This document shows positions 1 to 64,000 of a stretch of DNA of 64,000 bases, piece by piece (the first letter of the stretch is position 1; each line of letters starts with the position of its first letter). Origin of the DNA: Brumimicrobium aurantiacum. Lineage in GTDB: Bacteria > Bacteroidota > Bacteroidia > Flavobacteriales_D > Crocinitomicaceae. Under the pieces are notes generated by a model that saw only the letters and a program-made list of their open reading frames with translations, did no database searches and was not told the DNA's origin. Position numbers and translations under genes: made by a program. The stretch lies in assembly GCF_003402975.1 (NCBI RefSeq), contig NZ_QURB01000003.1:186001-250000 (forward strand), in the 5' to 3' direction.

Positions 1-2546
1 GGGAATTGGTGCCAACAACGGATAATTTTGGGAAAATCAATAGAGTTGCAGCAACACAATATGACTCTAAAATTTACTTTACAACAACTTCAGGTTTGAA
101 ATCATATACTTATGGTGGAACTGTTGAAGACGTGACTGCATTCGGAGGGAATGGAGCTAGAACTTTAGCTTACTCATCTGATGGTGAAGTGATCGTTGTT
201 GCTTCAAATAATTCTGAAACTTGGGTCTCTACCAATTGGGGGCAAGATTTTTCTTTAGTTTCAGCATCAGGTTCTAATCCTGCGAATGGTGAGATTTCTC
301 AATCTGGGTTTTCTAGAATCGAATATGCGGTTTCTAAAAAGAAATCAGATGGAACTTATAATATCTATGCAGCAACAACTTCTTCAAATAATCAAGGTCA
401 ATGGATTTCTCTAGATAGTGGTAACTCATGGACGAAACACACAGCTGCAACTGGTCCAAATATTAATAATGGTGTAATCGATTATCGTAATCAAGGTACA
501 TATAATACAGTTGTAAGTTTTGATCCAACTGATACTGATCGTGTAATTGTTGGTGGTATTGACTTACACGAATGGAAAAAACAAATCAATAACCCACCTG
601 CTGGAGGTTGGAATACTATTTCAGTTTGGTTTGCTAGTCCAACTAGTCCTTTGTATGTACACGCAGATAACCATGAGTTGAAATGGGATTCAGACGATAG
701 GTTATATATCGGAAATGATGGTGGTGTCGGTGTTTCCCTAGACCAAGGTGGAACTTTTTACCCAGCGAATAGAGGGTATAACATTACACAATTTTATGCA
801 TTCTCTCACGATAGAAATGGTGCAGTTTTAGGAGGTACTCAAGATAATGGTTCATTATATAATAATCTTAATAACGCAACTTACCAAGAATTTAAAGAAG
901 TAACAGGTGGTGATGGTTTTACAGCTGAAATATCTTTCTTTAATCCAAATGTATTCATAACAAGTCTTTACTATAACTCTTTCCAAAGAACTGGTGATGG
1001 AGGTCAAACAATGACTGCATTTACACCTGCTTTGTTAGGTTCTGGTTATGACCCTACAGGAACAGATGGTGGTCAACACCCTTTCCATACACAATTCCAT
1101 TTAGGTGAATATTATGATGAAAATTCTGAAGATTCAGTAATTTACATTCCAAATCAACAATACGATATCGGTGATACAGTAATGGTTCCTAGTATGGCAT
1201 CTGGTGATACAATCGAATACATCACACCAATCGTTTTACAATTCGATGATACTTTGTATTATGATCCTGCCTTGACAGAAACTCAATATGAGGTTGTTGA
1301 TACTTCAGGTGTAAGCTACGATTTAGGTGTTTATTCTTATACTCATTTGCCAGGTTCTTCAGGAAGTACTCCACCAGTTGTTGATGATACAATTGCAGTT
1401 GATGTTCCAAACGGACCTGATACAGTAATTGTAACAGAAGTTAATCCTTACAACTTTTATTATGGTTCAAATTCAAATGGTCCAGGTGTTGCTGCATTTG
1501 GTAGAGATACTGTAATGCTAAATGTTGCTTGGGATACTTTAACTGTTCAAGACCCTTACCAATCATGGTTTGTATTCGGAATTAACCGAAATGGTGGTGA
1601 AATTTGGGGTACACGTGATGCAATGAGACTATCTGCAACTTCTTCAAGCTGGGTTCGATTAATGGAAGGTGTTGGAAATGTTGCTCAATTAGATGTTGCA
1701 TTTAGTAAAGATCTAAACCATATGTATACATGTGCAGGTTCATCAGTTTATAGATTGTCTGGTTTAGGTTCAGTTTATACTTCAGATGCTGACTTTAGAT
1801 CAAAATTAAGTTTAGATGATGGAGCAACAGCAACAGAAATGGTAACTGTTGGTAATGGTAATTTCTATGGTATTGGAATTAATCCACATGACGAGAATGA
1901 TTTAGTTGCTGTTCAAGGATTTAATGGTTCTGTTTACCGTTCTAGTAATGCCGCATCAGCAACTCCTTCATTGACAAGTGTTGGTTCTCAAAATGGAATT
2001 GCATTCTATGATGTAGTGATCGATAGAGAAGATAGTGATGTTTTATTTGCGTCAACTTTTACAGGTGTATCACTTTCTGAAGATGGTGGAGCAACTTGGT
2101 TAGACGTTTCTGATCCACGTTTCGCTGGTGTACCGACTTATGAAATTCGTCAAGCATGGAGAACATGGGATGAAGGAAATAAAGTACCAGGAAAAGTATT
2201 TATTGGTACATTTGGTCGCGGTATTTGGTCAACGGATGCAGTTTTAAATGTTGCTACAAATGATCCAATTGAAAAAGCTGAGGAAGACAGTCCATTCAAA
2301 CTTGAAGTTTATCCTAATCCATCAAGTTACAACTCAACTCTAGTTGTTGATCTTGCTGAAAGTAAATTAGTCGATATACAATTCTTCAATATTTCAGGAA
2401 GAATGGTTAAACAAATCCAAAAAACAAATGCTCATGCAGGACGTAATGAAATTGGTTTCGGTGTTAGTGATTTAACACAAGGTACTTATATCATTAGAGT
2501 TCAAAGTGGACATCAAGTTGAAAATATCAAGTTCGTGAAAATGTAA
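1..2546 (+). CDS. T9SS-secreted beta-propeller (BNR/Asp-box, sortilin-like) protein, 5' end missing
   Basis: The reading frame is open to the left edge, so the start and signal peptide lie outside; the TTG at base 6 is only the first possible start codon inside. At least 846 residues are visible. Asp-box motifs typical of BNR/sortilin propellers recur, for example SLDSGNSW (near residue 140), SLDQGGTF (near 240) and SEDGGATW (near 695). The last 80 or so residues form a type A T9SS sorting domain: YPNPSS, then ISGRMVKQI, then GTYIIRVQSG and a basic end. The protein is therefore probably exported across the outer membrane by the type IX system and anchored or released. The middle part near residues 380-470 is rich in D, T and V and looks like an inserted linker or domain. 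A hydrolase role is possible but I see no catalytic site I can name. Confidence 0.85.
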   Translation, partial: ELVPTTDNFGKINRVAATQYDSKIYFTTTSGLKSYTYGGTVEDVTAFGGNGARTLAYSSDGEVIVVASNNSETWVSTNWGQDFSLVSASGSNPANGEISQSGFSRIEYAVSKKKSDGTYNIYAATTSSNNQGQWISLDSGNSWTKHTAATGPNINNGVIDYRNQGTYNTVVSFDPTDTDRVIVGGIDLHEWKKQINNPPAGGWNTISVWFASPTSPLYVHADNHELKWDSDDRLYIGNDGGVGVSLDQGGTFYPANRGYNITQFYAFSHDRNGAVLGGTQDNGSLYNNLNNATYQEFKEVTGGDGFTAEISFFNPNVFITSLYYNSFQRTGDGGQTMTAFTPALLGSGYDPTGTDGGQHPFHTQFHLGEYYDENSEDSVIYIPNQQYDIGDTVMVPSMASGDTIEYITPIVLQFDDTLYYDPALTETQYEVVDTSGVSYDLGVYSYTHLPGSSGSTPPVVDDTIAVDVPNGPDTVIVTEVNPYNFYYGSNSNGPGVAAFGRDTVMLNVAWDTLTVQDPYQSWFVFGINRNGGEIWGTRDAMRLSATSSSWVRLMEGVGNVAQLDVAFSKDLNHMYTCAGSSVYRLSGLGSVYTSDADFRSKLSLDDGATATEMVTVGNGNFYGIGINPHDENDLVAVQGFNGSVYRSSNAASATPSLTSVGSQNGIAFYDVVIDREDSDVLFASTFTGVSLSEDGGATWLDVSDPRFAGVPTYEIRQAWRTWDEGNKVPGKVFIGTFGRGIWSTDAVLNVATNDPIEKAEEDSPFKLEVYPNPSSYNSTLVVDLAESKLVDIQFFNISGRMVKQIQKTNAHAGRNEIGFGVSDLTQGTYIIRVQSGHQVENIKFVKM

Positions 2547-2567
2547 TCACAACTTTAATAATACTTT

Positions 2568-2602
2568 AAAAGCCCTGATACATTTTGTGTCAGGGCTTTT
2601 TT
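2568..2602 (+). terminator. Rho-independent terminator of the propeller gene
   Basis: A perfect 11-bp stem AAAAGCCCTGA / TCAGGGCTTTT encloses an 11-base loop and runs into a T tract. It starts 21 bases after the stop codon. Confidence 0.9.
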
Positions 2603-2863
2603 GTTGTGTGATAACAAATAGATGTATTTCTATTTATAATTGTTTTAAACCATTATTCTTTTTTATGTTAGATCTCAAGACCAATAGATTTGATTATGAA
2701 TAAGTGTATTTAGTGAGTAGTTGATTTAGATCAAATCAAGCTGTATTAGGGGGCATATCAAGAGCATATTCTAAGCATTAAATAATTTATGATGGTAGAT
2801 ATAAATTAAGAATTAAATGTGTATGATTTACTCTTATTCTCATTCCTTATTGGAATATTTGAA
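2603..2863. other. Intergenic stretch between convergent genes
   Basis: About 260 bases between two terminators. I see no open reading frame of useful size, no tRNA and no repeat array. The only structured element is an FNR-like dyad, listed separately. Confidence 0.6.
2721..2734. promoter_or_regulatory. FNR-like palindrome without an obvious target gene
   Basis: TTGAT-TTAG-ATCAA is a perfect match to the classical FNR box (TTGAT-N4-ATCAA). It lies between two convergent genes, so no downstream start codon is served on either strand. A chance match in AT-rich DNA is quite possible. Confidence 0.25.
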
Positions 2864-2893
2864 CAAAAAAAAAGCCCTCCAAAAAGGAAAGCT
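2864..2893 (-). terminator. Terminator of the rplM-frr operon
   Basis: On the minus strand AGCTTTCC, a TTTTT loop and GGAGGGCT form an 8-bp stem with two G-U pairs, followed by a long T tract. It lies about 30 bases beyond the frr stop. Confidence 0.75.
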
Positions 2894-2920
2894 TAAAGTT
2901 TTTTAGAAATTATATACTGA

Positions 2921-3484
2921 TTAAACAGTCATAATATCTTTTTCTTTCAATTCAATTATCGAATCAATTTTCTTAACAAACTGATCAGTGACTTCCTGAA
3001 TAGATCCTTCTGCATTTTTCGCATCATCTTCTGATAACCCTTCGTTTTTTAATTCTTTTACGAAGTCCATTGCATCTTTTCTGTTGTTACGAATGCTCAC
3101 CTTTGCATGTTCTCCTTCAGACTTAGCAATTTTCGCCAACTCTTTTCTTCGTTCTTCAGTGAGCATAGGAATGTTAATGATTAACATTTCTCCATTATCT
3201 TGTGGAGCTAAACCTAAATTTGCATTAATAATTGCTTTAGCACATTCTCCTAGAATGTTTTTCTCCCACGGTTGTACGGTCAAAGTACGTCCATCCAAAG
3301 TACCAATATTCGCTACTTTGCTAAGTTCCGTCATACTACCGTAGTATTCGACAAGTACACCATCTAACATGTCAGGAGTAGCTTTCCCAGTTCTAATTTT
3401 TCTTAATTCAGAATCTAAAAAAGTCAAACTTTTATTGTTTGATTCCTTAAACTCATTAATAATTTCATTAATTTCTTCAGTCAT
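2921..3484 (-). CDS. frr: Ribosome recycling factor
   Basis: The 187-residue product has the usual length of RRF and its coiled architecture. It acts in the cytosol with EF-G to split the post-termination ribosome. Recognisable blocks are the N-terminal helix with LRKIRTGKATP (near 26-36), the beta domain around LTVQPWEKN, and the C-terminal helices with IRNNRKDAMDFVKEL. It follows pyrH after a 54-base gap, which is the standard tsf-pyrH-frr order. Start ATG is unambiguous. Confidence 0.98.
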   Translation of the reverse strand: MTEEINEIINEFKESNNKSLTFLDSELRKIRTGKATPDMLDGVLVEYYGSMTELSKVANIGTLDGRTLTVQPWEKNILGECAKAIINANLGLAPQDNGEMLIINIPMLTEERRKELAKIAKSEGEHAKVSIRNNRKDAMDFVKELKNEGLSEDDAKNAEGSIQEVTDQFVKKIDSIIELKEKDIMTV

Positions 3485-3538
3485 TTTTTCTAATTGTTAT
3501 AACCATTGAATATAGTGGTAAATTTAAGAAGGATAAGA

Positions 3539-4243
3539 TTAAGCAACAACAGTTCCTACAGAATCTCCTTCAATAATTTTTTTCAAATTACCTTCCTCAT
3601 TAATATTAAATACAATTATAGGTAGATCATTTTCTTTACACAAAGTGAAAGCAGTCATATCCATTACATTTAAGCCGTTTGAGTAAACATCATCAAATGA
3701 AATTTTATCATATTTTTCTGCTGTTGGATCTTTTTCTGGATCTTTAGTATAAACTCCATCAACTCTAGTTCCTTTGATAATTACGTCTGCATTAATCTCA
3801 ATAGCACGTAAAGATGCAGCAGAATCTGTTGTGAAATAAGGATTACCAGTACCTGCACCAAAAATAACTACTCTACCTTTTTCTAAATGTCGAACAGCTC
3901 TTCTTCTAACGTAAGGTTCAGCAATTTCTTTCATTTCAATAGCAGAAAGTAATCTTGAATCGATGTTTGCACTTTCAAGGGCAGATTGAAGAGCCATTGC
4001 ATTGATCATAGTGGCCAACATTCCCATATAGTCACCATGAGTTCTATCCATTCCACCTTCTTCAGCTTGTACACCACGGAAAATATTCCCTCCTCCAATT
4101 ACGATTCCTAGTTCAACACCTAGATCGGTGATCTCTTTAATTTGTTCTGCATATTTGGTTAATCTGGCGTTGTCAATTCCGAATTGTTTATCTCCCATAA
4201 GTGACTCTCCACTTAATTTCAACAGAACTCTTTTGTATTTCAT
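3539..4243 (-). CDS. pyrH: UMP kinase
   Basis: A 234-residue member of the amino-acid-kinase fold. It phosphorylates UMP to UDP, the committed supply step for pyrimidine nucleotides. Visible signatures are the N-terminal KLSGESLMG (near residues 8-16), the glycine loop [10 protein letters not shown], and the acceptor-site segment [19 protein letters not shown]. It lies between tsf and frr. A terminator separates it from tsf, so pyrH-frr may also be transcribed from a promoter of their own in the 95-base gap, though I see no perfect promoter there. Confidence 0.98.
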
Positions 4244-4288
4244 GATTAAGAATCGTTATATATTTATAAATTTTCTGCAAAATAAGAC

Positions 4289-4319
4289 AAAAAAAAGAGA
4301 GAAACAATGTTCTCTCTTT
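4289..4319 (-). terminator. Terminator between tsf and pyrH
   Basis: AAAGAGAGAA / TTCTCTCTTT form a perfect 10-bp stem with a 6-base loop, followed on the minus strand by a T tract. It sits 20 bases after tsf and inside the operon, so it probably acts as an attenuator that lowers pyrH-frr expression relative to the ribosomal genes. Confidence 0.75.
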
Positions 4320-4338
4320 CTTTTACTTCAAATATTAA

Positions 4339-5163
4339 TTAGCTTAATGAAAAGCGTTTAAAGTCTGTAACAGTCAATCCTGACTCAACTGAGTTTAAGA
4401 ATTGCTCTACTGACAATTTATTGTCACGAACAAATGCTTGGCTCAACAATGTATTCTCTTTAAAGAATTTGTTTAATCTTCCTTGAGCAATTTTGTCAGC
4501 TAAATCTGCTGGCTTACCTTCTTCGATTGCTTGATCTTTACCAACCTGTAATTCGTTGTCAATAACATCCTGAGAAATACCTTCTTTGTTCAATGCAACT
4601 GGGTTCATTGCAGCAACCTGCATAGCAACTTGTCTACCAGCATCATTTACTTCTTCACCTTCTTTGTTCAATCCAATTAATGTAGCCAATTGGTTTCCTG
4701 GGTGGTTGTAAGCAACTACACATGTAGCAGAAACCTTAGCAAAATCAGATAAATCTAATTTCTCACCAATAACACCAATTTGCTCAACTAACTTTTCTTC
4801 AACAGTTAGTTTGTCATTGTACTTTAACTTTTTAAGTTCATCTACAGAATCAACACCATTCTCAATACCTACCGTAAGGATAGATTTTACGAAAGATTGG
4901 AAATCTGCATTTTTAGCAACAAAGTCAGTTTCACAGTTCAATTTGATGATGTAACCAACATCTCCTTTAGATTCAGCAAAGATAAGACCTTCGTTCGCTT
5001 CGTTGTCTCCACGTTTTGCAGCAACTTTCTGACCTTTTTTACGCAAAAAGTCAATTGCTTTTTCCATATCACCGTCTGCTTCAACTAAAGCTTTCTTGCA
5101 GTCCATCATTCCTGCACCTGTCTGCTTTCTTAATTCATTTACTTGACTAGCTGTAATTGCCAT
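4339..5163 (-). CDS. tsf: Elongation factor Ts
   Basis: A 274-residue EF-Ts, the nucleotide exchange factor for EF-Tu. The N-terminal UBA-like domain is clear (VNELRKQTGAGMMDCKKAL, residues 7-25), followed by the exchange-domain signature LNCETDFVAKN near residue 75. Length is normal for the family. It follows rpsB after 23 bases, the near-universal rpsB-tsf pairing, and is followed by a terminator-like hairpin. Confidence 0.98.
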   Translation of the reverse strand: MAITASQVNELRKQTGAGMMDCKKALVEADGDMEKAIDFLRKKGQKVAAKRGDNEANEGLIFAESKGDVGYIIKLNCETDFVAKNADFQSFVKSILTVGIENGVDSVDELKKLKYNDKLTVEEKLVEQIGVIGEKLDLSDFAKVSATCVVAYNHPGNQLATLIGLNKEGEEVNDAGRQVAMQVAAMNPVALNKEGISQDVIDNELQVGKDQAIEEGKPADLADKIAQGRLNKFFKENTLLSQAFVRDNKLSVEQFLNSVESGLTVTDFKRFSLS

Positions 5164-5186
5164 AATATCTTAAATTACAAAAATTA

Positions 5187-6017
5187 TTATTCTGATTTAT
5201 CTGCTGCTTTCGCTTCAGATTTATCCTCTGTCTTTGTTTCTTTTACTTCCTCTTTTTTAGCGGCTTTAGCTTCTTTTTTCTTTGCTTCAGCAGCTTTTTT
5301 GTCAGCATCTTGCTTAGATTTAGCAGCTTTACGCTCTTCTAAACCTTCTTGAATAGCTGCAGTAACATAATCCATAATGATTGCAACAGATTTTGAAGCA
5401 TCATCATTTGCTGGAATTGGGAAGTCAACTAGTTTTGGGTTAGAGTTTGTATCAACCATTGCGAAAGTTGAAATACCTAAACGGTAAGCCTCCTTCAATG
5501 CAATGTTCTCTTTCATTACATCAACGATGAAAATAGCCGCTGGTTGACGAGTCATGTCAGCAATTGAACCAAAGTTCTTTTCTAATTTCTCACGTTGTCT
5601 AGTGATGAATAATTTCTCACGTTTTGATAATGTATCCCAAGTACCGTCAGATTGCATTTTGTCGATCGTCGCCATTTTACGGACAGACTTTCTAGTTGTT
5701 GCAAAGTTTGTTAACATACCACCTGTCCAACGCTCTGTAACGTAAGGCATATTGATTGCTTTAACGCGATCTGCAACAATTTGTTTTGCTTGTTTTTTAG
5801 TAGCAACAAATAAAATCTTCTTACCCGATTTTGCAATTTGTTTCATTGCTAAACAAGCTTGCTCTAAATGAGCGATTGTCTTATTTAAATCAATTACGTG
5901 AATACCCTTTTGCTCATCAAATATATATGGAGCCATTGCTGGGTTCCACTTTCTTTTGAGGTGTCCAAAGTGTACACCTGCATCTAAAAGTTCTTTAAAA
6001 TCTGCTTTTTTTGACAT
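5187..6017 (-). CDS. rpsB: 30S ribosomal protein S2, with charged C-terminal tail
   Basis: The first 230 residues are a normal S2 core: LLDAGVHFGHLKRKWNP (near 10-26), RWTGGMLTNF, and the segment VDTNSNPKLVDFPIPANDDA near residue 190. The last 45 residues are a low-complexity tail of K, A, E and D, common in S2 of Bacteroidota and probably disordered. S2 binds late to the small subunit. The 114-base gap to rpsI is long for this operon and may hold a leader, listed separately. Confidence 0.98.
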   Translation of the reverse strand: MSKKADFKELLDAGVHFGHLKRKWNPAMAPYIFDEQKGIHVIDLNKTIAHLEQACLAMKQIAKSGKKILFVATKKQAKQIVADRVKAINMPYVTERWTGGMLTNFATTRKSVRKMATIDKMQSDGTWDTLSKREKLFITRQREKLEKNFGSIADMTRQPAAIFIVDVMKENIALKEAYRLGISTFAMVDTNSNPKLVDFPIPANDDASKSVAIIMDYVTAAIQEGLEERKAAKSKQDADKKAAEAKKKEAKAAKKEEVKETKTEDKSEAKAADKSE

Positions 6018-6131
6018 TTTAATTTTTTGTTTCGTGTTTACGTTCCTTTAGTAATCAATAACAAAGGGTTCTTGCGAAAAGTACTTTGCCATTTGGATAC
6101 TAAACAAGCGCCAAATAAAGTTATTGTAAGT
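6018..6131 (-). promoter_or_regulatory. rpsI-rpsB intergenic leader, possible S2 control region
   Basis: This 114-base gap is the longest in the ribosomal part of the operon. On the minus strand it contains short complementary segments such as CTTTG...TAAAG close to the rpsB start. In many bacteria S2 represses its own operon through an upstream leader. I see no motif that proves this here, so the call rests on position. Confidence 0.25.
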
Positions 6132-6518
6132 CTAACGTTTCGAGAATTGAAACTTCTTACGTGCTTTTGGTTGACCTGGTTTCTTACGCTCAACCATTCT
6201 TGGGTCACGTGTCATTAAACCATGCTCTTTTAATAAAGGCTTGTTTTCTTCATTAACTTTTACCAAAGCTCTAGCTATTCCTAAACGAATCGCCTCTGCT
6301 TGACCATTAATCCCTCCACCGTTTACATTAACAACTACGTCATACTGACCTAATGTTTCTGTAACAGCAAATGATTGTTGAACTTTAGTTTGTAAAGTTG
6401 CAACTGGGAAAAATACTTTAAAGTCACGTTTGTTTACTGTAATGTTACCTGTTCCTGGCTTCATGTAAACACGTGCTACAGAAGTTTTTCTTCTTCCTAA
6501 TGTGTTGATAATTTCCAT
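6132..6518 (-). CDS. rpsI: 30S ribosomal protein S9
   Basis: S9 with the N-terminal [11 protein letters not shown] (near residues 8-18) and the C-terminal [20 protein letters not shown] ending in a basic tail that reaches the P-site tRNA. I choose the ATG at 6518 (128 residues). A GTG two codons upstream overlaps the rplM stop codon, but family members start with ME(I/V)I, which fits the ATG. It is translationally close to rplM: five bases separate the rplM stop and this ATG. Confidence 0.97.
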
Positions 6519-6523
6519 ACTCA

Positions 6524-6979
6524 CTATTTGATTGATTCAAGATTAATCGTTTCTGGCTTTTGTGCAGCATAATTATGCTCAGATCCAACAACAACTTTTA
6601 AGTTCTTGTATAACTGACTACCTAATTTGTTTTTAGGTAACATACGCTTTACAGCCATTTCTACTAAACGCTCTGGACGTTTTTCTCTTAATTGCTCGGC
6701 AGTTAATGAACGCTGTCCTCCTGGAAAACCTGTGTGACGAATGTAAGTTTTCGTCGACCACTTGTCACCACTCATTTCAACTTTCTCTGCGTTGATTACA
6801 ATGACATTGTCACCACAATCTACGTGAGGAGTGAAGTTTGGCTTGTGTTTCCCACGGATCAATTGCGCTACTTTACTCGCCATACGCCCTAGCGTTTCGC
6901 CTTCTGCGTCCACCAATAACCACTTCTTTTCAGCGTTTTCTTTATTGATAGAGACAGTCTTGTAACTTAATGTATCCAC
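6524..6979 (-). CDS. rplM: 50S ribosomal protein L13
   Basis: A 151-residue L13, an early assembly protein of the large subunit. Diagnostic segments are [16 protein letters not shown] (near 20-35), [17 protein letters not shown] and the [10 protein letters not shown] block near residue 112. It is the first gene of the operon rplM-rpsI-rpsB-tsf-pyrH-frr and sits behind a clear Bacteroidota promoter. Confidence 0.98.
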
Positions 6980-7025
6980 TTCTTTAATTTTAAAAATAAG
7001 ACAATAATCCCAAAATTTGGGGATG

Positions 7026-7056
7026 CAAATATATAACTTAAAGATTTGAATAACAA
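7026..7056 (-). promoter_or_regulatory. Promoter of the rplM operon
   Basis: On the minus strand TTG (7056-7054), a 20-base spacer and TATATTTG (7033-7026) match the Bacteroidota consensus TTG-N19-TAnnTTTG. The predicted start is near 7019, giving a leader of about 40 bases. A near-palindrome (7008-7023) lies at the start of that leader. Confidence 0.75.
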
Positions 7057-7181
7057 ATACACGTTGAAAAGATTTAGAAAAATGTTTGTTTTCTTTTTCT
7101 TTTTAATGCTCAGCGCCTAATTATAACGCTTTGCTTTGCCTGATTAAGCAGTTGGTTAATAATTTCGGTACATATATTGTT

Positions 7182-7189
7182 TATATTTG
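7182..7189 (+). promoter_or_regulatory. -7 element of the dipeptidyl peptidase gene
   Basis: TATATTTG is a perfect -7 box, 31 bases before the ATG. No TTG at the ideal distance is present; TTA at 7156-7158 (spacer 23) is the best candidate for the upstream box. Confidence 0.5.
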
Positions 7190-7220
7190 GGAATTCACAA
7201 ATTAAAAATTTTTATTAAAA

Positions 7221-9338
7221 ATGAAAAAATACTTTCTTTTTCTATTGTTCTCTACCTTTTTTGTAGGAATTATAGATGCTCAAAAAGACTTGACACTTAA
7301 AGATGCTGTTTCGGGACAATATCGACAGTTTTACCCACAACATGTTTTTGGTTTCGATTGGATAAAAAACACTCAGAAATACTCCTATTTAAAGCAATAT
7401 CAAACATTAGTTGTTGGTGAAGTAGGTGGTGAGGAAAAAGAAGTGCTACATATTTCTGATGTTAATAGTGCTTTAGGTGTCCAATTTAATTATTTCGCAG
7501 GTATTCAATGGAAAGATGAAAATACCATTGTACTTAAATTAGGAAATCAAGTTGTAACTTATAATCTTGAAACTAAAGAAGGAACGAAAATTGAATTGCC
7601 AGAAGAAGCAGAGCGTGCTACTTTTGATCACCAATTTGAAAATATCGCCTATACCTTAGATAATAACCTTTATTATACTCCTGTTAGTGAATATCATCAC
7701 CTTGCAGTGACTTCAAACGAGGATTTAAATATTGTATCAGGACGAGAAATTGCGAGAAGTGAAATGGGAATTACTCAAGGTATTTTCTGGTCTCCTAGTG
7801 GTGACAAATTAGCTTTTTATCAAAAGGATGAATCTAATGTTCATGATTATCCTCTTCTTGATATTAACGCTTTGCCTGGAGAGTTATCATCTATAAAATA
7901 TCCAATGGCGGGGCAAGCAAGTGAACAAGCTAAACTTGGAATATTTTCTTTAGAGTCGGAACAAACCATTTTTATTTCAACGCAACATGGTAAAGAAAAT
8001 TACATTACTAATGTGTCTTGGACTCCAGATGAGAAATATGTAATGTTAGCTGAAGTAGCGCGTTCACAAAAACACATGTGGCTACAAAAGTATAATGTAG
8101 ATGGAACTTTAGCTAAAACCTTATTTGAAGAAAAAAGTACAACTTGGGTAGAGCCAGAACGTCCTGCTCATTTTCCAAATAAAAATAGTAACGATTTTGT
8201 TTGGGTAAGTGAAAGAGACGGTTTTGATAACCTTTATTATTATTCAGAGGATGGAACTTTGAAATCTCAATTGACCAATAATATATTTGTCCTTAAAGAT
8301 ATTGTTAAAGCCGATGATGGTGAAGTGTTTTTCACAGCTACTGGGGAATATCCTTTAAATACTTTATTATATAAGGTAGATTTAAAAGGAAAACAAAAGT
8401 TGTTGACCAAAGAAGAAGGAACGCATAGTTTAAAAATTAATGAGGATGCTTCTTACATTTTTGATCAATATTCAGCGCATAATGTTCCAAATATTGCACT
8501 AATTCGCAAATCCAATGGAAAAGAAGTAAAGGAGTTGATCAAAGCAGAAAATACGCTTGAAGGATATAAGGTTTCAGAAGCAGAAATTAAGCCTATCAAA
8601 TCAAGAGATGGAGTTGATTTGTATACGCGTATGATTAAGCCACATGATTTTGATGCGACCAAAAAGTATCCCGTTTTAATTTATGTTTATGGTGGACCTC
8701 ATGCTCAATTAATTACCAATAGCTGGTTAGACGGAGCAAGTTTATGGATGCAGTGGATGGCCAATCAAGGGTATATTGTGTTTACACTCGATAATAGAGG
8801 TTCTGGAAATAGAGGAGTAGCGTTTGAACATGTTATCCATAGAAATTTAGGAGTAATTGAACATAAAGATCAAATGGATGGAGTGAAGTATTTGAGCGGA
8901 CTTGATTATATAGATACCAATAGAATTGCTGTACATGGTTGGAGTTTTGGTGGTTATATGACAGGAACAATGATGATGAAGTCTCCAGAGGTGTTTAAAG
9001 TTGGTGTAGCTGGAGGTCCGGTTACTGACTGGAAGTTTTATGAAGCGATGTATGGAGAGCGTTACATGGATACACCTGAAGAAAATAAGGAAGGGTATGA
9101 GAAAACAAGTTTATTGAATCAAGCGAAAAATTTAAAAGGTGATTTACTGTTGATTCATGGAACTTCAGACCCAGTTGTTGTGATGCAACACAATTTGGCT
9201 TTGGTAAAGAAATTTATCGATTTAGGAATTCAAGTTGATTTTTTCCCTTATCCAATGCACGAGCATAATGTAAGAGGTAAAGATCGTGTGCATTTGATGA
9301 CTAAAGTGTTGGATTATATTATTGAGAACAATCAGTAA
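7221..9338 (+). CDS. Secreted S9-family dipeptidyl peptidase (DPP IV-like)
   Basis: A 705-residue prolyl-oligopeptidase-family enzyme that should cleave dipeptides from peptide N-termini in the periplasm. Residues 1-21 are a signal peptide ending in IIDAQ. Residues of about 45-460 form the N-terminal beta-propeller that limits substrate size. The rest is an alpha/beta hydrolase with nucleophile Ser575 in GWSFGG, Asp650 in TSDPV and a histidine at 680 or 682 in MHEHNV. Ser, Asp and His fall in the usual order. There is no T9SS sorting domain, so the protein is probably periplasmic. It stands alone and ends at a strong terminator. Confidence 0.92.
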   Translation: MKKYFLFLLFSTFFVGIIDAQKDLTLKDAVSGQYRQFYPQHVFGFDWIKNTQKYSYLKQYQTLVVGEVGGEEKEVLHISDVNSALGVQFNYFAGIQWKDENTIVLKLGNQVVTYNLETKEGTKIELPEEAERATFDHQFENIAYTLDNNLYYTPVSEYHHLAVTSNEDLNIVSGREIARSEMGITQGIFWSPSGDKLAFYQKDESNVHDYPLLDINALPGELSSIKYPMAGQASEQAKLGIFSLESEQTIFISTQHGKENYITNVSWTPDEKYVMLAEVARSQKHMWLQKYNVDGTLAKTLFEEKSTTWVEPERPAHFPNKNSNDFVWVSERDGFDNLYYYSEDGTLKSQLTNNIFVLKDIVKADDGEVFFTATGEYPLNTLLYKVDLKGKQKLLTKEEGTHSLKINEDASYIFDQYSAHNVPNIALIRKSNGKEVKELIKAENTLEGYKVSEAEIKPIKSRDGVDLYTRMIKPHDFDATKKYPVLIYVYGGPHAQLITNSWLDGASLWMQWMANQGYIVFTLDNRGSGNRGVAFEHVIHRNLGVIEHKDQMDGVKYLSGLDYIDTNRIAVHGWSFGGYMTGTMMMKSPEVFKVGVAGGPVTDWKFYEAMYGERYMDTPEENKEGYEKTSLLNQAKNLKGDLLLIHGTSDPVVVMQHNLALVKKFIDLGIQVDFFPYPMHEHNVRGKDRVHLMTKVLDYIIENNQ

Positions 9339-9360
9339 ACATTAGAATAGAGGTTATAAT

Positions 9361-9396
9361 AAAAACGGGCTAACCAAATTTGGTTAGCCCGTTTTT
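9361..9396. terminator. Bidirectional terminator between convergent genes
   Basis: A perfect 36-base palindrome AAAAACGGGCTAACCAAA / TTTGGTTAGCCCGTTTTT serves the peptidase gene on the plus strand and the Nudix gene on the minus strand. Confidence 0.92.
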
Positions 9397-9416
9397 ATTA
9401 TATGAATTAATTGATT

Positions 9417-9938
9417 TTACCTCAATTTTACTTTACCAAGGAGTTTAGAAATTAATTTTACATCTTCTAATGTTGGTTCTTCTGCAATACAATCAATATT
9501 TAAAGAAGAGATACTTTTTTGCAACTGATTGAAAGCCATTTTTACCATTTCGTTGTGGTCGAAAGCTAATTCTGGGATTTCTTTTAGGTTAACCCATTGT
9601 GCAGACTTAGCGTCGTCATTACCTTGTGGTTGCGTGCCTTTTCTTTTCATTAAAATATAGTGAGCGATAGAGATAACCCTGAAACGAGGGTCTCTCTTTA
9701 CTTCACCAAAAGTATGAAATTGTCGAATTTGCTTAGTTTTTATACCTGTTTCTTCTTTTAGCTCACGAATGGCAGCTTGTTCAGGAGTTTCTTTGTCCTC
9801 GATAAATCCACCAGGAACAGCCCAATCTTTTCCTTTTTCTGCTTTTTTACGTTCGATCAAAAGAAGGTAAAGACCTTTTTCGTCATAACTAAAAACAACG
9901 GCGTCAGCGGCAATTTTAATGTGTTGTTGTATGCTCAA
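9417..9938 (-). CDS. Nudix hydrolase
   Basis: A 173-residue Nudix protein. The Nudix box is complete: GGFIEDKETPEQAAIRELKE and EETGI, near residues 43-66, fitting Gx5Ex7REUxEExGU. The start IAADAVVFSYDEKG and the segment RFRVISIAHYILM resemble the ADP-ribose/NADH pyrophosphatase branch. The winged-helix domain of NrtR regulators seems absent, since only about 40 residues follow the Nudix fold. The start codon is TTG: an in-frame stop lies just upstream and no ATG is near. It follows the aminotransferase gene after 13 bases and is probably cotranscribed. Substrate is unknown. Confidence 0.85.
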   Translation of the reverse strand: MSIQQHIKIAADAVVFSYDEKGLYLLLIERKKAEKGKDWAVPGGFIEDKETPEQAAIRELKEETGIKTKQIRQFHTFGEVKRDPRFRVISIAHYILMKRKGTQPQGNDDAKSAQWVNLKEIPELAFDHNEMVKMAFNQLQKSISSLNIDCIAEEPTLEDVKLISKLLGKVKLR

Positions 9939-9951
9939 AACTTTCTAGAAA

Positions 9952-11151
9952 TTAATATGTTGTGTTTGGATACTTTTTAAGTGCTTTTTCTATGCAGGTT
10001 AATGCATTTTCAAGTTGTGATTTTTCCAAAACGTAGGCAATTCTGACTTCTTTCTTTCCTAATCCCTTTGTAGCGTAAAATCCACTTAGAGGAGCCATCA
10101 TTACAGTATTTCCTTCATATTCGAAATCTTCCAATAACCATTGGCAGAAGTGTTCAGTATCTTCTACAGGGAATTCTGCTACGGCATAAAAAGCTCCTTT
10201 TGGTTTTGGACAATTAACTCCTTTGATTTTATTTAAACCATCAACCATGATGTCACGACGAGCAACATATTCATTCGTTACGTCATCAAAATATGATTGC
10301 GGAGTGTCAAGAGCACCTTCAGCGGCAATTTGTGCATAAGTTGGTGGAGATAATCTTGCTTGAGCAAATTTCATTGCAGAATCCATAAATTCTTTATTGC
10401 GTGAAATTAATGCTCCAATACGTGCTCCACACATAGAATATCTTTTAGAAACTGAATCTATCAAGATTACATTTTCGTCTACACCTTGAAGGTTCATAAC
10501 AGAAAAAGGTTTTGCTCCATCATAACAAAACTCTCTGTAAACTTCGTCAGCGAATAAGAATAAGTCTTTTTCTTTGATCAGCTCACTTAATTTTTCTAAC
10601 TCCTCTTGTGTATATAAGTATCCTGTCGGGTTGGCAGGATTACAAATTAGAATAGCTTTTGTTTTATCTGTAATTTTCTTTTCGAATTCTTCAATTGCTG
10701 GTAATGCAAATCCATCTTCAATTTTTGAAGTAACAGGAACGATATTGATCCCTGTTGTATTGGCAAAACCATTGTAGTTGGCATAAAAAGGCTCTGGTAT
10801 TATAACTTCATCTCCAGGATTTAACGCAACTGAGAATCCAAAAAGTAAGGCTTCAGAACCACCTGTTGTAACGATAATTTCGTCTTTGCTTACTTTTACA
10901 TCATTCTTTGCGTAGTAATTAGATAATCCTGAACGGTATGATTCGAACCCTGCAGAATGTGAATATTCTAATACCTCGATTTGTGTATTCTTTATTGCAT
11001 TTTTCGCTGATTCTGGAGTCTCAATATCAGGTTGTCCAATATTTAAATGAATCACGTTTTTACCTTGTGATTTAGCTGCCTCCGCAAAAGGAACCAATTT
11101 TCTAATTGGAGAAGCAGGCATGTTTGTCGCTTTGAATGATAATTTCGGCAT
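9952..11151 (-). CDS. Class I/II pyridoxal-phosphate aminotransferase (aspartate aminotransferase type)
   Basis: A 399-residue fold-type I aminotransferase. The PLP-binding lysine lies in SVSKRYSMCGARIG near residue 236, the cofactor-contacting Asp and Tyr in FADEVYREF near residue 203, and the NPANPTG motif near 172. It probably transfers amino groups between aspartate and 2-oxoglutarate, but the exact substrate cannot be read from sequence. I choose the ATG at 11151; an in-frame TTG eight codons upstream lies inside a TATTTTTG promoter box (11180-11173), so it cannot be the start of that transcript. Homologs also begin with the MP...SPIRKL pattern. Confidence 0.9.
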   Translation of the reverse strand: MPKLSFKATNMPASPIRKLVPFAEAAKSQGKNVIHLNIGQPDIETPESAKNAIKNTQIEVLEYSHSAGFESYRSGLSNYYAKNDVKVSKDEIIVTTGGSEALLFGFSVALNPGDEVIIPEPFYANYNGFANTTGINIVPVTSKIEDGFALPAIEEFEKKITDKTKAILICNPANPTGYLYTQEELEKLSELIKEKDLFLFADEVYREFCYDGAKPFSVMNLQGVDENVILIDSVSKRYSMCGARIGALISRNKEFMDSAMKFAQARLSPPTYAQIAAEGALDTPQSYFDDVTNEYVARRDIMVDGLNKIKGVNCPKPKGAFYAVAEFPVEDTEHFCQWLLEDFEYEGNTVMMAPLSGFYATKGLGKKEVRIAYVLEKSQLENALTCIEKALKKYPNTTY

Positions 11152-11172
11152 ATTTCTGTTCTTTTTAGTGGC

Positions 11173-11180
11173 CAAAAATA
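11173..11180 (-). promoter_or_regulatory. -7 element of the aminotransferase gene
   Basis: TATTTTTG on the minus strand fits TAnnTTTG, 21 bases before the chosen ATG. A TTG at the right distance is lacking. Confidence 0.4.
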
Positions 11181-11428
11181 ACTAAGACCATTTGATTTAA
11201 GATTGTTTTCAATAATTATTCTTGATTTTTATTTCTATCATTTATTGTTGATTGTATAATTGGTTAAATATTTTAAAAGAGTTGAGATGAAAATATTCAT
11301 TAATACACATTTAAATCAATGAATATTACACTTAACATTGTTAGATTAAAAAAAAGTTAAGTTTCGGTCAACCTTTTCTACTTTCGAGACGTCATAGAAC
11401 CGTAGAATTAAAATCCTTGGATTGATTT
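11181..11428. other. Intergenic stretch between divergent genes
   Basis: About 250 very AT-rich bases between the aminotransferase promoter and the sigma-factor promoter. I see no ORF or RNA gene. A TACTTTCG at 11379-11386 loosely resembles a -7 element. Confidence 0.5.
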
Positions 11429-11458
11429 TTGCTATTTTAACAAATAAACTTATATTTG
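11429..11458 (+). promoter_or_regulatory. Promoter of the ECF-type sigma factor gene
   Basis: TTG (11429-11431), a 19-base spacer and TATATTTG (11451-11458) match the Bacteroidota housekeeping promoter perfectly. The implied leader is about 90 bases, long for this window. Confidence 0.75.
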
Positions 11459-11554
11459 GTTTTAATATTTACTCATAAAAATAATTGCTTATAGAAACAT
11501 TTTTACTCGAAAACAGAATTTTAATTTATTAGTTAATCTCAAAACTGAGTAATT

Positions 11555-12157
11555 ATGAACTTATCTAAACAAGAAGACAAGCAGTTAGTAGCTTTATATA
11601 TAAACGGAAACGAAAAGGCTTTTGAAGCGCTTTTGAATAGACATAAAAATAAAATATACAACTATATTTTTATGAAAATCCGTGATGAGGCGTTGTCACA
11701 AGATATCTTTCAAGAAACTTTTATTAAGGTGATTAAGACCCTTAAAAAAGGAGCATACAACGAAGAAGGTAAGTTTCTTCCTTGGGCAATGAGAATTGCA
11801 CACAACCTTATGATTGATCATTTTAGGAAATCTAATAAGGTGCGTATGATTTCAGAATCAAGTTCTAGATCAGAAGATTATACCATCTTTGATTTGCTTG
11901 AATTGAAAGACAATAATGTTGAGGATGACATTGTACACAACGAATTGGTTACACAGATGATAGGTTTAATCGATTTCTTACCAGAATCTCAAAGAGAAAT
12001 TTTAAATATGAGAATTTTTAAAGAAATGTCGTTTAAAGATATCGCCGAAAAAGAAGGTGTAAGTATCAATACTGCACTAGGGAGAATGAGATATGCACTA
12101 ATCAATATTAGAAAATTGATAGAAAAACATGACTTGTTAACTCCGCTTTCGCAATAA
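11555..12157 (+). CDS. RNA polymerase sigma-70 family factor, ECF type
   Basis: A 200-residue two-domain sigma factor. Region 2 spans residues of about 20-95 (FEALLNRHKNKIYNYIFMKI, then DIFQETFIKVIKTLK and the promoter-melting segment LPWAMRIAHNLMIDHFRKS). Region 4 spans about 140-190 with the helix-turn-helix FKDIAEKEGVSINTALGRMR. No anti-sigma gene lies next to it. It looks like the broadly conserved stand-alone sigma factor of flavobacteria rather than a FecI-type factor paired with SusC/D. Target genes are unknown. A terminator follows. Confidence 0.88.
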   Translation: MNLSKQEDKQLVALYINGNEKAFEALLNRHKNKIYNYIFMKIRDEALSQDIFQETFIKVIKTLKKGAYNEEGKFLPWAMRIAHNLMIDHFRKSNKVRMISESSSRSEDYTIFDLLELKDNNVEDDIVHNELVTQMIGLIDFLPESQREILNMRIFKEMSFKDIAEKEGVSINTALGRMRYALINIRKLIEKHDLLTPLSQ

Positions 12158-12191
12158 GAAATTCAAAGATATTTTTTTAGTAGTGCACAAG

Positions 12192-12224
12192 AAAACTACA
12201 GTCTCCCACGGCTGTAGTTTTTTT
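12192..12224 (+). terminator. Terminator of the sigma-factor gene
   Basis: AAAACTACAG / CTGTAGTTTT with a 10-base loop and a T tract. The last bases overlap the stop codon of the convergent HlyD-like gene. Confidence 0.85.
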
Positions 12225-13269
12225 ATGGATTAACAATTATAAATGATTCTTTTGGCAATCCTTTTACTCTTGAAGAATCCTCTGATTTCGCAATTACATT
12301 TATACCTAATTTGAATAACTCGTTGTTTTTAAATATGGTCACTGAGTCATTGTGAATGGAAGAGTTAGGGATGGTAGGGTTTTCTGCATTAATTGTTGCG
12401 GTTAAGATTTGACCGTTTAAGTATTGATGATCTCCTTTTATTGCAAAAACAGCCTCTATATAAGTAGAGTCCATTGAAACAAATTCGGAATGTATTAAAT
12501 CTGCATATACAGTTGAATTACTTTTTTGATGTGTAAATTGAATTGAGTCAATTTTACCCAAGCGTTCAAAATCTCTAATATTTATTTTTGATTTCAAGAT
12601 ATAACTTCCATTTTTAGCTATTCTCAAAATCACTTTGTTGCTACTGATAGTACTTCCTGGATGAATACTTCCTTCATAAACGAATCCCGAAAAAGGAGCA
12701 GAGTAGTAATGTTTTTGAAGATTGATCTTCAGGTTTTTTAGTTTATAGAATTGCTTTTCAATATTAAGACCGTCTACGATATTTTTTTCAATAGTAGATT
12801 TAGTGCTTGGCAGTGAAGGGATTGTTTGAGCAACATTGATTTGCTTATCGTAAGCATTCCATTTTTGAAATTGATCTGGTACTTTATGCATGATTATATC
12901 CAACAATTCTTTTAAGGAGGTTTTAAACTCATTTTGTTGGGCCAACAATTCATATAATTGCTCTACACGATCAAGTTTTATTAAAAGCTCATCTTTTGAA
13001 AATTGAGTCCCTTTGGTGATTATTTTGTTTTGACTATCGACTATTCCATTGACATGCATTATTACTTCTTCAATAATTGTTGGTTGAACAATGGCATGAA
13101 TTTGAAGAGCTCTTTCTTCCTTTACTTCCAAAAGTTGATATTCAATAGCATCAGGTTTTTCAGAAGGAGATTTTATTTTTGAATTTGTTTGTTTAAGCAA
13201 GTAGAGTAAGGCGATGATTAAAATAATAATAATCGTAATGAATAATAGGCTGGATTTTTTTTGAGACAT
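12223..13269 (-). CDS. HlyD-like membrane-fusion (periplasmic adaptor) protein without a transporter partner
   Basis: A 348-residue protein with one N-terminal membrane helix (residues of about 7-27), then a periplasmic part. It has the layout of efflux adaptors: a first half-lipoyl segment (near 70-105), a helical hairpin (near 105-185), a second segment around YSAPFSGFVYEGSIHPGSTI (near 190-210) and a beta-barrel region. Such proteins bridge an inner-membrane pump and an outer-membrane channel. Here no pump or TolC-like gene is adjacent, and both neighbours are convergent or divergent, so the partner is unknown. Confidence 0.7.
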   Translation of the reverse strand: MSQKKSSLLFITIIIILIIALLYLLKQTNSKIKSPSEKPDAIEYQLLEVKEERALQIHAIVQPTIIEEVIMHVNGIVDSQNKIITKGTQFSKDELLIKLDRVEQLYELLAQQNEFKTSLKELLDIIMHKVPDQFQKWNAYDKQINVAQTIPSLPSTKSTIEKNIVDGLNIEKQFYKLKNLKINLQKHYYSAPFSGFVYEGSIHPGSTISSNKVILRIAKNGSYILKSKINIRDFERLGKIDSIQFTHQKSNSTVYADLIHSEFVSMDSTYIEAVFAIKGDHQYLNGQILTATINAENPTIPNSSIHNDSVTIFKNNELFKLGINVIAKSEDSSRVKGLPKESFIIVNP

Positions 13270-13446
13270 TTACTTTTATTAATGCGTTTAATGGTGTAAA
13301 AGCGCTAATTTACTAAGTGTTTTGTTTTTAACATAAGAAAAAATGTTTTAATCCTAATTTTAATATTTTAACTAAAACTTATTCCAAAATGAGTGTTTTC
13401 GGGCGGTATGTTAATAAAAATGTTGAAAAGCCAATTTTTTAATAGG

Positions 13447-13476
13447 TTATATTAATTTCATATCTACTTAACTTTG
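13447..13476 (+). promoter_or_regulatory. Candidate promoter of the 180-residue conserved protein
   Basis: TTA (13447-13449), a 19-base spacer and TAACTTTG (13469-13476). The -7 box is perfect and the upstream box differs at one base from TTG. The ATG follows after 29 bases. Confidence 0.45.
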
Positions 13477-13505
13477 TAATTGGATTCTCAACAAAAATAC
13501 GCGAT

Positions 13506-14048
13506 ATGCTAAATACACTCTTTAGAAAGAAAGTTTCAGATGAACAGCTTGCAAATGTTTTTGTCAATGGCGTTTTAGGTGTTATAGACAAAGGTTTTGA
13601 GGAGGTGAAATTTATTATGGAGGAAGATCCTGCATTTCAGAAAAAACCAAATTTGAGTAATGCTTCTGATGGGCACTTCGCAATGATTGTAATTGTTGGA
13701 AACTTAAAATCTTTAGGGGATTCCTTCTCTTCAAAGAAATTATCGACGCTTGAACCTTTGATTTATGAAAAGATTGCAGATGCTTTCGAAATGACTGTAA
13801 GTGAATTAGAGGAACATGTGAAAGATTATTCTTCATTTATGTCACGCGTGAATCATCCTTCTAAAGTTACTTTATATAGCATGTCAAAATCTATGTTTTA
13901 TAAGTATAAACTGAATGATAGTCAAGATGATTATTTCAAAAGCATGGATTCTCCAAATCCTCTGTTCTTAAAACGAATGGATGAAATTATGAAGAACTTT
14001 TTGTGGAATTGGGAGGCTTTCTTTAAGCGTTATAAGATTCAAATGTAA
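13506..14048 (+). CDS. Conserved hypothetical protein, cytosolic
   Basis: A 180-residue protein I cannot assign to a named family. It has no signal peptide and no membrane helix. It begins with a basic stretch (LFRKKVSDEQ), continues with alternating helices, and contains a hydrophobic patch GHFAMIVIVGNLKSLGDSF near residue 60. The C-terminal end is rich in aromatic and basic residues (NFLWNWEAFFKRYKIQM). It is monocistronic with its own candidate promoter. The codon pattern is normal for the window, so it is probably a real, vertically inherited gene. Confidence 0.65.
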   Translation: MLNTLFRKKVSDEQLANVFVNGVLGVIDKGFEEVKFIMEEDPAFQKKPNLSNASDGHFAMIVIVGNLKSLGDSFSSKKLSTLEPLIYEKIADAFEMTVSELEEHVKDYSSFMSRVNHPSKVTLYSMSKSMFYKYKLNDSQDDYFKSMDSPNPLFLKRMDEIMKNFLWNWEAFFKRYKIQM

Positions 14049-14466
14049 TTTGTTCCTTTTCGTATTCTTACATTAGATTTGCATTGATTTTATTGGCTTA
14101 AAGTTTTTAGAATCTATGAAATGGCAGGCCTAAAATATTTTCAGTAATACATTAAGTTTATTTCCTTAATCTTCCTTATCTGTTGATTTAGCGTAGATTT
14201 TTTTCTGATATAAAATGGTTGGTGCTATTCAATCAAGAAATCGAATAAAGTAACACGTGTCTAAATAGAACGCATTTCAAGTGTTATAAAACTAGTCAGT
14301 ACTAATCTAATTATCCTTGAAGTAATAAAATTAATTGCCTTAATCTCTTTTTTAGGATGGCCAAGGAATTACACTATAAAAGAAGTGTAAATGAATTGAA
14401 AACCAAGGGAGTTTTAAGTTCGCCTTTTTTTTTAATATCGTTTAAATCATATGAACATCAAAGCGC
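14049..14466. other. Intergenic stretch between convergent genes
   Basis: About 420 bases without a usable ORF, tRNA or repeat array. A 7-bp inverted repeat TTACACT / AGTGTAA (14369-14390) lacks a T tract, so it does not look like a terminator. No clear terminator for either flanking gene is visible, which is unusual in this window. Confidence 0.5.
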
Positions 14467-15102
14467 TTACTCCCTTTGAAGTTCTCCATTCTTCCATGAT
14501 TCAATGAATTGTCCCCAAGCTGCAGGATTTAATAAGTTGTTGATAGGCGTTTGACCTTGTGTGTAAATTTGCGTTTGTCTTTGTTCGGTTTGCCAGTTAT
14601 ATGAAAGTTTTCCGTCGGTTGGAACACGTGATGCAATAAAAGCTAAGCTTTCTCCAGAAAGTTGTTTTTGAGCTCTTCTTAATGCGTCGTCATAAGGATC
14701 CATTTCAACAAATGCTCTTGCGAACTCCTCTCTTGAAGGCCAAGGGTAAACATCAACTTCTGGCAATTGTAAGGTGTCTGGAGTCATAACATGAATGATA
14801 GAATATCTCGATTCTTTCAATGAATCTGGAACGATATATGAACTAGTTTTGAATCCAAAAGCGTTAAATAAAATTGTATCTCCAGGCTTTGTCACGAAAC
14901 TGAAATATCCATAATAGTCAGACATTGTTCCTTTTCCAGTAGATTTATCGATAACTGAAGCGTAAGATACTTGGTTTAAGCTATCACTTGAGACCAAAAC
15001 TCCAGAGAATTGTATTAATTGCTCTTCCTTTTTACCTTCTTGTGCTGAAGTTGTGAAAGAAAAACAAAGAATTAGTATTGTAATAAAAAATGAAAATCGC
15101 AT
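14467..15102 (-). CDS. Secreted protein with carboxypeptidase-like regulatory domain
   Basis: A 211-residue protein with a signal peptide (MRFSFFITILILCFSFTTSA, cleavage before QEGKK). Residues of about 30-110 form a carboxypeptidase-D regulatory-like beta-sandwich: IQFSGVLVSSDSLNQVSYAS, then the GTMSDYYGYFSF turn. The last 80 residues are mostly helical (EFARAFVEMDPYDDALRRAQ) and end near NLLNPAAWGQFIESWK. Such proteins are common in the periplasm or outer membrane of Bacteroidota, often near TonB receptors, but none is adjacent. Function unknown. Confidence 0.7.
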   Translation of the reverse strand: MRFSFFITILILCFSFTTSAQEGKKEEQLIQFSGVLVSSDSLNQVSYASVIDKSTGKGTMSDYYGYFSFVTKPGDTILFNAFGFKTSSYIVPDSLKESRYSIIHVMTPDTLQLPEVDVYPWPSREEFARAFVEMDPYDDALRRAQKQLSGESLAFIASRVPTDGKLSYNWQTEQRQTQIYTQGQTPINNLLNPAAWGQFIESWKNGELQRE

Positions 15103-15157
15103 AATTTTGTTTTAATCAATAGTACGAAAAAATAAGCTAAAAGTTGAACTGGAATTG

Positions 15158-15679
15158 TTAAAATAACCTTTGTAATTCTTCTTTTAAAACCTTAATTGTA
15201 ATTTCTGTAGGTAGTTCATCTAGTTCACCAACGATTTCAAAAATTTTGTTACATAGTTCTATAGCACTCGCATCTTCTTTTAAAGATTGTGCAGCAACAT
15301 TAATAATTTTAATGGTTTCTTCTTTACTTTTTTTGACCATTTCCCAACTAGAGGTCGAAATAAATATTTGTTGTGCTACATTATGATCGAATTCACTTCG
15401 AATGTTGCTGAGTAGCTCTGTTTGAAGTAGTACTGCAGATTTGTTTGTGTCGTGTAAACGCATAATCAAACTTTGTGGATTGATGCGTTCAAGGAGTAAA
15501 ACAGCTCTTTGGTATGCTTCCATTCGAGGTTCTAAAAAGAATTTTTGACGTTCCTTCTTAAGGTCCATGTTCAAAGTTGTGACATCTCTTTCGTTTTGTT
15601 TTTTTAAAAAGGTAATGACAACAAAAGTTACAGATAATGCAGGGATTAATGCGACAATAATATATGCTAAGTATTCCAT
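15158..15679 (-). CDS. Conserved membrane-anchored hypothetical protein
   Basis: A 173-residue protein with one N-terminal membrane helix (YLAYIIVALIPALSVTFVVI, residues 3-22) and a cytosolic helical part. The segment RDVTTLNMDLKKERQKFFLE and the following helices look like a coiled coil. I know no function. It is 55 bases upstream of the regulatory-domain protein on the same strand, so the two may be cotranscribed. Confidence 0.6.
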   Translation of the reverse strand: MEYLAYIIVALIPALSVTFVVITFLKKQNERDVTTLNMDLKKERQKFFLEPRMEAYQRAVLLLERINPQSLIMRLHDTNKSAVLLQTELLSNIRSEFDHNVAQQIFISTSSWEMVKKSKEETIKIINVAAQSLKEDASAIELCNKIFEIVGELDELPTEITIKVLKEELQRLF

Positions 15680-15890
15680 TTCTCTAAATATATGATTCCA
15701 CCAAAATTAACACGCTTTCATAAATAATCATTTAAAAAAATGATTTTCTTTATAAATTATGACCTAACCTAAACAAATAAATGTTTTTCCTTAGTTTTGT
15801 TATCGTTTAACAACTTATTAGAAATTAAATTCGTTTTTTGCTTGAACTGCTGAATGAACAATCATTCTTGAATAATTAATTGACTATTTT

Positions 15891-17459
15891 ATGAAATTTA
15901 ACTTCACTTTTTTGTTGCTTGTTGTATTACTCTCAATAGGGTGTAGGAAGAATGAAACGAGTTGGAAATCTGATTGGGTTGTCCCTCTTATTAAAGATTC
16001 ATTGGTCATTAAAGATTATGTGAACGATTCAACATTAGCCATTAATAATGATCAGTCAATTCAAATTATAGCAGAAAGAAGTTTAGTTAATCTTGATTTA
16101 ACCTCACTTGTTGAAATTCCAGACACTTCAATTGAACAAACTTTTACTATTAATTTTCCTTCATTGACTTTAAACCCTGGGACAAGTTTTGTAGATGAAA
16201 TTAAGGAGCATGAATTTGATCTTGGAGAAACAGCCTTAACAAATGTTAGGGTTGAAAATGGTAAGGCCAACATTCGCATCGAAAATCCTATTGCGAGTAC
16301 GGGTGTTTTTCATGTGACTTTACCAGGAGTTGTGAAAAATGGGAGTGTATTTACACATACGGAAAATGTTCCTGGAGGAACAATGGCCAATCCAGGTATC
16401 GCAAATTTGGAGCTGGATTTAACAGGTTATTCTATTGATATGACAGGAGAAACTGGTCAGTTATATAACTTACTACAATCTAAAATGAGAATATCTACGG
16501 ACCCAAATGGTTCTGCAATTACAGTAACAAACCAAGATGTTTTTAAAACGATTGTTAGTTTTGAAAATCTCACTTTTGATTATGCGAAAGGGTATTTTGG
16601 AAATATCATTTTTTCAGATACAAATACAGTTGATGTAGACTTTTTAAAAAATATTGTCGGTGGCGCAATTAATTTAGAAGATTTAAATTTAGAATTGATT
16701 ATTCAAAATGGGATAAAGGTTAGAGCAAAGGGCGAAATTAGTCAGTTTGAAAGTGTGAATTATAATGGAACTTCAGTGTCACTAGATCATCCCTATTTTA
16801 ATCAGGAGTTTATCATTAATCCTGCAACAGGTTCTTGGAGCTCAATTTCTCCATCAGAATTAAACTTTTTATTTGATCAATCAACAGGAAATTTGGAAGC
16901 ATTTCTAGAAAATATAGGGAGTCAATACAATCTTGGGTATGCTATTGAGTTAAATCCTTTGGGAAATACTTCAAGTGGAAATGATGTGTTGTATCCAGAA
17001 AGTCGATTGGGAATTGAGTTAAAAGCAGATTTCCCTTTGAAACTTGGGGCGGATAGTTTGACATTGCGAGATACTTTTGATATTGATTTTAAAAATGATA
17101 GTAAATTATTAAGGGTAGAATCTGGTGATTTAATTCTTCAAACCACCAATACTTTCCCTTTTGGTGCAGAAGTAAAACTTGAATTAATAGATGAATATGG
17201 TGCTTTTTTGGCGAAGATTAATAGCACCGGAAGTGTTTTACCTGCTCAGACTAATGTGAGTAATGATGCTCACGAGCCTATTGAGAATGAATTGCGTTTT
17301 AATGTAGAAGAGTCAATCGTTAATGTTTTACCTGAAACAAAATCAATAGTGGTAACCGCAACTTTTTCAAGTACAACATTTAATAATAATAAAGTTTATG
17401 CAAATGCAGCTTTACATTTATTATTAATGAGTGAATTAAAGCTTAAATCTCAATTATGA
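15891..17459 (+). CDS. Lipoprotein of unknown function, first gene of a coupled envelope operon
   Basis: A 522-residue lipoprotein: the signal peptide ends in LLSIGC with the lipid-bearing cysteine at residue 18. The mature part is rich in beta structure and in N, T and S, with repeated strand-turn patterns (for example LTSLVEIPDTSIEQTFTINF and the DSLTLRDTFDIDF segment), suggesting stacked beta-sandwich domains. No enzyme motif is visible. Its stop codon overlaps the start of the next gene as ATGA. A TAGTTTTG box at 15792-15799 could be its -7 element. It probably sits in the outer membrane, but leaflet and side are not known. Confidence 0.7.
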   Translation: MKFNFTFLLLVVLLSIGCRKNETSWKSDWVVPLIKDSLVIKDYVNDSTLAINNDQSIQIIAERSLVNLDLTSLVEIPDTSIEQTFTINFPSLTLNPGTSFVDEIKEHEFDLGETALTNVRVENGKANIRIENPIASTGVFHVTLPGVVKNGSVFTHTENVPGGTMANPGIANLELDLTGYSIDMTGETGQLYNLLQSKMRISTDPNGSAITVTNQDVFKTIVSFENLTFDYAKGYFGNIIFSDTNTVDVDFLKNIVGGAINLEDLNLELIIQNGIKVRAKGEISQFESVNYNGTSVSLDHPYFNQEFIINPATGSWSSISPSELNFLFDQSTGNLEAFLENIGSQYNLGYAIELNPLGNTSSGNDVLYPESRLGIELKADFPLKLGADSLTLRDTFDIDFKNDSKLLRVESGDLILQTTNTFPFGAEVKLELIDEYGAFLAKINSTGSVLPAQTNVSNDAHEPIENELRFNVEESIVNVLPETKSIVVTATFSSTTFNNNKVYANAALHLLLMSELKLKSQL

Positions 17460-18682
17460 TACTTGATAAAATTAAATTATCATTCCTCTGTTCTCTTTTG
17501 ACGCTTAATGGATATTTAAGTGCTCAAGAGCTTTTACCGGAATTATATGATTCGACCGTGTTTGAACAGCAGCTTATTATTAACGGTAGTGTTCTCCAAC
17601 ATGCTTCAAATTTACAGAATGAACTATCTCGAAAATTTCTATTTGGTGGTGAAGTTTCAGATGAATTGAGTCAGGAATCATATGATCAACATTTAAATTC
17701 GAATCGTGTAGGGGTTGGAGCGAGATTTAGAATTGAATACAGAGGTTCTCGTCAGATTTTTAAATCTAGACCTAATCTGAGTTGGATGGCAGATATTTCA
17801 AGTAACTATCATGGTTATGCTGAGTATTCAGATGATATTTTTGGTTTAGCCTTGTTAGGCAATAAATCCTTCTTAAATGAAACTGTAGGATTCAATAATA
17901 ATGAATTGAAATATGTTCAGTTCTATAGTTTAGGAGGAGGAATTCATAACCGTAAGAATAAGAATTTTGTGTCATTGAATGTGATATTGCCAATGAGCTT
18001 TACGCAGCTTGTTGTCGATCGAGGAGCGATTTCATTTTTTAATGATGGAGCTGAAGTAGGGCTAAACCTTAGAGCCGAAATGCTTGAAGGAAACGCAAAT
18101 TCTGATATAAAAGGAATAGGAGGAGCGGTAAACTTTGATTATCATATACCCTTCGGAAATGAAAATGAGTTTAATGGAGTAATGAAAATTTCAGCAAGGA
18201 ATCTAGGTTTGTATCATTTGAATGATGCTCAAAAACAAAAGGTTACTAATGAAATAAGTTATAGTGGTTTTCAATTGGACAATTTTTTCGGAGATAGTAT
18301 TTCAACAACATTAAAGGATACATTAGGGATTACTGAAAGTAAAAGCTCTTCTACTCATTTTTTACCGGGTTTTATTCAGGTAGGAAAAGTGGCTACTCAT
18401 CATTCTAAAGATAAGTTACAATCAACTTTTGGTGTTCGTTTGTATACCAATCGTGTTTACCGACCAATGGTTTTTGCTGGAGTACATTACCAAGCGATGA
18501 AAAAGATTTCTTTCGGTTCTCAATTGACATATGGTGGGTATGGTAATTTTAGATTAGGACTTTATGCAAACTATCAATCAGAATCAATTGTGTTTGGAAT
18601 AGGAACGGAAGATATTCTTGGTGCATTTTTAAACAGTCAATACGGACATTCAGGATTAATCAGATTAGCATGGAAATTATGA
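17456..18682 (+). CDS. Outer-membrane beta-barrel protein (DUF5723-like)
   Basis: A 408-residue protein with a signal peptide (to about residue 23, ...LSAQ). The remainder shows many amphipathic strands with aromatic girdles, for example GVGARFRIEYRG, NLSWMADISSNYHGYAEY, YGNFRLGLYANY and a final strand ending in W-K-L. This is the usual sign of an outer-membrane barrel. The layout resembles the DUF5723 group of Bacteroidota, but I cannot verify this. It overlaps the lipoprotein gene upstream by four bases (ATGA) and the T9SS gene downstream in the same way, so the three products are probably made together. Confidence 0.7.
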   Translation: MILDKIKLSFLCSLLTLNGYLSAQELLPELYDSTVFEQQLIINGSVLQHASNLQNELSRKFLFGGEVSDELSQESYDQHLNSNRVGVGARFRIEYRGSRQIFKSRPNLSWMADISSNYHGYAEYSDDIFGLALLGNKSFLNETVGFNNNELKYVQFYSLGGGIHNRKNKNFVSLNVILPMSFTQLVVDRGAISFFNDGAEVGLNLRAEMLEGNANSDIKGIGGAVNFDYHIPFGNENEFNGVMKISARNLGLYHLNDAQKQKVTNEISYSGFQLDNFFGDSISTTLKDTLGITESKSSSTHFLPGFIQVGKVATHHSKDKLQSTFGVRLYTNRVYRPMVFAGVHYQAMKKISFGSQLTYGGYGNFRLGLYANYQSESIVFGIGTEDILGAFLNSQYGHSGLIRLAWKL

Positions 18683-20121
18683 GATATATAATACTTTTTT
18701 CTTTGGTTGTATTTTCATTTAATAGTGAAGGTCAGATTTCTTTTTACAATAAATATTCTGGAGGACCCTTTGATCAAGGGAATGGAGTGACACAGTTGCC
18801 TGATTCAAGTTATGTTGTGACAGGGACTTCCGCTGGTTTTAATTCTGAGTCAGGGCAAGCGTTTTTAATGTTAACAGATAGTTTAGGAAATCAGCAATGG
18901 ACAAAGGATTACGGAGGTTACGGAGACGATATCGGAGTTCGTGTAATTCATATACCCAATGATGGTTTTTTTATCGCTGGATATACGGGGTCTACTCCCA
19001 ATGGTGATTTTGATTTTGTTTTGTATAAAACAGATGAAAATGGTGATTTACTTTGGGAGAAAACATATGGTGGAAGTGATTGGGAGAAGTTAAATGATGC
19101 AGCTTTACTTTCTGATGGGGGACTTATTTTGGTTGGTGAAACTGAAGGGCTGGAATCTCAAGGAAGAGATATGTATATGGTTAGAACTGATGCTTTGGGT
19201 GATACATTGTGGACAAAAACAGTACAAACACCTGAAGATGATTTCATCAATGTTGTAGATACCTTATCGGCGACTGAATTTTTGATTGGTGGAAATGTTG
19301 GAACAGTTGGTGTTTCAATGGGAGTTTTAACCGCTTACAATAATGATGGAACAGAAGTGTGGTCTGAATCTTTAAATCAAGGCGGTGTTTCCACGATTAA
19401 CGATTTCTCTATTTATGATGATACAATTTACCTTGTTGGTTTTTTACAAAATTCAGTTGAAAATAAAACAGATCTTTGGGTGGCGAAATGTGATTTGACA
19501 GGAGACTTTATAAGTCAATATTATGAAGAATTTTATGATTTAAGTACTTACTTTAGTTCGATTTGTGTCAAAAATAGAGATACAATGTACATGGCTATGC
19601 ATACGAGTACTCCTGAAGTAAATCCTTATCCTGGAGGATTGGATCTTCTTGTTCACAGGTATAAACCTTCAAATTTAACTTTTCAAGCGAGTCACCCTTT
19701 AACAGGATATAATGATGATCTTGCCCAAGAAATGATTTTAGCAAGCGATAATGGAGTTGTTGTTGTAGGTACAGTAAGCGATGATCCTTTAAGTTTATCA
19801 TTAGGAACAGATGTTTTGTTGGCTAAAATTGGACCAAACGATGAAGCTCCGAATAATTCAATCGGAGATTTAGATTTGGTCAACCTTTTTGAAGAAACTA
19901 CAGAAGTTGTACAGGTGTATCCTAATCCGACAAATGGTTTAATTTACTTGCCAAATGAGTTGATTGGAAATCAATATGAATTATTAAATATTCAAGGGAA
20001 GAAAGTCTTTTCTGGACAGCTTGAGGCTCGATTGAATTTAACAGACCTTGATGAAGGAATTTACTTTTTAAGTATTCAAGACCAGCAACAAATTTGGTCT
20101 GCTAAAATCATTAAGCGCTAA
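18679..20121 (+). CDS. T9SS-sorted secreted propeller-like protein
   Basis: A 480-residue protein with signal peptide (MRYIILFSLVVFSFNSEGQ) and a type A sorting domain at the C-terminus (VYPNPTNGLIYLPNE..., IQGKKVFSGQ, EGIYFLSIQDQQ and a basic end). The middle has about five repeats built around QWTKDYGGYGDD, LLWEKTYGGSDWEK and LLSDGGLILVGETEG, typical of propeller-like T9SS cargo. I chose the ATG at 18679: it overlaps the previous stop codon as ATGA, like the junction before, and gives a clean signal peptide. An ATG three codons upstream is the alternative. Confidence 0.85.
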   Translation: MRYIILFSLVVFSFNSEGQISFYNKYSGGPFDQGNGVTQLPDSSYVVTGTSAGFNSESGQAFLMLTDSLGNQQWTKDYGGYGDDIGVRVIHIPNDGFFIAGYTGSTPNGDFDFVLYKTDENGDLLWEKTYGGSDWEKLNDAALLSDGGLILVGETEGLESQGRDMYMVRTDALGDTLWTKTVQTPEDDFINVVDTLSATEFLIGGNVGTVGVSMGVLTAYNNDGTEVWSESLNQGGVSTINDFSIYDDTIYLVGFLQNSVENKTDLWVAKCDLTGDFISQYYEEFYDLSTYFSSICVKNRDTMYMAMHTSTPEVNPYPGGLDLLVHRYKPSNLTFQASHPLTGYNDDLAQEMILASDNGVVVVGTVSDDPLSLSLGTDVLLAKIGPNDEAPNNSIGDLDLVNLFEETTEVVQVYPNPTNGLIYLPNELIGNQYELLNIQGKKVFSGQLEARLNLTDLDEGIYFLSIQDQQQIWSAKIIKR

Positions 20122-20125
20122 ATTC

Positions 20126-20641
20126 CTACCATTCGTGAGCAGCATCAGAAAACCATTTTCCTTGAACACGTAAAGTTTGTTCGATTACATCCCTCACGCA
20201 ATGACGACCACCATCAAATGGAGATTGATAATGTGAAATGTTTTTAATTTCGATCGCAGCATCTTGAGGACAAGCAGCAATACCAACTTGTTGCATTACA
20301 TTGTAATCTGGGATATCATCGCCCATATACAATACTTCTTGGTCAGTTATGTTATGTTTTTCTTTTAACTCTGCATAAACTACCTGTTTGTTGGATGCTT
20401 TCAAAATAACTTCTTTGACTCCAGCGGAAAGTAATCTTTCTTTAACGGCTTCTGAGTTTCCGCCTGTTATAACAAAAATGTTATACCCCATTTTCGTGGC
20501 ATATTGAAGAGCATAACCGTCTCTCGAATTTAATGATCTAACGACTTCATTGTTGAAAAGGTAGACGTTTCCATCTGTTAAAACACCATCAACATCAAAT
20601 ATAAAGGTGGTGATATTAGAAAGGCTTATTTTGTAACTCAT
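20126..20641 (-). CDS. kdsC: 3-deoxy-D-manno-octulosonate 8-phosphate phosphatase, HAD family
   Basis: A 171-residue C0-type HAD phosphatase without cap. The nucleophile and acid/base aspartates are Asp16 and Asp18 in FDVDGVLTDG. Motif II is FVITGGNSE and motif III is YMGDDIPD near residue 105. It removes phosphate from KDO-8-phosphate in lipid A core synthesis and works as a tetramer. The gene is nine bases downstream of a DUF2520-type protein, an arrangement I have seen in Bacteroidota. Confidence 0.9.
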   Translation of the reverse strand: MSYKISLSNITTFIFDVDGVLTDGNVYLFNNEVVRSLNSRDGYALQYATKMGYNIFVITGGNSEAVKERLLSAGVKEVILKASNKQVVYAELKEKHNITDQEVLYMGDDIPDYNVMQQVGIAACPQDAAIEIKNISHYQSPFDGGRHCVRDVIEQTLRVQGKWFSDAAHEW

Positions 20642-20650
20642 ATTTGTTTT

Positions 20651-21412
20651 TTATTTTTTTTGAATTAACTCACTCATCAAACGATATACTTTTTGCGTAT
20701 CTTGATCTTGAATGGATTTTAAATGTTGTTCAATTATGTTTTTGTCTCCTCTTTTTGCAGGTCCCGTTTGAGCTTCAGCAGGAGATAATTCATCAAGTTT
20801 GTTTACTGTCTCTCTTATTAATGGCAGCAGTAAATCAAAATCTAATTGATGTTCCCTCATTTGTTTTTCTGACAAATAATATAGAAAGTTCGTGAAATTA
20901 TTAACCATTACGGCAGCAATGTGGATGTTGTATCTTTCGTCTGAGTTCGCTTCAATTACTTTTGAACTTAACGTTTCTGCTAAAGCAATTAATTCATTCT
21001 TAAAATGCTCGTTTTCCGATTCTATTAAAAATGGAACATTTGAAATGTCAATATTTCTGTTCTTACTAAATGTTTGAAGTGGATAGAGAACACCGATTTT
21101 TTCACGTTGTGGTAAATCATTTAGTTTTACGCTTCCAGAAGTATAAGCAACAGCGGTTTCTATGTTAATTTGAGACAATACAGTAGCAATGGCGACATCA
21201 GAAACGCAAATGATGGCCAAATCATCTGACTGAATCTTATTTAAATCGGTTAAGCAGCTAGACTCAAGTTTTTGGGAGAGTTTTTTGGCTTTGGAGATGT
21301 CTCTTCCCCAAACTCCTTTTATCTCTTGGTTGCAACGCTTCAAATGAAGTCCAAGGTTGTGTGCAATATTCCCTGTACCAATGATGATTATTTGATTTTG
21401 TGCTCTTTCCAT
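20651..21412 (-). CDS. Rossmann-fold and DUF2520 domain protein
   Basis: A 253-residue protein with an NAD(P)-binding start (IIIGTGNIAHNLGLHLKR, residues 8-25) and a C-terminal helical domain of the DUF2520 type, marked by the segment NIHIAAVMVNNFTNFLYYLS near residue 165. The fold resembles ketopantoate reductase and pyrroline-5-carboxylate reductase, so an oxidoreductase is likely, but the substrate is unknown. It is the promoter-proximal gene of a pair with kdsC and is divergent from the cytochrome c assembly gene. Confidence 0.85.
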   Translation of the reverse strand: MERAQNQIIIIGTGNIAHNLGLHLKRCNQEIKGVWGRDISKAKKLSQKLESSCLTDLNKIQSDDLAIICVSDVAIATVLSQINIETAVAYTSGSVKLNDLPQREKIGVLYPLQTFSKNRNIDISNVPFLIESENEHFKNELIALAETLSSKVIEANSDERYNIHIAAVMVNNFTNFLYYLSEKQMREHQLDFDLLLPLIRETVNKLDELSPAEAQTGPAKRGDKNIIEQHLKSIQDQDTQKVYRLMSELIQKK

Positions 21413-21484
21413 TTGATCTTTTTTCTAAAAGATTATTTGGGTCAAAATTAACATTTAAATGGGGCTAAATTACCAAAGCTTTAG

Positions 21485-21492
21485 TAGTTTTG
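21485..21492 (+). promoter_or_regulatory. -7 element of the cytochrome c assembly gene
   Basis: TAGTTTTG fits TAnnTTTG. It lies 21 bases before the chosen ATG at 21514 and overlaps the in-frame TTG at 21490, which argues against that TTG as start. Confidence 0.45.
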
Positions 21493-21513
21493 CTGGTTAA
21501 AATTAGAAAGAAA

Positions 21514-24500
21514 ATGTTAAATAAGATTTTAAGTGGTCTGTTCTCAATGAAAATGATGGCTGTCAGTATGGTTATCTTTGCCTTTTCAATTGCTTTAGCT
21601 ACATTTATTGAATCAGATTACGGAACACCTGCATCTAAAATAGCAATCTATAACGCTGTTTGGTTCGAATTACTTTTACTTCACTTATGTATTACTTTAT
21701 TGGTGAGTATCGTAAAGTTTAGAATGTTTCAACGCGATCGTCTGGCTACTTTTACTTTCCATTTATCATTTTTACTAATTATTGTTGGTGCTGCACTTAC
21801 TAGATATGTTGGTTTTGAAGGTCAAATGAGAATTGGTGAAGGAGAAACAACAAATGTAATTTATAGTTCGAGTCCTTATTTAACATTTAGATCTAACGAC
21901 CTTGTTAATCAATATGAGCGAAATGAACAACGATGGTTGTCAGAAGGTGTAGAAAACCCTTTTTCTTTTGATTTTCAGTTGCCAAATCAGCCGAAAATAA
22001 ATGTTGATTACGTTTCTTACAAAGAAGGAATGATCGATACACTTATTGAGGATAAAGAGAATGGTAAAAGAGCCATTGAAATGGTGATCAAAGGAGAGAC
22101 TGTTCATCTTTTTGAAGGAAACGAAAGATCAATCGGAGGATTAAATTTTTCTTTTGAAAATCATGGACATGATCATCCAGGAGTTGAAATTACTGAAGAA
22201 GGAGGAATGCTGTACATTCAATCAATTCAGGATTATAAACGTATTGACATGGCTTCTTTATCAAAAGAAGATAGAATGTCCAATAATATTGATCCAAGTG
22301 CTGTAACAGAAATTCCTGCAGATACTTTGGTTCCTTTCTTCCCAAGTCAATTGTACATGATTGGTACAGAAAGTGTAGTTTTTAGACGTTTTCATAAAAG
22401 TTTAGCCAAACGAAAAATAAAGTCTCCAGAAAAAGATGGCGGATTTAATTATTTAACCTTGAAACTTTCAACAGAAAATGAATCTAAAATTGTTGAAATA
22501 GAAGGAAGCGCTACACATATTTTAGAAAACCAATATATTCAATTTGCTGGTTTGAACTTTGAAATTGGATATGGTGCAAAACCGATTGAAATTCCTTTTT
22601 CAATTAAATGTAGAGACTTCCAGTTGCATAAATATCCTGGTTCAACAATGGCCAGCTCTTTTGCTTCAGAAGTTACGGTAATCGACTCGACAAGAGATGT
22701 TGTTCATGACCAAAGAATTTTCATGAATAGTGTGATGGATTACCAAGGTTATAGATTCTTTCAGTCTAGTTATTTTCCAGATGAATCCGGAACAGTATTA
22801 AGCGTTAATTATGACTGGTGGGGAACCAATGTAACTTATATCGCTTATTTGATTATGGCAATTGGAATGGTAATGTCTTTATTTAATCGTGATGGTAGAA
22901 TGAAAGAACTGAATAATTTGATAAAAAAATCAAGAGCAAATCGTTCTAAAATGCTAAAAACTGTTGCACTTATCATTGGTGTTGGTTTAAGTGGAATGAC
23001 AATGGCGCATGGTGATGATACAACACACACGCATGATCATGAACATCACGAACATCACGATCACGACCATCATGACCACGACCATGCTCACGATCATAGT
23101 CAACAGCAAGTAGAGACTGATGAAGCGAAATATAAAATCAAGTATATCTCTAAAGAGGATGCGGAAAAGCTAGATGATCTTTTGGTTCAAGATTATGATG
23201 GTAGAATTATTCCCTTCCATACGCTAGCAGATAAGCTTTTACGAAAAATCCATTACTCAGATAAGTACGGTGAATACAATGCTGTTCAAACACTTGTCGC
23301 GATGCATATTTATGGAGCTAAAGAATGGAAAGATGTTCCGTTTACTTATGTTTCAAGTAAAATTCGTGAAGATTTAAATTGTGGAAAGTATGTTTCGATT
23401 ACAGAAATGGAGGACGCAAATGGAATCTTCAAATGGATGGATGAATATGAAATTGCTCACGGTAAATCAGATGGACAGAAAAATGAATTCGATAAAAAGC
23501 TGATTAAGCTTGGAGAGAGATATAGAATTTTAAAAGAAATATTTCAGTTTCACCACTTAAGAATTGTTCCTATTCCAGGAGATGTTAATGGTAAATGGGT
23601 TTGGCCTTTTGCATTGGAATTACGTGAATTAGGTGAGGAAAATCAAAAAGCGAATACGCTTGCGATGAATATGCTTACTCAGTTGTTCTACGTTTCCCAA
23701 GGTGAAGCAAAGTTTTCTGATGTTCAACAATACCTAGTTCCATTGAAGGAGATTCAGTGGGAAGAATTAAGGGTGTTTGAATCAAATAATCCTCACCTTA
23801 ACAAATTGACAGATACTCATGTTGAAGTAGAGATCGCTTACAATAAATTTAAAGTATTTAATAAAATTCAATCTTTATATTTTACGTTAGGATTTTTGAT
23901 GTTGATTTTATTCTTCATCAGAACTTTAATAACACCAACGATTAAGAGTGAAAAGATATTTTCTAAAATCAACTTCATATTCATCGTTGGGGTTGTATTA
24001 GTATTCCTAGGTCATGCAACTGGTTTGGGAATGCGATGGTATATTTCTGGTCATGCACCATGGAGTAATGGTTATGAAGCTGTGATTTTTATTGCGTGGT
24101 CAACAATTTTAGCGGGGCTGTTCTTCGTGAAAAAGAATCCGGCGGTATTGGCAGCAACTACCTTATTGGCTGCTTTGATGCTGTTTGTAACTGAAATGAA
24201 TTTACTGGATCCAGAAATTACTCCACTTCAACCTGTGTTGAAATCTTATTGGTTAATGATTCACGTTGCAATCATTACTTCATCTTATGGATTCCTAGGG
24301 ATATCTGGTATCTTAGGATTGGTGAATATGTTATTGTACTTGTTGAAGAACAAGAAAAACAAAAAACGTCTTCAAATGAATATCGTGGAGCTCACTTCAG
24401 TGTCCGAAATGGTATTAATTGTTGGATTGTTTATGCTTTCTATCGGTACCTTCCTTGGTGGTGTTTGGGCCAATGAATCTTGGGGAAGATATTGGGGTTG

Positions 24501-24798
24501 GGATCCTAAAGAAACTTGGGCCCTTGTGTCAATGTTAGTTTATGCGATTATCATACACCTTAGATTTATCCCTTTTTTAAGCAATAGATTTTTGTTTAAT
24601 GTATTAAGTCTTTGGGGATATTCAGCTATTCTATTTACCTTCTTTGGCGTAAACTTTATTCTTGTTGGATTACATTCCTATGCACAAGGAGAAGGTGTTG
24701 CTGAATGGCCAACTTCTGTTTTCGTTGCTATTGGAGCATTTGGAACATTTACCTTATTGGCAACGATCAAGTATTTAGTTGATAATTCAAAAAAGTAA
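21514..24798 (+). CDS. ccsA: Cytochrome c biogenesis protein, fused CcsB (ResB) and CcsA, with a histidine-rich loop
   Basis: A 1094-residue System II haem lyase/transporter. The N-terminal part (residues 1-490) is ResB/CcsB-like: membrane helices near 15-35, 50-70 and 85-105, a large periplasmic domain, and another helix near 435-460. Residues of about 500-530 hold 15 histidines in 30 positions. After a soluble middle region come CcsA-like helices from about 785, with the haem-handling WGRYWGWDPKETW motif near residue 995 and histidines in GHATGLGMRWYISGHAPW near 835. It attaches haem to apocytochromes c on the periplasmic side. The fusion is normal in Bacteroidota. Confidence 0.93.
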   Translation: MLNKILSGLFSMKMMAVSMVIFAFSIALATFIESDYGTPASKIAIYNAVWFELLLLHLCITLLVSIVKFRMFQRDRLATFTFHLSFLLIIVGAALTRYVGFEGQMRIGEGETTNVIYSSSPYLTFRSNDLVNQYERNEQRWLSEGVENPFSFDFQLPNQPKINVDYVSYKEGMIDTLIEDKENGKRAIEMVIKGETVHLFEGNERSIGGLNFSFENHGHDHPGVEITEEGGMLYIQSIQDYKRIDMASLSKEDRMSNNIDPSAVTEIPADTLVPFFPSQLYMIGTESVVFRRFHKSLAKRKIKSPEKDGGFNYLTLKLSTENESKIVEIEGSATHILENQYIQFAGLNFEIGYGAKPIEIPFSIKCRDFQLHKYPGSTMASSFASEVTVIDSTRDVVHDQRIFMNSVMDYQGYRFFQSSYFPDESGTVLSVNYDWWGTNVTYIAYLIMAIGMVMSLFNRDGRMKELNNLIKKSRANRSKMLKTVALIIGVGLSGMTMAHGDDTTHTHDHEHHEHHDHDHHDHDHAHDHSQQQVETDEAKYKIKYISKEDAEKLDDLLVQDYDGRIIPFHTLADKLLRKIHYSDKYGEYNAVQTLVAMHIYGAKEWKDVPFTYVSSKIREDLNCGKYVSITEMEDANGIFKWMDEYEIAHGKSDGQKNEFDKKLIKLGERYRILKEIFQFHHLRIVPIPGDVNGKWVWPFALELRELGEENQKANTLAMNMLTQLFYVSQGEAKFSDVQQYLVPLKEIQWEELRVFESNNPHLNKLTDTHVEVEIAYNKFKVFNKIQSLYFTLGFLMLILFFIRTLITPTIKSEKIFSKINFIFIVGVVLVFLGHATGLGMRWYISGHAPWSNGYEAVIFIAWSTILAGLFFVKKNPAVLAATTLLAALMLFVTEMNLLDPEITPLQPVLKSYWLMIHVAIITSSYGFLGISGILGLVNMLLYLLKNKKNKKRLQMNIVELTSVSEMVLIVGLFMLSIGTFLGGVWANESWGRYWGWDPKETWALVSMLVYAIIIHLRFIPFLSNRFLFNVLSLWGYSAILFTFFGVNFILVGLHSYAQGEGVAEWPTSVFVAIGAFGTFTLLATIKYLVDNSKK

Positions 24799-24810
24799 AA
24801 GTATATAATC

Positions 24811-25287
24811 ATGAAGTTATACAATTTTGACGTAGAAGATATTACTGGAAAGGCTTTTGACTTAACAAGTTTAAAAGGAAAGAAGGTACTTATTGTAAAT
24901 ACGGCTTCAGAATGTGGATTAACGTCACAATATGAAGAATTACAAGCTTTGTATGAAAATACTCCACGAGAAGACTTTATGATTATTGGTTTTCCTTCAA
25001 ATGATTTTGGGGCACAGGAACCAGGGACAAATGAGGAAGTAGCTGCGTTTTGTGACAAAAATTATGGTGTCTCTTTTCCCATGATGTCAAAAGTGGCTGT
25101 CAAAGGAGAAGAACAACACCCTTTGTTTTCGTGGATGCTTGAAGAAAGTAAGAAGAATGGTGGTGCAGAGGAAGTAGCATGGAATTTTCATAAGTTTTTA
25201 ATTAATGAAAACGGTAATTTTGTAAAAGAGCTACATCCTAAAACATCTCCATTATCATCAGAAATTAAGAATTGGATCAATGAGTAA
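24811..25287 (+). CDS. Glutathione peroxidase family thiol peroxidase
   Basis: A 158-residue GPx-fold peroxidase. The peroxidatic Cys35 is in NTASECGLTSQ, the partner Gln in FGAQEP and the Trp-Asn pair in WNFHKFL. A second cysteine in AAFCDKNYGVSFP sits where 2-Cys, thioredoxin-dependent members have the resolving cysteine, so thioredoxin rather than glutathione is the likely reductant. It overlaps bshB1 by eight bases, which ties it to low-molecular-weight thiol metabolism. No signal peptide: cytosolic. Confidence 0.9.
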   Translation: MKLYNFDVEDITGKAFDLTSLKGKKVLIVNTASECGLTSQYEELQALYENTPREDFMIIGFPSNDFGAQEPGTNEEVAAFCDKNYGVSFPMMSKVAVKGEEQHPLFSWMLEESKKNGGAEEVAWNFHKFLINENGNFVKELHPKTSPLSSEIKNWINE

Positions 25288-26005
25288 ATATAAGGTAGAT
25301 ATTTTAGCAATCGGTGCTCATCCAGATGATGTTGAATTAGCCGCAGGTGGAACAATTATTAAAAGTGTTCAGCAAGGAAAGAAGGTGGCTATTGTTGATT
25401 TGACGCAAGGTGAGTTAGGATCGAGAGGTACAATAGACACACGTTATGCAGAAGCGGATAAGGCGGCTAAAATAATGGGCGTTGCGTACCGTGAAAACTT
25501 AAAGCTCGCAGATGGTTTTTTTGAAATAAATGAATCAAGTTTATTAAAATTAGTTGCTGCAATTCGAAAATATCAACCTGAAATTGTTTTGGCAAATGCT
25601 CCAACAGACAGACATCCTGACCATGGACGAGGAAGTGATTTTATCTCACGCGCTTGTTTCTTAGCAGGTTTGTTAAAAATAGAAACAACAAGTGAAGGAG
25701 AAGGTCAACAACATTGGAGACCAAAAAAAGTGTACCATTATATCCAAGATCGATATTTAAAACCAGATTTTATTGTTGATGTTTCAGCGTATAAGACTGA
25801 AAAATTTGATGCTATTTTAGCGTATGAAACTCAATTTTTTCAAGAGAACATGAAAGGCCCTAAAACTCCAATCTCAGGACAAGATTTTTTAGATGCTTTG
25901 GAAGCTAGACTAGTTCAATTTGGTCGAGATATAGGTGTGAAATACGGCGAAGGCTTCATTGTTGAAAGACCTGTCGGTATTAGTGACATCTCAAGTTTAT
26001 TATAG
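25280..26005 (+). CDS. bshB1: Bacillithiol biosynthesis deacetylase BshB1
   Basis: A 241-residue LmbE/PIG-L zinc deacetylase. The metal motif AHPDD is at residues 13-17 and the second ligand set in DRHPDHGRGS near 110. The block GELGSRGT and the segment FFQENMKGPKTPISGQDF are typical of BshB1. It removes acetate from N-acetylglucosaminyl-malate, the second step of bacillithiol synthesis. bshA and bshC are not in the window: the adjacent glycosyltransferase is not BshA-like. Confidence 0.92.
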   Translation: MSKYKVDILAIGAHPDDVELAAGGTIIKSVQQGKKVAIVDLTQGELGSRGTIDTRYAEADKAAKIMGVAYRENLKLADGFFEINESSLLKLVAAIRKYQPEIVLANAPTDRHPDHGRGSDFISRACFLAGLLKIETTSEGEGQQHWRPKKVYHYIQDRYLKPDFIVDVSAYKTEKFDAILAYETQFFQENMKGPKTPISGQDFLDALEARLVQFGRDIGVKYGEGFIVERPVGISDISSLL

Positions 26006-26061
26006 GATTTAAAAGAATATCTCTTATCTTCACCTGATTAGAAAAAGGATTGTATATATAG

Positions 26062-27213
26062 ATGGGAGAATTAAATCAAAAGAAAATATTATTTCTTGCC
26101 AGCTGGTATCCCAGTGATGAAAATCCTTCTTTGGGTAATTTTGTTCAAAAACATGCAGAGTTCGCAAATCAGGTGGCGGAAGTTCATGTATTGTATGCTG
26201 TTTCTTCAAGTAGAGTATCTCAAATAACTCTAAGTGATGAGGTTGTTAATAATGTAAGAACTATTATTGTTTACTATCCATCGGTTAGATATTCAATACC
26301 TATTATTTCTCAGCTTAGCAAGAAAAGGGCTTATCAAATTGCCATGAAAAAGGGGTATGAACACCTCAATTCAAAATATGATTTGGTTCATCTAAATGCT
26401 GTTTTTCCTGCCGGTGTTTTTGCTAGATGGTTGAAATCGAATTATAAAATTCCCTATGTTGCAACAGTTCATTGGACGGGTTTTCTTGATCATCAAAAAA
26501 GCTATGAGAAACTACCTTTTTACTTGAAAAATGTCTATGAAAAGATCTTTAAGGAAGCCAATGAAGTTTTTCCTGTTTCTGAGCATCTTGGGCAATCTTT
26601 AATCAATCATGGACTGATCAATGATTTTAGAGTGCTAAATAACGTTGTGAGTTCAAATTACTTTTATCCATCTAAGGAAATGAAAGACGAAAATGAACCC
26701 CAACAATTTATTCATATTTCTTCTTTCAAAAATGAGCATAAAAATGTCTCAGGGATGCTATCTGCTTTTTCTAACTTAACTAAAGATTATGTTCTGCATA
26801 TTATCACAGAAGGAGATGAAAAGGAAGTTTGGGAGGCAATAAAAACGGCTAATGTTCCAATAGAAAATTGCATTGTAGAAAGTAAATTGTCATCAATAGA
26901 AGTGGGGGAGGCTTTAAGGAAAGCAGATTGTTTGGTTTTGTTCAGTAATTACGAAACTTTCTCTGTGATTTTGGCAGAAGCATGGATGTGTGGAACACCT
27001 GCCATTTATAGCAAATGTGGAGGTTTAACGGAAATCAATAATCCAGAAATTGGAATTCAGATTCAGCCTAAAAACACAGAACAATTGACAATTGCTCTTG
27101 AAAATTTTTCAACATCTCACTTTTCAGCAAAGGTGATTCATGACTTTTCTCTTCAATTTAGTGATGAACACCTATTAAAAACTTTAGCAAATATATATCT
27201 TAAGAATAGTTAA
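26062..27213 (+). CDS. Glycosyltransferase family 4
   Basis: A 383-residue GT-B glycosyltransferase. The N-terminal FLASWYPSDENPSLGNFVQ (residues 11-29) is typical of family 4 members acting on surface glycans, and the C-terminal E-x7-E motif is ETFSVILAE near residue 298, followed by GTPAIYSKCGG. The donor sugar and acceptor are unknown. It starts 56 bases after bshB1 and may share its transcript. It lacks the GGSG loop expected of BshA, so I do not link it to bacillithiol. Confidence 0.88.
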   Translation: MGELNQKKILFLASWYPSDENPSLGNFVQKHAEFANQVAEVHVLYAVSSSRVSQITLSDEVVNNVRTIIVYYPSVRYSIPIISQLSKKRAYQIAMKKGYEHLNSKYDLVHLNAVFPAGVFARWLKSNYKIPYVATVHWTGFLDHQKSYEKLPFYLKNVYEKIFKEANEVFPVSEHLGQSLINHGLINDFRVLNNVVSSNYFYPSKEMKDENEPQQFIHISSFKNEHKNVSGMLSAFSNLTKDYVLHIITEGDEKEVWEAIKTANVPIENCIVESKLSSIEVGEALRKADCLVLFSNYETFSVILAEAWMCGTPAIYSKCGGLTEINNPEIGIQIQPKNTEQLTIALENFSTSHFSAKVIHDFSLQFSDEHLLKTLANIYLKNS

Positions 27214-27289
27214 ATTAAATTTTACTTTTAGATAAAAAAGAATTATTATTGTCTAACTAACAAAATATTAATCTTTAAAAGTTTAAAGT

Positions 27290-29029
27290 ATGAAAAAACA
27301 TTTACTATTAGGAGTAGCAATGCTATTTGCTATTTCGATGAACGCTCAAGTTGTTTTTCTAGGGTTGAGCCCAGCAAGCGTTGAGGGTGGTTATGATATG
27401 ACCTATGGTACTCCATCGAGTGGGTGGGGTAGTGCAGATTTAATGGATCCAATGAATGCAGTCACTGGAGATTTAGTAGCTTATGAGACTGATTCTACAG
27501 CGTGTTCAGCGCCAACAAATGCAGCAGCAATTGCAGGAAATATTGCCGTAGTTTATAGAGCTGATTGTGAGTTTGGTACAAAAGCTCAAAACGCAGAGGC
27601 TGCAGGAGCAATTGCTGTGGTTATTATTAATAACGTTCCTGGTGCTCCAATTAGTATGGGGGCTGGTGCTGCAGGAGCAACTGTTACAATTCCTGTTGTA
27701 ATGTTAACGGATGTTGACGGAGCATTTTTTGCAGGAGAAATGGATAACGGAACTGTAAACGTATTCTTAGGAAACAAAACAGGGTATTTTAACGATGATT
27801 TAGGAATTAAAGAGTCTCAAATTTTGAGACCTCAGTATTCTTCTATTCCATCTGCCATAGCAACTGATGCTTCTGAATACCAAATTAATTTAGCAGCTTA
27901 CGCTTTTAACTATGGAGCAAATGACCAAACAGATGTTGCGTTAAATGCTGTTATTGAGTTTAATGGAACTGAAGTTTACAATGAAACTTCTGCTACTGCG
28001 TCAATCGCTTCAGGTGACAGTTTATTGTTTAACTTGCCAGATTTTACACCTACAGCAGCATGGGATGAAGGATATTATTCTTTAACTTATACAGTAGAAA
28101 GTAGTGCGACTGATGAATACGTAGTTGATGATGTATTAGAGTCTGATTTTGTAATTAGTCCATCTAAATTATCATACGCTAAGTTTGATGAAGCTACAAT
28201 GATGCCAGGAGAAACAACAGGATTAAGACCTGTTGATGCAAATGGAGTTGCAATTCCGGATTATACTTCTTGTATCACTTTTATGGATGAAAATGCAAGT
28301 AGACTTGCACCAAAATCAATTTCTTTCTCTTCATCAAAAGCTTCAGATGCAATCGATCCTTCATTAGTAGGAGAAGAGGTACGTGTTGAAATCTATAAAT
28401 ACAACGATAACTTTGTTGATATTAATGACGCAGGATACCAAAATCCAATTTCTTTGTTTAGCTTAATTATGGATTCGGAGTACCAATACTCTAGTGATGT
28501 ACCTAATGAAATGGTTACTGCTGAGTTTGAAAACAGTGAAATTGTTGCATTGGAAGACAATCAACGTTACTTGTTCTGTGTAAATACATTTAATGAAGAA
28601 GTGTACTTTGGACATGATAGCAACAGAGATTATATTTTCAACTTAGACTATTATTTACAACCAATGTTCCCAGTAGGAAGTAACGGTTCTTATAACCCGA
28701 ATGGATTTGGAGCTGAAACTGTTGCTGCTGTAACTGTAGATTTTATCGATGCTGCTCAAGTTAACCTTGAAAACGAGAAGTCTGCAATCAAAATGAATGC
28801 ATATCCTTCTCCAGCTTCGGATGTATTGAACATTGATTTCAATAAAAATGAAGTAAATAAAGTTGAAGTAATTAACATGATGGGACAAACTGTTGTAGCA
28901 CAAGACGTTAAAGTTAACGCTGAAACTGCAAAAGTAAATGTTGCTAATGTTGAGAATGGTGTATATATTGTTAAAGTACACTTGACAAATAACTTAACTC
29001 ATACAATGCAAGTAGTGGTTAATCACTAA
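27290..29029 (+). CDS. T9SS-sorted secreted protein with a PA domain
   Basis: A 579-residue protein with signal peptide (MKKHLLLGVAMLFAISMNAQ). Residues of about 60-155 form a protease-associated (PA) domain: CSAPTNAAAIAGNIAVVYR, DCEFGTKAQNAEAAGAIAV and IPVVMLTDVDGAFF. No peptidase domain accompanies it. Residues of about 190-290 look like a beta-sandwich. The C-terminal sorting domain is type A: AYPSPASDVLNIDF, INMMGQTVVAQD, ENGVYIVKVH. It probably reaches the cell surface via T9SS. It is monocistronic and ends at a strong terminator. Confidence 0.87.
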   Translation: MKKHLLLGVAMLFAISMNAQVVFLGLSPASVEGGYDMTYGTPSSGWGSADLMDPMNAVTGDLVAYETDSTACSAPTNAAAIAGNIAVVYRADCEFGTKAQNAEAAGAIAVVIINNVPGAPISMGAGAAGATVTIPVVMLTDVDGAFFAGEMDNGTVNVFLGNKTGYFNDDLGIKESQILRPQYSSIPSAIATDASEYQINLAAYAFNYGANDQTDVALNAVIEFNGTEVYNETSATASIASGDSLLFNLPDFTPTAAWDEGYYSLTYTVESSATDEYVVDDVLESDFVISPSKLSYAKFDEATMMPGETTGLRPVDANGVAIPDYTSCITFMDENASRLAPKSISFSSSKASDAIDPSLVGEEVRVEIYKYNDNFVDINDAGYQNPISLFSLIMDSEYQYSSDVPNEMVTAEFENSEIVALEDNQRYLFCVNTFNEEVYFGHDSNRDYIFNLDYYLQPMFPVGSNGSYNPNGFGAETVAAVTVDFIDAAQVNLENEKSAIKMNAYPSPASDVLNIDFNKNEVNKVEVINMMGQTVVAQDVKVNAETAKVNVANVENGVYIVKVHLTNNLTHTMQVVVNH

Positions 29030-29051
29030 GCATAAAGAACTATTTAGAAAG

Positions 29052-29081
29052 GCGATCCTAAGAAATTAGGGTCGCTTTTTT
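29052..29081 (+). terminator. Terminator of the PA-domain gene
   Basis: GCGATCCTAA / TTAGGGTCGC with one G-U pair, a GAAA tetraloop and six T residues. Confidence 0.9.
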
Positions 29082-29106
29082 ATTGAAATAAACTGTATAT
29101 CTTCAC

Positions 29107-30021
29107 TTAATAGGTGCTTGGTCTATTCATCCCGAATTGTATAAATAGCCTTGCTGGAGCAGCTTCCTCCTTTGTGTGTACAGGTTCTCCATCAACATTC
29201 AGCATTGGATAATTGACATTCGCTTTTCTCCATTTCTCAGGAATAAACTTTTTATCGTGCATGAACTTGTTTTGTAATCCATGTCTGATTCGTTCACTAT
29301 CTATTCCAACAGCTGTAGAAATATGGTTTCCAAAAGGAAGTTGGTTATCAATACTTAAACTCAAAATTCCATTGCTGTATCTTCCAAAATGTGTTTCAGT
29401 TAAATCTTTATAACCTACTTGATATAAGCTGTCGCTGGTGTTGAGCCTTTTTGTACCCAATGTATTTCCTGTCCAAAGTTGTGTGTTCAAACTTAAATTG
29501 TAAAGCCCATCATGATAACTGATACTGGCAAAACTTGTTCTATATCGATCACGGCCAGAGGCTGCAAAAACATCATTTTCGATGGTAATCATGAATTGTT
29601 GAAGATGAAAACCAAACCCACCAGATTGTTGAGATGTTCCAATATTATCAAAATACCATAAATAGTTATAGGCTATAGCATAATCGTGATCACTTTGATG
29701 ATTTAACCCGTCCAAAATAAGGATTGGATTACTGTTTCTTTTACCGCCCATTAAAGCGATTCCAGTATTGATACGTTGAGAAAGGTATTGTTTCCTACTT
29801 CCTAGATTTGTACTATTTAGTCTAAGATGATTCCCAACATTAAATTGGAAAAAATCATAGAAGTAATAGCCTTGGACTTTTAATCCAAATTGATTGATAT
29901 GAGTTCCAATATCAGCTGTGATTCCTATTTGTAATCCCCAATGATCCCTTGTCCACTTTTGTCCGTAAACAGTCGATCCGAATAAAAGTAAACAAGCAAT
30001 ATAGAATCCTTTATTGAACAT
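29107..30021 (-). CDS. Secreted beta-rich hypothetical protein, possibly Ntox23-like
   Basis: A 304-residue protein with a signal peptide (MFNKGFYIACLLLFGSTVYGQ). The mature part is strand-rich with aromatic residues alternating (FGLKVQGYYFYDFFQFNVGN, then YAIAYNYLWYFDN), like an outer-membrane barrel. The stretch ENDVFAASGRDRYRTSFASI near residue 152 reminds me of the 'polymorphic toxin type 23' family reported in Bacteroidota, but I hold this loosely; a housekeeping membrane role is as likely. The gene follows the beta-helix lipoprotein after two bases on the same strand, so the two form an operon. Confidence 0.6.
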   Translation of the reverse strand: MFNKGFYIACLLLFGSTVYGQKWTRDHWGLQIGITADIGTHINQFGLKVQGYYFYDFFQFNVGNHLRLNSTNLGSRKQYLSQRINTGIALMGGKRNSNPILILDGLNHQSDHDYAIAYNYLWYFDNIGTSQQSGGFGFHLQQFMITIENDVFAASGRDRYRTSFASISYHDGLYNLSLNTQLWTGNTLGTKRLNTSDSLYQVGYKDLTETHFGRYSNGILSLSIDNQLPFGNHISTAVGIDSERIRHGLQNKFMHDKKFIPEKWRKANVNYPMLNVDGEPVHTKEEAAPARLFIQFGMNRPSTY

Positions 30022-30023
30022 CT

Positions 30024-31424
30024 TTAGTCTAACTCATAAGCGCCAATGTCGGGATTAGCATCTCTCATTTTCCCTGTAATATCTTCCATTATCGTGAGCG
30101 GAAATTGTAAGTTTCCAGCATTTTTACATTGGGAACCATTTGTGATGATATAAGATTTTTCTTCTAAACTTTCAAAGCTTGGATATGTATTCCATGTGTT
30201 ATTGTTAAAGTTAGCGTTTGTTGGAATATCTGCTTGTCGTATGAAATTGTTATTATAATCCATAGCGATTGAAACAGCTCCGTTATTGGTTAGCGTGTCA
30301 TAAGCAATTTGAGTATCTCCACCACCATAAATGATAGAATTATAAAACGCACCTTCGTTAACATCTCCAATATAAGTAATATTGTCTTCCCTTGTGAAGT
30401 AGTTTTTAATGGCTACTGCAGGTTGACTTCCATCAGCACCATAACTTAGGAATTGAGAATGATTAAAATTATGACTTCCACCTTCCAGTAAGAAATAAGC
30501 ATATAATCCATTGTTATGAACGTTTAGATTTTCTCCTTTTACTCTTCCTCCTGAATAATTAAATATCCCATAACTTGCATGATTTGAGATTTCAGAACTT
30601 CTTATGGTAACAGTATAATCTGAGTTATTTGGATTATCACCGAAAACATGTACTCCAGCAGTTCCGTTCTTTATAATTGCATGATCAATATTTGAAGAAA
30701 GGGCCTGATTTAAATATATTCCATAATATTGTCCCTTTATATCATCATAAAAAGCTTCTAAGCGATCTCCTTGTATTACTACCTTGTTATCAAATGTTCC
30801 CTCAATATTTAAACGGCCTTTATTGACAAAGAGAATGGCTTCTTTATGCATATAAATTTCTGTTCCCGCCTGAATCGTTAAAGTCTCGGAGGAATCAACC
30901 AGTGTATAATCATAAATAACATGAGGTTTATCATTTGGCCAAATACCTGAACTCAAGTCTTTATAATGAAAATAAGCATCTTGCCCCCAAGCCGCTAATT
31001 GAACAGTTTGAATTGTTCCGTTGGTTTCAAACTCCAATATATCTTCTATGATTAACGGATCAGTTAAGTTGTTTTCTCCTAAGGTCACTTCAACAAACAT
31101 GAATAAACTATCCTTTGCAGGAATCGTAAAATCTGAAAAACTAGTTCCTGAAACTCCATCTAAATTGATTCTATATGGTGAGTTATCTCCACCAACTAGC
31201 GTTACATGATCAACTTGAACCGGTTGGTTAGCTTTGTTGTAAATTTTTAATTGTTGTGTTGTTGAGCCTACTGTTGTAAATACAGTATCAAATAAAACGG
31301 TATCGACTGAAAATGAAAGATTTTCAGACGAAAATAAGATGTCTTTTTTACAGCTTGAAAGGTATACAGACATCCAAACAAGAAGTAAAAAAGGTAAAAT
31401 GTAATTTATTTTTTTCAATGTCAA
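30024..31424 (-). CDS. Lipoprotein with right-handed parallel beta-helix
   Basis: A 466-residue lipoprotein; the lipobox ends at Cys25 (VYLSSC). The N-terminal 150 residues look like an immunoglobulin-like sandwich (LSFSVDTVLFDTVFTTVGST...). The next 250 residues carry beta-helix coils: LTIQAGTEIYMHKEAILFVN, KGRLNIEGTFDNKVVIQGD, NIDHAIIKNGTAGVHVFGD and similar turns. The end DANPDIGAYELD is a frequent finish of such proteins. No ATG is available: TTG at 31424 or the TTG two codons later must start translation. It is cotranscribed with the barrel-like gene two bases downstream. Confidence 0.78.
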   Translation of the reverse strand: MTLKKINYILPFLLLVWMSVYLSSCKKDILFSSENLSFSVDTVLFDTVFTTVGSTTQQLKIYNKANQPVQVDHVTLVGGDNSPYRINLDGVSGTSFSDFTIPAKDSLFMFVEVTLGENNLTDPLIIEDILEFETNGTIQTVQLAAWGQDAYFHYKDLSSGIWPNDKPHVIYDYTLVDSSETLTIQAGTEIYMHKEAILFVNKGRLNIEGTFDNKVVIQGDRLEAFYDDIKGQYYGIYLNQALSSNIDHAIIKNGTAGVHVFGDNPNNSDYTVTIRSSEISNHASYGIFNYSGGRVKGENLNVHNNGLYAYFLLEGGSHNFNHSQFLSYGADGSQPAVAIKNYFTREDNITYIGDVNEGAFYNSIIYGGGDTQIAYDTLTNNGAVSIAMDYNNNFIRQADIPTNANFNNNTWNTYPSFESLEEKSYIITNGSQCKNAGNLQFPLTIMEDITGKMRDANPDIGAYELD

Positions 31425-31662
31425 TTGATTTATCTCTGTTATAAAGAGAAAGTTGGTGCTAAAGTAACGATTTATTCTTGTATTTATTTTACAAAATATA
31501 GTTCAAATTGCTCGTGATTAGTCCTTGGATAAATTCAATGAAGGCGAATAGAAGTGTGGGGTTGTAGAAATTAGAAATATTTAAGTTCCTCTTCTTACAA
31601 TTAATCAAGTAATTAAACTATATTTGTCCCACGTAAGTTTTAATGAAATAATTTCACTCGGA
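31425..31662. other. Intergenic stretch between divergent genes
   Basis: Together with the rpmE2 promoter this is about 300 bases. I see no ORF or RNA gene. TATATTTTG at 31500-31492 on the minus strand, one base longer than the consensus, may serve the beta-helix lipoprotein. Confidence 0.45.
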
Positions 31663-31694
31663 TTGTGTGAAATTGAATTTTATTTATAAATTTG
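31663..31694 (+). promoter_or_regulatory. Promoter of rpmE2
   Basis: TTG (31663-31665), a 21-base spacer and TAAATTTG (31687-31694), followed by a leader of about 30 bases. Confidence 0.6.
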
Positions 31695-31732
31695 CAGTCC
31701 GATTTTAGATAGAACAAGAAATTTTAGTTGAA

Positions 31733-31990
31733 ATGAAAAAAGATATACACCCAGAGAACTACCGTTTAGTAGTATTTAAAGATATGACAAATGAATATTC
31801 ATTTGTTACACGTTCATGTGCTCCATCTACTGAGACAATTGAATGGGAAGATGGTGCAGAGTACCCACTAGTTAAGTTGGATATCTCTCACAAATCTCAC
31901 CCTTTCTTCACTGGTAAAGAACAGTATGTTGATACTGCAGGTCGTATCGATAAGTTTAAGAACAGATATGCACGTCACATGAAAAAATAG
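31733..31990 (+). CDS. rpmE2: 50S ribosomal protein L31, type B (zinc-free form)
   Basis: An 85-residue L31 of the type B class. It lacks the CxxC pairs of the zinc-binding form: the only cysteine is in TRSCAPST. The core [20 protein letters not shown] and the end IDKFKNRYA are diagnostic. In many bacteria type B replaces the zinc form under zinc limitation; in Bacteroidota it is often the only L31. It is monocistronic with its own promoter and terminator. Confidence 0.95.
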
Positions 31991-32010
31991 TGATTCGCTA
32001 AAGATATTTT

Positions 32011-32040
32011 AAAAAGGAGTACGTTTTGTACTCCTTTTTT
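32011..32040 (+). terminator. Terminator of rpmE2
   Basis: AAAAAGGAGTAC / GTACTCCTTTTT, a perfect 12-bp stem with a 5-base loop and a T tract. Confidence 0.93.
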
Positions 32041-32055
32041 TGGTTTTACAAATAA

Positions 32056-32101
32056 TAAAAGACAAAAAAGTCTTTTATTTAATTGGTGTTATTTATATTT
32101 G
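32056..32101 (+). promoter_or_regulatory. Operator-like inverted repeat plus -7 element before the cupin/haemoglobin pair
   Basis: A perfect dyad TAAAAGAC-N6-GTCTTTTA (32056-32077) is centred at 32066.5. The -7 box TATATTTG is at 32094-32101, and no TTG box lies at the usual distance. If transcription starts about seven bases after the -7 box, the dyad centre is near -41.5, the usual site of a class II Crp/Fnr-type activator. This suggests activation replaces the missing upstream box. Confidence 0.45.
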
Positions 32102-32119
32102 TGTAAATCAACAATTAAA

Positions 32120-32464
32120 ATGAAAAAAACTACTTTTTTAGACGGCATTAACTTTACAAATGATAAAGTCAGTATTTCTGTAATCCTTGAAACTCCTTTT
32201 GCGAAAGAGATTCGAATTGTTTTTAAGGAAGGACAATTGATGAAGGAGCACAAAGCTGCATATCCTATCACGGTTCACCTTCTCGAAGGGGAGATTGAAT
32301 TTGGTGTTCAAGGTGCCAAACACAATTTGGTCAAGGGTGATATTCTCACCTTAGAGGAGAATGTTCCGCATGACTTAAAAGCGCTAAAGAATAGCGTGGT
32401 ACGTTTAAGCCTTTCAAAACATGATCGTATAGAACGCGTAAATAATATAGTTGAAAACAAATAG
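32120..32464 (+). CDS. Cupin-domain protein
   Basis: A 114-residue single-domain cupin. The barrel is visible from EIRIVFKEGQLMKEHKA through LEGEIEFGVQG to LKGDILTLEENVPHDL-type turns; HKAAYPITVHLLEGEIEF fits cupin motif 1 and GDILTLEENVPHDLKAL fits motif 2. At most two or three metal-binding histidines are present. Start ATG at 32120; an in-frame TTG seven codons upstream lies in the promoter. It is followed after two bases by a truncated haemoglobin gene, a pairing seen in nitrosative-stress or low-oxygen gene sets. Confidence 0.8.
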   Translation: MKKTTFLDGINFTNDKVSISVILETPFAKEIRIVFKEGQLMKEHKAAYPITVHLLEGEIEFGVQGAKHNLVKGDILTLEENVPHDLKALKNSVVRLSLSKHDRIERVNNIVENK

Positions 32465-32466
32465 CT

Positions 32467-32865
32467 ATGAAGGATATTCAAAATAGGGCAGACCTTCGTC
32501 AACTAGTGCACGCATTTTATGATAAAATTCGAGAGGATGATATGTTAGGTCCCATTTTTAATGGTCATATCAAAGAAGATCAATGGCCTTCTCACCTTGA
32601 GAAACTAACAGATTTTTGGGAGACGAATTTATTTGGAGTTCCAAAGTTTAAAGGAAGTCCACCACAGGCACATGTAGAAGTAGATCATAATATGAATTAT
32701 GGGATAACTCAAGAGCATTTTGCCAGATGGATTCAATTATGGTTTGATACCATAAAGACACTTTTTGAAGGTAAAGTAGCGGATAGAGCGATGAACGCCG
32801 CACGAAAAATGTCAACAGGGTTGTTTCTTGCAATTTGGTCAAGAAGACCAGAAAATAGACAATAA
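32467..32865 (+). CDS. Group III truncated haemoglobin
   Basis: A 132-residue globin of the 2-over-2 type. The haem-ligating proximal histidine lies in ITQEHFARWIQLW near residue 85. The N-terminal helix LRQLVHAFYDKIREDDMLGP and the segment HLEKLTDFWETNLFG fit group III members, which are mostly found in Proteobacteria and Bacteroidota. Proposed roles are handling of nitric oxide or oxygen at low tension; the sequence alone does not decide. It overlaps functionally with the cupin two bases upstream, and the pair probably forms one transcript. No clear terminator on the plus strand. Confidence 0.9.
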   Translation: MKDIQNRADLRQLVHAFYDKIREDDMLGPIFNGHIKEDQWPSHLEKLTDFWETNLFGVPKFKGSPPQAHVEVDHNMNYGITQEHFARWIQLWFDTIKTLFEGKVADRAMNAARKMSTGLFLAIWSRRPENRQ

Positions 32866-32898
32866 AAATTCCCCTTGCATGAATTAAACAAGGGGAAT
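32864..32898 (-). terminator. Terminator of the PorE-like operon
   Basis: ATTCCCCTTG / CAAGGGGAAT with an 11-base loop. On the minus strand the stem is followed directly by TTTTT. On the plus strand the T tract comes only after a gap, so termination of the haemoglobin transcript there is weaker. Confidence 0.75.
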
Positions 32899-32940
32899 AA
32901 ATTGATTTTTTTTCAGGAATTTAACCTAAAAAATGACCTT

Positions 32941-35025
32941 TTAGTTTTCAATAATTTCAAATTCTGTTCTTCGGTTTTCTTGTCTACCTTTTGAAGTACT
33001 ATTACTAGATATCGGCTGTCTTGAACCATAACCTTTTGATGTCAATCTTCCAGCATTAACTCCTTTCCCTTTGAGATAGGTCACAACAGCATCAGCTCTT
33101 TCTTGCGATAGTTGATCATTTATTGTAGCCGATCCAGTATTGTCGGTATGACCAGAAATTTCTACTTTAAGAGAAGGAACTTCTTTCAGTAATTTCACCA
33201 ATCGGTCTAACTCTGAATTTGATTCACTTCGTAATGTCGCCTTTCCAACATCGAAAAAGATATTTCTTAATGCTATTTTACTTCCGACTTCAATGTTTTT
33301 TAACTCAATTACCTTATTGATTAGGTTGTATGCGCTTCCTTTAGGAACATCAAAATTCTCTGAGTGAAATAAATATCCATCTGCTTTCACCGCAATTCCA
33401 TAATTAGTTCCAGCAGTTAAAGACAATAGAAATTTACCAGACGCGCTATTTGTTGTAAATCTTTCGATTAATTTACCGCTTTCATTGTCTGTGATTTCTA
33501 TGTTTGCTTCCACAGCTTTTCCAGTCAACGCATCTATTGTTTTTCCTTTAAATACTGTTAGGGACACCTTATTTACACTTACAACTTCTTCAATTTGTGG
33601 ATCTTTTATTGGTTCAGCAATAGAAGCCAATAAGTAATCCTCCATATCGATAATCGGCTTTTTTGGCTCCCCCCAGTAGGTTACTTTATAAATATCGAAT
33701 CCACCTTTTCCATTTGGACGATTTGATGAAATGTAAGCATACTTTCCGTTAGCAGTTCCAGCGAAAAAGAAATCATCATATGGAGTGTTTATTGGATAAC
33801 CTAGGTTTACAGGTTTTGTCCAACTTCCTTGTTTTCGTGTCGATACAAAAATGTCATATCCACCAATAGATTCATGGCCTTGAGAGGCTAAATACATTGT
33901 TTTACCATCGATATGCATATAAATTGGACCGTCATTGAATTTACTGTTCACTTGATTGATAGTTGTTGCAGCCTTGAAGTCTTTTTCTATCATACTCTGC
34001 ATTCCAGAATACATGATGTTAGTTCCTTTACTTAAGTTTTCATTTCCTCTTGAGAAATAAATGTTATAACCATCATGGTTGTATGATGCGTACATGTCAT
34101 TGGTTCTTTTTGTACTAATTTGAAAGTGCATCAATTCTGGTGTACTCCAATTTGCTCCGTTAAGTGTTGTTTCGTAGATATCAATTTGTCCTTCGTTATC
34201 TTTATGGAGCAACATTTTAGTACCATCATAAGAAAGATTATTTACGATATCATCTAAATTTGAATTTACGCTTCCTTTTATTGGATGAACTTTTTGCCAT
34301 TTACCATTTGTATTTAATGAAGTGTATATATCATGATCGTATTCTCCAACCTCGTTTTGTTCGTGACCATTTGGACGATTTGAACTGAATGTGATTTCGG
34401 AACCATCTGTTGTTATAGTAGGTGCGATTTCATCATATTCTGTATTTAAGGTTCCTACATTGTCAACCCAGCATCTAACAGGATCAGCTTTAAAAGTCTT
34501 TGCGTATCCACATTCACGTTTTCTCATGGTTACAAATTTTCCAAAGTTGTCTGCCTTTCTATAGTTTTCTTCAAATTTTTGATAAGATGTTAAAGCGGCA
34601 TCAAATTCTTCTTTAAGTTGAAGAGCATTTCCGTGGTAGTAATATAGAAAGGGATCACATTCTGGATTAAGTTGGTATGCTTTTTCAATGTAAGGAATAG
34701 CTTTATATGGTGAACTAGAGTGAATGTAGCACACTCCAATTCTAAAGTTATTCAATGCATTTTCTGAATTTAATTCTTGCGCAATTTGAAATTGTTGTAG
34801 CGCTTTTTTGAAATGTAAACCTGAATTTCTCACTTCAAAAATGGCTAAAGATCCTTTCTCAAAATGTTCAACTCCTTTGTCTATTGCATCTGTTGCAGTT
34901 TTGTAATCATCAATGTTGTCTTTGAAATTACTTCTTTTGAATTCGACATTTTGTGCGTTGATGATACCACTTACAAATAATGAGATTAAAATTATATAGT
35001 TTTTTATGTTTTTCATATTCATCAT
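32941..35025 (-). CDS. OmpA-family protein with PorE-like domain order
   Basis: About 694 residues with signal peptide (ending in SGIINAQ). The order is TPR repeats (near 40-165), a PD40/WD40-like propeller (near 185-455, with repeated SSNRPNGH, YASYNHDGYNIYFS and ISSNRPNGKGGFDIY motifs), a carboxypeptidase regulatory-like domain (near 485-570) and a C-terminal OmpA peptidoglycan-binding domain (LRNIFFDVGKATLRSESNSE ... VEISGHTDNTG). This order is that of PorE, which ties the T9SS outer-membrane complex to the cell wall. Bacteroidota carry many paralogs, so it may not be the T9SS one. I start at the ATG at 35025, two bases after the upstream stop; nearby ATGs are equally possible. Confidence 0.85.
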   Translation of the reverse strand: MMNMKNIKNYIILISLFVSGIINAQNVEFKRSNFKDNIDDYKTATDAIDKGVEHFEKGSLAIFEVRNSGLHFKKALQQFQIAQELNSENALNNFRIGVCYIHSSSPYKAIPYIEKAYQLNPECDPFLYYYHGNALQLKEEFDAALTSYQKFEENYRKADNFGKFVTMRKRECGYAKTFKADPVRCWVDNVGTLNTEYDEIAPTITTDGSEITFSSNRPNGHEQNEVGEYDHDIYTSLNTNGKWQKVHPIKGSVNSNLDDIVNNLSYDGTKMLLHKDNEGQIDIYETTLNGANWSTPELMHFQISTKRTNDMYASYNHDGYNIYFSRGNENLSKGTNIMYSGMQSMIEKDFKAATTINQVNSKFNDGPIYMHIDGKTMYLASQGHESIGGYDIFVSTRKQGSWTKPVNLGYPINTPYDDFFFAGTANGKYAYISSNRPNGKGGFDIYKVTYWGEPKKPIIDMEDYLLASIAEPIKDPQIEEVVSVNKVSLTVFKGKTIDALTGKAVEANIEITDNESGKLIERFTTNSASGKFLLSLTAGTNYGIAVKADGYLFHSENFDVPKGSAYNLINKVIELKNIEVGSKIALRNIFFDVGKATLRSESNSELDRLVKLLKEVPSLKVEISGHTDNTGSATINDQLSQERADAVVTYLKGKGVNAGRLTSKGYGSRQPISSNSTSKGRQENRRTEFEIIEN

Positions 35026-35027
35026 TT

Positions 35028-36125
35028 TTAGAATCCACAATTTTGTGATGCATACTGTTCTCCACTTTCAGAGCCTAATTCTTTGGCCTTTTGCCAATCT
35101 TCACAAGCAGCATTCATATCGCGTAGCATTTCGTTAATCATTCCTCTATTGACATAAGCTGAAGCATAATCCTTATCAAGCTTGATCGCTTTATCCGCCG
35201 CAACTTTAGCTCCTTTATAATCTTCCTTTTTGTATTTTACAGCTGCAATGTTTGTATAGGCTGGAGCATATTTATTGTTTACAGCGATACATTTTTCAAA
35301 GTCAGCAAGTGCTTCATCTAACTTTCCTCTATCCATTTGTGCAGCACCACGATTATTGTAGGCTAAATGAAAGTTTTTGTCAATGGAAATTGCATGATTG
35401 AATGCTGCCATAGCTCCATCAAAATTTTCCATTTTAAGTTTTGTCGTTCCAATATTATTGAGAACAAAGGCTAGATTAGGATTCTTTTTTTGTGCTTGTT
35501 CATAATCAGAAACAGCTTTGGCGTAATCACCTTTCATTCTGTGGCAACTTGCTCTATCATTATATGCGTATGCTAAATTACCTCCTTTTTCAATTGTTGT
35601 AGTAAAAGACTGAATAGCTTTGTCATAATCTTTTTGTAAAAATTGAAGTGTTCCATAATTGTAATATGCATTTGGATTTTCTGGATCAATTTCAATTGAC
35701 TTTTTATAATCTAGTTCGGCCTTTGTGTATTCTCCTGAGCCTTGAAATGCTCTAGCTCTTTGAAAGTAAGCTTTTGAATAACTAGGGTCCTTTTCTAATA
35801 AAAGGCTTAACGTTTTTGCCGCTTGGTCGAAACGTCTCGCTTCGTTTTCTGAAATTCCTTTGTTATAATAAGCCGCAGTAAAATTAGGGTCCAACTTTAT
35901 TGATTCTTCAAATGAATTAATGGCTTTTATATAGGACTTTTGTTCAAATAAGCTAATGCCTTTGTTGTAGGCTTCTTGGCTTGCTGCGGTAGTTTCATTT
36001 TGGGCATTTTCTGCATTGATGGAGTCCATGTATGCCTGTTCTTTTTCGGTGAGTTCTTGGGAGAAACCAAGTGTCGAAAAAGCAAAAATACACACTCCAA
36101 CAAAGATTGTTTTGCGTTTTATCAT
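35028..36125 (-). CDS. Periplasmic TPR-repeat protein
   Basis: A 365-residue protein with a signal peptide (MIKRKTIFVGVCIFAFSTLGFSQ) and about nine TPR units from residue 48 on, for example FTAAYYNKGISENEARRFDQ and YAYNDRASCHRMKGDYAKAV. The C-terminus has the frequent Bacteroidota ending C-x-DW-x-KAKELG...NCGF. TPR proteins scaffold complexes; the gene's position two bases before the PorE-like gene suggests the two products act together on the periplasmic side of the outer membrane. Confidence 0.88.
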   Translation of the reverse strand: MIKRKTIFVGVCIFAFSTLGFSQELTEKEQAYMDSINAENAQNETTAASQEAYNKGISLFEQKSYIKAINSFEESIKLDPNFTAAYYNKGISENEARRFDQAAKTLSLLLEKDPSYSKAYFQRARAFQGSGEYTKAELDYKKSIEIDPENPNAYYNYGTLQFLQKDYDKAIQSFTTTIEKGGNLAYAYNDRASCHRMKGDYAKAVSDYEQAQKKNPNLAFVLNNIGTTKLKMENFDGAMAAFNHAISIDKNFHLAYNNRGAAQMDRGKLDEALADFEKCIAVNNKYAPAYTNIAAVKYKKEDYKGAKVAADKAIKLDKDYASAYVNRGMINEMLRDMNAACEDWQKAKELGSESGEQYASQNCGF

Positions 36126-36288
36126 AGTTTTTGTTTTTAGCGTTCTTAAATTTAAAATAAATAATTGGAATGAAATAAATCTTAACCTTTATTGGTCTTT
36201 TTTGTAATCGACTTCGTATAGTGAAGTATAAACTATGTATATATTCTCTAAAATTGTTCTTATTTTAGCATTCAAAATAATCAAGCAA

Positions 36289-37500
36289 ATGAGTAAAGAA
36301 GTATATATTGTAGATGGAATTAGAACACCAATAGGTAGTTTTCGTGGATCACTTTCGACAATTCGTCCAGATGACATGGCAGCTTTGGTAATGAAAACTG
36401 TCGTAGAACGTAATTCTTCATTAGATCCTAATGCAATTGAAGATGTTATTTTTGGTTGTGCAAATCAAGCGGGTGAGGATAATAGAAATGTTGCGCGTAT
36501 GTCGCTTTTATTGGCAGGATTACCGCATTCAATTGGAGGTGAAACGATCAACCGCCTATGTTCTTCAGGATTGTCTTCTGCAGTAACTGCTGCTCGTGCA
36601 ATTAAAGATGGTGCAGGTGATGTTTATTTAGCTGGTGGAGTTGAGAATATGACACGTGGTCCATGGGTAATGAGTAAATCAGCTGCTCCTTTTGGAAGTG
36701 ATGCAAAATTATACGATTCTTCATTTGGGTGGCGATTTATTAATCCTAAACTTCATGAAGTGTATGGAACTGATGGAATGGGACAAACCGCAGAAAATTT
36801 AGTTACTAAATATGGAATTTCACGTGAAGATCAGGATAAGTTTGCTGCATGGTCACAACAAAAAGCGGAAGAAGCTTGGGCTAATGGTAGATTGGCTGAA
36901 GAAGTTGTAGCTGTAGAGATTCCAAGAAGAAAGAAAGAATCATTGATTTTTGATAAAGATGAGTTCTTTAGACCAGGTACAACGGTTGAAACTTTAAGTA
37001 AATTAAGACCAGCATTTAAAAAGGATGGAGGTTCTGTAACAGCAGGTAACTCTTCAGGATTAAATGATGGAGCAGGAGCTTTGTTATTAGCCAGTGATCA
37101 AGGATTAAAGGACCATGATTTAAAACCAATGGCACGTTTTGTTGGAGCTGCCGTTGCAGGTGTTGAGCCAAGAATTATGGGAATTGGTCCTGTTTATGCT
37201 ACAAACAAATTGTTGAAAAGAACTGGTTTGAAGATGGAAGATATGGACATCATTGAATTGAATGAAGCATTCGCTGCACAAGCGTTGTCTTGTACACGTG
37301 AGTGGGGATTGGCTGACAATGATCCTAGACTGAATAGAAATGGTGGTGCGATTGCATTAGGTCACCCACTTGGAATGACAGGTTCTAGAATTCTGCAAAC
37401 TGCAGCTATTGAATTACAAAAAACACAAAAAAGATATGCTTTGGTTACTTTGTGTATCGGTGTTGGTCAAGGTTATGCAGCAATTATTGAGCGCGTATAA
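36289..37500 (+). CDS. Acetyl-CoA acyltransferase, 3-oxoadipyl-CoA thiolase type
   Basis: A 403-residue thiolase. The nucleophile cysteine is in NRLCSSGLSS near residue 91, the histidine in GGAIALGHPLGMTGSR near 360 and the second cysteine in LCIGVGQG near 390. The segments GCANQAGEDNRNVARM, FGWRFINPK and the ending GVGQGYAAIIERV resemble PaaJ/PcaF thiolases that cleave 3-oxoadipyl-CoA, more than general beta-ketothiolases. No other aromatic-degradation gene is near, so a role in fatty-acid or amino-acid breakdown is also possible. Start ATG at 36289 matches family N-termini; an upstream in-frame ATG would add 18 unrelated hydrophobic residues. Confidence 0.88.
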   Translation: MSKEVYIVDGIRTPIGSFRGSLSTIRPDDMAALVMKTVVERNSSLDPNAIEDVIFGCANQAGEDNRNVARMSLLLAGLPHSIGGETINRLCSSGLSSAVTAARAIKDGAGDVYLAGGVENMTRGPWVMSKSAAPFGSDAKLYDSSFGWRFINPKLHEVYGTDGMGQTAENLVTKYGISREDQDKFAAWSQQKAEEAWANGRLAEEVVAVEIPRRKKESLIFDKDEFFRPGTTVETLSKLRPAFKKDGGSVTAGNSSGLNDGAGALLLASDQGLKDHDLKPMARFVGAAVAGVEPRIMGIGPVYATNKLLKRTGLKMEDMDIIELNEAFAAQALSCTREWGLADNDPRLNRNGGAIALGHPLGMTGSRILQTAAIELQKTQKRYALVTLCIGVGQGYAAIIERV

Positions 37501-37520
37501 TTGATTCAAAAATATAGATT

Positions 37521-37551
37521 AAAAGCAGGCAGTATTGTCTGCTTTTTTTTT
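37521..37551 (+). terminator. Terminator of the thiolase gene
   Basis: AAAAGCAGGC / GTCTGCTTTT with one G-U pair, a 6-base loop and a run of nine T residues. Confidence 0.9.
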
Positions 37552-37566
37552 GTTTCCATGAAGTGA

Positions 37567-38076
37567 CTAAACTTCTAGAATCTTTTCAAAAGCTTTTCTA
37601 GGTGTACCTCTAAAGAAAACTTCACCACAATATTTGTATCCATTTTTCTTAAAAAGATTCAGCATAGCAGGATTGTCAAAGTTCGTGTCAGCTTTAACAC
37701 TCATGATGTTGTTTTGGATGGCATATTCATCAATGTGTTTTAGCAATTCTTTCGCTAAACCTTTTCCGATATGTTCTTCTGCAATAGCAACTCTGTGATA
37801 CACGACAAAACCTTCATTTGTAATCCATGCACCTTGTATATTGTTGTATTCAGGTTCATCATTGATGAGGATGGCAGAATAACCTACGACTTCATTTTCT
37901 AATAATAAGACATATCCCACTTCTTTTTGAATGTCTAATGAAATTACATCTTTATTTGGGTAGCCGTCTTGCCATTGATTACTACCGTCTTTTTTCCTTC
38001 TTTCAATAGCTTGCTTTAAGATTTTCCATATTACTGGACTGTCTTTTTGATTTGCTTTTCTAAATTCAGTTTTCAT
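37567..38076 (-). CDS. GNAT-family N-acetyltransferase
   Basis: A 169-residue GNAT protein. The acetyl-CoA binding motif A is HRVAIAEEHIGKGLAKELLK near residue 95, followed by NIMSVKADTNFDNPAMLNLF and KKNGYKYCGEVFF. The substrate is unknown. I start at the ATG at 38076: longer in-frame starts would place the first codons inside the terminator of the upstream gene (38101-38129). Confidence 0.88.
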   Translation of the reverse strand: MKTEFRKANQKDSPVIWKILKQAIERRKKDGSNQWQDGYPNKDVISLDIQKEVGYVLLLENEVVGYSAILINDEPEYNNIQGAWITNEGFVVYHRVAIAEEHIGKGLAKELLKHIDEYAIQNNIMSVKADTNFDNPAMLNLFKKNGYKYCGEVFFRGTPRKAFEKILEV

Positions 38077-38100
38077 ATAAGTAGTTGTTGTTTCAATAAT

Positions 38101-38129
38101 AAAAAATGCCATCCGTAAAACGAATGGCA
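38101..38129 (-). terminator. Terminator of the alpha-oxoamine synthase gene
   Basis: TGCCATTCG / CGGATGGCA on the minus strand (one G-U pair, 5-base loop), followed by TTTTTT. Its position also decides the start of the GNAT gene. Confidence 0.85.
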
Positions 38130-38187
38130 CTTAATTATATTAACGAAGGTAACAAATGTAGACTCTTGATAGCGCCTATACTTTTAA

Positions 38188-39453
38188 TTATTTGTCAACT
38201 TCTACGTTTGCAAGTTCTTCTGCTTTATACTCACCATTGTCTAACTTTTCTTTTACAATTTTGAAAGTTTCAATAGTATGATTTACATCATCAAGTGTGT
38301 GTGCAGCAGTTGGAATTAATCTCAACATGATTGTGTCTTTTGGTACAACTGGATAAATTACAATTGAACAGAAGATACTATAGTTCTCACGTAAGTCAAA
38401 TGTCATGTTTGTTGCCTCAGCAAGGTTACCTTGCAAGAAAACTGGAGTTACAGCAGAGTTCGTTACTCCAATGTCGAATCCGTTTTCCTTCAATCCTTTT
38501 TGTAGTGCTGATGCAATTTTCCAAAGATTTTCTTTGTGTTCTGGTTGAGTTCTTAATAACTCTAAACGTTTACGTGCACCTACAACCAATGGCATTGGAA
38601 GAGATTTAGCAAACATTTGAGAACGCATATTGTAACGCATGTACTCAATGATTTGTTCTTTAGCACAAATGAAGGCACCAATAGAAGCCATTGATTTTGC
38701 AAAAGTTCCAAATAATACATCGATTTCTTCATGAACTCCTTGCTCTTCTCCGGCACCCATTCCAGTTTTTCCGATTGTTCCGAAACCATGAGCGTCATCT
38801 ACGAAAAGTCTAAAGTCGTATTTACCAGACTTTCTGAATTCAACGATTCCTTTAAGGTCTCCTTGATCTCCTGCCATACCAAATACACCCTCAGTAATAA
38901 CTAAGATTCCTCCATCAGTATTTTCTACTAATTTCGATGCACGTGCCATTTGCTTATCAAAGCTTTCCATGTCGTTGTGTTGGAATACGAAACGTTTTCC
39001 AGCGTGCAACCTCATTCCATCCATAATACATGCATGAGATTCACTATCGTATACGATTACGTCGTTACGGTCAACTAATGCATCAATTGCAGAAACCATT
39101 CCTTGGTAACCAAAGTTCAATAAAATTGTGTCTTCTACTTGCATGAAGTCAGAAATCTCGTTCTCTAACGCTTCGTGCTCGTTGGTTTGACCAGTCATCA
39201 TTCTAGATCCCATTGGATAAGCCATTCCCCACTCAGCAGCTGCATCAGCATCGGCTTTTCTTACCTCTGGCTGATTTGCTAAACCTAAGTAGTTATTTAC
39301 TGACCATACGAGGCATTCTTTGCCACGGAATAACATTTTATTTCCAATTTCTCCTTCTAACTTTGGGAAAGTAAAATAACCATGTACTCCTTTCGCAAAC
39401 TGTCCAATTGGACCTCTATTTCCTTTTATTTTTTCAAATATGTCTTTAGCCAT
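38188..39453 (-). CDS. Alpha-oxoamine synthase (serine palmitoyltransferase / cysteate acyltransferase type)
   Basis: A 421-residue PLP enzyme. The PLP lysine is in GTFAKSMASIGAF near residue 250, the pyridine-nitrogen aspartate in FVDDAHGFGTIG near 220, and the stacking histidine in SESHACIMDG near 140. The TFAKS-x-AS-x-G form of the lysine motif is that of serine palmitoyltransferase rather than of glycine C-acetyltransferase. In Bacteroidota such enzymes condense an acyl group with serine, giving sphingolipids, or with cysteate, giving sulfonolipids. The sequence alone does not tell which. It is monocistronic, and no reductase partner is adjacent. Confidence 0.85.
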   Translation of the reverse strand: MAKDIFEKIKGNRGPIGQFAKGVHGYFTFPKLEGEIGNKMLFRGKECLVWSVNNYLGLANQPEVRKADADAAAEWGMAYPMGSRMMTGQTNEHEALENEISDFMQVEDTILLNFGYQGMVSAIDALVDRNDVIVYDSESHACIMDGMRLHAGKRFVFQHNDMESFDKQMARASKLVENTDGGILVITEGVFGMAGDQGDLKGIVEFRKSGKYDFRLFVDDAHGFGTIGKTGMGAGEEQGVHEEIDVLFGTFAKSMASIGAFICAKEQIIEYMRYNMRSQMFAKSLPMPLVVGARKRLELLRTQPEHKENLWKIASALQKGLKENGFDIGVTNSAVTPVFLQGNLAEATNMTFDLRENYSIFCSIVIYPVVPKDTIMLRLIPTAAHTLDDVNHTIETFKIVKEKLDNGEYKAEELANVEVDK

Positions 39454-39621
39454 AAATATTTTTTTTCAACTAATAATAAGCAAAGCTGATATTAATATCC
39501 TGCAAAGATAGCTGATTTTTACAGATTAGGGCATTCTATTATAGGTTTTATTAAACGTTGGATTGTTTAAAAAGCTATTTTTTAATTAAATACTGAGATT
39601 ATATTTCTTGAAGAAGCATGC

Positions 39622-40632
39622 CTATTCTATGATGTTTACCTCTCTTTCTAATGCTATTCCAAAACGAGTAGAAATATCTTCTATAATTTCTGATGAAAGC
39701 TTATAAATTTCTGAACCACTTGCTTCTCCATAATTAACTAAGACAAGGGCTTGTTTTTTGTGAACCCCGTAATCCCCAAATGTTTTGCCTTTCCAACCAG
39801 AATGATCAATTAACCATCCCGCAGGTACTTTTACATTTTCTTCATCTACCGCATAGCAAGGAATTGTAGGAAACTCTTCTTTTATTTTGTCATATTGCTT
39901 TTTCGAAATTACAGGATTCTTAAAAAAACTTCCTGCATTACCAATTTCATTTGGATCTGGTAATTTCGATTGTCGTATTGTAATTACAGCATTGCTAATA
40001 TCTTTAATTGTCGGGTTCTGTATACCTTGAAGTTTTAATTCGGTTTCAATTGCTCCATAACTGGTGTTCAAAATATGGTTTTTGCTAAGTCTGTAGGTTA
40101 CAGAAGTGATGATGTATTGATTTTTTAAAGCTTTTTTGAAAACACTTTCTCTATATCCAAATTGACATTCCTCATGAGTAAAGGTTTTTATTTTTCCTGT
40201 TTGAATTTCGACAGCCTCTAATGAATGAAAAACATCTTTTATTTCAACTCCATAAGCACCTATGTTTTGCATTGGACTTGCGCCTACACTTCCTGGAATT
40301 AACGATAGGTTTTCTATTCCTCCGTAATTATTATTGATCGCGTAGAGTACAAATTCATGCCAAGTTTCGCCTGCACCAACCTTTAAAAGTACATCATTAT
40401 TAGATTCTTCAATTAGGTCAATTCCCAAGATCTCATTACGTAATATAATTCCTTCGAAATCTTTTTGAAATAGCACATTGCTTCCGCCTCCCAAAATCAT
40501 TAAATTGTCTTTATCAATCTCATTAAGAAGTTGCTGTAATGAATTTACATCGGAAAATGTTGCGAAATTTTTAGCTTGAACAGAGATATTAAATGTATTG
40601 TACTCTTTTAGATTTACGTTTTCTTGAAGCAT
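39622..40632 (-). CDS. murB: UDP-N-acetylenolpyruvoylglucosamine reductase
   Basis: A 336-residue type I MurB, the FAD/NADPH enzyme that makes UDP-MurNAc. The FAD-binding segment is LMILGGGSNVLF near residue 45, followed by SLIPGSVGASPMQNIGAYG near 112. The catalytic serine is in GNAGSFFKNP near 228. The tyrosine-bearing loop between domain 2 and 3 is present (QFGYRESVFK). It is divergent from the thioesterase-menF pair. Confidence 0.96.
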   Translation of the reverse strand: MLQENVNLKEYNTFNISVQAKNFATFSDVNSLQQLLNEIDKDNLMILGGGSNVLFQKDFEGIILRNEILGIDLIEESNNDVLLKVGAGETWHEFVLYAINNNYGGIENLSLIPGSVGASPMQNIGAYGVEIKDVFHSLEAVEIQTGKIKTFTHEECQFGYRESVFKKALKNQYIITSVTYRLSKNHILNTSYGAIETELKLQGIQNPTIKDISNAVITIRQSKLPDPNEIGNAGSFFKNPVISKKQYDKIKEEFPTIPCYAVDEENVKVPAGWLIDHSGWKGKTFGDYGVHKKQALVLVNYGEASGSEIYKLSSEIIEDISTRFGIALEREVNIIE

Positions 40633-40737
40633 TTTGACAATTTTTATACGAATGTAATTACTTTTATGCTGTAATAAATAGAGAATTTGAGAGTTTTATC
40701 ATTATTCAATATTTAAAAACTTTTTAAAATCAATTAT

Positions 40738-41163
40738 ATGCTTAAACAAGTTGACTTAGATTTTATTAATTCCTTTAGTAAAGACACCATGATGGAAACT
40801 TTAGGAATTGAATGTGTTGGATTAGGTGAAGATTACCTTGTCGCTACTATGCCCGTAAATGCGAATACACATCAACCAATGAAATTGTTGCATGGTGGAG
40901 CAAGTGCAGCTTTAATTGAAAGTATTGGTTCTATGGGATCTACTTTGCTTTTAGATTTAGATAAAGAGGTGCCTGTTGGAATTGAAATCAATGCGAATCA
41001 TGTTGGAGGAATGTCATCTGGTTTAGTAAAAGCGCATGGAAAGATTGTTCATGCTGGGAAGAGAACACATGTTTGGCAGGTAGATTTGACTGATAATGAT
41101 ACTGGTGCTTTAGTTTGTACTGGGAGATTAACAGTAATGGTTGTACCACAAAAGAAAGCGTAA
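40738..41163 (+). CDS. PaaI/hotdog-family acyl-CoA thioesterase, candidate DHNA-CoA thioesterase
   Basis: A 141-residue single hotdog domain. The active-site helix segment HQPMKLLHGGASAALIESIGS near residue 45 is typical of the 4-hydroxybenzoyl-CoA/1,4-dihydroxy-2-naphthoyl-CoA thioesterase group. Its stop codon is directly followed by the ATG of menF. Since menaquinone synthesis needs a DHNA-CoA thioesterase after MenB, a MenI role is likely by context, but not proven. Confidence 0.8.
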   Translation: MLKQVDLDFINSFSKDTMMETLGIECVGLGEDYLVATMPVNANTHQPMKLLHGGASAALIESIGSMGSTLLLDLDKEVPVGIEINANHVGGMSSGLVKAHGKIVHAGKRTHVWQVDLTDNDTGALVCTGRLTVMVVPQKKA

Positions 41164-42141
41164 ATGGGATTTTTAGCACACCAGTTTCCAAATGAAGAGA
41201 TACAATATTTTGAAGGGTCTTGGATCGCATCTACCTTAGATCAAATTCCTGAATCTTGTTTTTTTATAACAGATTTTACAAAAGATAAAGTCTATTATTT
41301 TAAGGAGCATAATACTTTAGAAAACTTGAGTAATATCGATTTTTCATTTAGTCATGATGACGAAATTTTTGTAGCCAATGAGAAAGCATACCTAAATGGT
41401 CTACAGTATTTTATCGATGGTTTTGAAATGTTTGGAATTGAAAAAGCCATATTTTCTCGTATTAAATTGGTTGATAGGGAAGCAGATGTGGAATTAAATG
41501 ATGTGTTTGTTCGTTTGTGTAAAGCTTATCAAAAACAAGCCTTGGTTTATTTTGTAAGTGATGAACAATTTGGTTCTTGGATGGGGGCTACACCTGAAAC
41601 TCTTTTGTCGGGCAATGAGCAGAAAATGCAATCAATGGCTTTGGCTGGTACAAAATCTTCCGCAGAAAAGGAGTGGACTGAAAAAGAATTTGAAGAGCAG
41701 CAATACGTTGTTGACTACATTCAGCAAAAAATAGAAGAACAATCACCAGGTGATTTGAGTGTCACTAAAGCTCAAACAGTACAGAAAGGTGCTGTTTATC
41801 ATTTGCAGTCAGATTTTGAGTTTTCTTTAGACAAAGAAAAATGGAATGCATTACTACAGTCACTTCATCCAACTCCGGCTGTATGTGGAACTCCAGGTGA
41901 TTTGGCTAGAGATTACATCTTGAGAAATGAACCTCATGAAAGATCTTTTTATACTGGGATTATTGGGCAAAAGAAAAGTGATGCATTATCAGTTTATGTG
42001 AATTTGCGTTGTATGCAGGTAATGAAGAAACATTTTGCATTATATGTTGGTGGGGGAATTACTTTGTCCTCGAATATTGCTAATGAACTTCAAGAAACTG
42101 AAGATAAAAGTGAAACATTACTCTCAGTTATTTTTGATTAA
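41164..42141 (+). CDS. menF: Isochorismate synthase (chorismate-binding enzyme)
   Basis: A 325-residue chorismate-utilising enzyme. The C-terminal catalytic domain has GATPETLLSG (near residue 145), MALAGTKSSAEKEW, LQSLHPTPAVCGTPGDLA and YTGIIGQKKSDAL with the acidic ligands. The segment HPTPAVCGTP is typical of isochorismate and salicylate synthases. It commits chorismate to menaquinone here. The N-terminal part is shorter than in E. coli MenF, as usual in Bacteroidota. It directly follows the thioesterase and overlaps the convergent lysozyme gene by 14 bases. Confidence 0.9.
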   Translation: MGFLAHQFPNEEIQYFEGSWIASTLDQIPESCFFITDFTKDKVYYFKEHNTLENLSNIDFSFSHDDEIFVANEKAYLNGLQYFIDGFEMFGIEKAIFSRIKLVDREADVELNDVFVRLCKAYQKQALVYFVSDEQFGSWMGATPETLLSGNEQKMQSMALAGTKSSAEKEWTEKEFEEQQYVVDYIQQKIEEQSPGDLSVTKAQTVQKGAVYHLQSDFEFSLDKEKWNALLQSLHPTPAVCGTPGDLARDYILRNEPHERSFYTGIIGQKKSDALSVYVNLRCMQVMKKHFALYVGGGITLSSNIANELQETEDKSETLLSVIFD

Positions 42142-42853
42142 CTCCTGTATCGAAATTAATTCGACTTACGTTTAAATCAACTTTAACTCCTCGATGAAAA
42201 GGTAGGTCCGCTTGATCAGTAAATTGCCAATATAGAATGCGTTCATCTTTTGGTAAAACAAAAGGTGTTGAATAAGCAGCAATCCAGAATTTATAATTCA
42301 AAAAGCTATCCTGAAACTTTGTTCTATAAAAATGAAACGAAGTATAAATAATTGGTCTTTTCCCTGTTTGTTTTTCTATTGTTGATAAAAATAGAGCAAC
42401 ATCCTGGAGTAAAACATCATCAGTTTGTCCTTCTATTTCAACGTCCAGAACAGGGGTTAAATCTTTTTCCAGAGGTTTATAGTTACTTAAAAAATGTTTC
42501 GCTTGGGTCACCGGGTCGATATTCGGTCTGAAAAAATGATAAGCCCCATGTTTTATTCCTAGATCTAAAAGTTTATTTCGGTTATAATCCCATTCCCTGT
42601 CAACATGATTTATTCCTTCAGTAGCTTTCAGGTAAACAAATTGAATTTGCGGTGTAACTTTTCTTGATAATAATGTGTCCCAATTTATTTGACCTTGATG
42701 GTGTGAAACATCAATTCCAAAACCTTTATAATTTGTAGGGATTGGCTGATTAAACTGGTTATTGTTGTTGAATTGCATGGTATTCCATAATATTAAAAGG
42801 AATGCTCCAATTAAAATCAGAAGGGTGAATAGGGAAACAGACTTTCGCTTCAT
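42128..42853 (-). CDS. Membrane-anchored glycoside hydrolase family 25 (lysozyme)
   Basis: A 241-residue GH25 muramidase with an uncleaved N-terminal helix (SLFTLLILIGAFLLILW, residues 7-23). Family signatures are GFGIDVSHHQGQINWD near 45-60, FVYLKATEG near 73, the catalytic DVEIEG near 140 and FWIAAYSTP near 185. It hydrolyses the MurNAc-GlcNAc bond, probably in wall remodelling from the periplasmic face of the inner membrane. It follows rplS on the same strand, but a terminator separates them. Confidence 0.9.
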   Translation of the reverse strand: MKRKSVSLFTLLILIGAFLLILWNTMQFNNNNQFNQPIPTNYKGFGIDVSHHQGQINWDTLLSRKVTPQIQFVYLKATEGINHVDREWDYNRNKLLDLGIKHGAYHFFRPNIDPVTQAKHFLSNYKPLEKDLTPVLDVEIEGQTDDVLLQDVALFLSTIEKQTGKRPIIYTSFHFYRTKFQDSFLNYKFWIAAYSTPFVLPKDERILYWQFTDQADLPFHRGVKVDLNVSRINFDTGVNQK

Positions 42854-42870
42854 AAAAAGTTTATATAACG

Positions 42871-42903
42871 AAAAAAGGACTTACCAAATGAATGGAAGTC
42901 CTT
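42871..42903 (-). terminator. Terminator of rplS
   Basis: AAGGACTT / AAGTCCTT with a 13-base loop, followed on the minus strand by six T residues. It lies 25 bases after the rplS stop. Confidence 0.8.
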
Positions 42904-42927
42904 AGATATATCTTTAGATAAAGAGGT

Positions 42928-43278
42928 TTAGAATCTTCTTTTCTCTTTAATTCTTGCAGCTTTTCCAGTTCTTTCACGGAAGTAGAAAATACGCGCTCTA
43001 CGTACAGCACCATTTTTAAGAACTTTAATTTCTTCAATGAATGGTGATGTAACAGGGAAGATACGCTCTACACCGATTCCACCTGACATTTTACGAATAG
43101 TGAAAGTCTCTGTAGTACCAGATCCACGACGTTGTAAAACAACACCAGTAAACTGCTGAATACGTTCTTTTTCACCTTCCTTAATTTTATATGATACAGC
43201 AATTGTGTCTCCTGCTCCGAAAGCTGGTGTTTCTTGTGCTGTTGAAAATTCGTTTTGAACTTCTTTTATTAAATCCAT
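42928..43278 (-). CDS. rplS: 50S ribosomal protein L19
   Basis: A 116-residue L19, at the subunit interface of the large subunit. Signatures are FGAGDTIAVSYKI (near residue 20), KERIQQFTGVVLQRRGSG and the block GGIGVERIFPVTSPFIEEI, ending in RRARIFYFRERTGKAARIKE. It stands alone behind a long leader with a strong promoter. Confidence 0.97.
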   Translation of the reverse strand: MDLIKEVQNEFSTAQETPAFGAGDTIAVSYKIKEGEKERIQQFTGVVLQRRGSGTTETFTIRKMSGGIGVERIFPVTSPFIEEIKVLKNGAVRRARIFYFRERTGKAARIKEKRRF

Positions 43279-43401
43279 GACTATTATTTTATTCTTCTCC
43301 GAAATTGGGGTGCAATATTACATATAATTTATGAATTAAACACGACGGATAATGAATATTTTTTATTTTTTTTAATCGTGTTTATTTCTTGGTATCTTTC
43401 G
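43279..43401 (-). ncRNA. Structured 5' leader of rplS, candidate ribosomal-protein leader
   Basis: The predicted transcript start near 43401 gives a 123-base leader, far longer than others here. It contains a perfect 9-bp stem TAAACACGA / TCGTGTTTA (arms 43376-43384 and 43337-43345) around an A-rich 30-base loop. Autoregulatory L19 leaders are known in several phyla, and I recall that one was proposed for flavobacteria, but I could not compare with it. Confidence 0.5.
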
Positions 43402-43407
43402 ATGGTG

Positions 43408-43437
43408 CAAATATACTTATTTGATTAATAACTACAA
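43408..43437 (-). promoter_or_regulatory. Promoter of rplS
   Basis: TTG (43437-43435), a 19-base spacer and TATATTTG (43415-43408): a perfect Bacteroidota promoter on the minus strand. Confidence 0.8.
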
Positions 43438-43451
43438 TGAAAAATGTTGTG

Positions 43452-44078
43452 CTAAAAATCAATGTCTAGCTTAAATTTTTGTCGAAGTGTTTTTAAATGA
43501 GGATTTCGCTCGGCCATATCGTTAAATTTATCTTTACTAGAGTATAATTTTCCTCCTTGAACAGATTCTTCAAATACTTCTAGTTTGATTGACCAATTGT
43601 TGAGTTCTTTTCTAAGGTAACCAACAAGCGTTGTCTCATTGTTTTTGATAAAACCAAGCTGAACATCGTTGTCAACACGGTGTCGAACAAGATAGTTTTT
43701 ACCGATTTCAGGGTCATTTCCTACCATTGCAGTATACAATGTTCCCATTCCTTCTTCTTTAGCTTTAAACGCAAATTTTCTCCATGTCATTCTTAAATCA
43801 TCAATGGAGAACGCATCTGTTGGACGATTGTCATTAACTTCTTTTTTGACTTCCTTCTTCTTTTGTTTGGCTTGGTTCATCATGTCGTTGATGCCCAAAA
43901 AAGAATTGTTAAGCCTCTTGGTTGGAGAACTTAGTTTCTTCGCTTCCTTGTTTAAAGTTATAGGAGTCCTTTTTACAGGTTTTGCTGATTGTGCAGGACT
44001 ATTGGCTTTATTCTTTTTTGAAGCCTTTTTTTCATTTTGCCCTTTAAAAGGAATAATCTTAACAGGGTCAGTTAAGGC
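43452..44078 (-). CDS. dnaX: DnaX C-terminal extension (tau part), read in the -1 frame
   Basis: This frame is open without a stop from the slippery run at 44079-44088 to the TGA-type end at 43452, 208 residues. No ATG opens it near the 5' side, so it is not an independent gene: it begins with ALTDPVKIIPFKGQ, a K-rich linker of about 75 residues, then a folded part (SIDDLRMTWRKFAFKAKEEG ... LKTLRQKFKLDIDF) that I recall as the usual C-terminus of DnaX in flavobacteria. After a -1 shift the full product has 578 residues. If no slippage happens, this part would be lost. Confidence 0.75.
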   Translation of the reverse strand, partial: ALTDPVKIIPFKGQNEKKASKKNKANSPAQSAKPVKRTPITLNKEAKKLSSPTKRLNNSFLGINDMMNQAKQKKKEVKKEVNDNRPTDAFSIDDLRMTWRKFAFKAKEEGMGTLYTAMVGNDPEIGKNYLVRHRVDNDVQLGFIKNNETTLVGYLRKELNNWSIKLEVFEESVQGGKLYSSKDKFNDMAERNPHLKTLRQKFKLDIDF

Positions 44079-45187
44079 TTTTTTTTTTCCTGCTCACTTT
44101 TAATGGAACACAATTGCATTAGTGTTAACTCAACCAGAAGTCGTTGGTTTTTGGCAGATTTATAAGTTGTGTCTGCGTTGCTAATTACTCCTAAGGCCCT
44201 CATAATGTGTTTCGCATCAATGGTCCCTGCTTGCTCTTTGTATTTTTCCTTGATAGAATCACCAACTTCTAATAAATTTAGTGTTTTAGGATTCTTACCA
44301 ACCAAAAGATTTCTATAATGCTCTGATAGACCAACAATGAACTGGTGACCATCAAAACCATGGTTTACAATCTCGTGATATAATAATAAACTATTGGTGA
44401 TGTCTTCTTGTAATGCGTAGTCTACAAGTCTAAAGTAGTAATCGTAATCAAGAACATTTAAATTTTCAATTACTGATTGGTAAGTTAAAGTTTTTCCAGT
44501 GAAACTTACAATTTGATCAAAAATAGATAGTGCATCACGTAAGGCTCCATCTGCTTTTTGAGCGATTAGGTGTAAACCTTCACTTTCCGCATCAATTCCT
44601 TCGTTTACAGAGATCTTTTGAAGATGATCTGCAATATCAGAAATTTGAATTCTATTAAAATCAAAAATTTGACAACGAGATAAAATTGTGGGTATAATTT
44701 TATGTTTTTCAGTTGTTGCAAGAATGAAAATCGCATGTTTTGGAGGCTCTTCTAAAGTCTTTAAGAAAGCGTTGAAGGCAGCCGTAGATAACATGTGCAC
44801 CTCATCAATGATGTATACTTTGTAGTCACCAAGTTGAGGAGCAACCCTTACTTGATCAATTAATGCTCTAATGTCGTCTACACTATTGTTAGAAGCGGCA
44901 TCCAGTTCATATACATTTAAAGATTGACCTTCATCAAAGGATTTACAAGAATCACATTCTCCACAAGCTTCTAATTTGTCAGTTCTGTTCGAACAATTGA
45001 TTGTTTTTGCTAAAATTCTAGCTGTAGATGTTTTACCAACACCACGTGATCCACAAAATAAAAACGCTTGCGCCAACTGATCGTTTTTGATTGCATTTTT
45101 TAAAGTTGTAGAAATATTGCTTTGGCCCACCAACGTATCGAAGGTTTGGGGTCTGTATTTTCTTGCTGAAACAATATAATCGCTCAT
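44072..45187 (-). CDS. dnaX: DNA polymerase III clamp-loader subunit, zero-frame (gamma-like) product
   Basis: A 371-residue AAA+ ATPase. Walker A is GSRGVGKTST near residue 47, the zinc module has CSNRTDKLEACGECDSC near 69-83, Walker B is YIIDEVHML near 122, sensor 1 is ILATTEKHK near 153, and sensor 2 is ADGALRDALSIFDQ near 215. Domain III follows (residues 240-360). The zero frame stops right after a run of ten A residues (E-K-K-K-P-stop). The lengths, 371 zero-frame and 578 shifted, parallel gamma and tau of E. coli (431 and 643). It loads the sliding clamp. Confidence 0.93.
   Translation of the reverse strand: MSDYIVSARKYRPQTFDTLVGQSNISTTLKNAIKNDQLAQAFLFCGSRGVGKTSTARILAKTINCSNRTDKLEACGECDSCKSFDEGQSLNVYELDAASNNSVDDIRALIDQVRVAPQLGDYKVYIIDEVHMLSTAAFNAFLKTLEEPPKHAIFILATTEKHKIIPTILSRCQIFDFNRIQISDIADHLQKISVNEGIDAESEGLHLIAQKADGALRDALSIFDQIVSFTGKTLTYQSVIENLNVLDYDYYFRLVDYALQEDITNSLLLYHEIVNHGFDGHQFIVGLSEHYRNLLVGKNPKTLNLLEVGDSIKEKYKEQAGTIDAKHIMRALGVISNADTTYKSAKNQRLLVELTLMQLCSIKSEQEKKKP
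44079..44088 (-). other. Slippery A10 run, candidate programmed frameshift or transcriptional slippage site in dnaX
   Basis: Ten A residues on the minus strand (read G-AA AAA AAA AA-G in frame zero). Shifting by -1 avoids the TAA at 44074-44072 and opens the tau frame. Two bases downstream a 6-bp stem CTTAAC / GTTAAG with a 7-base loop contains that stop codon. Confidence 0.6.
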
Positions 45188-45191
45188 GATA

Positions 45192-45199
45192 CAAAAATA
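45192..45199 (-). promoter_or_regulatory. Possible -7 element of dnaX
   Basis: TATTTTTG on the minus strand ends only four bases before the dnaX ATG. If used, the mRNA would start at or next to the ATG and be nearly leaderless. No TTG at the right distance. Confidence 0.25.
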
Positions 45200-45315
45200 A
45201 TAGAAATTAAAGTCTTTTGCTTCATAACTGAGTCTGAATTTTTGAAAAAGTTAAAGAGGTATTTGATTTATTGTGAATTAGGTTTAGGTCATTTATGTTA
45301 GGAAGAATATGTCAC

Positions 45316-45357
45316 AAAAAAAAACGTCATTGATTACATATTGTATCAATGACGTTT
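45316..45357 (-). terminator. Terminator of rpoD
   Basis: A perfect 13-bp stem AAACGTCATTGAT / ATCAATGACGTTT with a 10-base loop, followed on the minus strand by a run of T residues. Confidence 0.92.
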
Positions 45358-45385
45358 ACAAATAAATAAATAATAAAAGTTGGTT

Positions 45386-46255
45386 TTATCCTAGGTATGA
45401 TTTTAGCATCTTGCTTCTTGAAGTATGTTTTAAACGACGAACAGCTTTTTCTTTGATTTGACGAACGCGTTCTCTTGTTAAGTCAAAACGAAAACCGATT
45501 TCATCTAAACTCATTTGTCTATGTCCGTCCAATCCAAAGTATAACTTTAATACGTCGGCCTCTCTTAATGTTAAAGTGCTCAATGAGCGGTTAATTTCTT
45601 TTTGTAATGATTGATGTAGAAGGTCTTGTTCTGGACCTTTCAAACTGTCATTTTCTAATAGGTCATACATGTTAGAGCTTGATTCGTCTCCCTCTTTTAA
45701 AGGAGCGTCCATTGATACATGTCTACCGTTGGATTTTAAAGCGTGCTTAATGTCTTTTAAAGGCATTTCCATGTGGTGAGCCAATTCTTGAGCTGAAGGA
45801 GGACGTTCTAATTTTTGTTCTAAATCGGAGTAAGCACGATTTACTTTTCCAATCGAACCAATTTTGTTTAAAGGGAGTCTTACAATTCTTGCTTGTTCAG
45901 CTAATGCTTGAAGGATAGATTGACGAATCCACCAAACTGCATAGGAAATAAATTTAAATCCTCGAGTTTCATCAAATCTTTTGGCGGCCTTAATTAATCC
46001 AACATTTCCTTCGTTTATTAAGTCTGGAAGTGTCAATCCTTGATTTTGATATTGTTTAGCTACAGAAACAACAAAACGTAAATTAGCACGCGTTAATCTG
46101 TCTAAAGCGCGCTGATCTCCGGCTTTAATGCGTTGGGCCAATTCAACCTCTTCTTGTGCTGTAATTAGTTCAAGTCGACCAATGTCAACTAGGTATTTGT
46201 CTAATGAAGCGGTTTCTCTATTGGTAACCTGTTTGCTAATCTTTAATTGTCTCAT
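45386..46255 (-). CDS. rpoD: Primary RNA polymerase sigma factor (RpoD/SigA, short Bacteroidota form)
   Basis: A 289-residue group 1 sigma factor without region 1.1. Region 1.2 starts at about residue 17 ([20 protein letters not shown]), region 2 has the core-binding and melting segments [20 protein letters not shown] and [14 protein letters not shown], region 3 lies near 135-205, and region 4 ends with the helix-turn-helix [20 protein letters not shown]. This factor reads the TTG / TAnnTTTG promoters seen across the window. It is monocistronic. Confidence 0.96.
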
Positions 46256-46470
46256 TTTTTTGTCCTATTTATTATTTATTATTGGAAATTTTATAATTCT
46301 CAAAACTCTTTTAAAATTCACCTCTATTAATATAACGTTTTATTCTTAAAAAAGTTGGTTATTAGATTTATTTTTATTAAAAGACCCCGTTTTTTAACAC
46401 TTTTTAGGTTCAAATAGAATTTGAGCTGCCTTTTTGAATCAATGTTTATCGAAGTTCAGTTGAAGTCTCT

Positions 46471-46478
46471 TATATTTG
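46471..46478 (+). promoter_or_regulatory. -7 element of the dapD operon
   Basis: TATATTTG, 20 bases before the dapD ATG. No TTG at a suitable distance. Confidence 0.45.
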
Positions 46479-46497
46479 TTAAAAAGAATATTTAATA

Positions 46498-47304
46498 ATG
46501 AGAGATATAATTGAAAAAGCTTGGGAGGACCGTTCTTTATTGAAGGATGATGCAACAGTTAAGGCGATTGAAGCAGTAATTGAAGGTTTGGATAAAGGTG
46601 ATTTAAGAGTGGCAGAACCTGTTGAAGATGGTTGGCAAGTGAACGAGTGGGTGAAAAAGGCCGTTGTGATGTACTTTCCTATTCGAAAAATGGAGACAAT
46701 TGAGGTTGGTCCATTTGAGTTTCATGATAAAATGGCGTTAAAAAAGAATTATAAAGAACTAGGTGTTCGTGTAGTTCCGCATGCTGTTGCGCGTTATGGA
46801 GCTTATGTCTCAAAAGGCGTTATCATGATGCCTTCTTATGTAAATATCGGTGCTTTTGTAGATGAAGGAACGATGGTGGATACATGGGCTACTGTAGGTT
46901 CTTGCGCACAAATAGGAAAGAATGTTCACTTGAGTGGTGGAGTTGGTATCGGTGGAGTTTTAGAGCCTTTACAAGCATCACCAGTGATTATTGAAGATGG
47001 CGCTTTCATTGGTTCAAGATGTATCGTTGTTGAAGGGGTTCGTGTAAGAAAAGAAGCAGTTTTGGGAGCAAATGTTGTGTTAACAAAATCAACAAAAATT
47101 ATTGATGTTACTGGTGATGAACCAATAGAAATAAAAGGAGAAGTTCCAGAAAGAAGTGTTGTGATTCCAGGTTCATATACAAAGGAGTTTAGTGCTGGGA
47201 ATTTCCAAGTTCCATGTGCTTTAATTATTGGAAAAAGAAAAGCAAGTACAGATCTTAAAACATCGTTAAATGATGCGTTGAGAGAGCATGATGTTGCAGT
47301 ATAA
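46498..47304 (+). CDS. dapD: Tetrahydrodipicolinate N-succinyltransferase
   Basis: A 268-residue DapD of the lysine and diaminopimelate pathway. The N-terminal helical domain spans residues 1-95. The left-handed beta-helix follows with hexapeptide repeats (GVIMMPSYVNIGAFVDEGTM, VGSCAQIGKNVHLSGGVGIG, GAFIGSRCIVVEGVRVRKEA), and the end ALIIGKRKASTDLKTSLNDA is typical. It shows that this organism uses the succinylase branch. It is the first of three genes dapD-meaB-lipoprotein, 14 bases ahead of meaB. Confidence 0.97.
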   Translation: MRDIIEKAWEDRSLLKDDATVKAIEAVIEGLDKGDLRVAEPVEDGWQVNEWVKKAVVMYFPIRKMETIEVGPFEFHDKMALKKNYKELGVRVVPHAVARYGAYVSKGVIMMPSYVNIGAFVDEGTMVDTWATVGSCAQIGKNVHLSGGVGIGGVLEPLQASPVIIEDGAFIGSRCIVVEGVRVRKEAVLGANVVLTKSTKIIDVTGDEPIEIKGEVPERSVVIPGSYTKEFSAGNFQVPCALIIGKRKASTDLKTSLNDALREHDVAV

Positions 47305-47318
47305 AAGAGCGTTGAAAT

Positions 47319-48350
47319 ATGAATGAAGAGCAATTGGCTAAATGGAAAGAGCAGCGTCGTAAAAGAAGAAATTCTTTAAATCATGACGATTTACTTTCTG
47401 GTATCATTAAAGGAGATTTACAAGCGTTGAGTAGTGGAATTACATTGCTTGAAAGTAATCGAAAAAGTGATCAGGAGGAAGCTCAGAAATTAGTCAATAG
47501 CTGCTTGAAACATTCTGGTAAATCTATTAGAGTTGGAGTTACGGGCGTTCCAGGAGTTGGTAAAAGTACTTTTATTGAAGCTTTTGGAAAGCTTGTTGTT
47601 GCTAAAGGGTATAAAATTGCTGTATTGGCGGTTGATCCATCATCAGAGAAGAGTGGAGGAAGTATATTAGGAGATAAAACTAGGATGAATGATCTGTCTG
47701 TTCTAGAAAATGCTTTTATACGTCCTTCAGCAGCTGGAAAATCCTTAGGTGGAGTAGCTAGAAAAACCAGGGAGTCAATAATACTGTGTGAAGCGGCAGG
47801 ATTTGATTTTATTTTAATTGAAACTGTAGGAGTAGGACAGTCTGAAACGATGGTTAAATCTATGGTTGATTTCTTTATGCTCTTAATGTTAGCAGGTGCT
47901 GGAGATGAGCTTCAGGGAATTAAACGAGGAATCATGGAAATGGCTGATGCATTAATTGTGACAAAAGCTGACGGAGATAATCTGATTAAGGCTAGAAGAG
48001 CAAAAAAAGAATATGAAAATGCTATTCACCTTTTTCCAGCGAATGAAAACGGTTGGATTCCCAAAACGTTGGTTGCGTCTGCATTAGAGCAGTATAATAT
48101 TGAAAAGACTTTTGATACAATTGAAAGTTTTGTGAATCATACTAGGATCAATGGTTCATTTGGTCGAAATAGAAAGCAACAAGACAAGTATTGGTTGCAT
48201 GAAACGATAACTGATACCTTGATGTCGAACTTTTATTCATCTGAACGGTTGGTTAATGAAATAGCAGTTGTAGAAAAAGAGGTGATTGAAGGTAGGATTT
48301 CATCCTTTGAAGGAGCTGAAAAATTAATGAAAATTTATAATCATGAATAA
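47319..48350 (+). CDS. meaB: Methylmalonyl-CoA mutase-associated GTPase MeaB
   Basis: A 343-residue G3E-family GTPase. The P-loop is GVPGVGKST near residue 73, followed by VLAVDPSSEKSGGSILGDKT, the FILIETVGVGQSE switch segment and the NKxD-like VTKADGDN. It guards methylmalonyl-CoA mutase against inactivation during cobalamin loading. The mutase genes are not in the window. It overlaps the next gene by eight bases. Confidence 0.95.
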   Translation: MNEEQLAKWKEQRRKRRNSLNHDDLLSGIIKGDLQALSSGITLLESNRKSDQEEAQKLVNSCLKHSGKSIRVGVTGVPGVGKSTFIEAFGKLVVAKGYKIAVLAVDPSSEKSGGSILGDKTRMNDLSVLENAFIRPSAAGKSLGGVARKTRESIILCEAAGFDFILIETVGVGQSETMVKSMVDFFMLLMLAGAGDELQGIKRGIMEMADALIVTKADGDNLIKARRAKKEYENAIHLFPANENGWIPKTLVASALEQYNIEKTFDTIESFVNHTRINGSFGRNRKQQDKYWLHETITDTLMSNFYSSERLVNEIAVVEKEVIEGRISSFEGAEKLMKIYNHE

Positions 48351-49128
48351 GTTACTTTTAATATTTACAAGTCTTTTGTTGGTCGTATCATGTGCTGAAA
48401 AACCAGATGAAGTGAAGGAAGAGTCCGCAGATGAGTTTGTAGCAGTAAAACCTCAAAATGTTGAAGCTATTATCGATAGTGTGTATCGGAAAAGCGGTGT
48501 TGAGAAAATAAATCAAAGTGATATTTACTTCAAATTTCGAAAGTTTGATTTTGCATATGTTCAAGGTAGCGATGGGTTGGAAAGGTCAAGGTCATTTTTG
48601 AATGATGAAGGGGATAGAATTGTTGATCTTTGGCGTGGTGATTCTGTAATTCGAACTATAAATGATGAGAAAATAGATTTATCTAAGAAGAAAGAAAATG
48701 CCTATAAAAACTCTATCAATAGTGTGTTTTACTTTGGGTATTTGCCGAAAGCATTGAAAGATCCTGCAGTGAATAGTGACTTAATAGATACTGTTCAAAT
48801 TAAAAATAAAGATTACTATAAGATTAAGGTGACATTTGATGAAGAAGGTGGAGGAGAAGATTATCATGATATTTTCTTGTACTGGATTGGTGTTGAAGAT
48901 TATGCATTAGATTATTTGGCTTATCAATACTTTACAAATGATGGCGGAATTCGATTTAGAGCTGTAGATAAAATTACTGAAGTTGATGGGATAGAATTTC
49001 GTGATTACCTTAATTATGCGCCAAAAGAAAATTTAATGAATGATTATTTTAATGTTGATCAGGTTTTTGAAAATGATGGTTTAGAAGTTGTTTCGGAGAT
49101 TAGATTAGAGGAGATTGTTGTTGAGTAA
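48343..49128 (+). CDS. Lipoprotein of the DUF6503 type
   Basis: A 261-residue lipoprotein; the lipobox ends at Cys17 (LLVVSC). The mature part starts with an acidic linker (AEKPDEVKEESADEF), which fits surface-exposed lipoproteins in Bacteroidota. The core contains FKFRKFDFAYVQ, YYKIKVTFDEEGGGEDYHDI, FLYWIGVEDYALDYLAYQYF and GGIRFRAVDKITEVDGIEF, matching my memory of the DUF6503 family, whose function is unknown. The link to dapD and meaB is probably only by position. Confidence 0.78.
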   Translation: MNKLLLIFTSLLLVVSCAEKPDEVKEESADEFVAVKPQNVEAIIDSVYRKSGVEKINQSDIYFKFRKFDFAYVQGSDGLERSRSFLNDEGDRIVDLWRGDSVIRTINDEKIDLSKKKENAYKNSINSVFYFGYLPKALKDPAVNSDLIDTVQIKNKDYYKIKVTFDEEGGGEDYHDIFLYWIGVEDYALDYLAYQYFTNDGGIRFRAVDKITEVDGIEFRDYLNYAPKENLMNDYFNVDQVFENDGLEVVSEIRLEEIVVE

Positions 49129-49134
49129 TTATAT

Positions 49135-50433
49135 TTAGTTTTTGACTGTTACGATTCGGTTGTATCTACTTTCTTCAAGTTTGGTGAAATAGACCTTGTC
49201 ATTGATTACCTTAATATTTCTTGGTTGACGCATATTTGGCAATTTAGCAATTTTACTGCTCGTTCCATCTTCTACATTGATTTTTGAAATTAAGATTTCT
49301 CCTTTGACATTCGTATACATATAAATGTTGTCATAAAAGTAGTCTTTAAAATACGTTCCAGTGAATTCAAATTTTGCTTCTACTTCCTTTGTTGTAAAGT
49401 CGTGATTATCGATTTGAAATATACTGTCGCGAACAGCATCTAAAATAATTATTTTGTCTTGAAGTCCATGTGCCGAAACATCCAATGGTTTCGATGCTAT
49501 TTTATCACTCCAAGAGGTCATCTCTAGCATTTTTGCAGCATAATTATTTAAAGTCATTAAGTCTCCATCCCAAATCCCCATCACAATTACATTGTCTTTT
49601 AAAGGTGTGAAAAGCATATAATAATCAATGACTCTTTGGTAATGATAGTCTGCGTTTTCATAACCTTCTTTGTCAAAAGATTCGTAGATATTGCTAATTT
49701 CCTTGTTTATGATGCGTGTTAATGAGTACATTTGATTGTGTTTACTAATACTTTGGTGAAATGCTCCTTCTGTTCCTAAGGTAACTAGATTCTTCAAATC
49801 AATATCAAAGTCTTTTTTAGTAATGGGATGCATAAGCTTTATTTCGTGTTGTTCTATGTAAATTTGATATGCAGAATCCTTTGTGATCAGGTGGAAATTT
49901 CCAATTGCGTCTAAGAATATTTCTTTAGGTTTAATGACTAGTTCTTTCATCAATATTTCATCTCCACTGGTATCAATGATTTTAATAAAATGATTTCTTC
50001 CGATACGAGAAACAACAAAGAAACGATTGAGAGGAAAAGGGTAATAGTCAATGATAAATTCATCTTCAATATTAAAAATGTCACGGTATTTAGAATTGGT
50101 AATAGTAAATTCATCAAGCGTTTGTAGTTTCATCTTACCTGACTTAATGGTTAATGGAATGATTTTGTTAATCGTATCACTGTTGCTTAAGTTTTTTTTG
50201 ATTCTAAAACTATAGTCTTCATATAATTCATGTTTTATTGTAATAAAGTCGTTACTTTTTACTGGCATATTAAAAACATGACTTTTTGAATTGGTAGAGA
50301 AAAAGATATTGTTTTTTTCAATTGTAGCGTAGTATACCGATTTACCATTTTCTTGAATTGCTAGTCTTAAAGTTTGAGTAAATATAACTGTAGGACAGCA
50401 AAGAAAAATAATTAATGATTGTATTAGTTTCAT
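49135..50433 (-). CDS. Secreted beta-propeller-like hypothetical protein
   Basis: A 432-residue protein with a signal peptide (MKLIQSLIIFLCCPTVIFTQ). The mature part is rich in strands with repeated 'IxDxxGxxxLxxELV' and 'KINVEDGTSSKIAKL' style turns, as in six-bladed propellers of Bacteroidota. No catalytic motif is visible. It has no sorting domain and no lipobox, so it is probably periplasmic. It converges with the DUF6503 gene, six bases away, so the two share a very short terminating region. Compared with neighbours it is unusually rich in I, K and N. Confidence 0.6.
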   Translation of the reverse strand: MKLIQSLIIFLCCPTVIFTQTLRLAIQENGKSVYYATIEKNNIFFSTNSKSHVFNMPVKSNDFITIKHELYEDYSFRIKKNLSNSDTINKIIPLTIKSGKMKLQTLDEFTITNSKYRDIFNIEDEFIIDYYPFPLNRFFVVSRIGRNHFIKIIDTSGDEILMKELVIKPKEIFLDAIGNFHLITKDSAYQIYIEQHEIKLMHPITKKDFDIDLKNLVTLGTEGAFHQSISKHNQMYSLTRIINKEISNIYESFDKEGYENADYHYQRVIDYYMLFTPLKDNVIVMGIWDGDLMTLNNYAAKMLEMTSWSDKIASKPLDVSAHGLQDKIIILDAVRDSIFQIDNHDFTTKEVEAKFEFTGTYFKDYFYDNIYMYTNVKGEILISKINVEDGTSSKIAKLPNMRQPRNIKVINDKVYFTKLEESRYNRIVTVKN

Positions 50434-50604
50434 GTCTGTAAAGTATTGATCGTGAGTGTTAAGTTAGTTTTAATACTTCAGTTTTTCAAAATAAATACTT
50501 TAAAGATGTGATTTGTTTATTGATTGGTATGATTCTTTTTGTGAGTTGTAATATGTTATTTATTAAACACTTAAGATTTATTTAAAGCTTTTAAAGGCTG
50601 TAAG
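50434..50604. other. Intergenic stretch before the ffh terminator
   Basis: About 170 AT-rich bases upstream of the propeller-like gene. I see no RNA gene. A very short frame at 50529-50585 is discussed among the rejected items. Confidence 0.4.
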
Positions 50605-50640
50605 AAAAAAATCCTGAAAGAATTAACTTTCAGGATTTTT
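50605..50640 (-). terminator. Terminator of ffh
   Basis: AAAAATCCTGAAAG / CTTTCAGGATTTTT with a 6-base loop and a T tract on the minus strand, about 80 bases beyond the ffh stop. Confidence 0.88.
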
Positions 50641-50697
50641 TGGTATCTATATTTCTTATTGATTTCGCCTCTTCACTAGGCACTCAAACTCCACACT

Positions 50698-50720
50698 GTA
50701 AAATTTTGAAAAAATTTTAC
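50698..50720 (-). repeat. Perfect 10-bp inverted repeat across the ffh stop codon
   Basis: GTAAAATTTT, a 3-base spacer and AAAATTTTAC. The stop codon TAA (50719-50717) lies in the 5' arm of the minus-strand hairpin. It is A-U rich and lacks a T tract of its own, so it may protect the 3' end rather than terminate. Confidence 0.5.
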
Positions 50721-52057
50721 ATCCCTGGCATTCCGCCTTTCATTTGTTTCATCATGTTGGCCATGTTTTTCTTATTACTCATCATTTTCATCATCTTCTT
50801 GGTGTCACCAAATTGTTTCAAGAGTTTGTTTACTTCTGTTAAGCTTTGACCACTTCCTTTGGCAATTCTTTTTTTACGACTTTGGTTAATGATTTCAGGA
50901 TGTTCTCTCTCTTCTGGGCTCATAGAGTATATGATGGCCTCAATGTGTTTGAATGCATCATCTTCTATTTCTACATTTTTCATGGCTTTCCCCATTCCAG
51001 GAATCATTCCCATTAAGTCTTTAACGTTACCCATTTTTTTAACTTGTTGTAACTGACTTAAGAAATCATTGAAGTCGAATTGATTTTTCTTAATTTTCTT
51101 TTGTAATCTTCGCGCTTCTTTTTCGTCGTATTGTTCTTGCGCTCTTTCAACCAATGAAACAACATCTCCCATTCCGAGGATTCTGTCAGCCATACGTTTT
51201 GGATAAAACACATCCAAAGCGTCCATTTTCTCACCTGTACCAACAAATTTGATTGGCTTGTCAACAACTGCTTTAATTGAAATTGCAGCACCTCCACGAG
51301 TGTCACCATCTAATTTTGTAAGAATAACACCATCAAAGTTAATTCTTTCATTAAAGGCTTTTGCAGTATTTACCGCATCTTGACCTGTCATGGCATCAAC
51401 CACAAATAATGTTTCAGATGGGTTAATTGCATTTTTTACATCAGAAATCTCTGACATCATTTGCTCGTCAATTGCTAAACGACCAGCGGTATCAATGATT
51501 ACAACATTGTTTCCATTACTTTTCGCATGTTGGATTGCTGCGTTGGCAATGTTTACAGGATTTTTTTCTTCTTTATTTGAATAAACCTCAACTCCAATTT
51601 GATCTCCTAAAACATGCAGCTGATCGATTGCTGCAGGACGGTAAACATCACAAGCAACTAAAAGTGGGTTCTTTCCTTTTTTTGATTTTAAGAAATTCGC
51701 AAGTTTTCCAGAAAAAGTTGTTTTACCCGATCCTTGTAGACCAGACATTAAAATGATACCAGGATTACCTTGGTAGTTCACCTCAGTTTCATCACCACCC
51801 ATAAGTTCGATCAACTCTTCGTGGCAAATTTTGACCATTAATTGACCAGGAGAAACAGCATTAAGTACATCTCTACCAAGTGCTTTTTCTTTTACGGTTT
51901 TTGTAAATTCTTTCGCAGTGTTGAAATTAACATCGGCATCAAGTAAGGCTCTACGCACTTCTTTAAGCGTTTCTGCGATATTGATTTCAGAGATTTGACC
52001 TTGTCCTTTGAGGACTTTAAATGCTTTTTCAAATTTGTCTGTTAAATTTTCGAACAT
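50717..52057 (-). CDS. ffh: Signal recognition particle protein Ffh
   Basis: A 446-residue SRP54 homolog. The N domain spans residues 1-90, the G domain follows with P-loop GLQGSGKTTFSGKLA near 110, DVYRPAAIDQL near 138, DTAGRLAIDEQM near 190 and TKLDGDTRGGAA near 250. The methionine-rich M domain begins near 300 and ends in a run of M, K, N and G that binds signal peptides and SRP RNA. It delivers membrane and secretory proteins to FtsY at the inner membrane. The 4.5S RNA gene is not seen near. Confidence 0.97.
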   Translation of the reverse strand: MFENLTDKFEKAFKVLKGQGQISEINIAETLKEVRRALLDADVNFNTAKEFTKTVKEKALGRDVLNAVSPGQLMVKICHEELIELMGGDETEVNYQGNPGIILMSGLQGSGKTTFSGKLANFLKSKKGKNPLLVACDVYRPAAIDQLHVLGDQIGVEVYSNKEEKNPVNIANAAIQHAKSNGNNVVIIDTAGRLAIDEQMMSEISDVKNAINPSETLFVVDAMTGQDAVNTAKAFNERINFDGVILTKLDGDTRGGAAISIKAVVDKPIKFVGTGEKMDALDVFYPKRMADRILGMGDVVSLVERAQEQYDEKEARRLQKKIKKNQFDFNDFLSQLQQVKKMGNVKDLMGMIPGMGKAMKNVEIEDDAFKHIEAIIYSMSPEEREHPEIINQSRKKRIAKGSGQSLTEVNKLLKQFGDTKKMMKMMSNKKNMANMMKQMKGGMPGM

Positions 52058-52226
52058 GCTTGCAAAATATTGGTTTAAGGCGCAAATTTAATAAAATCGT
52101 AGTTAGTGACTAAATTGAAGTTGACAATTTTTTCATTTAATACAAGTTGAGAAGAATACAGAGTGATTTTAATGGAATGTGGCAAGGCTTTTTAGATGAA
52201 CATTCTATCTAATTGTCAGTTTTTGT

Positions 52227-52234
52227 TATTTTTG
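52227..52234 (+). promoter_or_regulatory. -7 element of the nucleotide-sugar cluster
   Basis: TATTTTTG, 33 bases before the first gene. A TTC at 52204-52206 with a 20-base spacer is the closest match to the TTG box. Confidence 0.4.
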
Positions 52235-52266
52235 CGAGTACTTATAAAAAGTGAAATACCGACTTT

Positions 52267-53400
52267 ATGAAAAAAATACAAATGGTTGATTTAGTCAGCC
52301 AGTATGAGAAAATAAAACCACAAGTTCAATCATCAATCAATAATATTTTAGAGAAGGCTCAATTTATTAACGGTCCTGATGTACATAGTTTTAAAAGTGA
52401 GTTAGCAACATATCTTGGAGCAAAACATGTAGTGCCTTGTGCCAATGGAACAGATGCCTTGCAAATTGCAATGATGGCATTGGGGTTAAAGCCAGGGGAT
52501 GAAGTGATAACTCCTTCATATACATATATCGCAACAACAGAAGTGATGGGGTTGTTGAGATTGAAGCCGGTATTCGTAGATTGTGAAAAAGATACATTTA
52601 ATATTTCTCCTAAAGCAATTGAAGCTGCAATTACCGCGCGTACGAAAGCAATAGTTCCGGTGCACCTTTATGGGCAATCTTGTGATATGGAAGCCATCAT
52701 GAAAATTGCTGAAAAATATGATTTGAAAGTGATAGAAGACAATGCTCAAGCGATTGGATCTGATTATACTTTCTCTGATGGAACAGTTAAAAAGACAGGG
52801 ACAATTGGCGATGTTGGTTGTACAAGTTTCTTTCCATCTAAAAATCTAGGATGCTATGGAGATGGAGGAGCAATGTGTACTAATAACGATGCTGTTGCTG
52901 AAAAATTAGCTATGGTAGCGAATCATGGACAAAGTAAAAGATATTATCACGATATGGTAGGGTGTAATTCAAGATTAGACTCTATACAAGCTGCTGTTTT
53001 AAGAATTAAACTAAGGCTTTTGGATGAATATATCGATGCACGTAGAGCTGCAGCAGATTATTATGACAATGCCTTTGCCGATGTTGAAGGTTTAACAATT
53101 CCTCATCGTATAGAAAACTCTAAACATGTTTTTCATCAATACACACTTCAATTAGACGATCATATCGATCGTGATGCTTTGGTGGCTTATTTGGGTGAAA
53201 ATGATATTCCAGCAATGATTTATTACCCTGTTCCTGCCCACCAACAAAAGATGTTTGCTTCATTGGAAACCTCAAGTGGAAGCCTAGAGAATACAGATTG
53301 GTTAACGACGCGTGTATTTTCACTTCCAATGCACACAGAATTAGAGAAGGAGCAATTAGATTTTATATGTTCAACAGTTAAAAAGTTTATTGAAGGATGA
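52267..53400 (+). CDS. DegT/DnrJ/EryC1 aminotransferase, WbpE-like
   Basis: A 377-residue PLP aminotransferase for nucleotide sugars. The PLP lysine is in SFFPSKNLGCYGDGGAM near residue 195, and the cofactor-binding HLYGQSCDM near 135. With WbpB-, WbpD- and dehydrogenase-like genes in the same operon, it most likely adds the 3-amino group to UDP-3-keto-GlcNAcA. It overlaps the next gene by four bases (ATGA). Confidence 0.88.
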   Translation: MKKIQMVDLVSQYEKIKPQVQSSINNILEKAQFINGPDVHSFKSELATYLGAKHVVPCANGTDALQIAMMALGLKPGDEVITPSYTYIATTEVMGLLRLKPVFVDCEKDTFNISPKAIEAAITARTKAIVPVHLYGQSCDMEAIMKIAEKYDLKVIEDNAQAIGSDYTFSDGTVKKTGTIGDVGCTSFFPSKNLGCYGDGGAMCTNNDAVAEKLAMVANHGQSKRYYHDMVGCNSRLDSIQAAVLRIKLRLLDEYIDARRAAADYYDNAFADVEGLTIPHRIENSKHVFHQYTLQLDDHIDRDALVAYLGENDIPAMIYYPVPAHQQKMFASLETSSGSLENTDWLTTRVFSLPMHTELEKEQLDFICSTVKKFIEG

Positions 53401-54716
53401 AAAATATTGCAGTAATAGGTACTGGATACGTAGGGTTAGTAACTGGAACATGTTTTGCAGAGACAGGAAATAATGTTACCTGTGTGGATATTGATGCAAA
53501 CAAAGTTGAGCGAATGAAAGGTGGGGAGGTACCCATTTATGAACCGCATTTGGATGTTTTATTTGAAAGAAATATCAAGCAAGAAAGATTAAAGTTTACC
53601 ACTGAATTAGCGCCCGCAATAGAGGATGCTGAAATTATATTTCTGGCATTACCAACACCTCCAGGAGAGGACGGTTCTGCGGATTTATCTTATGTGTTAG
53701 GAGTAGCCAAAGATTTAGGTAAAATCATAAAAGAATTTAAAGTTATTGTAGATAAATCTACCGTTCCTGTTGGAACAGCAGATCAGGTATCCGCAGCTAT
53801 TCGAGAGGAAACCGATATTCCTTTTGCAGTAGTATCAAACCCTGAGTTCTTAAGAGAAGGATTTGCAGTTGATGACTTCATGAATCCTGATCGTGTGGTG
53901 ATAGGGACGGAAGATGAAAAAGCCAAAACAATTATGAATGAGCTTTATCAACCTTTTATCAGAGATGGACATCCGTTAATTTTTATGGATGAAAAGTCAG
54001 CAGAACTTACAAAATATGCCGCTAATTCATTTTTAGCGACGAAAATCACTTTTATGAATGAAGTTGCAAATTTCTGTGAGATTGTAGGGGCTGATGTTGA
54101 TCGTGTACGTGAAGGTATGGGAGCGGATACCAGAATAGGTCACCGTTTTTTATATCCAGGAATAGGGTTTGGTGGAAGCTGTTTCCCAAAAGATGTAAGT
54201 GCATTAATGAAAAGTGGTAACGATCATAATTTTAACTTTTCAATTATAGATGCAGTACTCAATGTGAATAATCAACAGCGGATTAAGCTTTTAGACAAAG
54301 TTCTAGATCATTTTGGAGATATTGAAGGGAAGAAGTTTGCTTTATGGGGATTGGCATTTAAACCAGATACAGATGATATTCGTGAGGCACCAGCCTTATA
54401 TCTTGTTGATGAATTAACAAAACGTGGTGCTACAATTACAGCTTTTGATCCTGAAGCAATTGACAATGTTAAGAATGTAATTGGAGATAAGATCGAATAT
54501 GCGAAAAATCAATATGAAGTTCTTGATGGAGCAGATGCTCTTTTAATTGCTACAGAATGGTCTGTTTTCAAAAATCCAGACTTTAATGAAATTAAATCAA
54601 GGCTAAAATCACCAATTATCTTTGATGGAAGGAATATCTTTAATTTGAATGATATTCGTGAAAAAGGTGTTTTTTATAGCTCCATAGGGAGACAAACAAT
54701 AATTCCAAAAGTATAG
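53397..54716 (+). CDS. ugd: UDP-glucose 6-dehydrogenase
   Basis: A 439-residue nucleotide-sugar dehydrogenase. The NAD motif is [17 protein letters not shown] near residues 8-24, the catalytic cysteine is in [12 protein letters not shown] near 262, and the C-terminal UDP-binding domain has [16 protein letters not shown] near 320. It oxidises UDP-glucose twice to UDP-glucuronate, the substrate of the UXS gene right behind it. Confidence 0.93.
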
Positions 54717-54720
54717 CAAA

Positions 54721-55707
54721 ATGAGCAAAAGGGTCTTAATAACTGGAGCAGCAGGATTTTTAGGTTCACATTTATGTGATCGATTCGTGAAAGATGGTTT
54801 TCATGTTATTGGAATGGATAATTTAATTACAGGCCGATTATCAAACATTGAACATCTTTTTCCAAAGGAAAATTTTGAGTTTTATCATCAAGATGTTTCA
54901 AAATTCATTCACGTACCTGGTGAACTAGATTATATACTTCATTTTGCTTCACCTGCAAGTCCAATCGATTATTTAAAAATACCAATTCAAACTTTAAAAG
55001 TAGGATCTTTAGGTATTCATAATTGTTTAGGATTGGCACGTGTAAAAAATGCAAGAGTATTGATCGCTTCTACTTCAGAAGTTTATGGAGACCCTGAAGT
55101 TCATCCTCAAACAGAAGATTATTGGGGAAATGTTAATCCAATCGGTCCTCGTGGAGTTTATGATGAAGCCAAAAGGTTTCAAGAAGCGATGACCATGGCA
55201 TATCATACCTATCATGGATTAGAAACACGCATTGTTCGAATATTTAACACCTACGGACCAAGGATGCGACTCAATGATGGTCGTGTTTTACCTGCCTTTA
55301 TTGGTCAGGCACTTAGAGGTGAAGATTTAACCGTTTTTGGTGATGGGAGTCAAACAAGATCTTTTTGTTATGTTGATGATTTAGTGGAAGGTATAGTACG
55401 ACTACTTCATTCAGAATATACAGCGCCTATTAATATCGGTAATCCCGATGAAATTTCAATTGGAGATTTCGCAGAAGAAATAATTAAATTGACAGGAACA
55501 ACACAAAAGGTGGTTTATAAAGATCTGCCAATAAATGATCCGAAACAACGTCAACCAGACATTTCAAAAGCTAAAGAGTTGCTGAATTGGACACCGAAAT
55601 ACCAAAGATCGGAAGGGTTAAAGATAACCTATGATTATTTTAAACAATTATCAGAAGAGGAATTATTCCACAAGGACCACAATAATTTTGAAAAATACAT
55701 AAATTAA
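54721..55707 (+). CDS. UDP-glucuronate decarboxylase (UDP-xylose synthase)
   Basis: A 328-residue extended SDR. NAD motif GAAGFLGSH near residues 9-17, catalytic YDEAK near 146 and the serine in [10 protein letters not shown] near 118. The segments [20 protein letters not shown] and [20 protein letters not shown] are characteristic of UXS. It makes UDP-xylose through a 4-keto intermediate. Four bases after ugd. Confidence 0.93.
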
Positions 55708-55708
55708 G

Positions 55709-56278
55709 ATGGAGTATTTTGCACATGAAACAGCAGTAATAGATGAAGGTTGTTCAATAGGAAAGAACACTAAAGTTTGGCATTTTTCCCACATCATGCC
55801 GAATTGTACTTTAGGAGAGTCGTGTAATATTGGACAGAATGTAGTGATTTCACCAGATGTTATTTTGGGAAATAATGTAAAGGTTCAAAATAACGTTTCT
55901 ATTTATACTGGAGTTGAATGTGAAGATGATGTTTTCTTAGGTCCTTCTATGGTGTTTACTAATGTAATAAACCCAAGAAGTGCTGTAAATAGAAGAGGAC
56001 AATACAGCAAAACGATAGTAAAAAAGGGCGCCTCTATTGGAGCTAATGCAACTATTGTATGTGGTCATAATATAGGAGAATATGCTTTTATAGGGGCTGG
56101 AGCTGTAGTAACAAAAGAAGTTTTACCTTATGCCTTAGTGGTAGGAAATCCTGCAAAACAAATGGGCTGGATGAGCGAATTCGGTCACCGTTTGGAGTTT
56201 GATGAAAATAATATTGCTATTTGTGAAGAAAGTAAAGAGCAATATCAACTTGTGGACGGTAAAGTGAAGAAAATATAA
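55709..56278 (+). CDS. Hexapeptide N-acetyltransferase, WbpD-like
   Basis: A 189-residue left-handed beta-helix acetyltransferase. Repeats run from about residue 5 to 150 ([55 protein letters not shown]). The [12 protein letters not shown] loop is typical for WbpD/WlbB, which acetylates the 3-amino group of UDP-GlcNAc3NA. It starts one base after the UXS stop region. Confidence 0.9.
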
Positions 56279-56282
56279 TCGA

Positions 56283-57329
56283 ATGATGGAAGACAAGATA
56301 AAATTTGTAGTTATTGGTTCTGGGCATATCGGAAAGCGTCATGCCACAATGATTCGTGAGAACTCGGAGTCTGAACTAGTTGCTTTGATAGATATTAAAC
56401 CAAAAGAAGAGCTTGATATCGATCATTTTAATGTCCCTTTTTATCAATCGATAGCAGATTTTCTTGCTTCAGAAATTCCATTTGATATTGCGAGTATTTG
56501 TACGCCTAATGGTTTACATGCTGAGCAAAGTATTCAAATATTAGAAGAAAATAAACATGTTGTTTGTGAAAAACCAATGGGTTTGACGAAGGACAATTGT
56601 GAGAAAATTATTTTTAAATCTCTTCAAATGTCAAAGCATGTTTTTTGTGTGATGCAAAATCGTTATTCTCCTCCATCGCAATGGATTAAATCAATTGTTG
56701 ATGAAGGCGTTTTAGGAAAAACTTTTATGGTTCAACTGAATTGTTATTGGAACAGAGACGATCGTTACTATAAGAAGGGAGGTTGGAAAGGAACACAAGA
56801 TTTAGATGGAGGAACCTTGTTTACTCAATTCTCTCATTTTGTTGATATTATGTATTGGCTTTTTGGGGATATCAAAAATATTCAGGGAAAATTTGCTGAT
56901 TTTACACATCAAGATAATACAGATTTTGAAGATTCAGGTTTTGTAAGTTTTGATTTCATTCAAGGTGGAATGGGGGCAATTAATTACTCAACAGCGGTTG
57001 CCAATAAAAACTTGGAATCATCTATTACCATAATTGGCGAGAAAGGTTCTGTGAAAATTGGTGGTCAGTACATGAATGAGGTTGTAGAATGTAATATTGA
57101 AAATTATAAAATGCCAAAACTGCCGCCTACAAATCCAGGGAATGATTATGGAGCTTACAAAGGTTCGGCTGCAAATCATCATTATGTGATACAGAACGTA
57201 GTGGATACATTAAAAGGAAGAAATACAGCAACCACTAATGCTTTAGAGGGATTAAAGGTTGTTGAAATTATAGAAAGAATTTATAAAGTAAGAGATGAAC
57301 AATTTAATTCACACGAAATTAATAAATAG
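56283..57329 (+). CDS. Gfo/Idh/MocA oxidoreductase, WbpB-like UDP-GlcNAcA 3-dehydrogenase
   Basis: A 348-residue oxidoreductase. NAD motif VVIGSGHIGKRHA near residues 9-21, ICTPNGLHAEQS near 75, and VVCEKPMGLTK near 95 with the conserved E-K-P. GGTLFTQFSHFVDIMYWLFG near 180 carries the catalytic histidine. It oxidises C3 of UDP-GlcNAcA. Two in-frame ATGs at the start differ by one residue. The gene overlaps the next by 35 bases. Confidence 0.88.
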   Translation: MMEDKIKFVVIGSGHIGKRHATMIRENSESELVALIDIKPKEELDIDHFNVPFYQSIADFLASEIPFDIASICTPNGLHAEQSIQILEENKHVVCEKPMGLTKDNCEKIIFKSLQMSKHVFCVMQNRYSPPSQWIKSIVDEGVLGKTFMVQLNCYWNRDDRYYKKGGWKGTQDLDGGTLFTQFSHFVDIMYWLFGDIKNIQGKFADFTHQDNTDFEDSGFVSFDFIQGGMGAINYSTAVANKNLESSITIIGEKGSVKIGGQYMNEVVECNIENYKMPKLPPTNPGNDYGAYKGSAANHHYVIQNVVDTLKGRNTATTNALEGLKVVEIIERIYKVRDEQFNSHEINK

Positions 57330-58599
57330 AGAAGCGAAATTAGCTGTTATTGGCTTAGGTTATGTAGGTTTACCTATAGCCTTAGAATTCGCTCGTAAGA
57401 TGGATGTTATCGGTTTCGATATTAACAAAGACAGGGTTGAGTTAATGAAGAATAATATAGATCCAAGTAAAGAATTAGAATCTTCAGATTTTGAAGGTTG
57501 TACTATTGAGTTTTCAGCTAATTTGGAGGATCTAAGCGAAGCTACATTTTTTGTAATCGCAGTTCCTACTCCAATTGATGGTTCAAATAAACCAAACCTT
57601 GGTCCACTTTTAGGAGCTTCCTCTACAGTTGGAAAAGTGCTCAAAAAAGGAGATTATGTAGTCTTTGAATCTACTGTATATCCTGGATGTACAGAAGAAG
57701 ATTGTATTCCTGTATTAGAGAAGGAATCAGGATTGAATTTTGAAACTGATTTTAGTGTAGGGTATTCTCCTGAAAGAATCAATCCAGGGGACAAGGTTCA
57801 CACACTTCAAAATGTAGTGAAAGTAGTTTCAGGAGACTCAGCTGAATCATTAGAGGAGATAGCAAAAGTTTATGAAGAAGTTGTAGAAGCTGGTGTCCAT
57901 AGAGCCTCTACTATTAAGGTGGCTGAAGCCGCAAAAATTATTGAAAATACACAGCGTGATGTGAATATTTCATTGATTAACGAATTGTCAAAGATTTTTG
58001 ATAAGCTTGAAATCAATACATATGAAGTATTAGAAGCTGCTGGAACAAAATGGAACTTTTTGCCATTTCAACCAGGTTTGGTAGGTGGTCACTGTATAGG
58101 AGTCGATCCTTACTATTTAACTTATAAAGCAAAAAAAGTTGGCTATCATGCTGAAATAATCAATAGTGGTCGTTCAGTAAATGATTCAATGGGATTCTAT
58201 ATTGGAAAGCAGACTGTGAAAAAAATGATTGCTCAAGGAAAAAACATGAATGAGGCAAAAGTTTTAATCATGGGGGCAACGTTTAAAGAAAATGTGAGTG
58301 ATATTCGAAACTCAAAGGTTATTGATGTGGTGAATGAACTTAAATCATTTTCTGTAGAAGTTGATCTAATCGATCCTTTTGCATCGTCAGATGAAATGAT
58401 GCAAGAATATGGTGTAGCGCTTGCAGATAAGACGGGAGAAGAATATGACGCTGTAATTGTAGCAGTAAATCATGCAGAATATGCAAGATTAACGGAAGAT
58501 GATTTTAAGAAATACCTAAAAGATGGAAAAGGTGTTTTTGTTGATATTAAAGGAGTCTTTAAAGGCCAAATCCAAGATTTAGAATATTGGAGTTTATAA
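57295..58599 (+). CDS. UDP-N-acetylhexosamine 6-dehydrogenase (TviB/WbpO type)
   Basis: A 434-residue nucleotide-sugar dehydrogenase. NAD motif VIGLGYVGLPIALEFARK near residues 19-36, the catalytic cysteine in GLVGGHCIGVDPYYLTYKA near 268, and SVGYSPERINPGDKVH near 160, which is typical of the TviB/WbpO group acting on UDP-GlcNAc or UDP-GalNAc. In this operon it would supply UDP-GlcNAcA to the WbpB-like enzyme. It is the last gene before a terminator. Confidence 0.9.
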   Translation: MNNLIHTKLINREAKLAVIGLGYVGLPIALEFARKMDVIGFDINKDRVELMKNNIDPSKELESSDFEGCTIEFSANLEDLSEATFFVIAVPTPIDGSNKPNLGPLLGASSTVGKVLKKGDYVVFESTVYPGCTEEDCIPVLEKESGLNFETDFSVGYSPERINPGDKVHTLQNVVKVVSGDSAESLEEIAKVYEEVVEAGVHRASTIKVAEAAKIIENTQRDVNISLINELSKIFDKLEINTYEVLEAAGTKWNFLPFQPGLVGGHCIGVDPYYLTYKAKKVGYHAEIINSGRSVNDSMGFYIGKQTVKKMIAQGKNMNEAKVLIMGATFKENVSDIRNSKVIDVVNELKSFSVEVDLIDPFASSDEMMQEYGVALADKTGEEYDAVIVAVNHAEYARLTEDDFKKYLKDGKGVFVDIKGVFKGQIQDLEYWSL

Positions 58600-58623
58600 G
58601 AAGTTTAAGAACGATAGTAATTG

Positions 58624-58651
58624 AAAGCCTCATGGAAATGGGGCTTTTTTT
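58624..58651 (+). terminator. Terminator of the first nucleotide-sugar operon
   Basis: AAAGCCTCAT / ATGGGGCTTT with one G-U pair, a GGAA tetraloop and a T tract. Confidence 0.88.
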
Positions 58652-58809
58652 ATGTAAGAGAAGTATTTCTTATTAATAATTTTTCGCATAATGGCAGTGC
58701 TGTATTTTTATATAAATTGAATATTGTTATATCTTTAGGTCAACGGAATCCATTATCATTTCTGTTTAACCGGATTTCACAGGTCAAGAATAGATAAACA
58801 CATTATAAA

Positions 58810-59871
58810 ATGAATAAAGAAAAATTTAAGAAGGTAGTTTTAATCACTGGTGGTGCAGGGTTCATTGGTTCTCACGTGGTGAAGATAATGGTGAGACGTT
58901 ATCCTGAATATCATATTATTAACTATGACAAGTTAACCTATGCGGGTAATTTAGAGACCTTAAAGGAGATTGAATCAGAAGAAAACTACACTTTTTTCAA
59001 AGGAGATATTTGCAGTGAATCAGATTTAAAAGAAGTGTTTTCAAAATATGATATTTCTGATGTTATTCATTTGGCAGCTGAATCTCATGTAGACCGTTCT
59101 ATTTCTGGTCCGATGGAGTTTGTTCTCTCAAATGTTGTGGGTACTGTGAACCTAATGAATGTATGTCGAGAAAATTGGTCTGACTTAAACAATCATGTGT
59201 TCTATCATATTTCCACAGATGAGGTTTATGGTAGCCTAGGTGAAGAAGGGCTTTTTGAAGAAACAACACCATATGATCCAAGAAGTCCTTATTCAGCTTC
59301 AAAAGCAAGTTCTGACCATTTCGTTCGTGCTTATCATCATACTTATGGATTGAATATTCGAATTTCAAATTGTTCAAATAATTATGGTAGTTTTCAGTTT
59401 CCTGAGAAGCTAATTCCATTAATGATTCATAATGCCGTAGAAGGGAAAGACCTTCCAATTTATGGAGATGGTTTAAATATCCGAGATTGGCTTTGGGTTG
59501 AGGATCACGCCAATGCCATTGATTTAATTTTCCATAAAGGGAAAAATGGCGAGACTTATAATATTGGAGGATTGAATGAATGGACGAATATTGATTTGGT
59601 GAAACGATTGGCAGCAATAATCGATCAACGATTAGAGCGTCCAGAAGGAACAACAGCCAAACAAATTAAGTTTATCAAAGACAGAGCAGGTCACGATAGA
59701 AGATATGCAATTGATGCTTCTAAGTTGGAAAAAGAATTAGGTTGGAAACCGTCAATCACTTTTGAGGAAGGACTAGAAAATACAGTTGATTGGTACCTAA
59801 CACAACAAAAGTGGGTTCAGGGTGTTATTTCAGGAGAATATCAAACTTATTACGAAAAACAGTATAATTAG
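58810..59871 (+). CDS. rfbB: dTDP-glucose 4,6-dehydratase
   Basis: A 353-residue extended SDR. GGAGFIGSH near residues 15-23, LAAESHVDRSI near 89, ISTDEVYGSLG near 137, and catalytic YSASK near 163. It makes dTDP-4-keto-6-deoxyglucose. rfbA, rfbC and rfbD are not near, so the next enzyme is elsewhere. It lies 210 bases after the operon terminator and probably has its own promoter. Confidence 0.94.
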   Translation: MNKEKFKKVVLITGGAGFIGSHVVKIMVRRYPEYHIINYDKLTYAGNLETLKEIESEENYTFFKGDICSESDLKEVFSKYDISDVIHLAAESHVDRSISGPMEFVLSNVVGTVNLMNVCRENWSDLNNHVFYHISTDEVYGSLGEEGLFEETTPYDPRSPYSASKASSDHFVRAYHHTYGLNIRISNCSNNYGSFQFPEKLIPLMIHNAVEGKDLPIYGDGLNIRDWLWVEDHANAIDLIFHKGKNGETYNIGGLNEWTNIDLVKRLAAIIDQRLERPEGTTAKQIKFIKDRAGHDRRYAIDASKLEKELGWKPSITFEEGLENTVDWYLTQQKWVQGVISGEYQTYYEKQYN

Positions 59872-59881
59872 ATAGATTAGA

Positions 59882-60631
59882 ATGGGATTAATTAATTCAG
59901 TATTTAATACAAACAAACCTATACGACCATATTATTTAGGTGCTTTAAGGGTTGATATGCACAGTCATTTAATTCCTGGAATTGATGACGGTTCTCAATC
60001 TATGGATCAAACCATTGGTATGTTATTGCGAATGGTAGATTTAGGATATCAAAAAATCATTACAACTCCTCATGTAATGTTTGATTATTACAGAAATAAC
60101 CCGGAAACAATTCTTGGTGGCCTTAAAGCGGTTCGTGCTGAAGTAAAGCGATTAAATATTCCAATAGAGATAGAAGCAGCAGCTGAATATTTTTACGATG
60201 AATATTTCCTGAAAATTTTAGAAACAGAGAAGTTACTTACATTTGGAGATAGGGAATTACTTTTTGAGTTTTCATTTGGGGCCAAGCCTAACAATATTGA
60301 CGAACTCATTTTTAAAATAAAAACAAATGGGTACAAGCCTGTTTTGGCACATTATGAAAGATATATTTTCTTCTTGGAGGAAGGAATAGAACCAGCAGTC
60401 AAAATGCGGGAAAAAGGTGTGAAAATTCAGATGAATTTGAACTCTTTGACTGGTCATTATGGACCGGCAATTAAAAAGCAAGCAGAATTGATGCTTGACA
60501 ATGGAATTGTAGATTATTTAGGAACAGATTGTCACAGAATAGAACATCTTGATATTCTAGAGAAAAATTTAGACAAGAAATACTTTAGAAAATTAAGAGA
60601 TTTAAGCTTTCAAAATAAGAACTTACTTTAA
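59882..60631 (+). CDS. PHP-domain tyrosine-protein phosphatase, CpsB/YwqE family
   Basis: A 249-residue metal-dependent phosphatase. Metal-binding motifs are DMHSHLIPGIDDGS near residues 25-38, TTPHVMFDYY near 60, AAAEYFYD near 100, LAHYERY near 155 and the C-terminal GTDCHRIEH near 218. The family removes phosphate from tyrosine kinases that control polysaccharide export (Wzc/CpsD). No such kinase is in the window. It follows rfbB after ten bases. Confidence 0.9.
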   Translation: MGLINSVFNTNKPIRPYYLGALRVDMHSHLIPGIDDGSQSMDQTIGMLLRMVDLGYQKIITTPHVMFDYYRNNPETILGGLKAVRAEVKRLNIPIEIEAAAEYFYDEYFLKILETEKLLTFGDRELLFEFSFGAKPNNIDELIFKIKTNGYKPVLAHYERYIFFLEEGIEPAVKMREKGVKIQMNLNSLTGHYGPAIKKQAELMLDNGIVDYLGTDCHRIEHLDILEKNLDKKYFRKLRDLSFQNKNLL

Positions 60632-60645
60632 AAAAGAAATGGGGC

Positions 60646-60684
60646 GTGGTGTAAATAAGATTTCTAAAAATCAATTTACACCAC
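60646..60684. repeat. Inverted repeat between convergent genes
   Basis: GTGGTGTAAAT / ATTTACACCAC, 11 bp with a 17-base loop, between the phosphatase gene and fabD. There is no T tract next to it on the plus strand and only a delayed one on the minus strand, so it may be a weak shared terminator. Confidence 0.5.
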
Positions 60685-60700
60685 ACTCCTAAAATATTAT

Positions 60701-61588
60701 TTACGCTTCAATAGTTGCGCTAGAAGTAGGGAATTTACGATCTACTTTCTTAAATAAACCTTGTAAAACCTTACCTGGTCCAACTTCAACAACTTCTTCA
60801 CAACCGTCAGCAATCATTTGCTTCATTGTTTGCGTCCAACGTACTGGCGCTGTTAACTGTGCAATTAAATTTTCTTTGATTGCATTGATATCACTCACAG
60901 CATTTGCTGTTACGTTTTGGTAAACAGGACAAATACCTTCAGAAAATGGCGTTTCTTGAATCGCTTTTTCTAATTTCTCACGTGCTGGTTCCATTAAAGG
61001 AGAGTGGAATGCACCACCAACTTGAAGAGGTAAAGCTCTTTTTGCACCAGCTTCTTTAGCTTTCTCACATGCGATTTCAATTCCTTTGTTAGATCCAGAA
61101 ATCACCAATTGACCTGGACAGTTGTAATTAGCAGCTACAACAACTTCATCAATATCAGCACAAATTGATTCAACTTTTTCGTCTTCTAATCCAAGAATAG
61201 CTGCCATTGTAGACGGTTCAGCTTCACACGCTTCTTGCATAGCTAAAGCACGTTGATATACCAATTTTAATCCGTCTTCGAATGACAAAACACCATTGGC
61301 AACCAATGCAGAAAATTCACCTAAAGAGTGACCTGCTACCATTGCTGGTTTAAAATCATCACCTAGAACTTTTGCTAAAACTACAGAGTGCAAGAAAATC
61401 GCAGGTTGGGTAACCTTCGTTTCTTTTAATTGAGCATCTGTACCATTAAACATGATTTCTGTGATGTCGAAGCCTAAAATTTCGTTAGCCTTTTCGAATA
61501 ATTCTTTGGCAATTGGAGATGCATCATAAAGATCTTTCCCCATTCCTATAAATTGGGCACCTTGGCCTGGAAATACGTATGCTTTCAT
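60701..61588 (-). CDS. fabD: Malonyl-CoA-acyl carrier protein transacylase
   Basis: A 295-residue FabD that loads malonate on ACP for fatty-acid synthesis. Start YVFPGQGAQFIGMGKDLYD, the GHSLGE nucleophile motif near residue 88, the arginine in VYQRALAMQ near 112 and the histidine in GAFHSPLM near 195 are all present. It is monocistronic here, away from other fab genes. Confidence 0.96.
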   Translation of the reverse strand: MKAYVFPGQGAQFIGMGKDLYDASPIAKELFEKANEILGFDITEIMFNGTDAQLKETKVTQPAIFLHSVVLAKVLGDDFKPAMVAGHSLGEFSALVANGVLSFEDGLKLVYQRALAMQEACEAEPSTMAAILGLEDEKVESICADIDEVVVAANYNCPGQLVISGSNKGIEIACEKAKEAGAKRALPLQVGGAFHSPLMEPAREKLEKAIQETPFSEGICPVYQNVTANAVSDINAIKENLIAQLTAPVRWTQTMKQMIADGCEEVVEVGPGKVLQGLFKKVDRKFPTSSATIEA

Positions 61589-61795
61589 ATTATCTGATTT
61601 TCTTGTTTTCTCGGGGCTAAAATAAAATTATTTAGATAAAGTAGCCTGCTTTTAAGCACTGAATTTGTTAACTGCATTGAATTACAGGTGATTAGTTGAT
61701 TGGTGAGGGACACCCTTTTTCATCATTATTCAACTATTGTTTTCTATTGTTGATGTTTAAGTTTTATAGAAATTTAATTGTATTTTTCAAACTTA
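61589..61795. other. Intergenic stretch between fabD and the chimeric membrane-protein gene
   Basis: About 200 bases with no ORF, RNA gene or convincing terminator visible to me. Confidence 0.4.
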
Positions 61796-62584
61796 TTACT
61801 CCATCGTTTGTGTTGATTTTTCGAGGGAAGTAGATTTAATATTGTAGTACAACTTATCTTGTTTAATGATGTTCCATCTTTTTAATAATTCGCTACTCAA
61901 CTCTGAATCTTTTGGAGAATCAATGATTTTCCATGACAATAATTTGCAGTTATTTTGAATTTTAACTTCCTCATTATTTGAATTAGCAATAAGCTCAAGT
62001 GCTTTCCTGTCACAGCTATTTTTTATTGGTAGTTGATCTGAAAAAGTAAATATGAATAAGACTAAGGCAATTAATGGTAAGTATCTATATCTCTGTTGTT
62101 TTGAGAGTTTATAGATAATATAAAGAGTTGTTTGACCAAAAACGAAAATTAAACTTAGTGTTATAGGAAGAATCGTATCATGTCTTAAAACGTTTGGACG
62201 ATAATCTCTATAGCCACCTAAAGGCAAAAGTAGAATATAGAATAATGAAAAGACCCCAATCCATTTGAATAGATTAATCATTTTCTGGCCTTCTTTTGAG
62301 GGAGCTCTGTATTTTATGATCAGTATGTTAATTAATAGCGTGATGATCAGTATCGGAAAAGCCAACTTCATTGTAATTAAGTTGAAAATTCCTTCAGGAA
62401 GTCTTGAGTATAATGTGAGCATTAAAATTTCATGACTTGAACTTATGGAGTTGTAGTTACCAACAATTAACGAATATGTTGAAAAAAGAAGAAGTGGCAG
62501 AAGGTAAAAGAAATAATCTTTTGGAATGTTTTTCAAGACTTCGTTATTACCGAATTTCTTATTTAAGTCCTTAATTTTAATCAT
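61796..62584 (-). CDS. Apparent chimera: ABC-ATPase N-terminus joined to a membrane-protein C-terminal part
   Basis: A 262-residue frame. Residues 1-20 (MIKIKDLNKKFGNNEVLKNI) read like the first strand and turn of an ABC transporter ATPase, but no Walker A or signature motif follows. From residue 21 on there are about five membrane helices (near 24-44, 62-88, 101-118, 132-155, 166-184) and a periplasmic or cytosolic tail of 75 residues. The start overlaps the upstream permease stop by eight bases, as an ATPase gene would. I infer a deletion that fused the ATPase start in frame to the 3' half of another gene. The product may be non-functional. Confidence 0.55.
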   Translation of the reverse strand: MIKIKDLNKKFGNNEVLKNIPKDYFFYLLPLLLFSTYSLIVGNYNSISSSHEILMLTLYSRLPEGIFNLITMKLAFPILIITLLINILIIKYRAPSKEGQKMINLFKWIGVFSLFYILLLPLGGYRDYRPNVLRHDTILPITLSLIFVFGQTTLYIIYKLSKQQRYRYLPLIALVLFIFTFSDQLPIKNSCDRKALELIANSNNEEVKIQNNCKLLSWKIIDSPKDSELSSELLKRWNIIKQDKLYYNIKSTSLEKSTQTME

Positions 62585-63497
62585 TCAATATTGCTTTTAA
62601 TCGGTTAATGGATTTTCTATAGAAATAGGGGATAACAATCAATAATAGTGGAGGTAAGAATAGACTTAACGCAATAATAATACCTTCAGGTAAGTTCATT
62701 TCATCCGGATATGCTGAATACTTTACAAAAATTATGGCCCACAAAAACAATAGCCCTATTAAGAAAAATAGGAATATCATCACAAGGTCAGTTAGATAGA
62801 AAATGAAAAGACTAAATAAAATTGGGGAAACTACGAGTGTTACAAATTTCGTAGCTATACTGATTTTATTTTTCAAAAATGATTTAGGCGTTTCTGCGTG
62901 TATCCAAACATAATATTCGTTTTCAGGTTTGGTGTAAAAACTCGATGAGGTTAAGAAAATCAACAACATTGAAAATATTCCCAGGTTCAGATTATCTACG
63001 ATAATTGCAATAATTGTCAGCACATAGGAAATAGGGAAAATGAAGAATGTTTTCCTAAAACCGACCGGAAATTCAAAGGGTCTTTTTGAAAAAGGGGTGG
63101 GGATTGTGAAATTAAGATTGGTTTGCAAAGAAATTAATGCAAGAACAATCGACATCAAAAATAAAATACTTGTTTCATTAAAATTGGATTTATAAACGAG
63201 AATGAAGACAAATGGAATGCATACAATCAAGTTTTCTAAAACCCTTTTGATCTTTTTAGTTTTATCTCCAAAAGTTGTAATTAAAAAGTCTGTCCTGTTT
63301 TTCTCGGAAAGTCTAAGCTGTAAACTAAAGCAAATCAAAAGCACTAAGTATTTTGCAAAATCAGTTTTTTGATAAATATATGCTGAAAGCAAAATGAAAA
63401 CTAATAAAACTAACAGGTAACCGAAAAACGGGTTTATGCCCGCCTCTTTTATCTTTCGGTTTGTCATTACCAATTGTAAACTAAAATAGTCTTTCAT
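62577..63497 (-). CDS. ABC-2-like transporter permease subunit
   Basis: A 306-residue membrane protein with about eight to nine helices. It starts with a cytosolic MKDYFSLQLVMTNRKIKEAG and has PFEFPVGFRKTFFIFPISYV near 140 and YSAYPDEMNLPEGIIIALSL near 265, which I recognise from flavobacterial permeases that are followed by an ABC ATPase gene. Here the ATPase is reduced to a short N-terminal stub. The permease itself looks intact. The substrate is unknown. Confidence 0.65.
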   Translation of the reverse strand: MKDYFSLQLVMTNRKIKEAGINPFFGYLLVLLVFILLSAYIYQKTDFAKYLVLLICFSLQLRLSEKNRTDFLITTFGDKTKKIKRVLENLIVCIPFVFILVYKSNFNETSILFLMSIVLALISLQTNLNFTIPTPFSKRPFEFPVGFRKTFFIFPISYVLTIIAIIVDNLNLGIFSMLLIFLTSSSFYTKPENEYYVWIHAETPKSFLKNKISIATKFVTLVVSPILFSLFIFYLTDLVMIFLFFLIGLLFLWAIIFVKYSAYPDEMNLPEGIIIALSLFLPPLLLIVIPYFYRKSINRLKAILND

Positions 63498-63722
63498 TTT
63501 TGTGTAGTCTGTCTTATTTATAGCTTGTGTTGTTAGAGGTTAAAAATACGTAAAAACGGTTAGGTGAGCTGATTCGTGATTTTTAGGACGTGTGAGTGGC
63601 ATTTTTAAATTACCCTACAGTTAATGTTTTCTGTTATTATTTTAATTCCATCAAGATTTTCCTCCACGGTTTTAAATGCAAAAAAAAATGGAAGGAGACT
63701 AAACTTTCAGAAATCGAGGAAC
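63498..63722. other. Intergenic stretch
   Basis: About 225 bases between the MORN-repeat gene and the permease, both on the minus strand. I see no tRNA, ORF or clear terminator. Confidence 0.4.
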
Positions 63723-64000
63723 TTACTGTTCTTTATCTTTAATGTACATCCTTTCACTATATAAAGTACCGTCTTCCAACCAATTTTTATAGGCTCCATT
63801 CTTTAAACCCTCTACGTAATCAACTTGAAGTCTCAACTTTCCATTACCCCACCATTTTTTATAATAGCCATGTTTCTTACCGTTTAAAAGCTCATATTCT
63901 TCAGCTTTTGCACCATCTTTAAACCATGATTGATAAAGACCAGCTGTTCCTTTAGAGACTTGTGAATATTTTATCTCCTTCCATTTTTTTCCGCTTTGAT
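63723..64000 (-). CDS. MORN-repeat (YwqK-type) protein, 5' end outside the window
   Basis: The minus-strand frame is open from the right edge to a TAA at 63725-63723, about 91 residues. It shows repeats of roughly 23 residues: GLYQSWFKDGAKAEEYELLN, GKKHGYYKKWWGNGKLRLQV and GLKNGAYKNWLEDGTLYSER. This is the MORN-2 variant often annotated as YwqK family antitoxin in Bacteroidota. Whether it acts as an antitoxin or as a cell-surface repeat protein cannot be told without the N-terminus. Confidence 0.8.
   Translation of the reverse strand, partial: QSGKKWKEIKYSQVSKGTAGLYQSWFKDGAKAEEYELLNGKKHGYYKKWWGNGKLRLQVDYVEGLKNGAYKNWLEDGTLYSERMYIKDKEQ

Follow-up and report, generated by a model that had tools for sequence, protein, structure and literature searches.

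The dnaX gene of Brumimicrobium aurantiacum raises the question of whether a reading frame that stops just behind a run of adenines is a complete gene, a damaged one, or the first part of a gene with two products. The gene was examined in a stretch of 64,000 nucleotides, referred to here as the window, where it lies on the minus strand. Frame zero (44072..45187) consists of 371 codons followed by the stop TAA (44072-44074), and its translation, a gamma-type product, ends ...SEQEKKKP*. Ten consecutive A in the sense strand of the gene, seen as ten T on the plus strand, form the run at 44079..44088. In the -1 frame a tau-specific extension of 208 codons and a stop is found at 43452..44078 on the same strand; on reading the sequence, this frame gives KKKALTDPVKIIPF...LDIDF, with KKKALTDPVKIIPFKGQ... 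as its continuation, and is open down to the stop at 43452. The joined product has 578 residues (370 + 208). The sizes given in the original prediction were thus reproduced, that of the frame-zero protein of 371 residues by sequence reading and ORF translation, and those of the continuation and of the joined protein by sequence reading. Stops are located 2 and 3 codons past the run in the two non-tau frames, the third frame being closed right after the run by a TGA (44068..44070, minus strand, read from the sequence). Because of this TGA, only eight or eleven A restore the frame. The earlier statement that nine or eleven A would restore it therefore holds for eleven but not for nine, which leads into the third frame.

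The N-terminal part of the protein matched PF13177, PF22608 and PF12169 in Pfam (AAA+ clamp-loader N-part) and scored above the cut-off for TIGR02397 and NF011531 (PRK14971, gamma/tau) in NCBIfam. Within the 614 positions of NF011531, the N-part covers 1-370 and the extension covers 424-614 (E 2.8e-21); the extension is the usual end of DnaX, in agreement with the original prediction. No Pfam family was matched by the extension in the Pfam search. When the extension was modelled with AlphaFold2 on the basis of 57 sequences, the mean pLDDT was 83.4 and the pTM 0.53, with pLDDT values mostly above 90 in about the last 120 residues, where a folded C-terminal domain is predicted (43461..43814, minus strand). 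A fold search of this domain against the PDB gave no match at E<=0.001; the top matches, all weak, were a SirA/DnaA domain I entry (E 0.024) and DciA. Domain V of tau may have a related fold. When the window was compared with ten relatives, pN/pS was 0.18-0.52 for the extension in the tau frame and 0.05-0.14 for the N-part, and the extension read in the two other frames gave 0.84-1.04 against three relatives, all these values being rough since synonymous sites are near saturation. As judged from these substitution patterns, the extension is coding and under selection in its own (-1) frame. The neighbours of dnaX, both on the same minus strand and named by reading, are a sigma-70-like gene (45386-46255) and an L19-like gene (42928-43278).

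Run length and frame were compared in close relatives, as the original prediction had proposed. In the genus, dnaX is split at the run in 10/10 genomes: nine have A10 with tau in the -1 frame and one (G004) has A9 with tau in the +1 frame. The frame-restoring lengths of eight or eleven A were seen in none of the ten. In the family, a dnaX match at E<=1e-60 was obtained in 226 of 240 genomes. Among the matches listed, the open frame had about 371-448 codons, the exceptions being G087 and G207 (592-595); a second listing contained one further long frame (G122, 587 codons) along with some gene fragments. Three single-contig assemblies of the family (G047, G049, G060) have open frames of 379-392 codons. 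Base-by-base inspection of 109 family loci revealed a run of A9 or longer in 92, of which 78 are A10. Tau is in the -1 frame in 88 of these run carriers, in the +1 frame in one and in frame in three (A11, A11 and A14), so that 89/92 are out of frame; the lengths seen in the family are A9, A10, A11, A12 and A14. The other 17 loci comprise a run-less clade of 16, described below, and one gene broken elsewhere (L252, from G064), with a TAA inside the match far upstream of the run. A further family member, G132, has TAG and TAA stops in dnaX, also far upstream of the run.

The comparison was extended to 332 dnaX loci of the phylum. These are the best matches of each search together with hand-picked stretches and do not constitute a random draw; 80 of them are named loci titled Bacteroidota or its members, and the rest were placed in the same phylum. 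At each locus the longest series of A lying between codons 335 and 480 ahead of the frame-zero stop counted as the run. L294 was excluded as a short duplicate, L393, L431 and L432 stand outside all counts, and L065 and L182 were kept although their tau frame is open for fewer than 150 codons. A run of A9-A14, mostly exactly A10, is present in 269 loci, mostly 350-400 codons into dnaX. Counting repeated contexts once reduced these to 260 distinct sites: A10 in 205, A9 in 30, A11 in 21, A12 in two, A13 in one and A14 in one. At these sites tau is in frame in 103, in +1 in 11 and in -1 in 146. The run is retained at 42 sites with a local GC content of at least 0.5, up to 0.64. Just five other runs of A>=9 occur in the 457,241 nt of dnaX coding sequence around the 260 sites, and the presence of the run at this place is more than chance.

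A FastTree tree was built from the N-terminal sequences of 330 of the 332 loci, two being too short. At least 36 frame changes are needed among its 268 run carriers, compared with 81-100 in 100 shuffles; in one family (f15) seven are needed among 30 loci. Outside the split run-less clade, 46 of the 330 sequences are without the run, which indicates that the device is dispensable. Several families belonging to other classes lack the run, as do 17 of the 80 named loci, some of these 17 being truncated at a contig end. An even draw was also made from phylum genomes at least 95% complete. Of its 156 matching genomes 115 were examined, the remaining 41 being left out as their family was already represented or as they were not among the matches listed. 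The run is present in 86/115, and in 38/40 from the class of the window, with tau in frame in 21, in -1 in 16 and in +1 in one.

The conservation of the run together with the freedom of the frame across relatives fits slippage of RNA polymerase giving both gamma and tau. From this sequence comparison, the expression of dnaX probably relies on programmed transcriptional slippage at A10. The polymerase would slip on the ten A and release transcripts with a spread of A counts. Those with one A more or two fewer (plus multiples of three) would be translated into tau of about 578 residues, and the remaining ones would reach a stop 2-3 codons past the run and yield gamma of about 371 residues. If transcripts of all lengths are made, those not encoding tau should end as gamma, and early stops in both wrong frames are expected for this reason. 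Both off-frame stops are reached within six codons of the run in 226/260 sites (median 5 for the farther one), that is in 84/103 with tau in frame, 134/146 with tau in -1 and 8/11 with tau in +1; positions used as controls in these genes have median stop distances of 17 and 19 (221 distinct sites). The production of gamma and tau by slippage, as proposed in the original prediction, is accordingly the best fit to the comparative data. Both proteins are presumed to be made and used in the clamp loader, and it appears to be the polymerase, rather than mainly the ribosome, that slips. The written frame is rather stable in the family (88/92 in -1), so that the three frames may not be made fully equivalent by slippage.

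Tau could also be made by -1 programmed ribosomal frameshifting at A_AAA_AAG; gamma and tau would then have swapped roles with respect to E. coli, and the run would merely contain the heptamer. The last six A of the run and the next G form this heptamer in frame zero (GAA AAA AAA AAG), and the sole tRNA-Lys found is that with UUU, in two genes, among the 30 tRNA places scanned out of 34 in the genome. The window resembles E. coli dnaX in the heptamer, in this tRNA and in the -1 direction, and tau is indeed in -1 at 146 of the 157 out-of-frame sites; a Chlorobium candidate for such shifting is mentioned in the available part of a 2016 review (PMC5009743). In E. coli, however, frame zero encodes tau and the shift gives gamma; further differences here are the ten-A run, a stem that is weakly conserved, no SD-like motif seen upstream, and the +1 relatives. 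The 6-bp stem (44058..44076, minus strand) noted behind the run in the original prediction is present in the window, but it is complete in only 3/10 genus species, and the evidence for or against it as a putative stimulator is weak. Its cells pair across the genus in 83.3%, a level reached by 2/500 shuffles, with one pair changed on both sides, and this partial pairing speaks for the ribosome. Against this, the fold of the 60 nt that begin with the run is no more stable than that of shuffled sequences (z -0.45 in the window, +0.17 to -1.32 in the ten species). By eye, an AGCAGG touches the run in the window; no SD-like stimulator was seen there about 10 nt upstream, and no AGGAG motif is common to the ten genus genomes. 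The heptamer is in frame at 103/260 sites and, among the 88 family sites whose tau is in -1, at 42; A10 is retained where tau is already in frame, and 11 sites, including that of the genus member with A9, need +1. A -1 ribosomal shift does not reach tau in +1, as in G004, and cannot serve all frames, which counts against it as the general device; as the explanation of the locus it is considered unlikely. A ribosomal share in the species of the window is possible.

The remaining explanations have far smaller chances. Phase variation in DNA, where run-length mutants would switch cells between gamma-only and tau-making states, could draw on the five run lengths found in the family. Runs of about ten A mutate readily. 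Switching at the DNA level would nevertheless scatter the frames, and the same frame is kept in 88/92 family run carriers; in several longer runs it is a substitution next to the run, rather than a change of length, that holds it, and species without tau would be expected to be ill. This explanation is therefore regarded as very improbable. Equally improbable is the use of gamma alone with the extension as a decaying remnant. Frame zero by itself gives a complete gamma-like protein, and yet the extension is open in all ten genus genomes, under selection in its own frame, and in frame with gamma at 103/260 phylum sites. Finally, a sequencing or assembly error in the run was the main alternative in the original prediction, and homopolymer runs are error-prone on some platforms. 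The identical break in 10/10 genus genomes and in most of the family, single-contig assemblies (G047, G049, G060) included, excludes such an error for practical purposes, and it was rejected. Transcriptional slippage at the run thus remains the preferred explanation.

How does this locus compare with known systems? Antonov et al. in 2013 (PMC3711429) described a novel two-ORF form of dnaX that depends on recoding to yield tau, in 17 genes from 12 genera, nine of the 17 having ten A, and proposed transcriptional realignment, according to the available part of the article. The same type reappears in the 2016 review (PMC5009743), in the accessible sections of which the Chlorobium candidate is credited with E. 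coli-like stimulators and a single nucleotide is stated to be able to reverse the roles of gamma and tau. As far as these sections go, the genes of Antonov et al. share with the present one the division of a conserved protein between two ORFs, the -1 direction in the DNA and poly-A at the junction. They differ in that here a whole family is concerned and the same run is in frame in many other lineages. Since a two-ORF, ten-A dnaX had already been described, the gene in the window is of a known kind. In Thermus thermophilus, slippage at A9 makes gamma and tau from one dnaX gene (a 2005 paper on slippage, PMC1088944, and PMC5009743; available portions of both). A sense-strand A run with nearby stops in both other frames is common to the two systems. 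In Thermus, going by the same portions, frame zero is that of tau, whereas in the window it is that of gamma, tau being in frame zero at 103/260 sites of relatives. No report of the phylum-wide run or of the frame flips was found in the open-licence literature, and the wider phylum pattern may be new.

In the family, 16 loci from five genera (g6, g8, g11, g12, g18) have no run of A>=9, and dnaX is still split, with tau in -1 (L292, L293, L295-L299, L301-L303, L305-L308, L327, L328). Fourteen of them and one run carrier (L300, A10) group with a support of 99 beside the rest of the family under a midpoint root. The frame-zero stop lies inside ATCNTA(A/G) in 13/16, with ATC in the tau frame; the share of ATC among the other Ile codons of these loci is 0.19, and a frame-zero serine also constrains these bases. 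A usual start codon touches the stop in three loci (ATGA in L298, GTGA in L327 and TAATG in L303). In L295, L297 and L305, AAGGAGG is found four bases ahead of ATC, which there completes an in-frame A_AAA_AAG, and ribosomal shifting is therefore possible for these three. In five others (L292, L296, L299, L306, L328), by reading, a stop interrupts the tau frame past the last A_AAA, or there is no A_AAA, and slipping at A_AAA therefore cannot reach tau. The best guess for this clade is that the C-part of tau arises by translation restart, with AUC perhaps as the start.

A different arrangement was seen in three loci of uncultured Bacteroidales or Bacteroidetes (L087, L129, L132). In these, 366-367 codons of frame zero are closed by a TAG, behind which the same frame continues with the C-part, and there is no A run. 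All three carry ATAGATTGC(A/T)AGG, in which the TAG and then ATTGC(A/T)AGG stand between the gamma and tau parts at about codon 367. Either readthrough or restart could account for the tau part here. A read-through query against 396 genomes of the class gave no further in-frame TAG case among the matches listed; G742, G733 and G816, which have a stop inside the match, were considered and rejected, all being ordinary out-of-frame A9/A10 genes. In L093 the gamma part ends at about codon 383 and the C-part is in the +1 frame, with no A run.

For the Bacteroidota and related classes, these observations together with those on the run suggest, with the chances for and against about evenly balanced, that dnaX is as a rule frame-agnostic. 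An A9-A11 run would have been inherited, slippage on it would give gamma and tau in any written frame, and dozens of flips of the frame would have occurred; loss of the run would have been made good by other devices in at least two lineages, namely restart in the sister clade, perhaps at AUC, and the TAG arrangement in Bacteroidales. There is considerable controversy, as stated in the available text of the 2016 review (PMC5009743), over whether the cell needs gamma or makes it only incidentally. That the ten-A run has survived dozens of switches of frame, GC-rich genomes included, is comparative evidence for selection on both products. Closely related species whose written frames are opposite form natural pairs for studying the effect of the frame on the gamma:tau ratio. 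It is likely that dnaX of the whole family is cut short or called broken in databases.

Other long runs in the genome of the window were also inspected, and the 16 further places with ten or more A or T were read with their surroundings. On reading these 16 places, no second protein in two frames was noticed. Two of the runs are A10 on the sense strand well inside apparent genes, one of them glycosyltransferase-like (L315, 1343-1352) and the other histidine-kinase-like (L320, 1383-1392), both named by reading. In L325 the run is at the border of two unrelated genes, and in L313 it is at a gene end. The A12 at about position 1435 of L316 adjoins a series of N in sequence of low complexity, and is therefore probably associated with an assembly gap.
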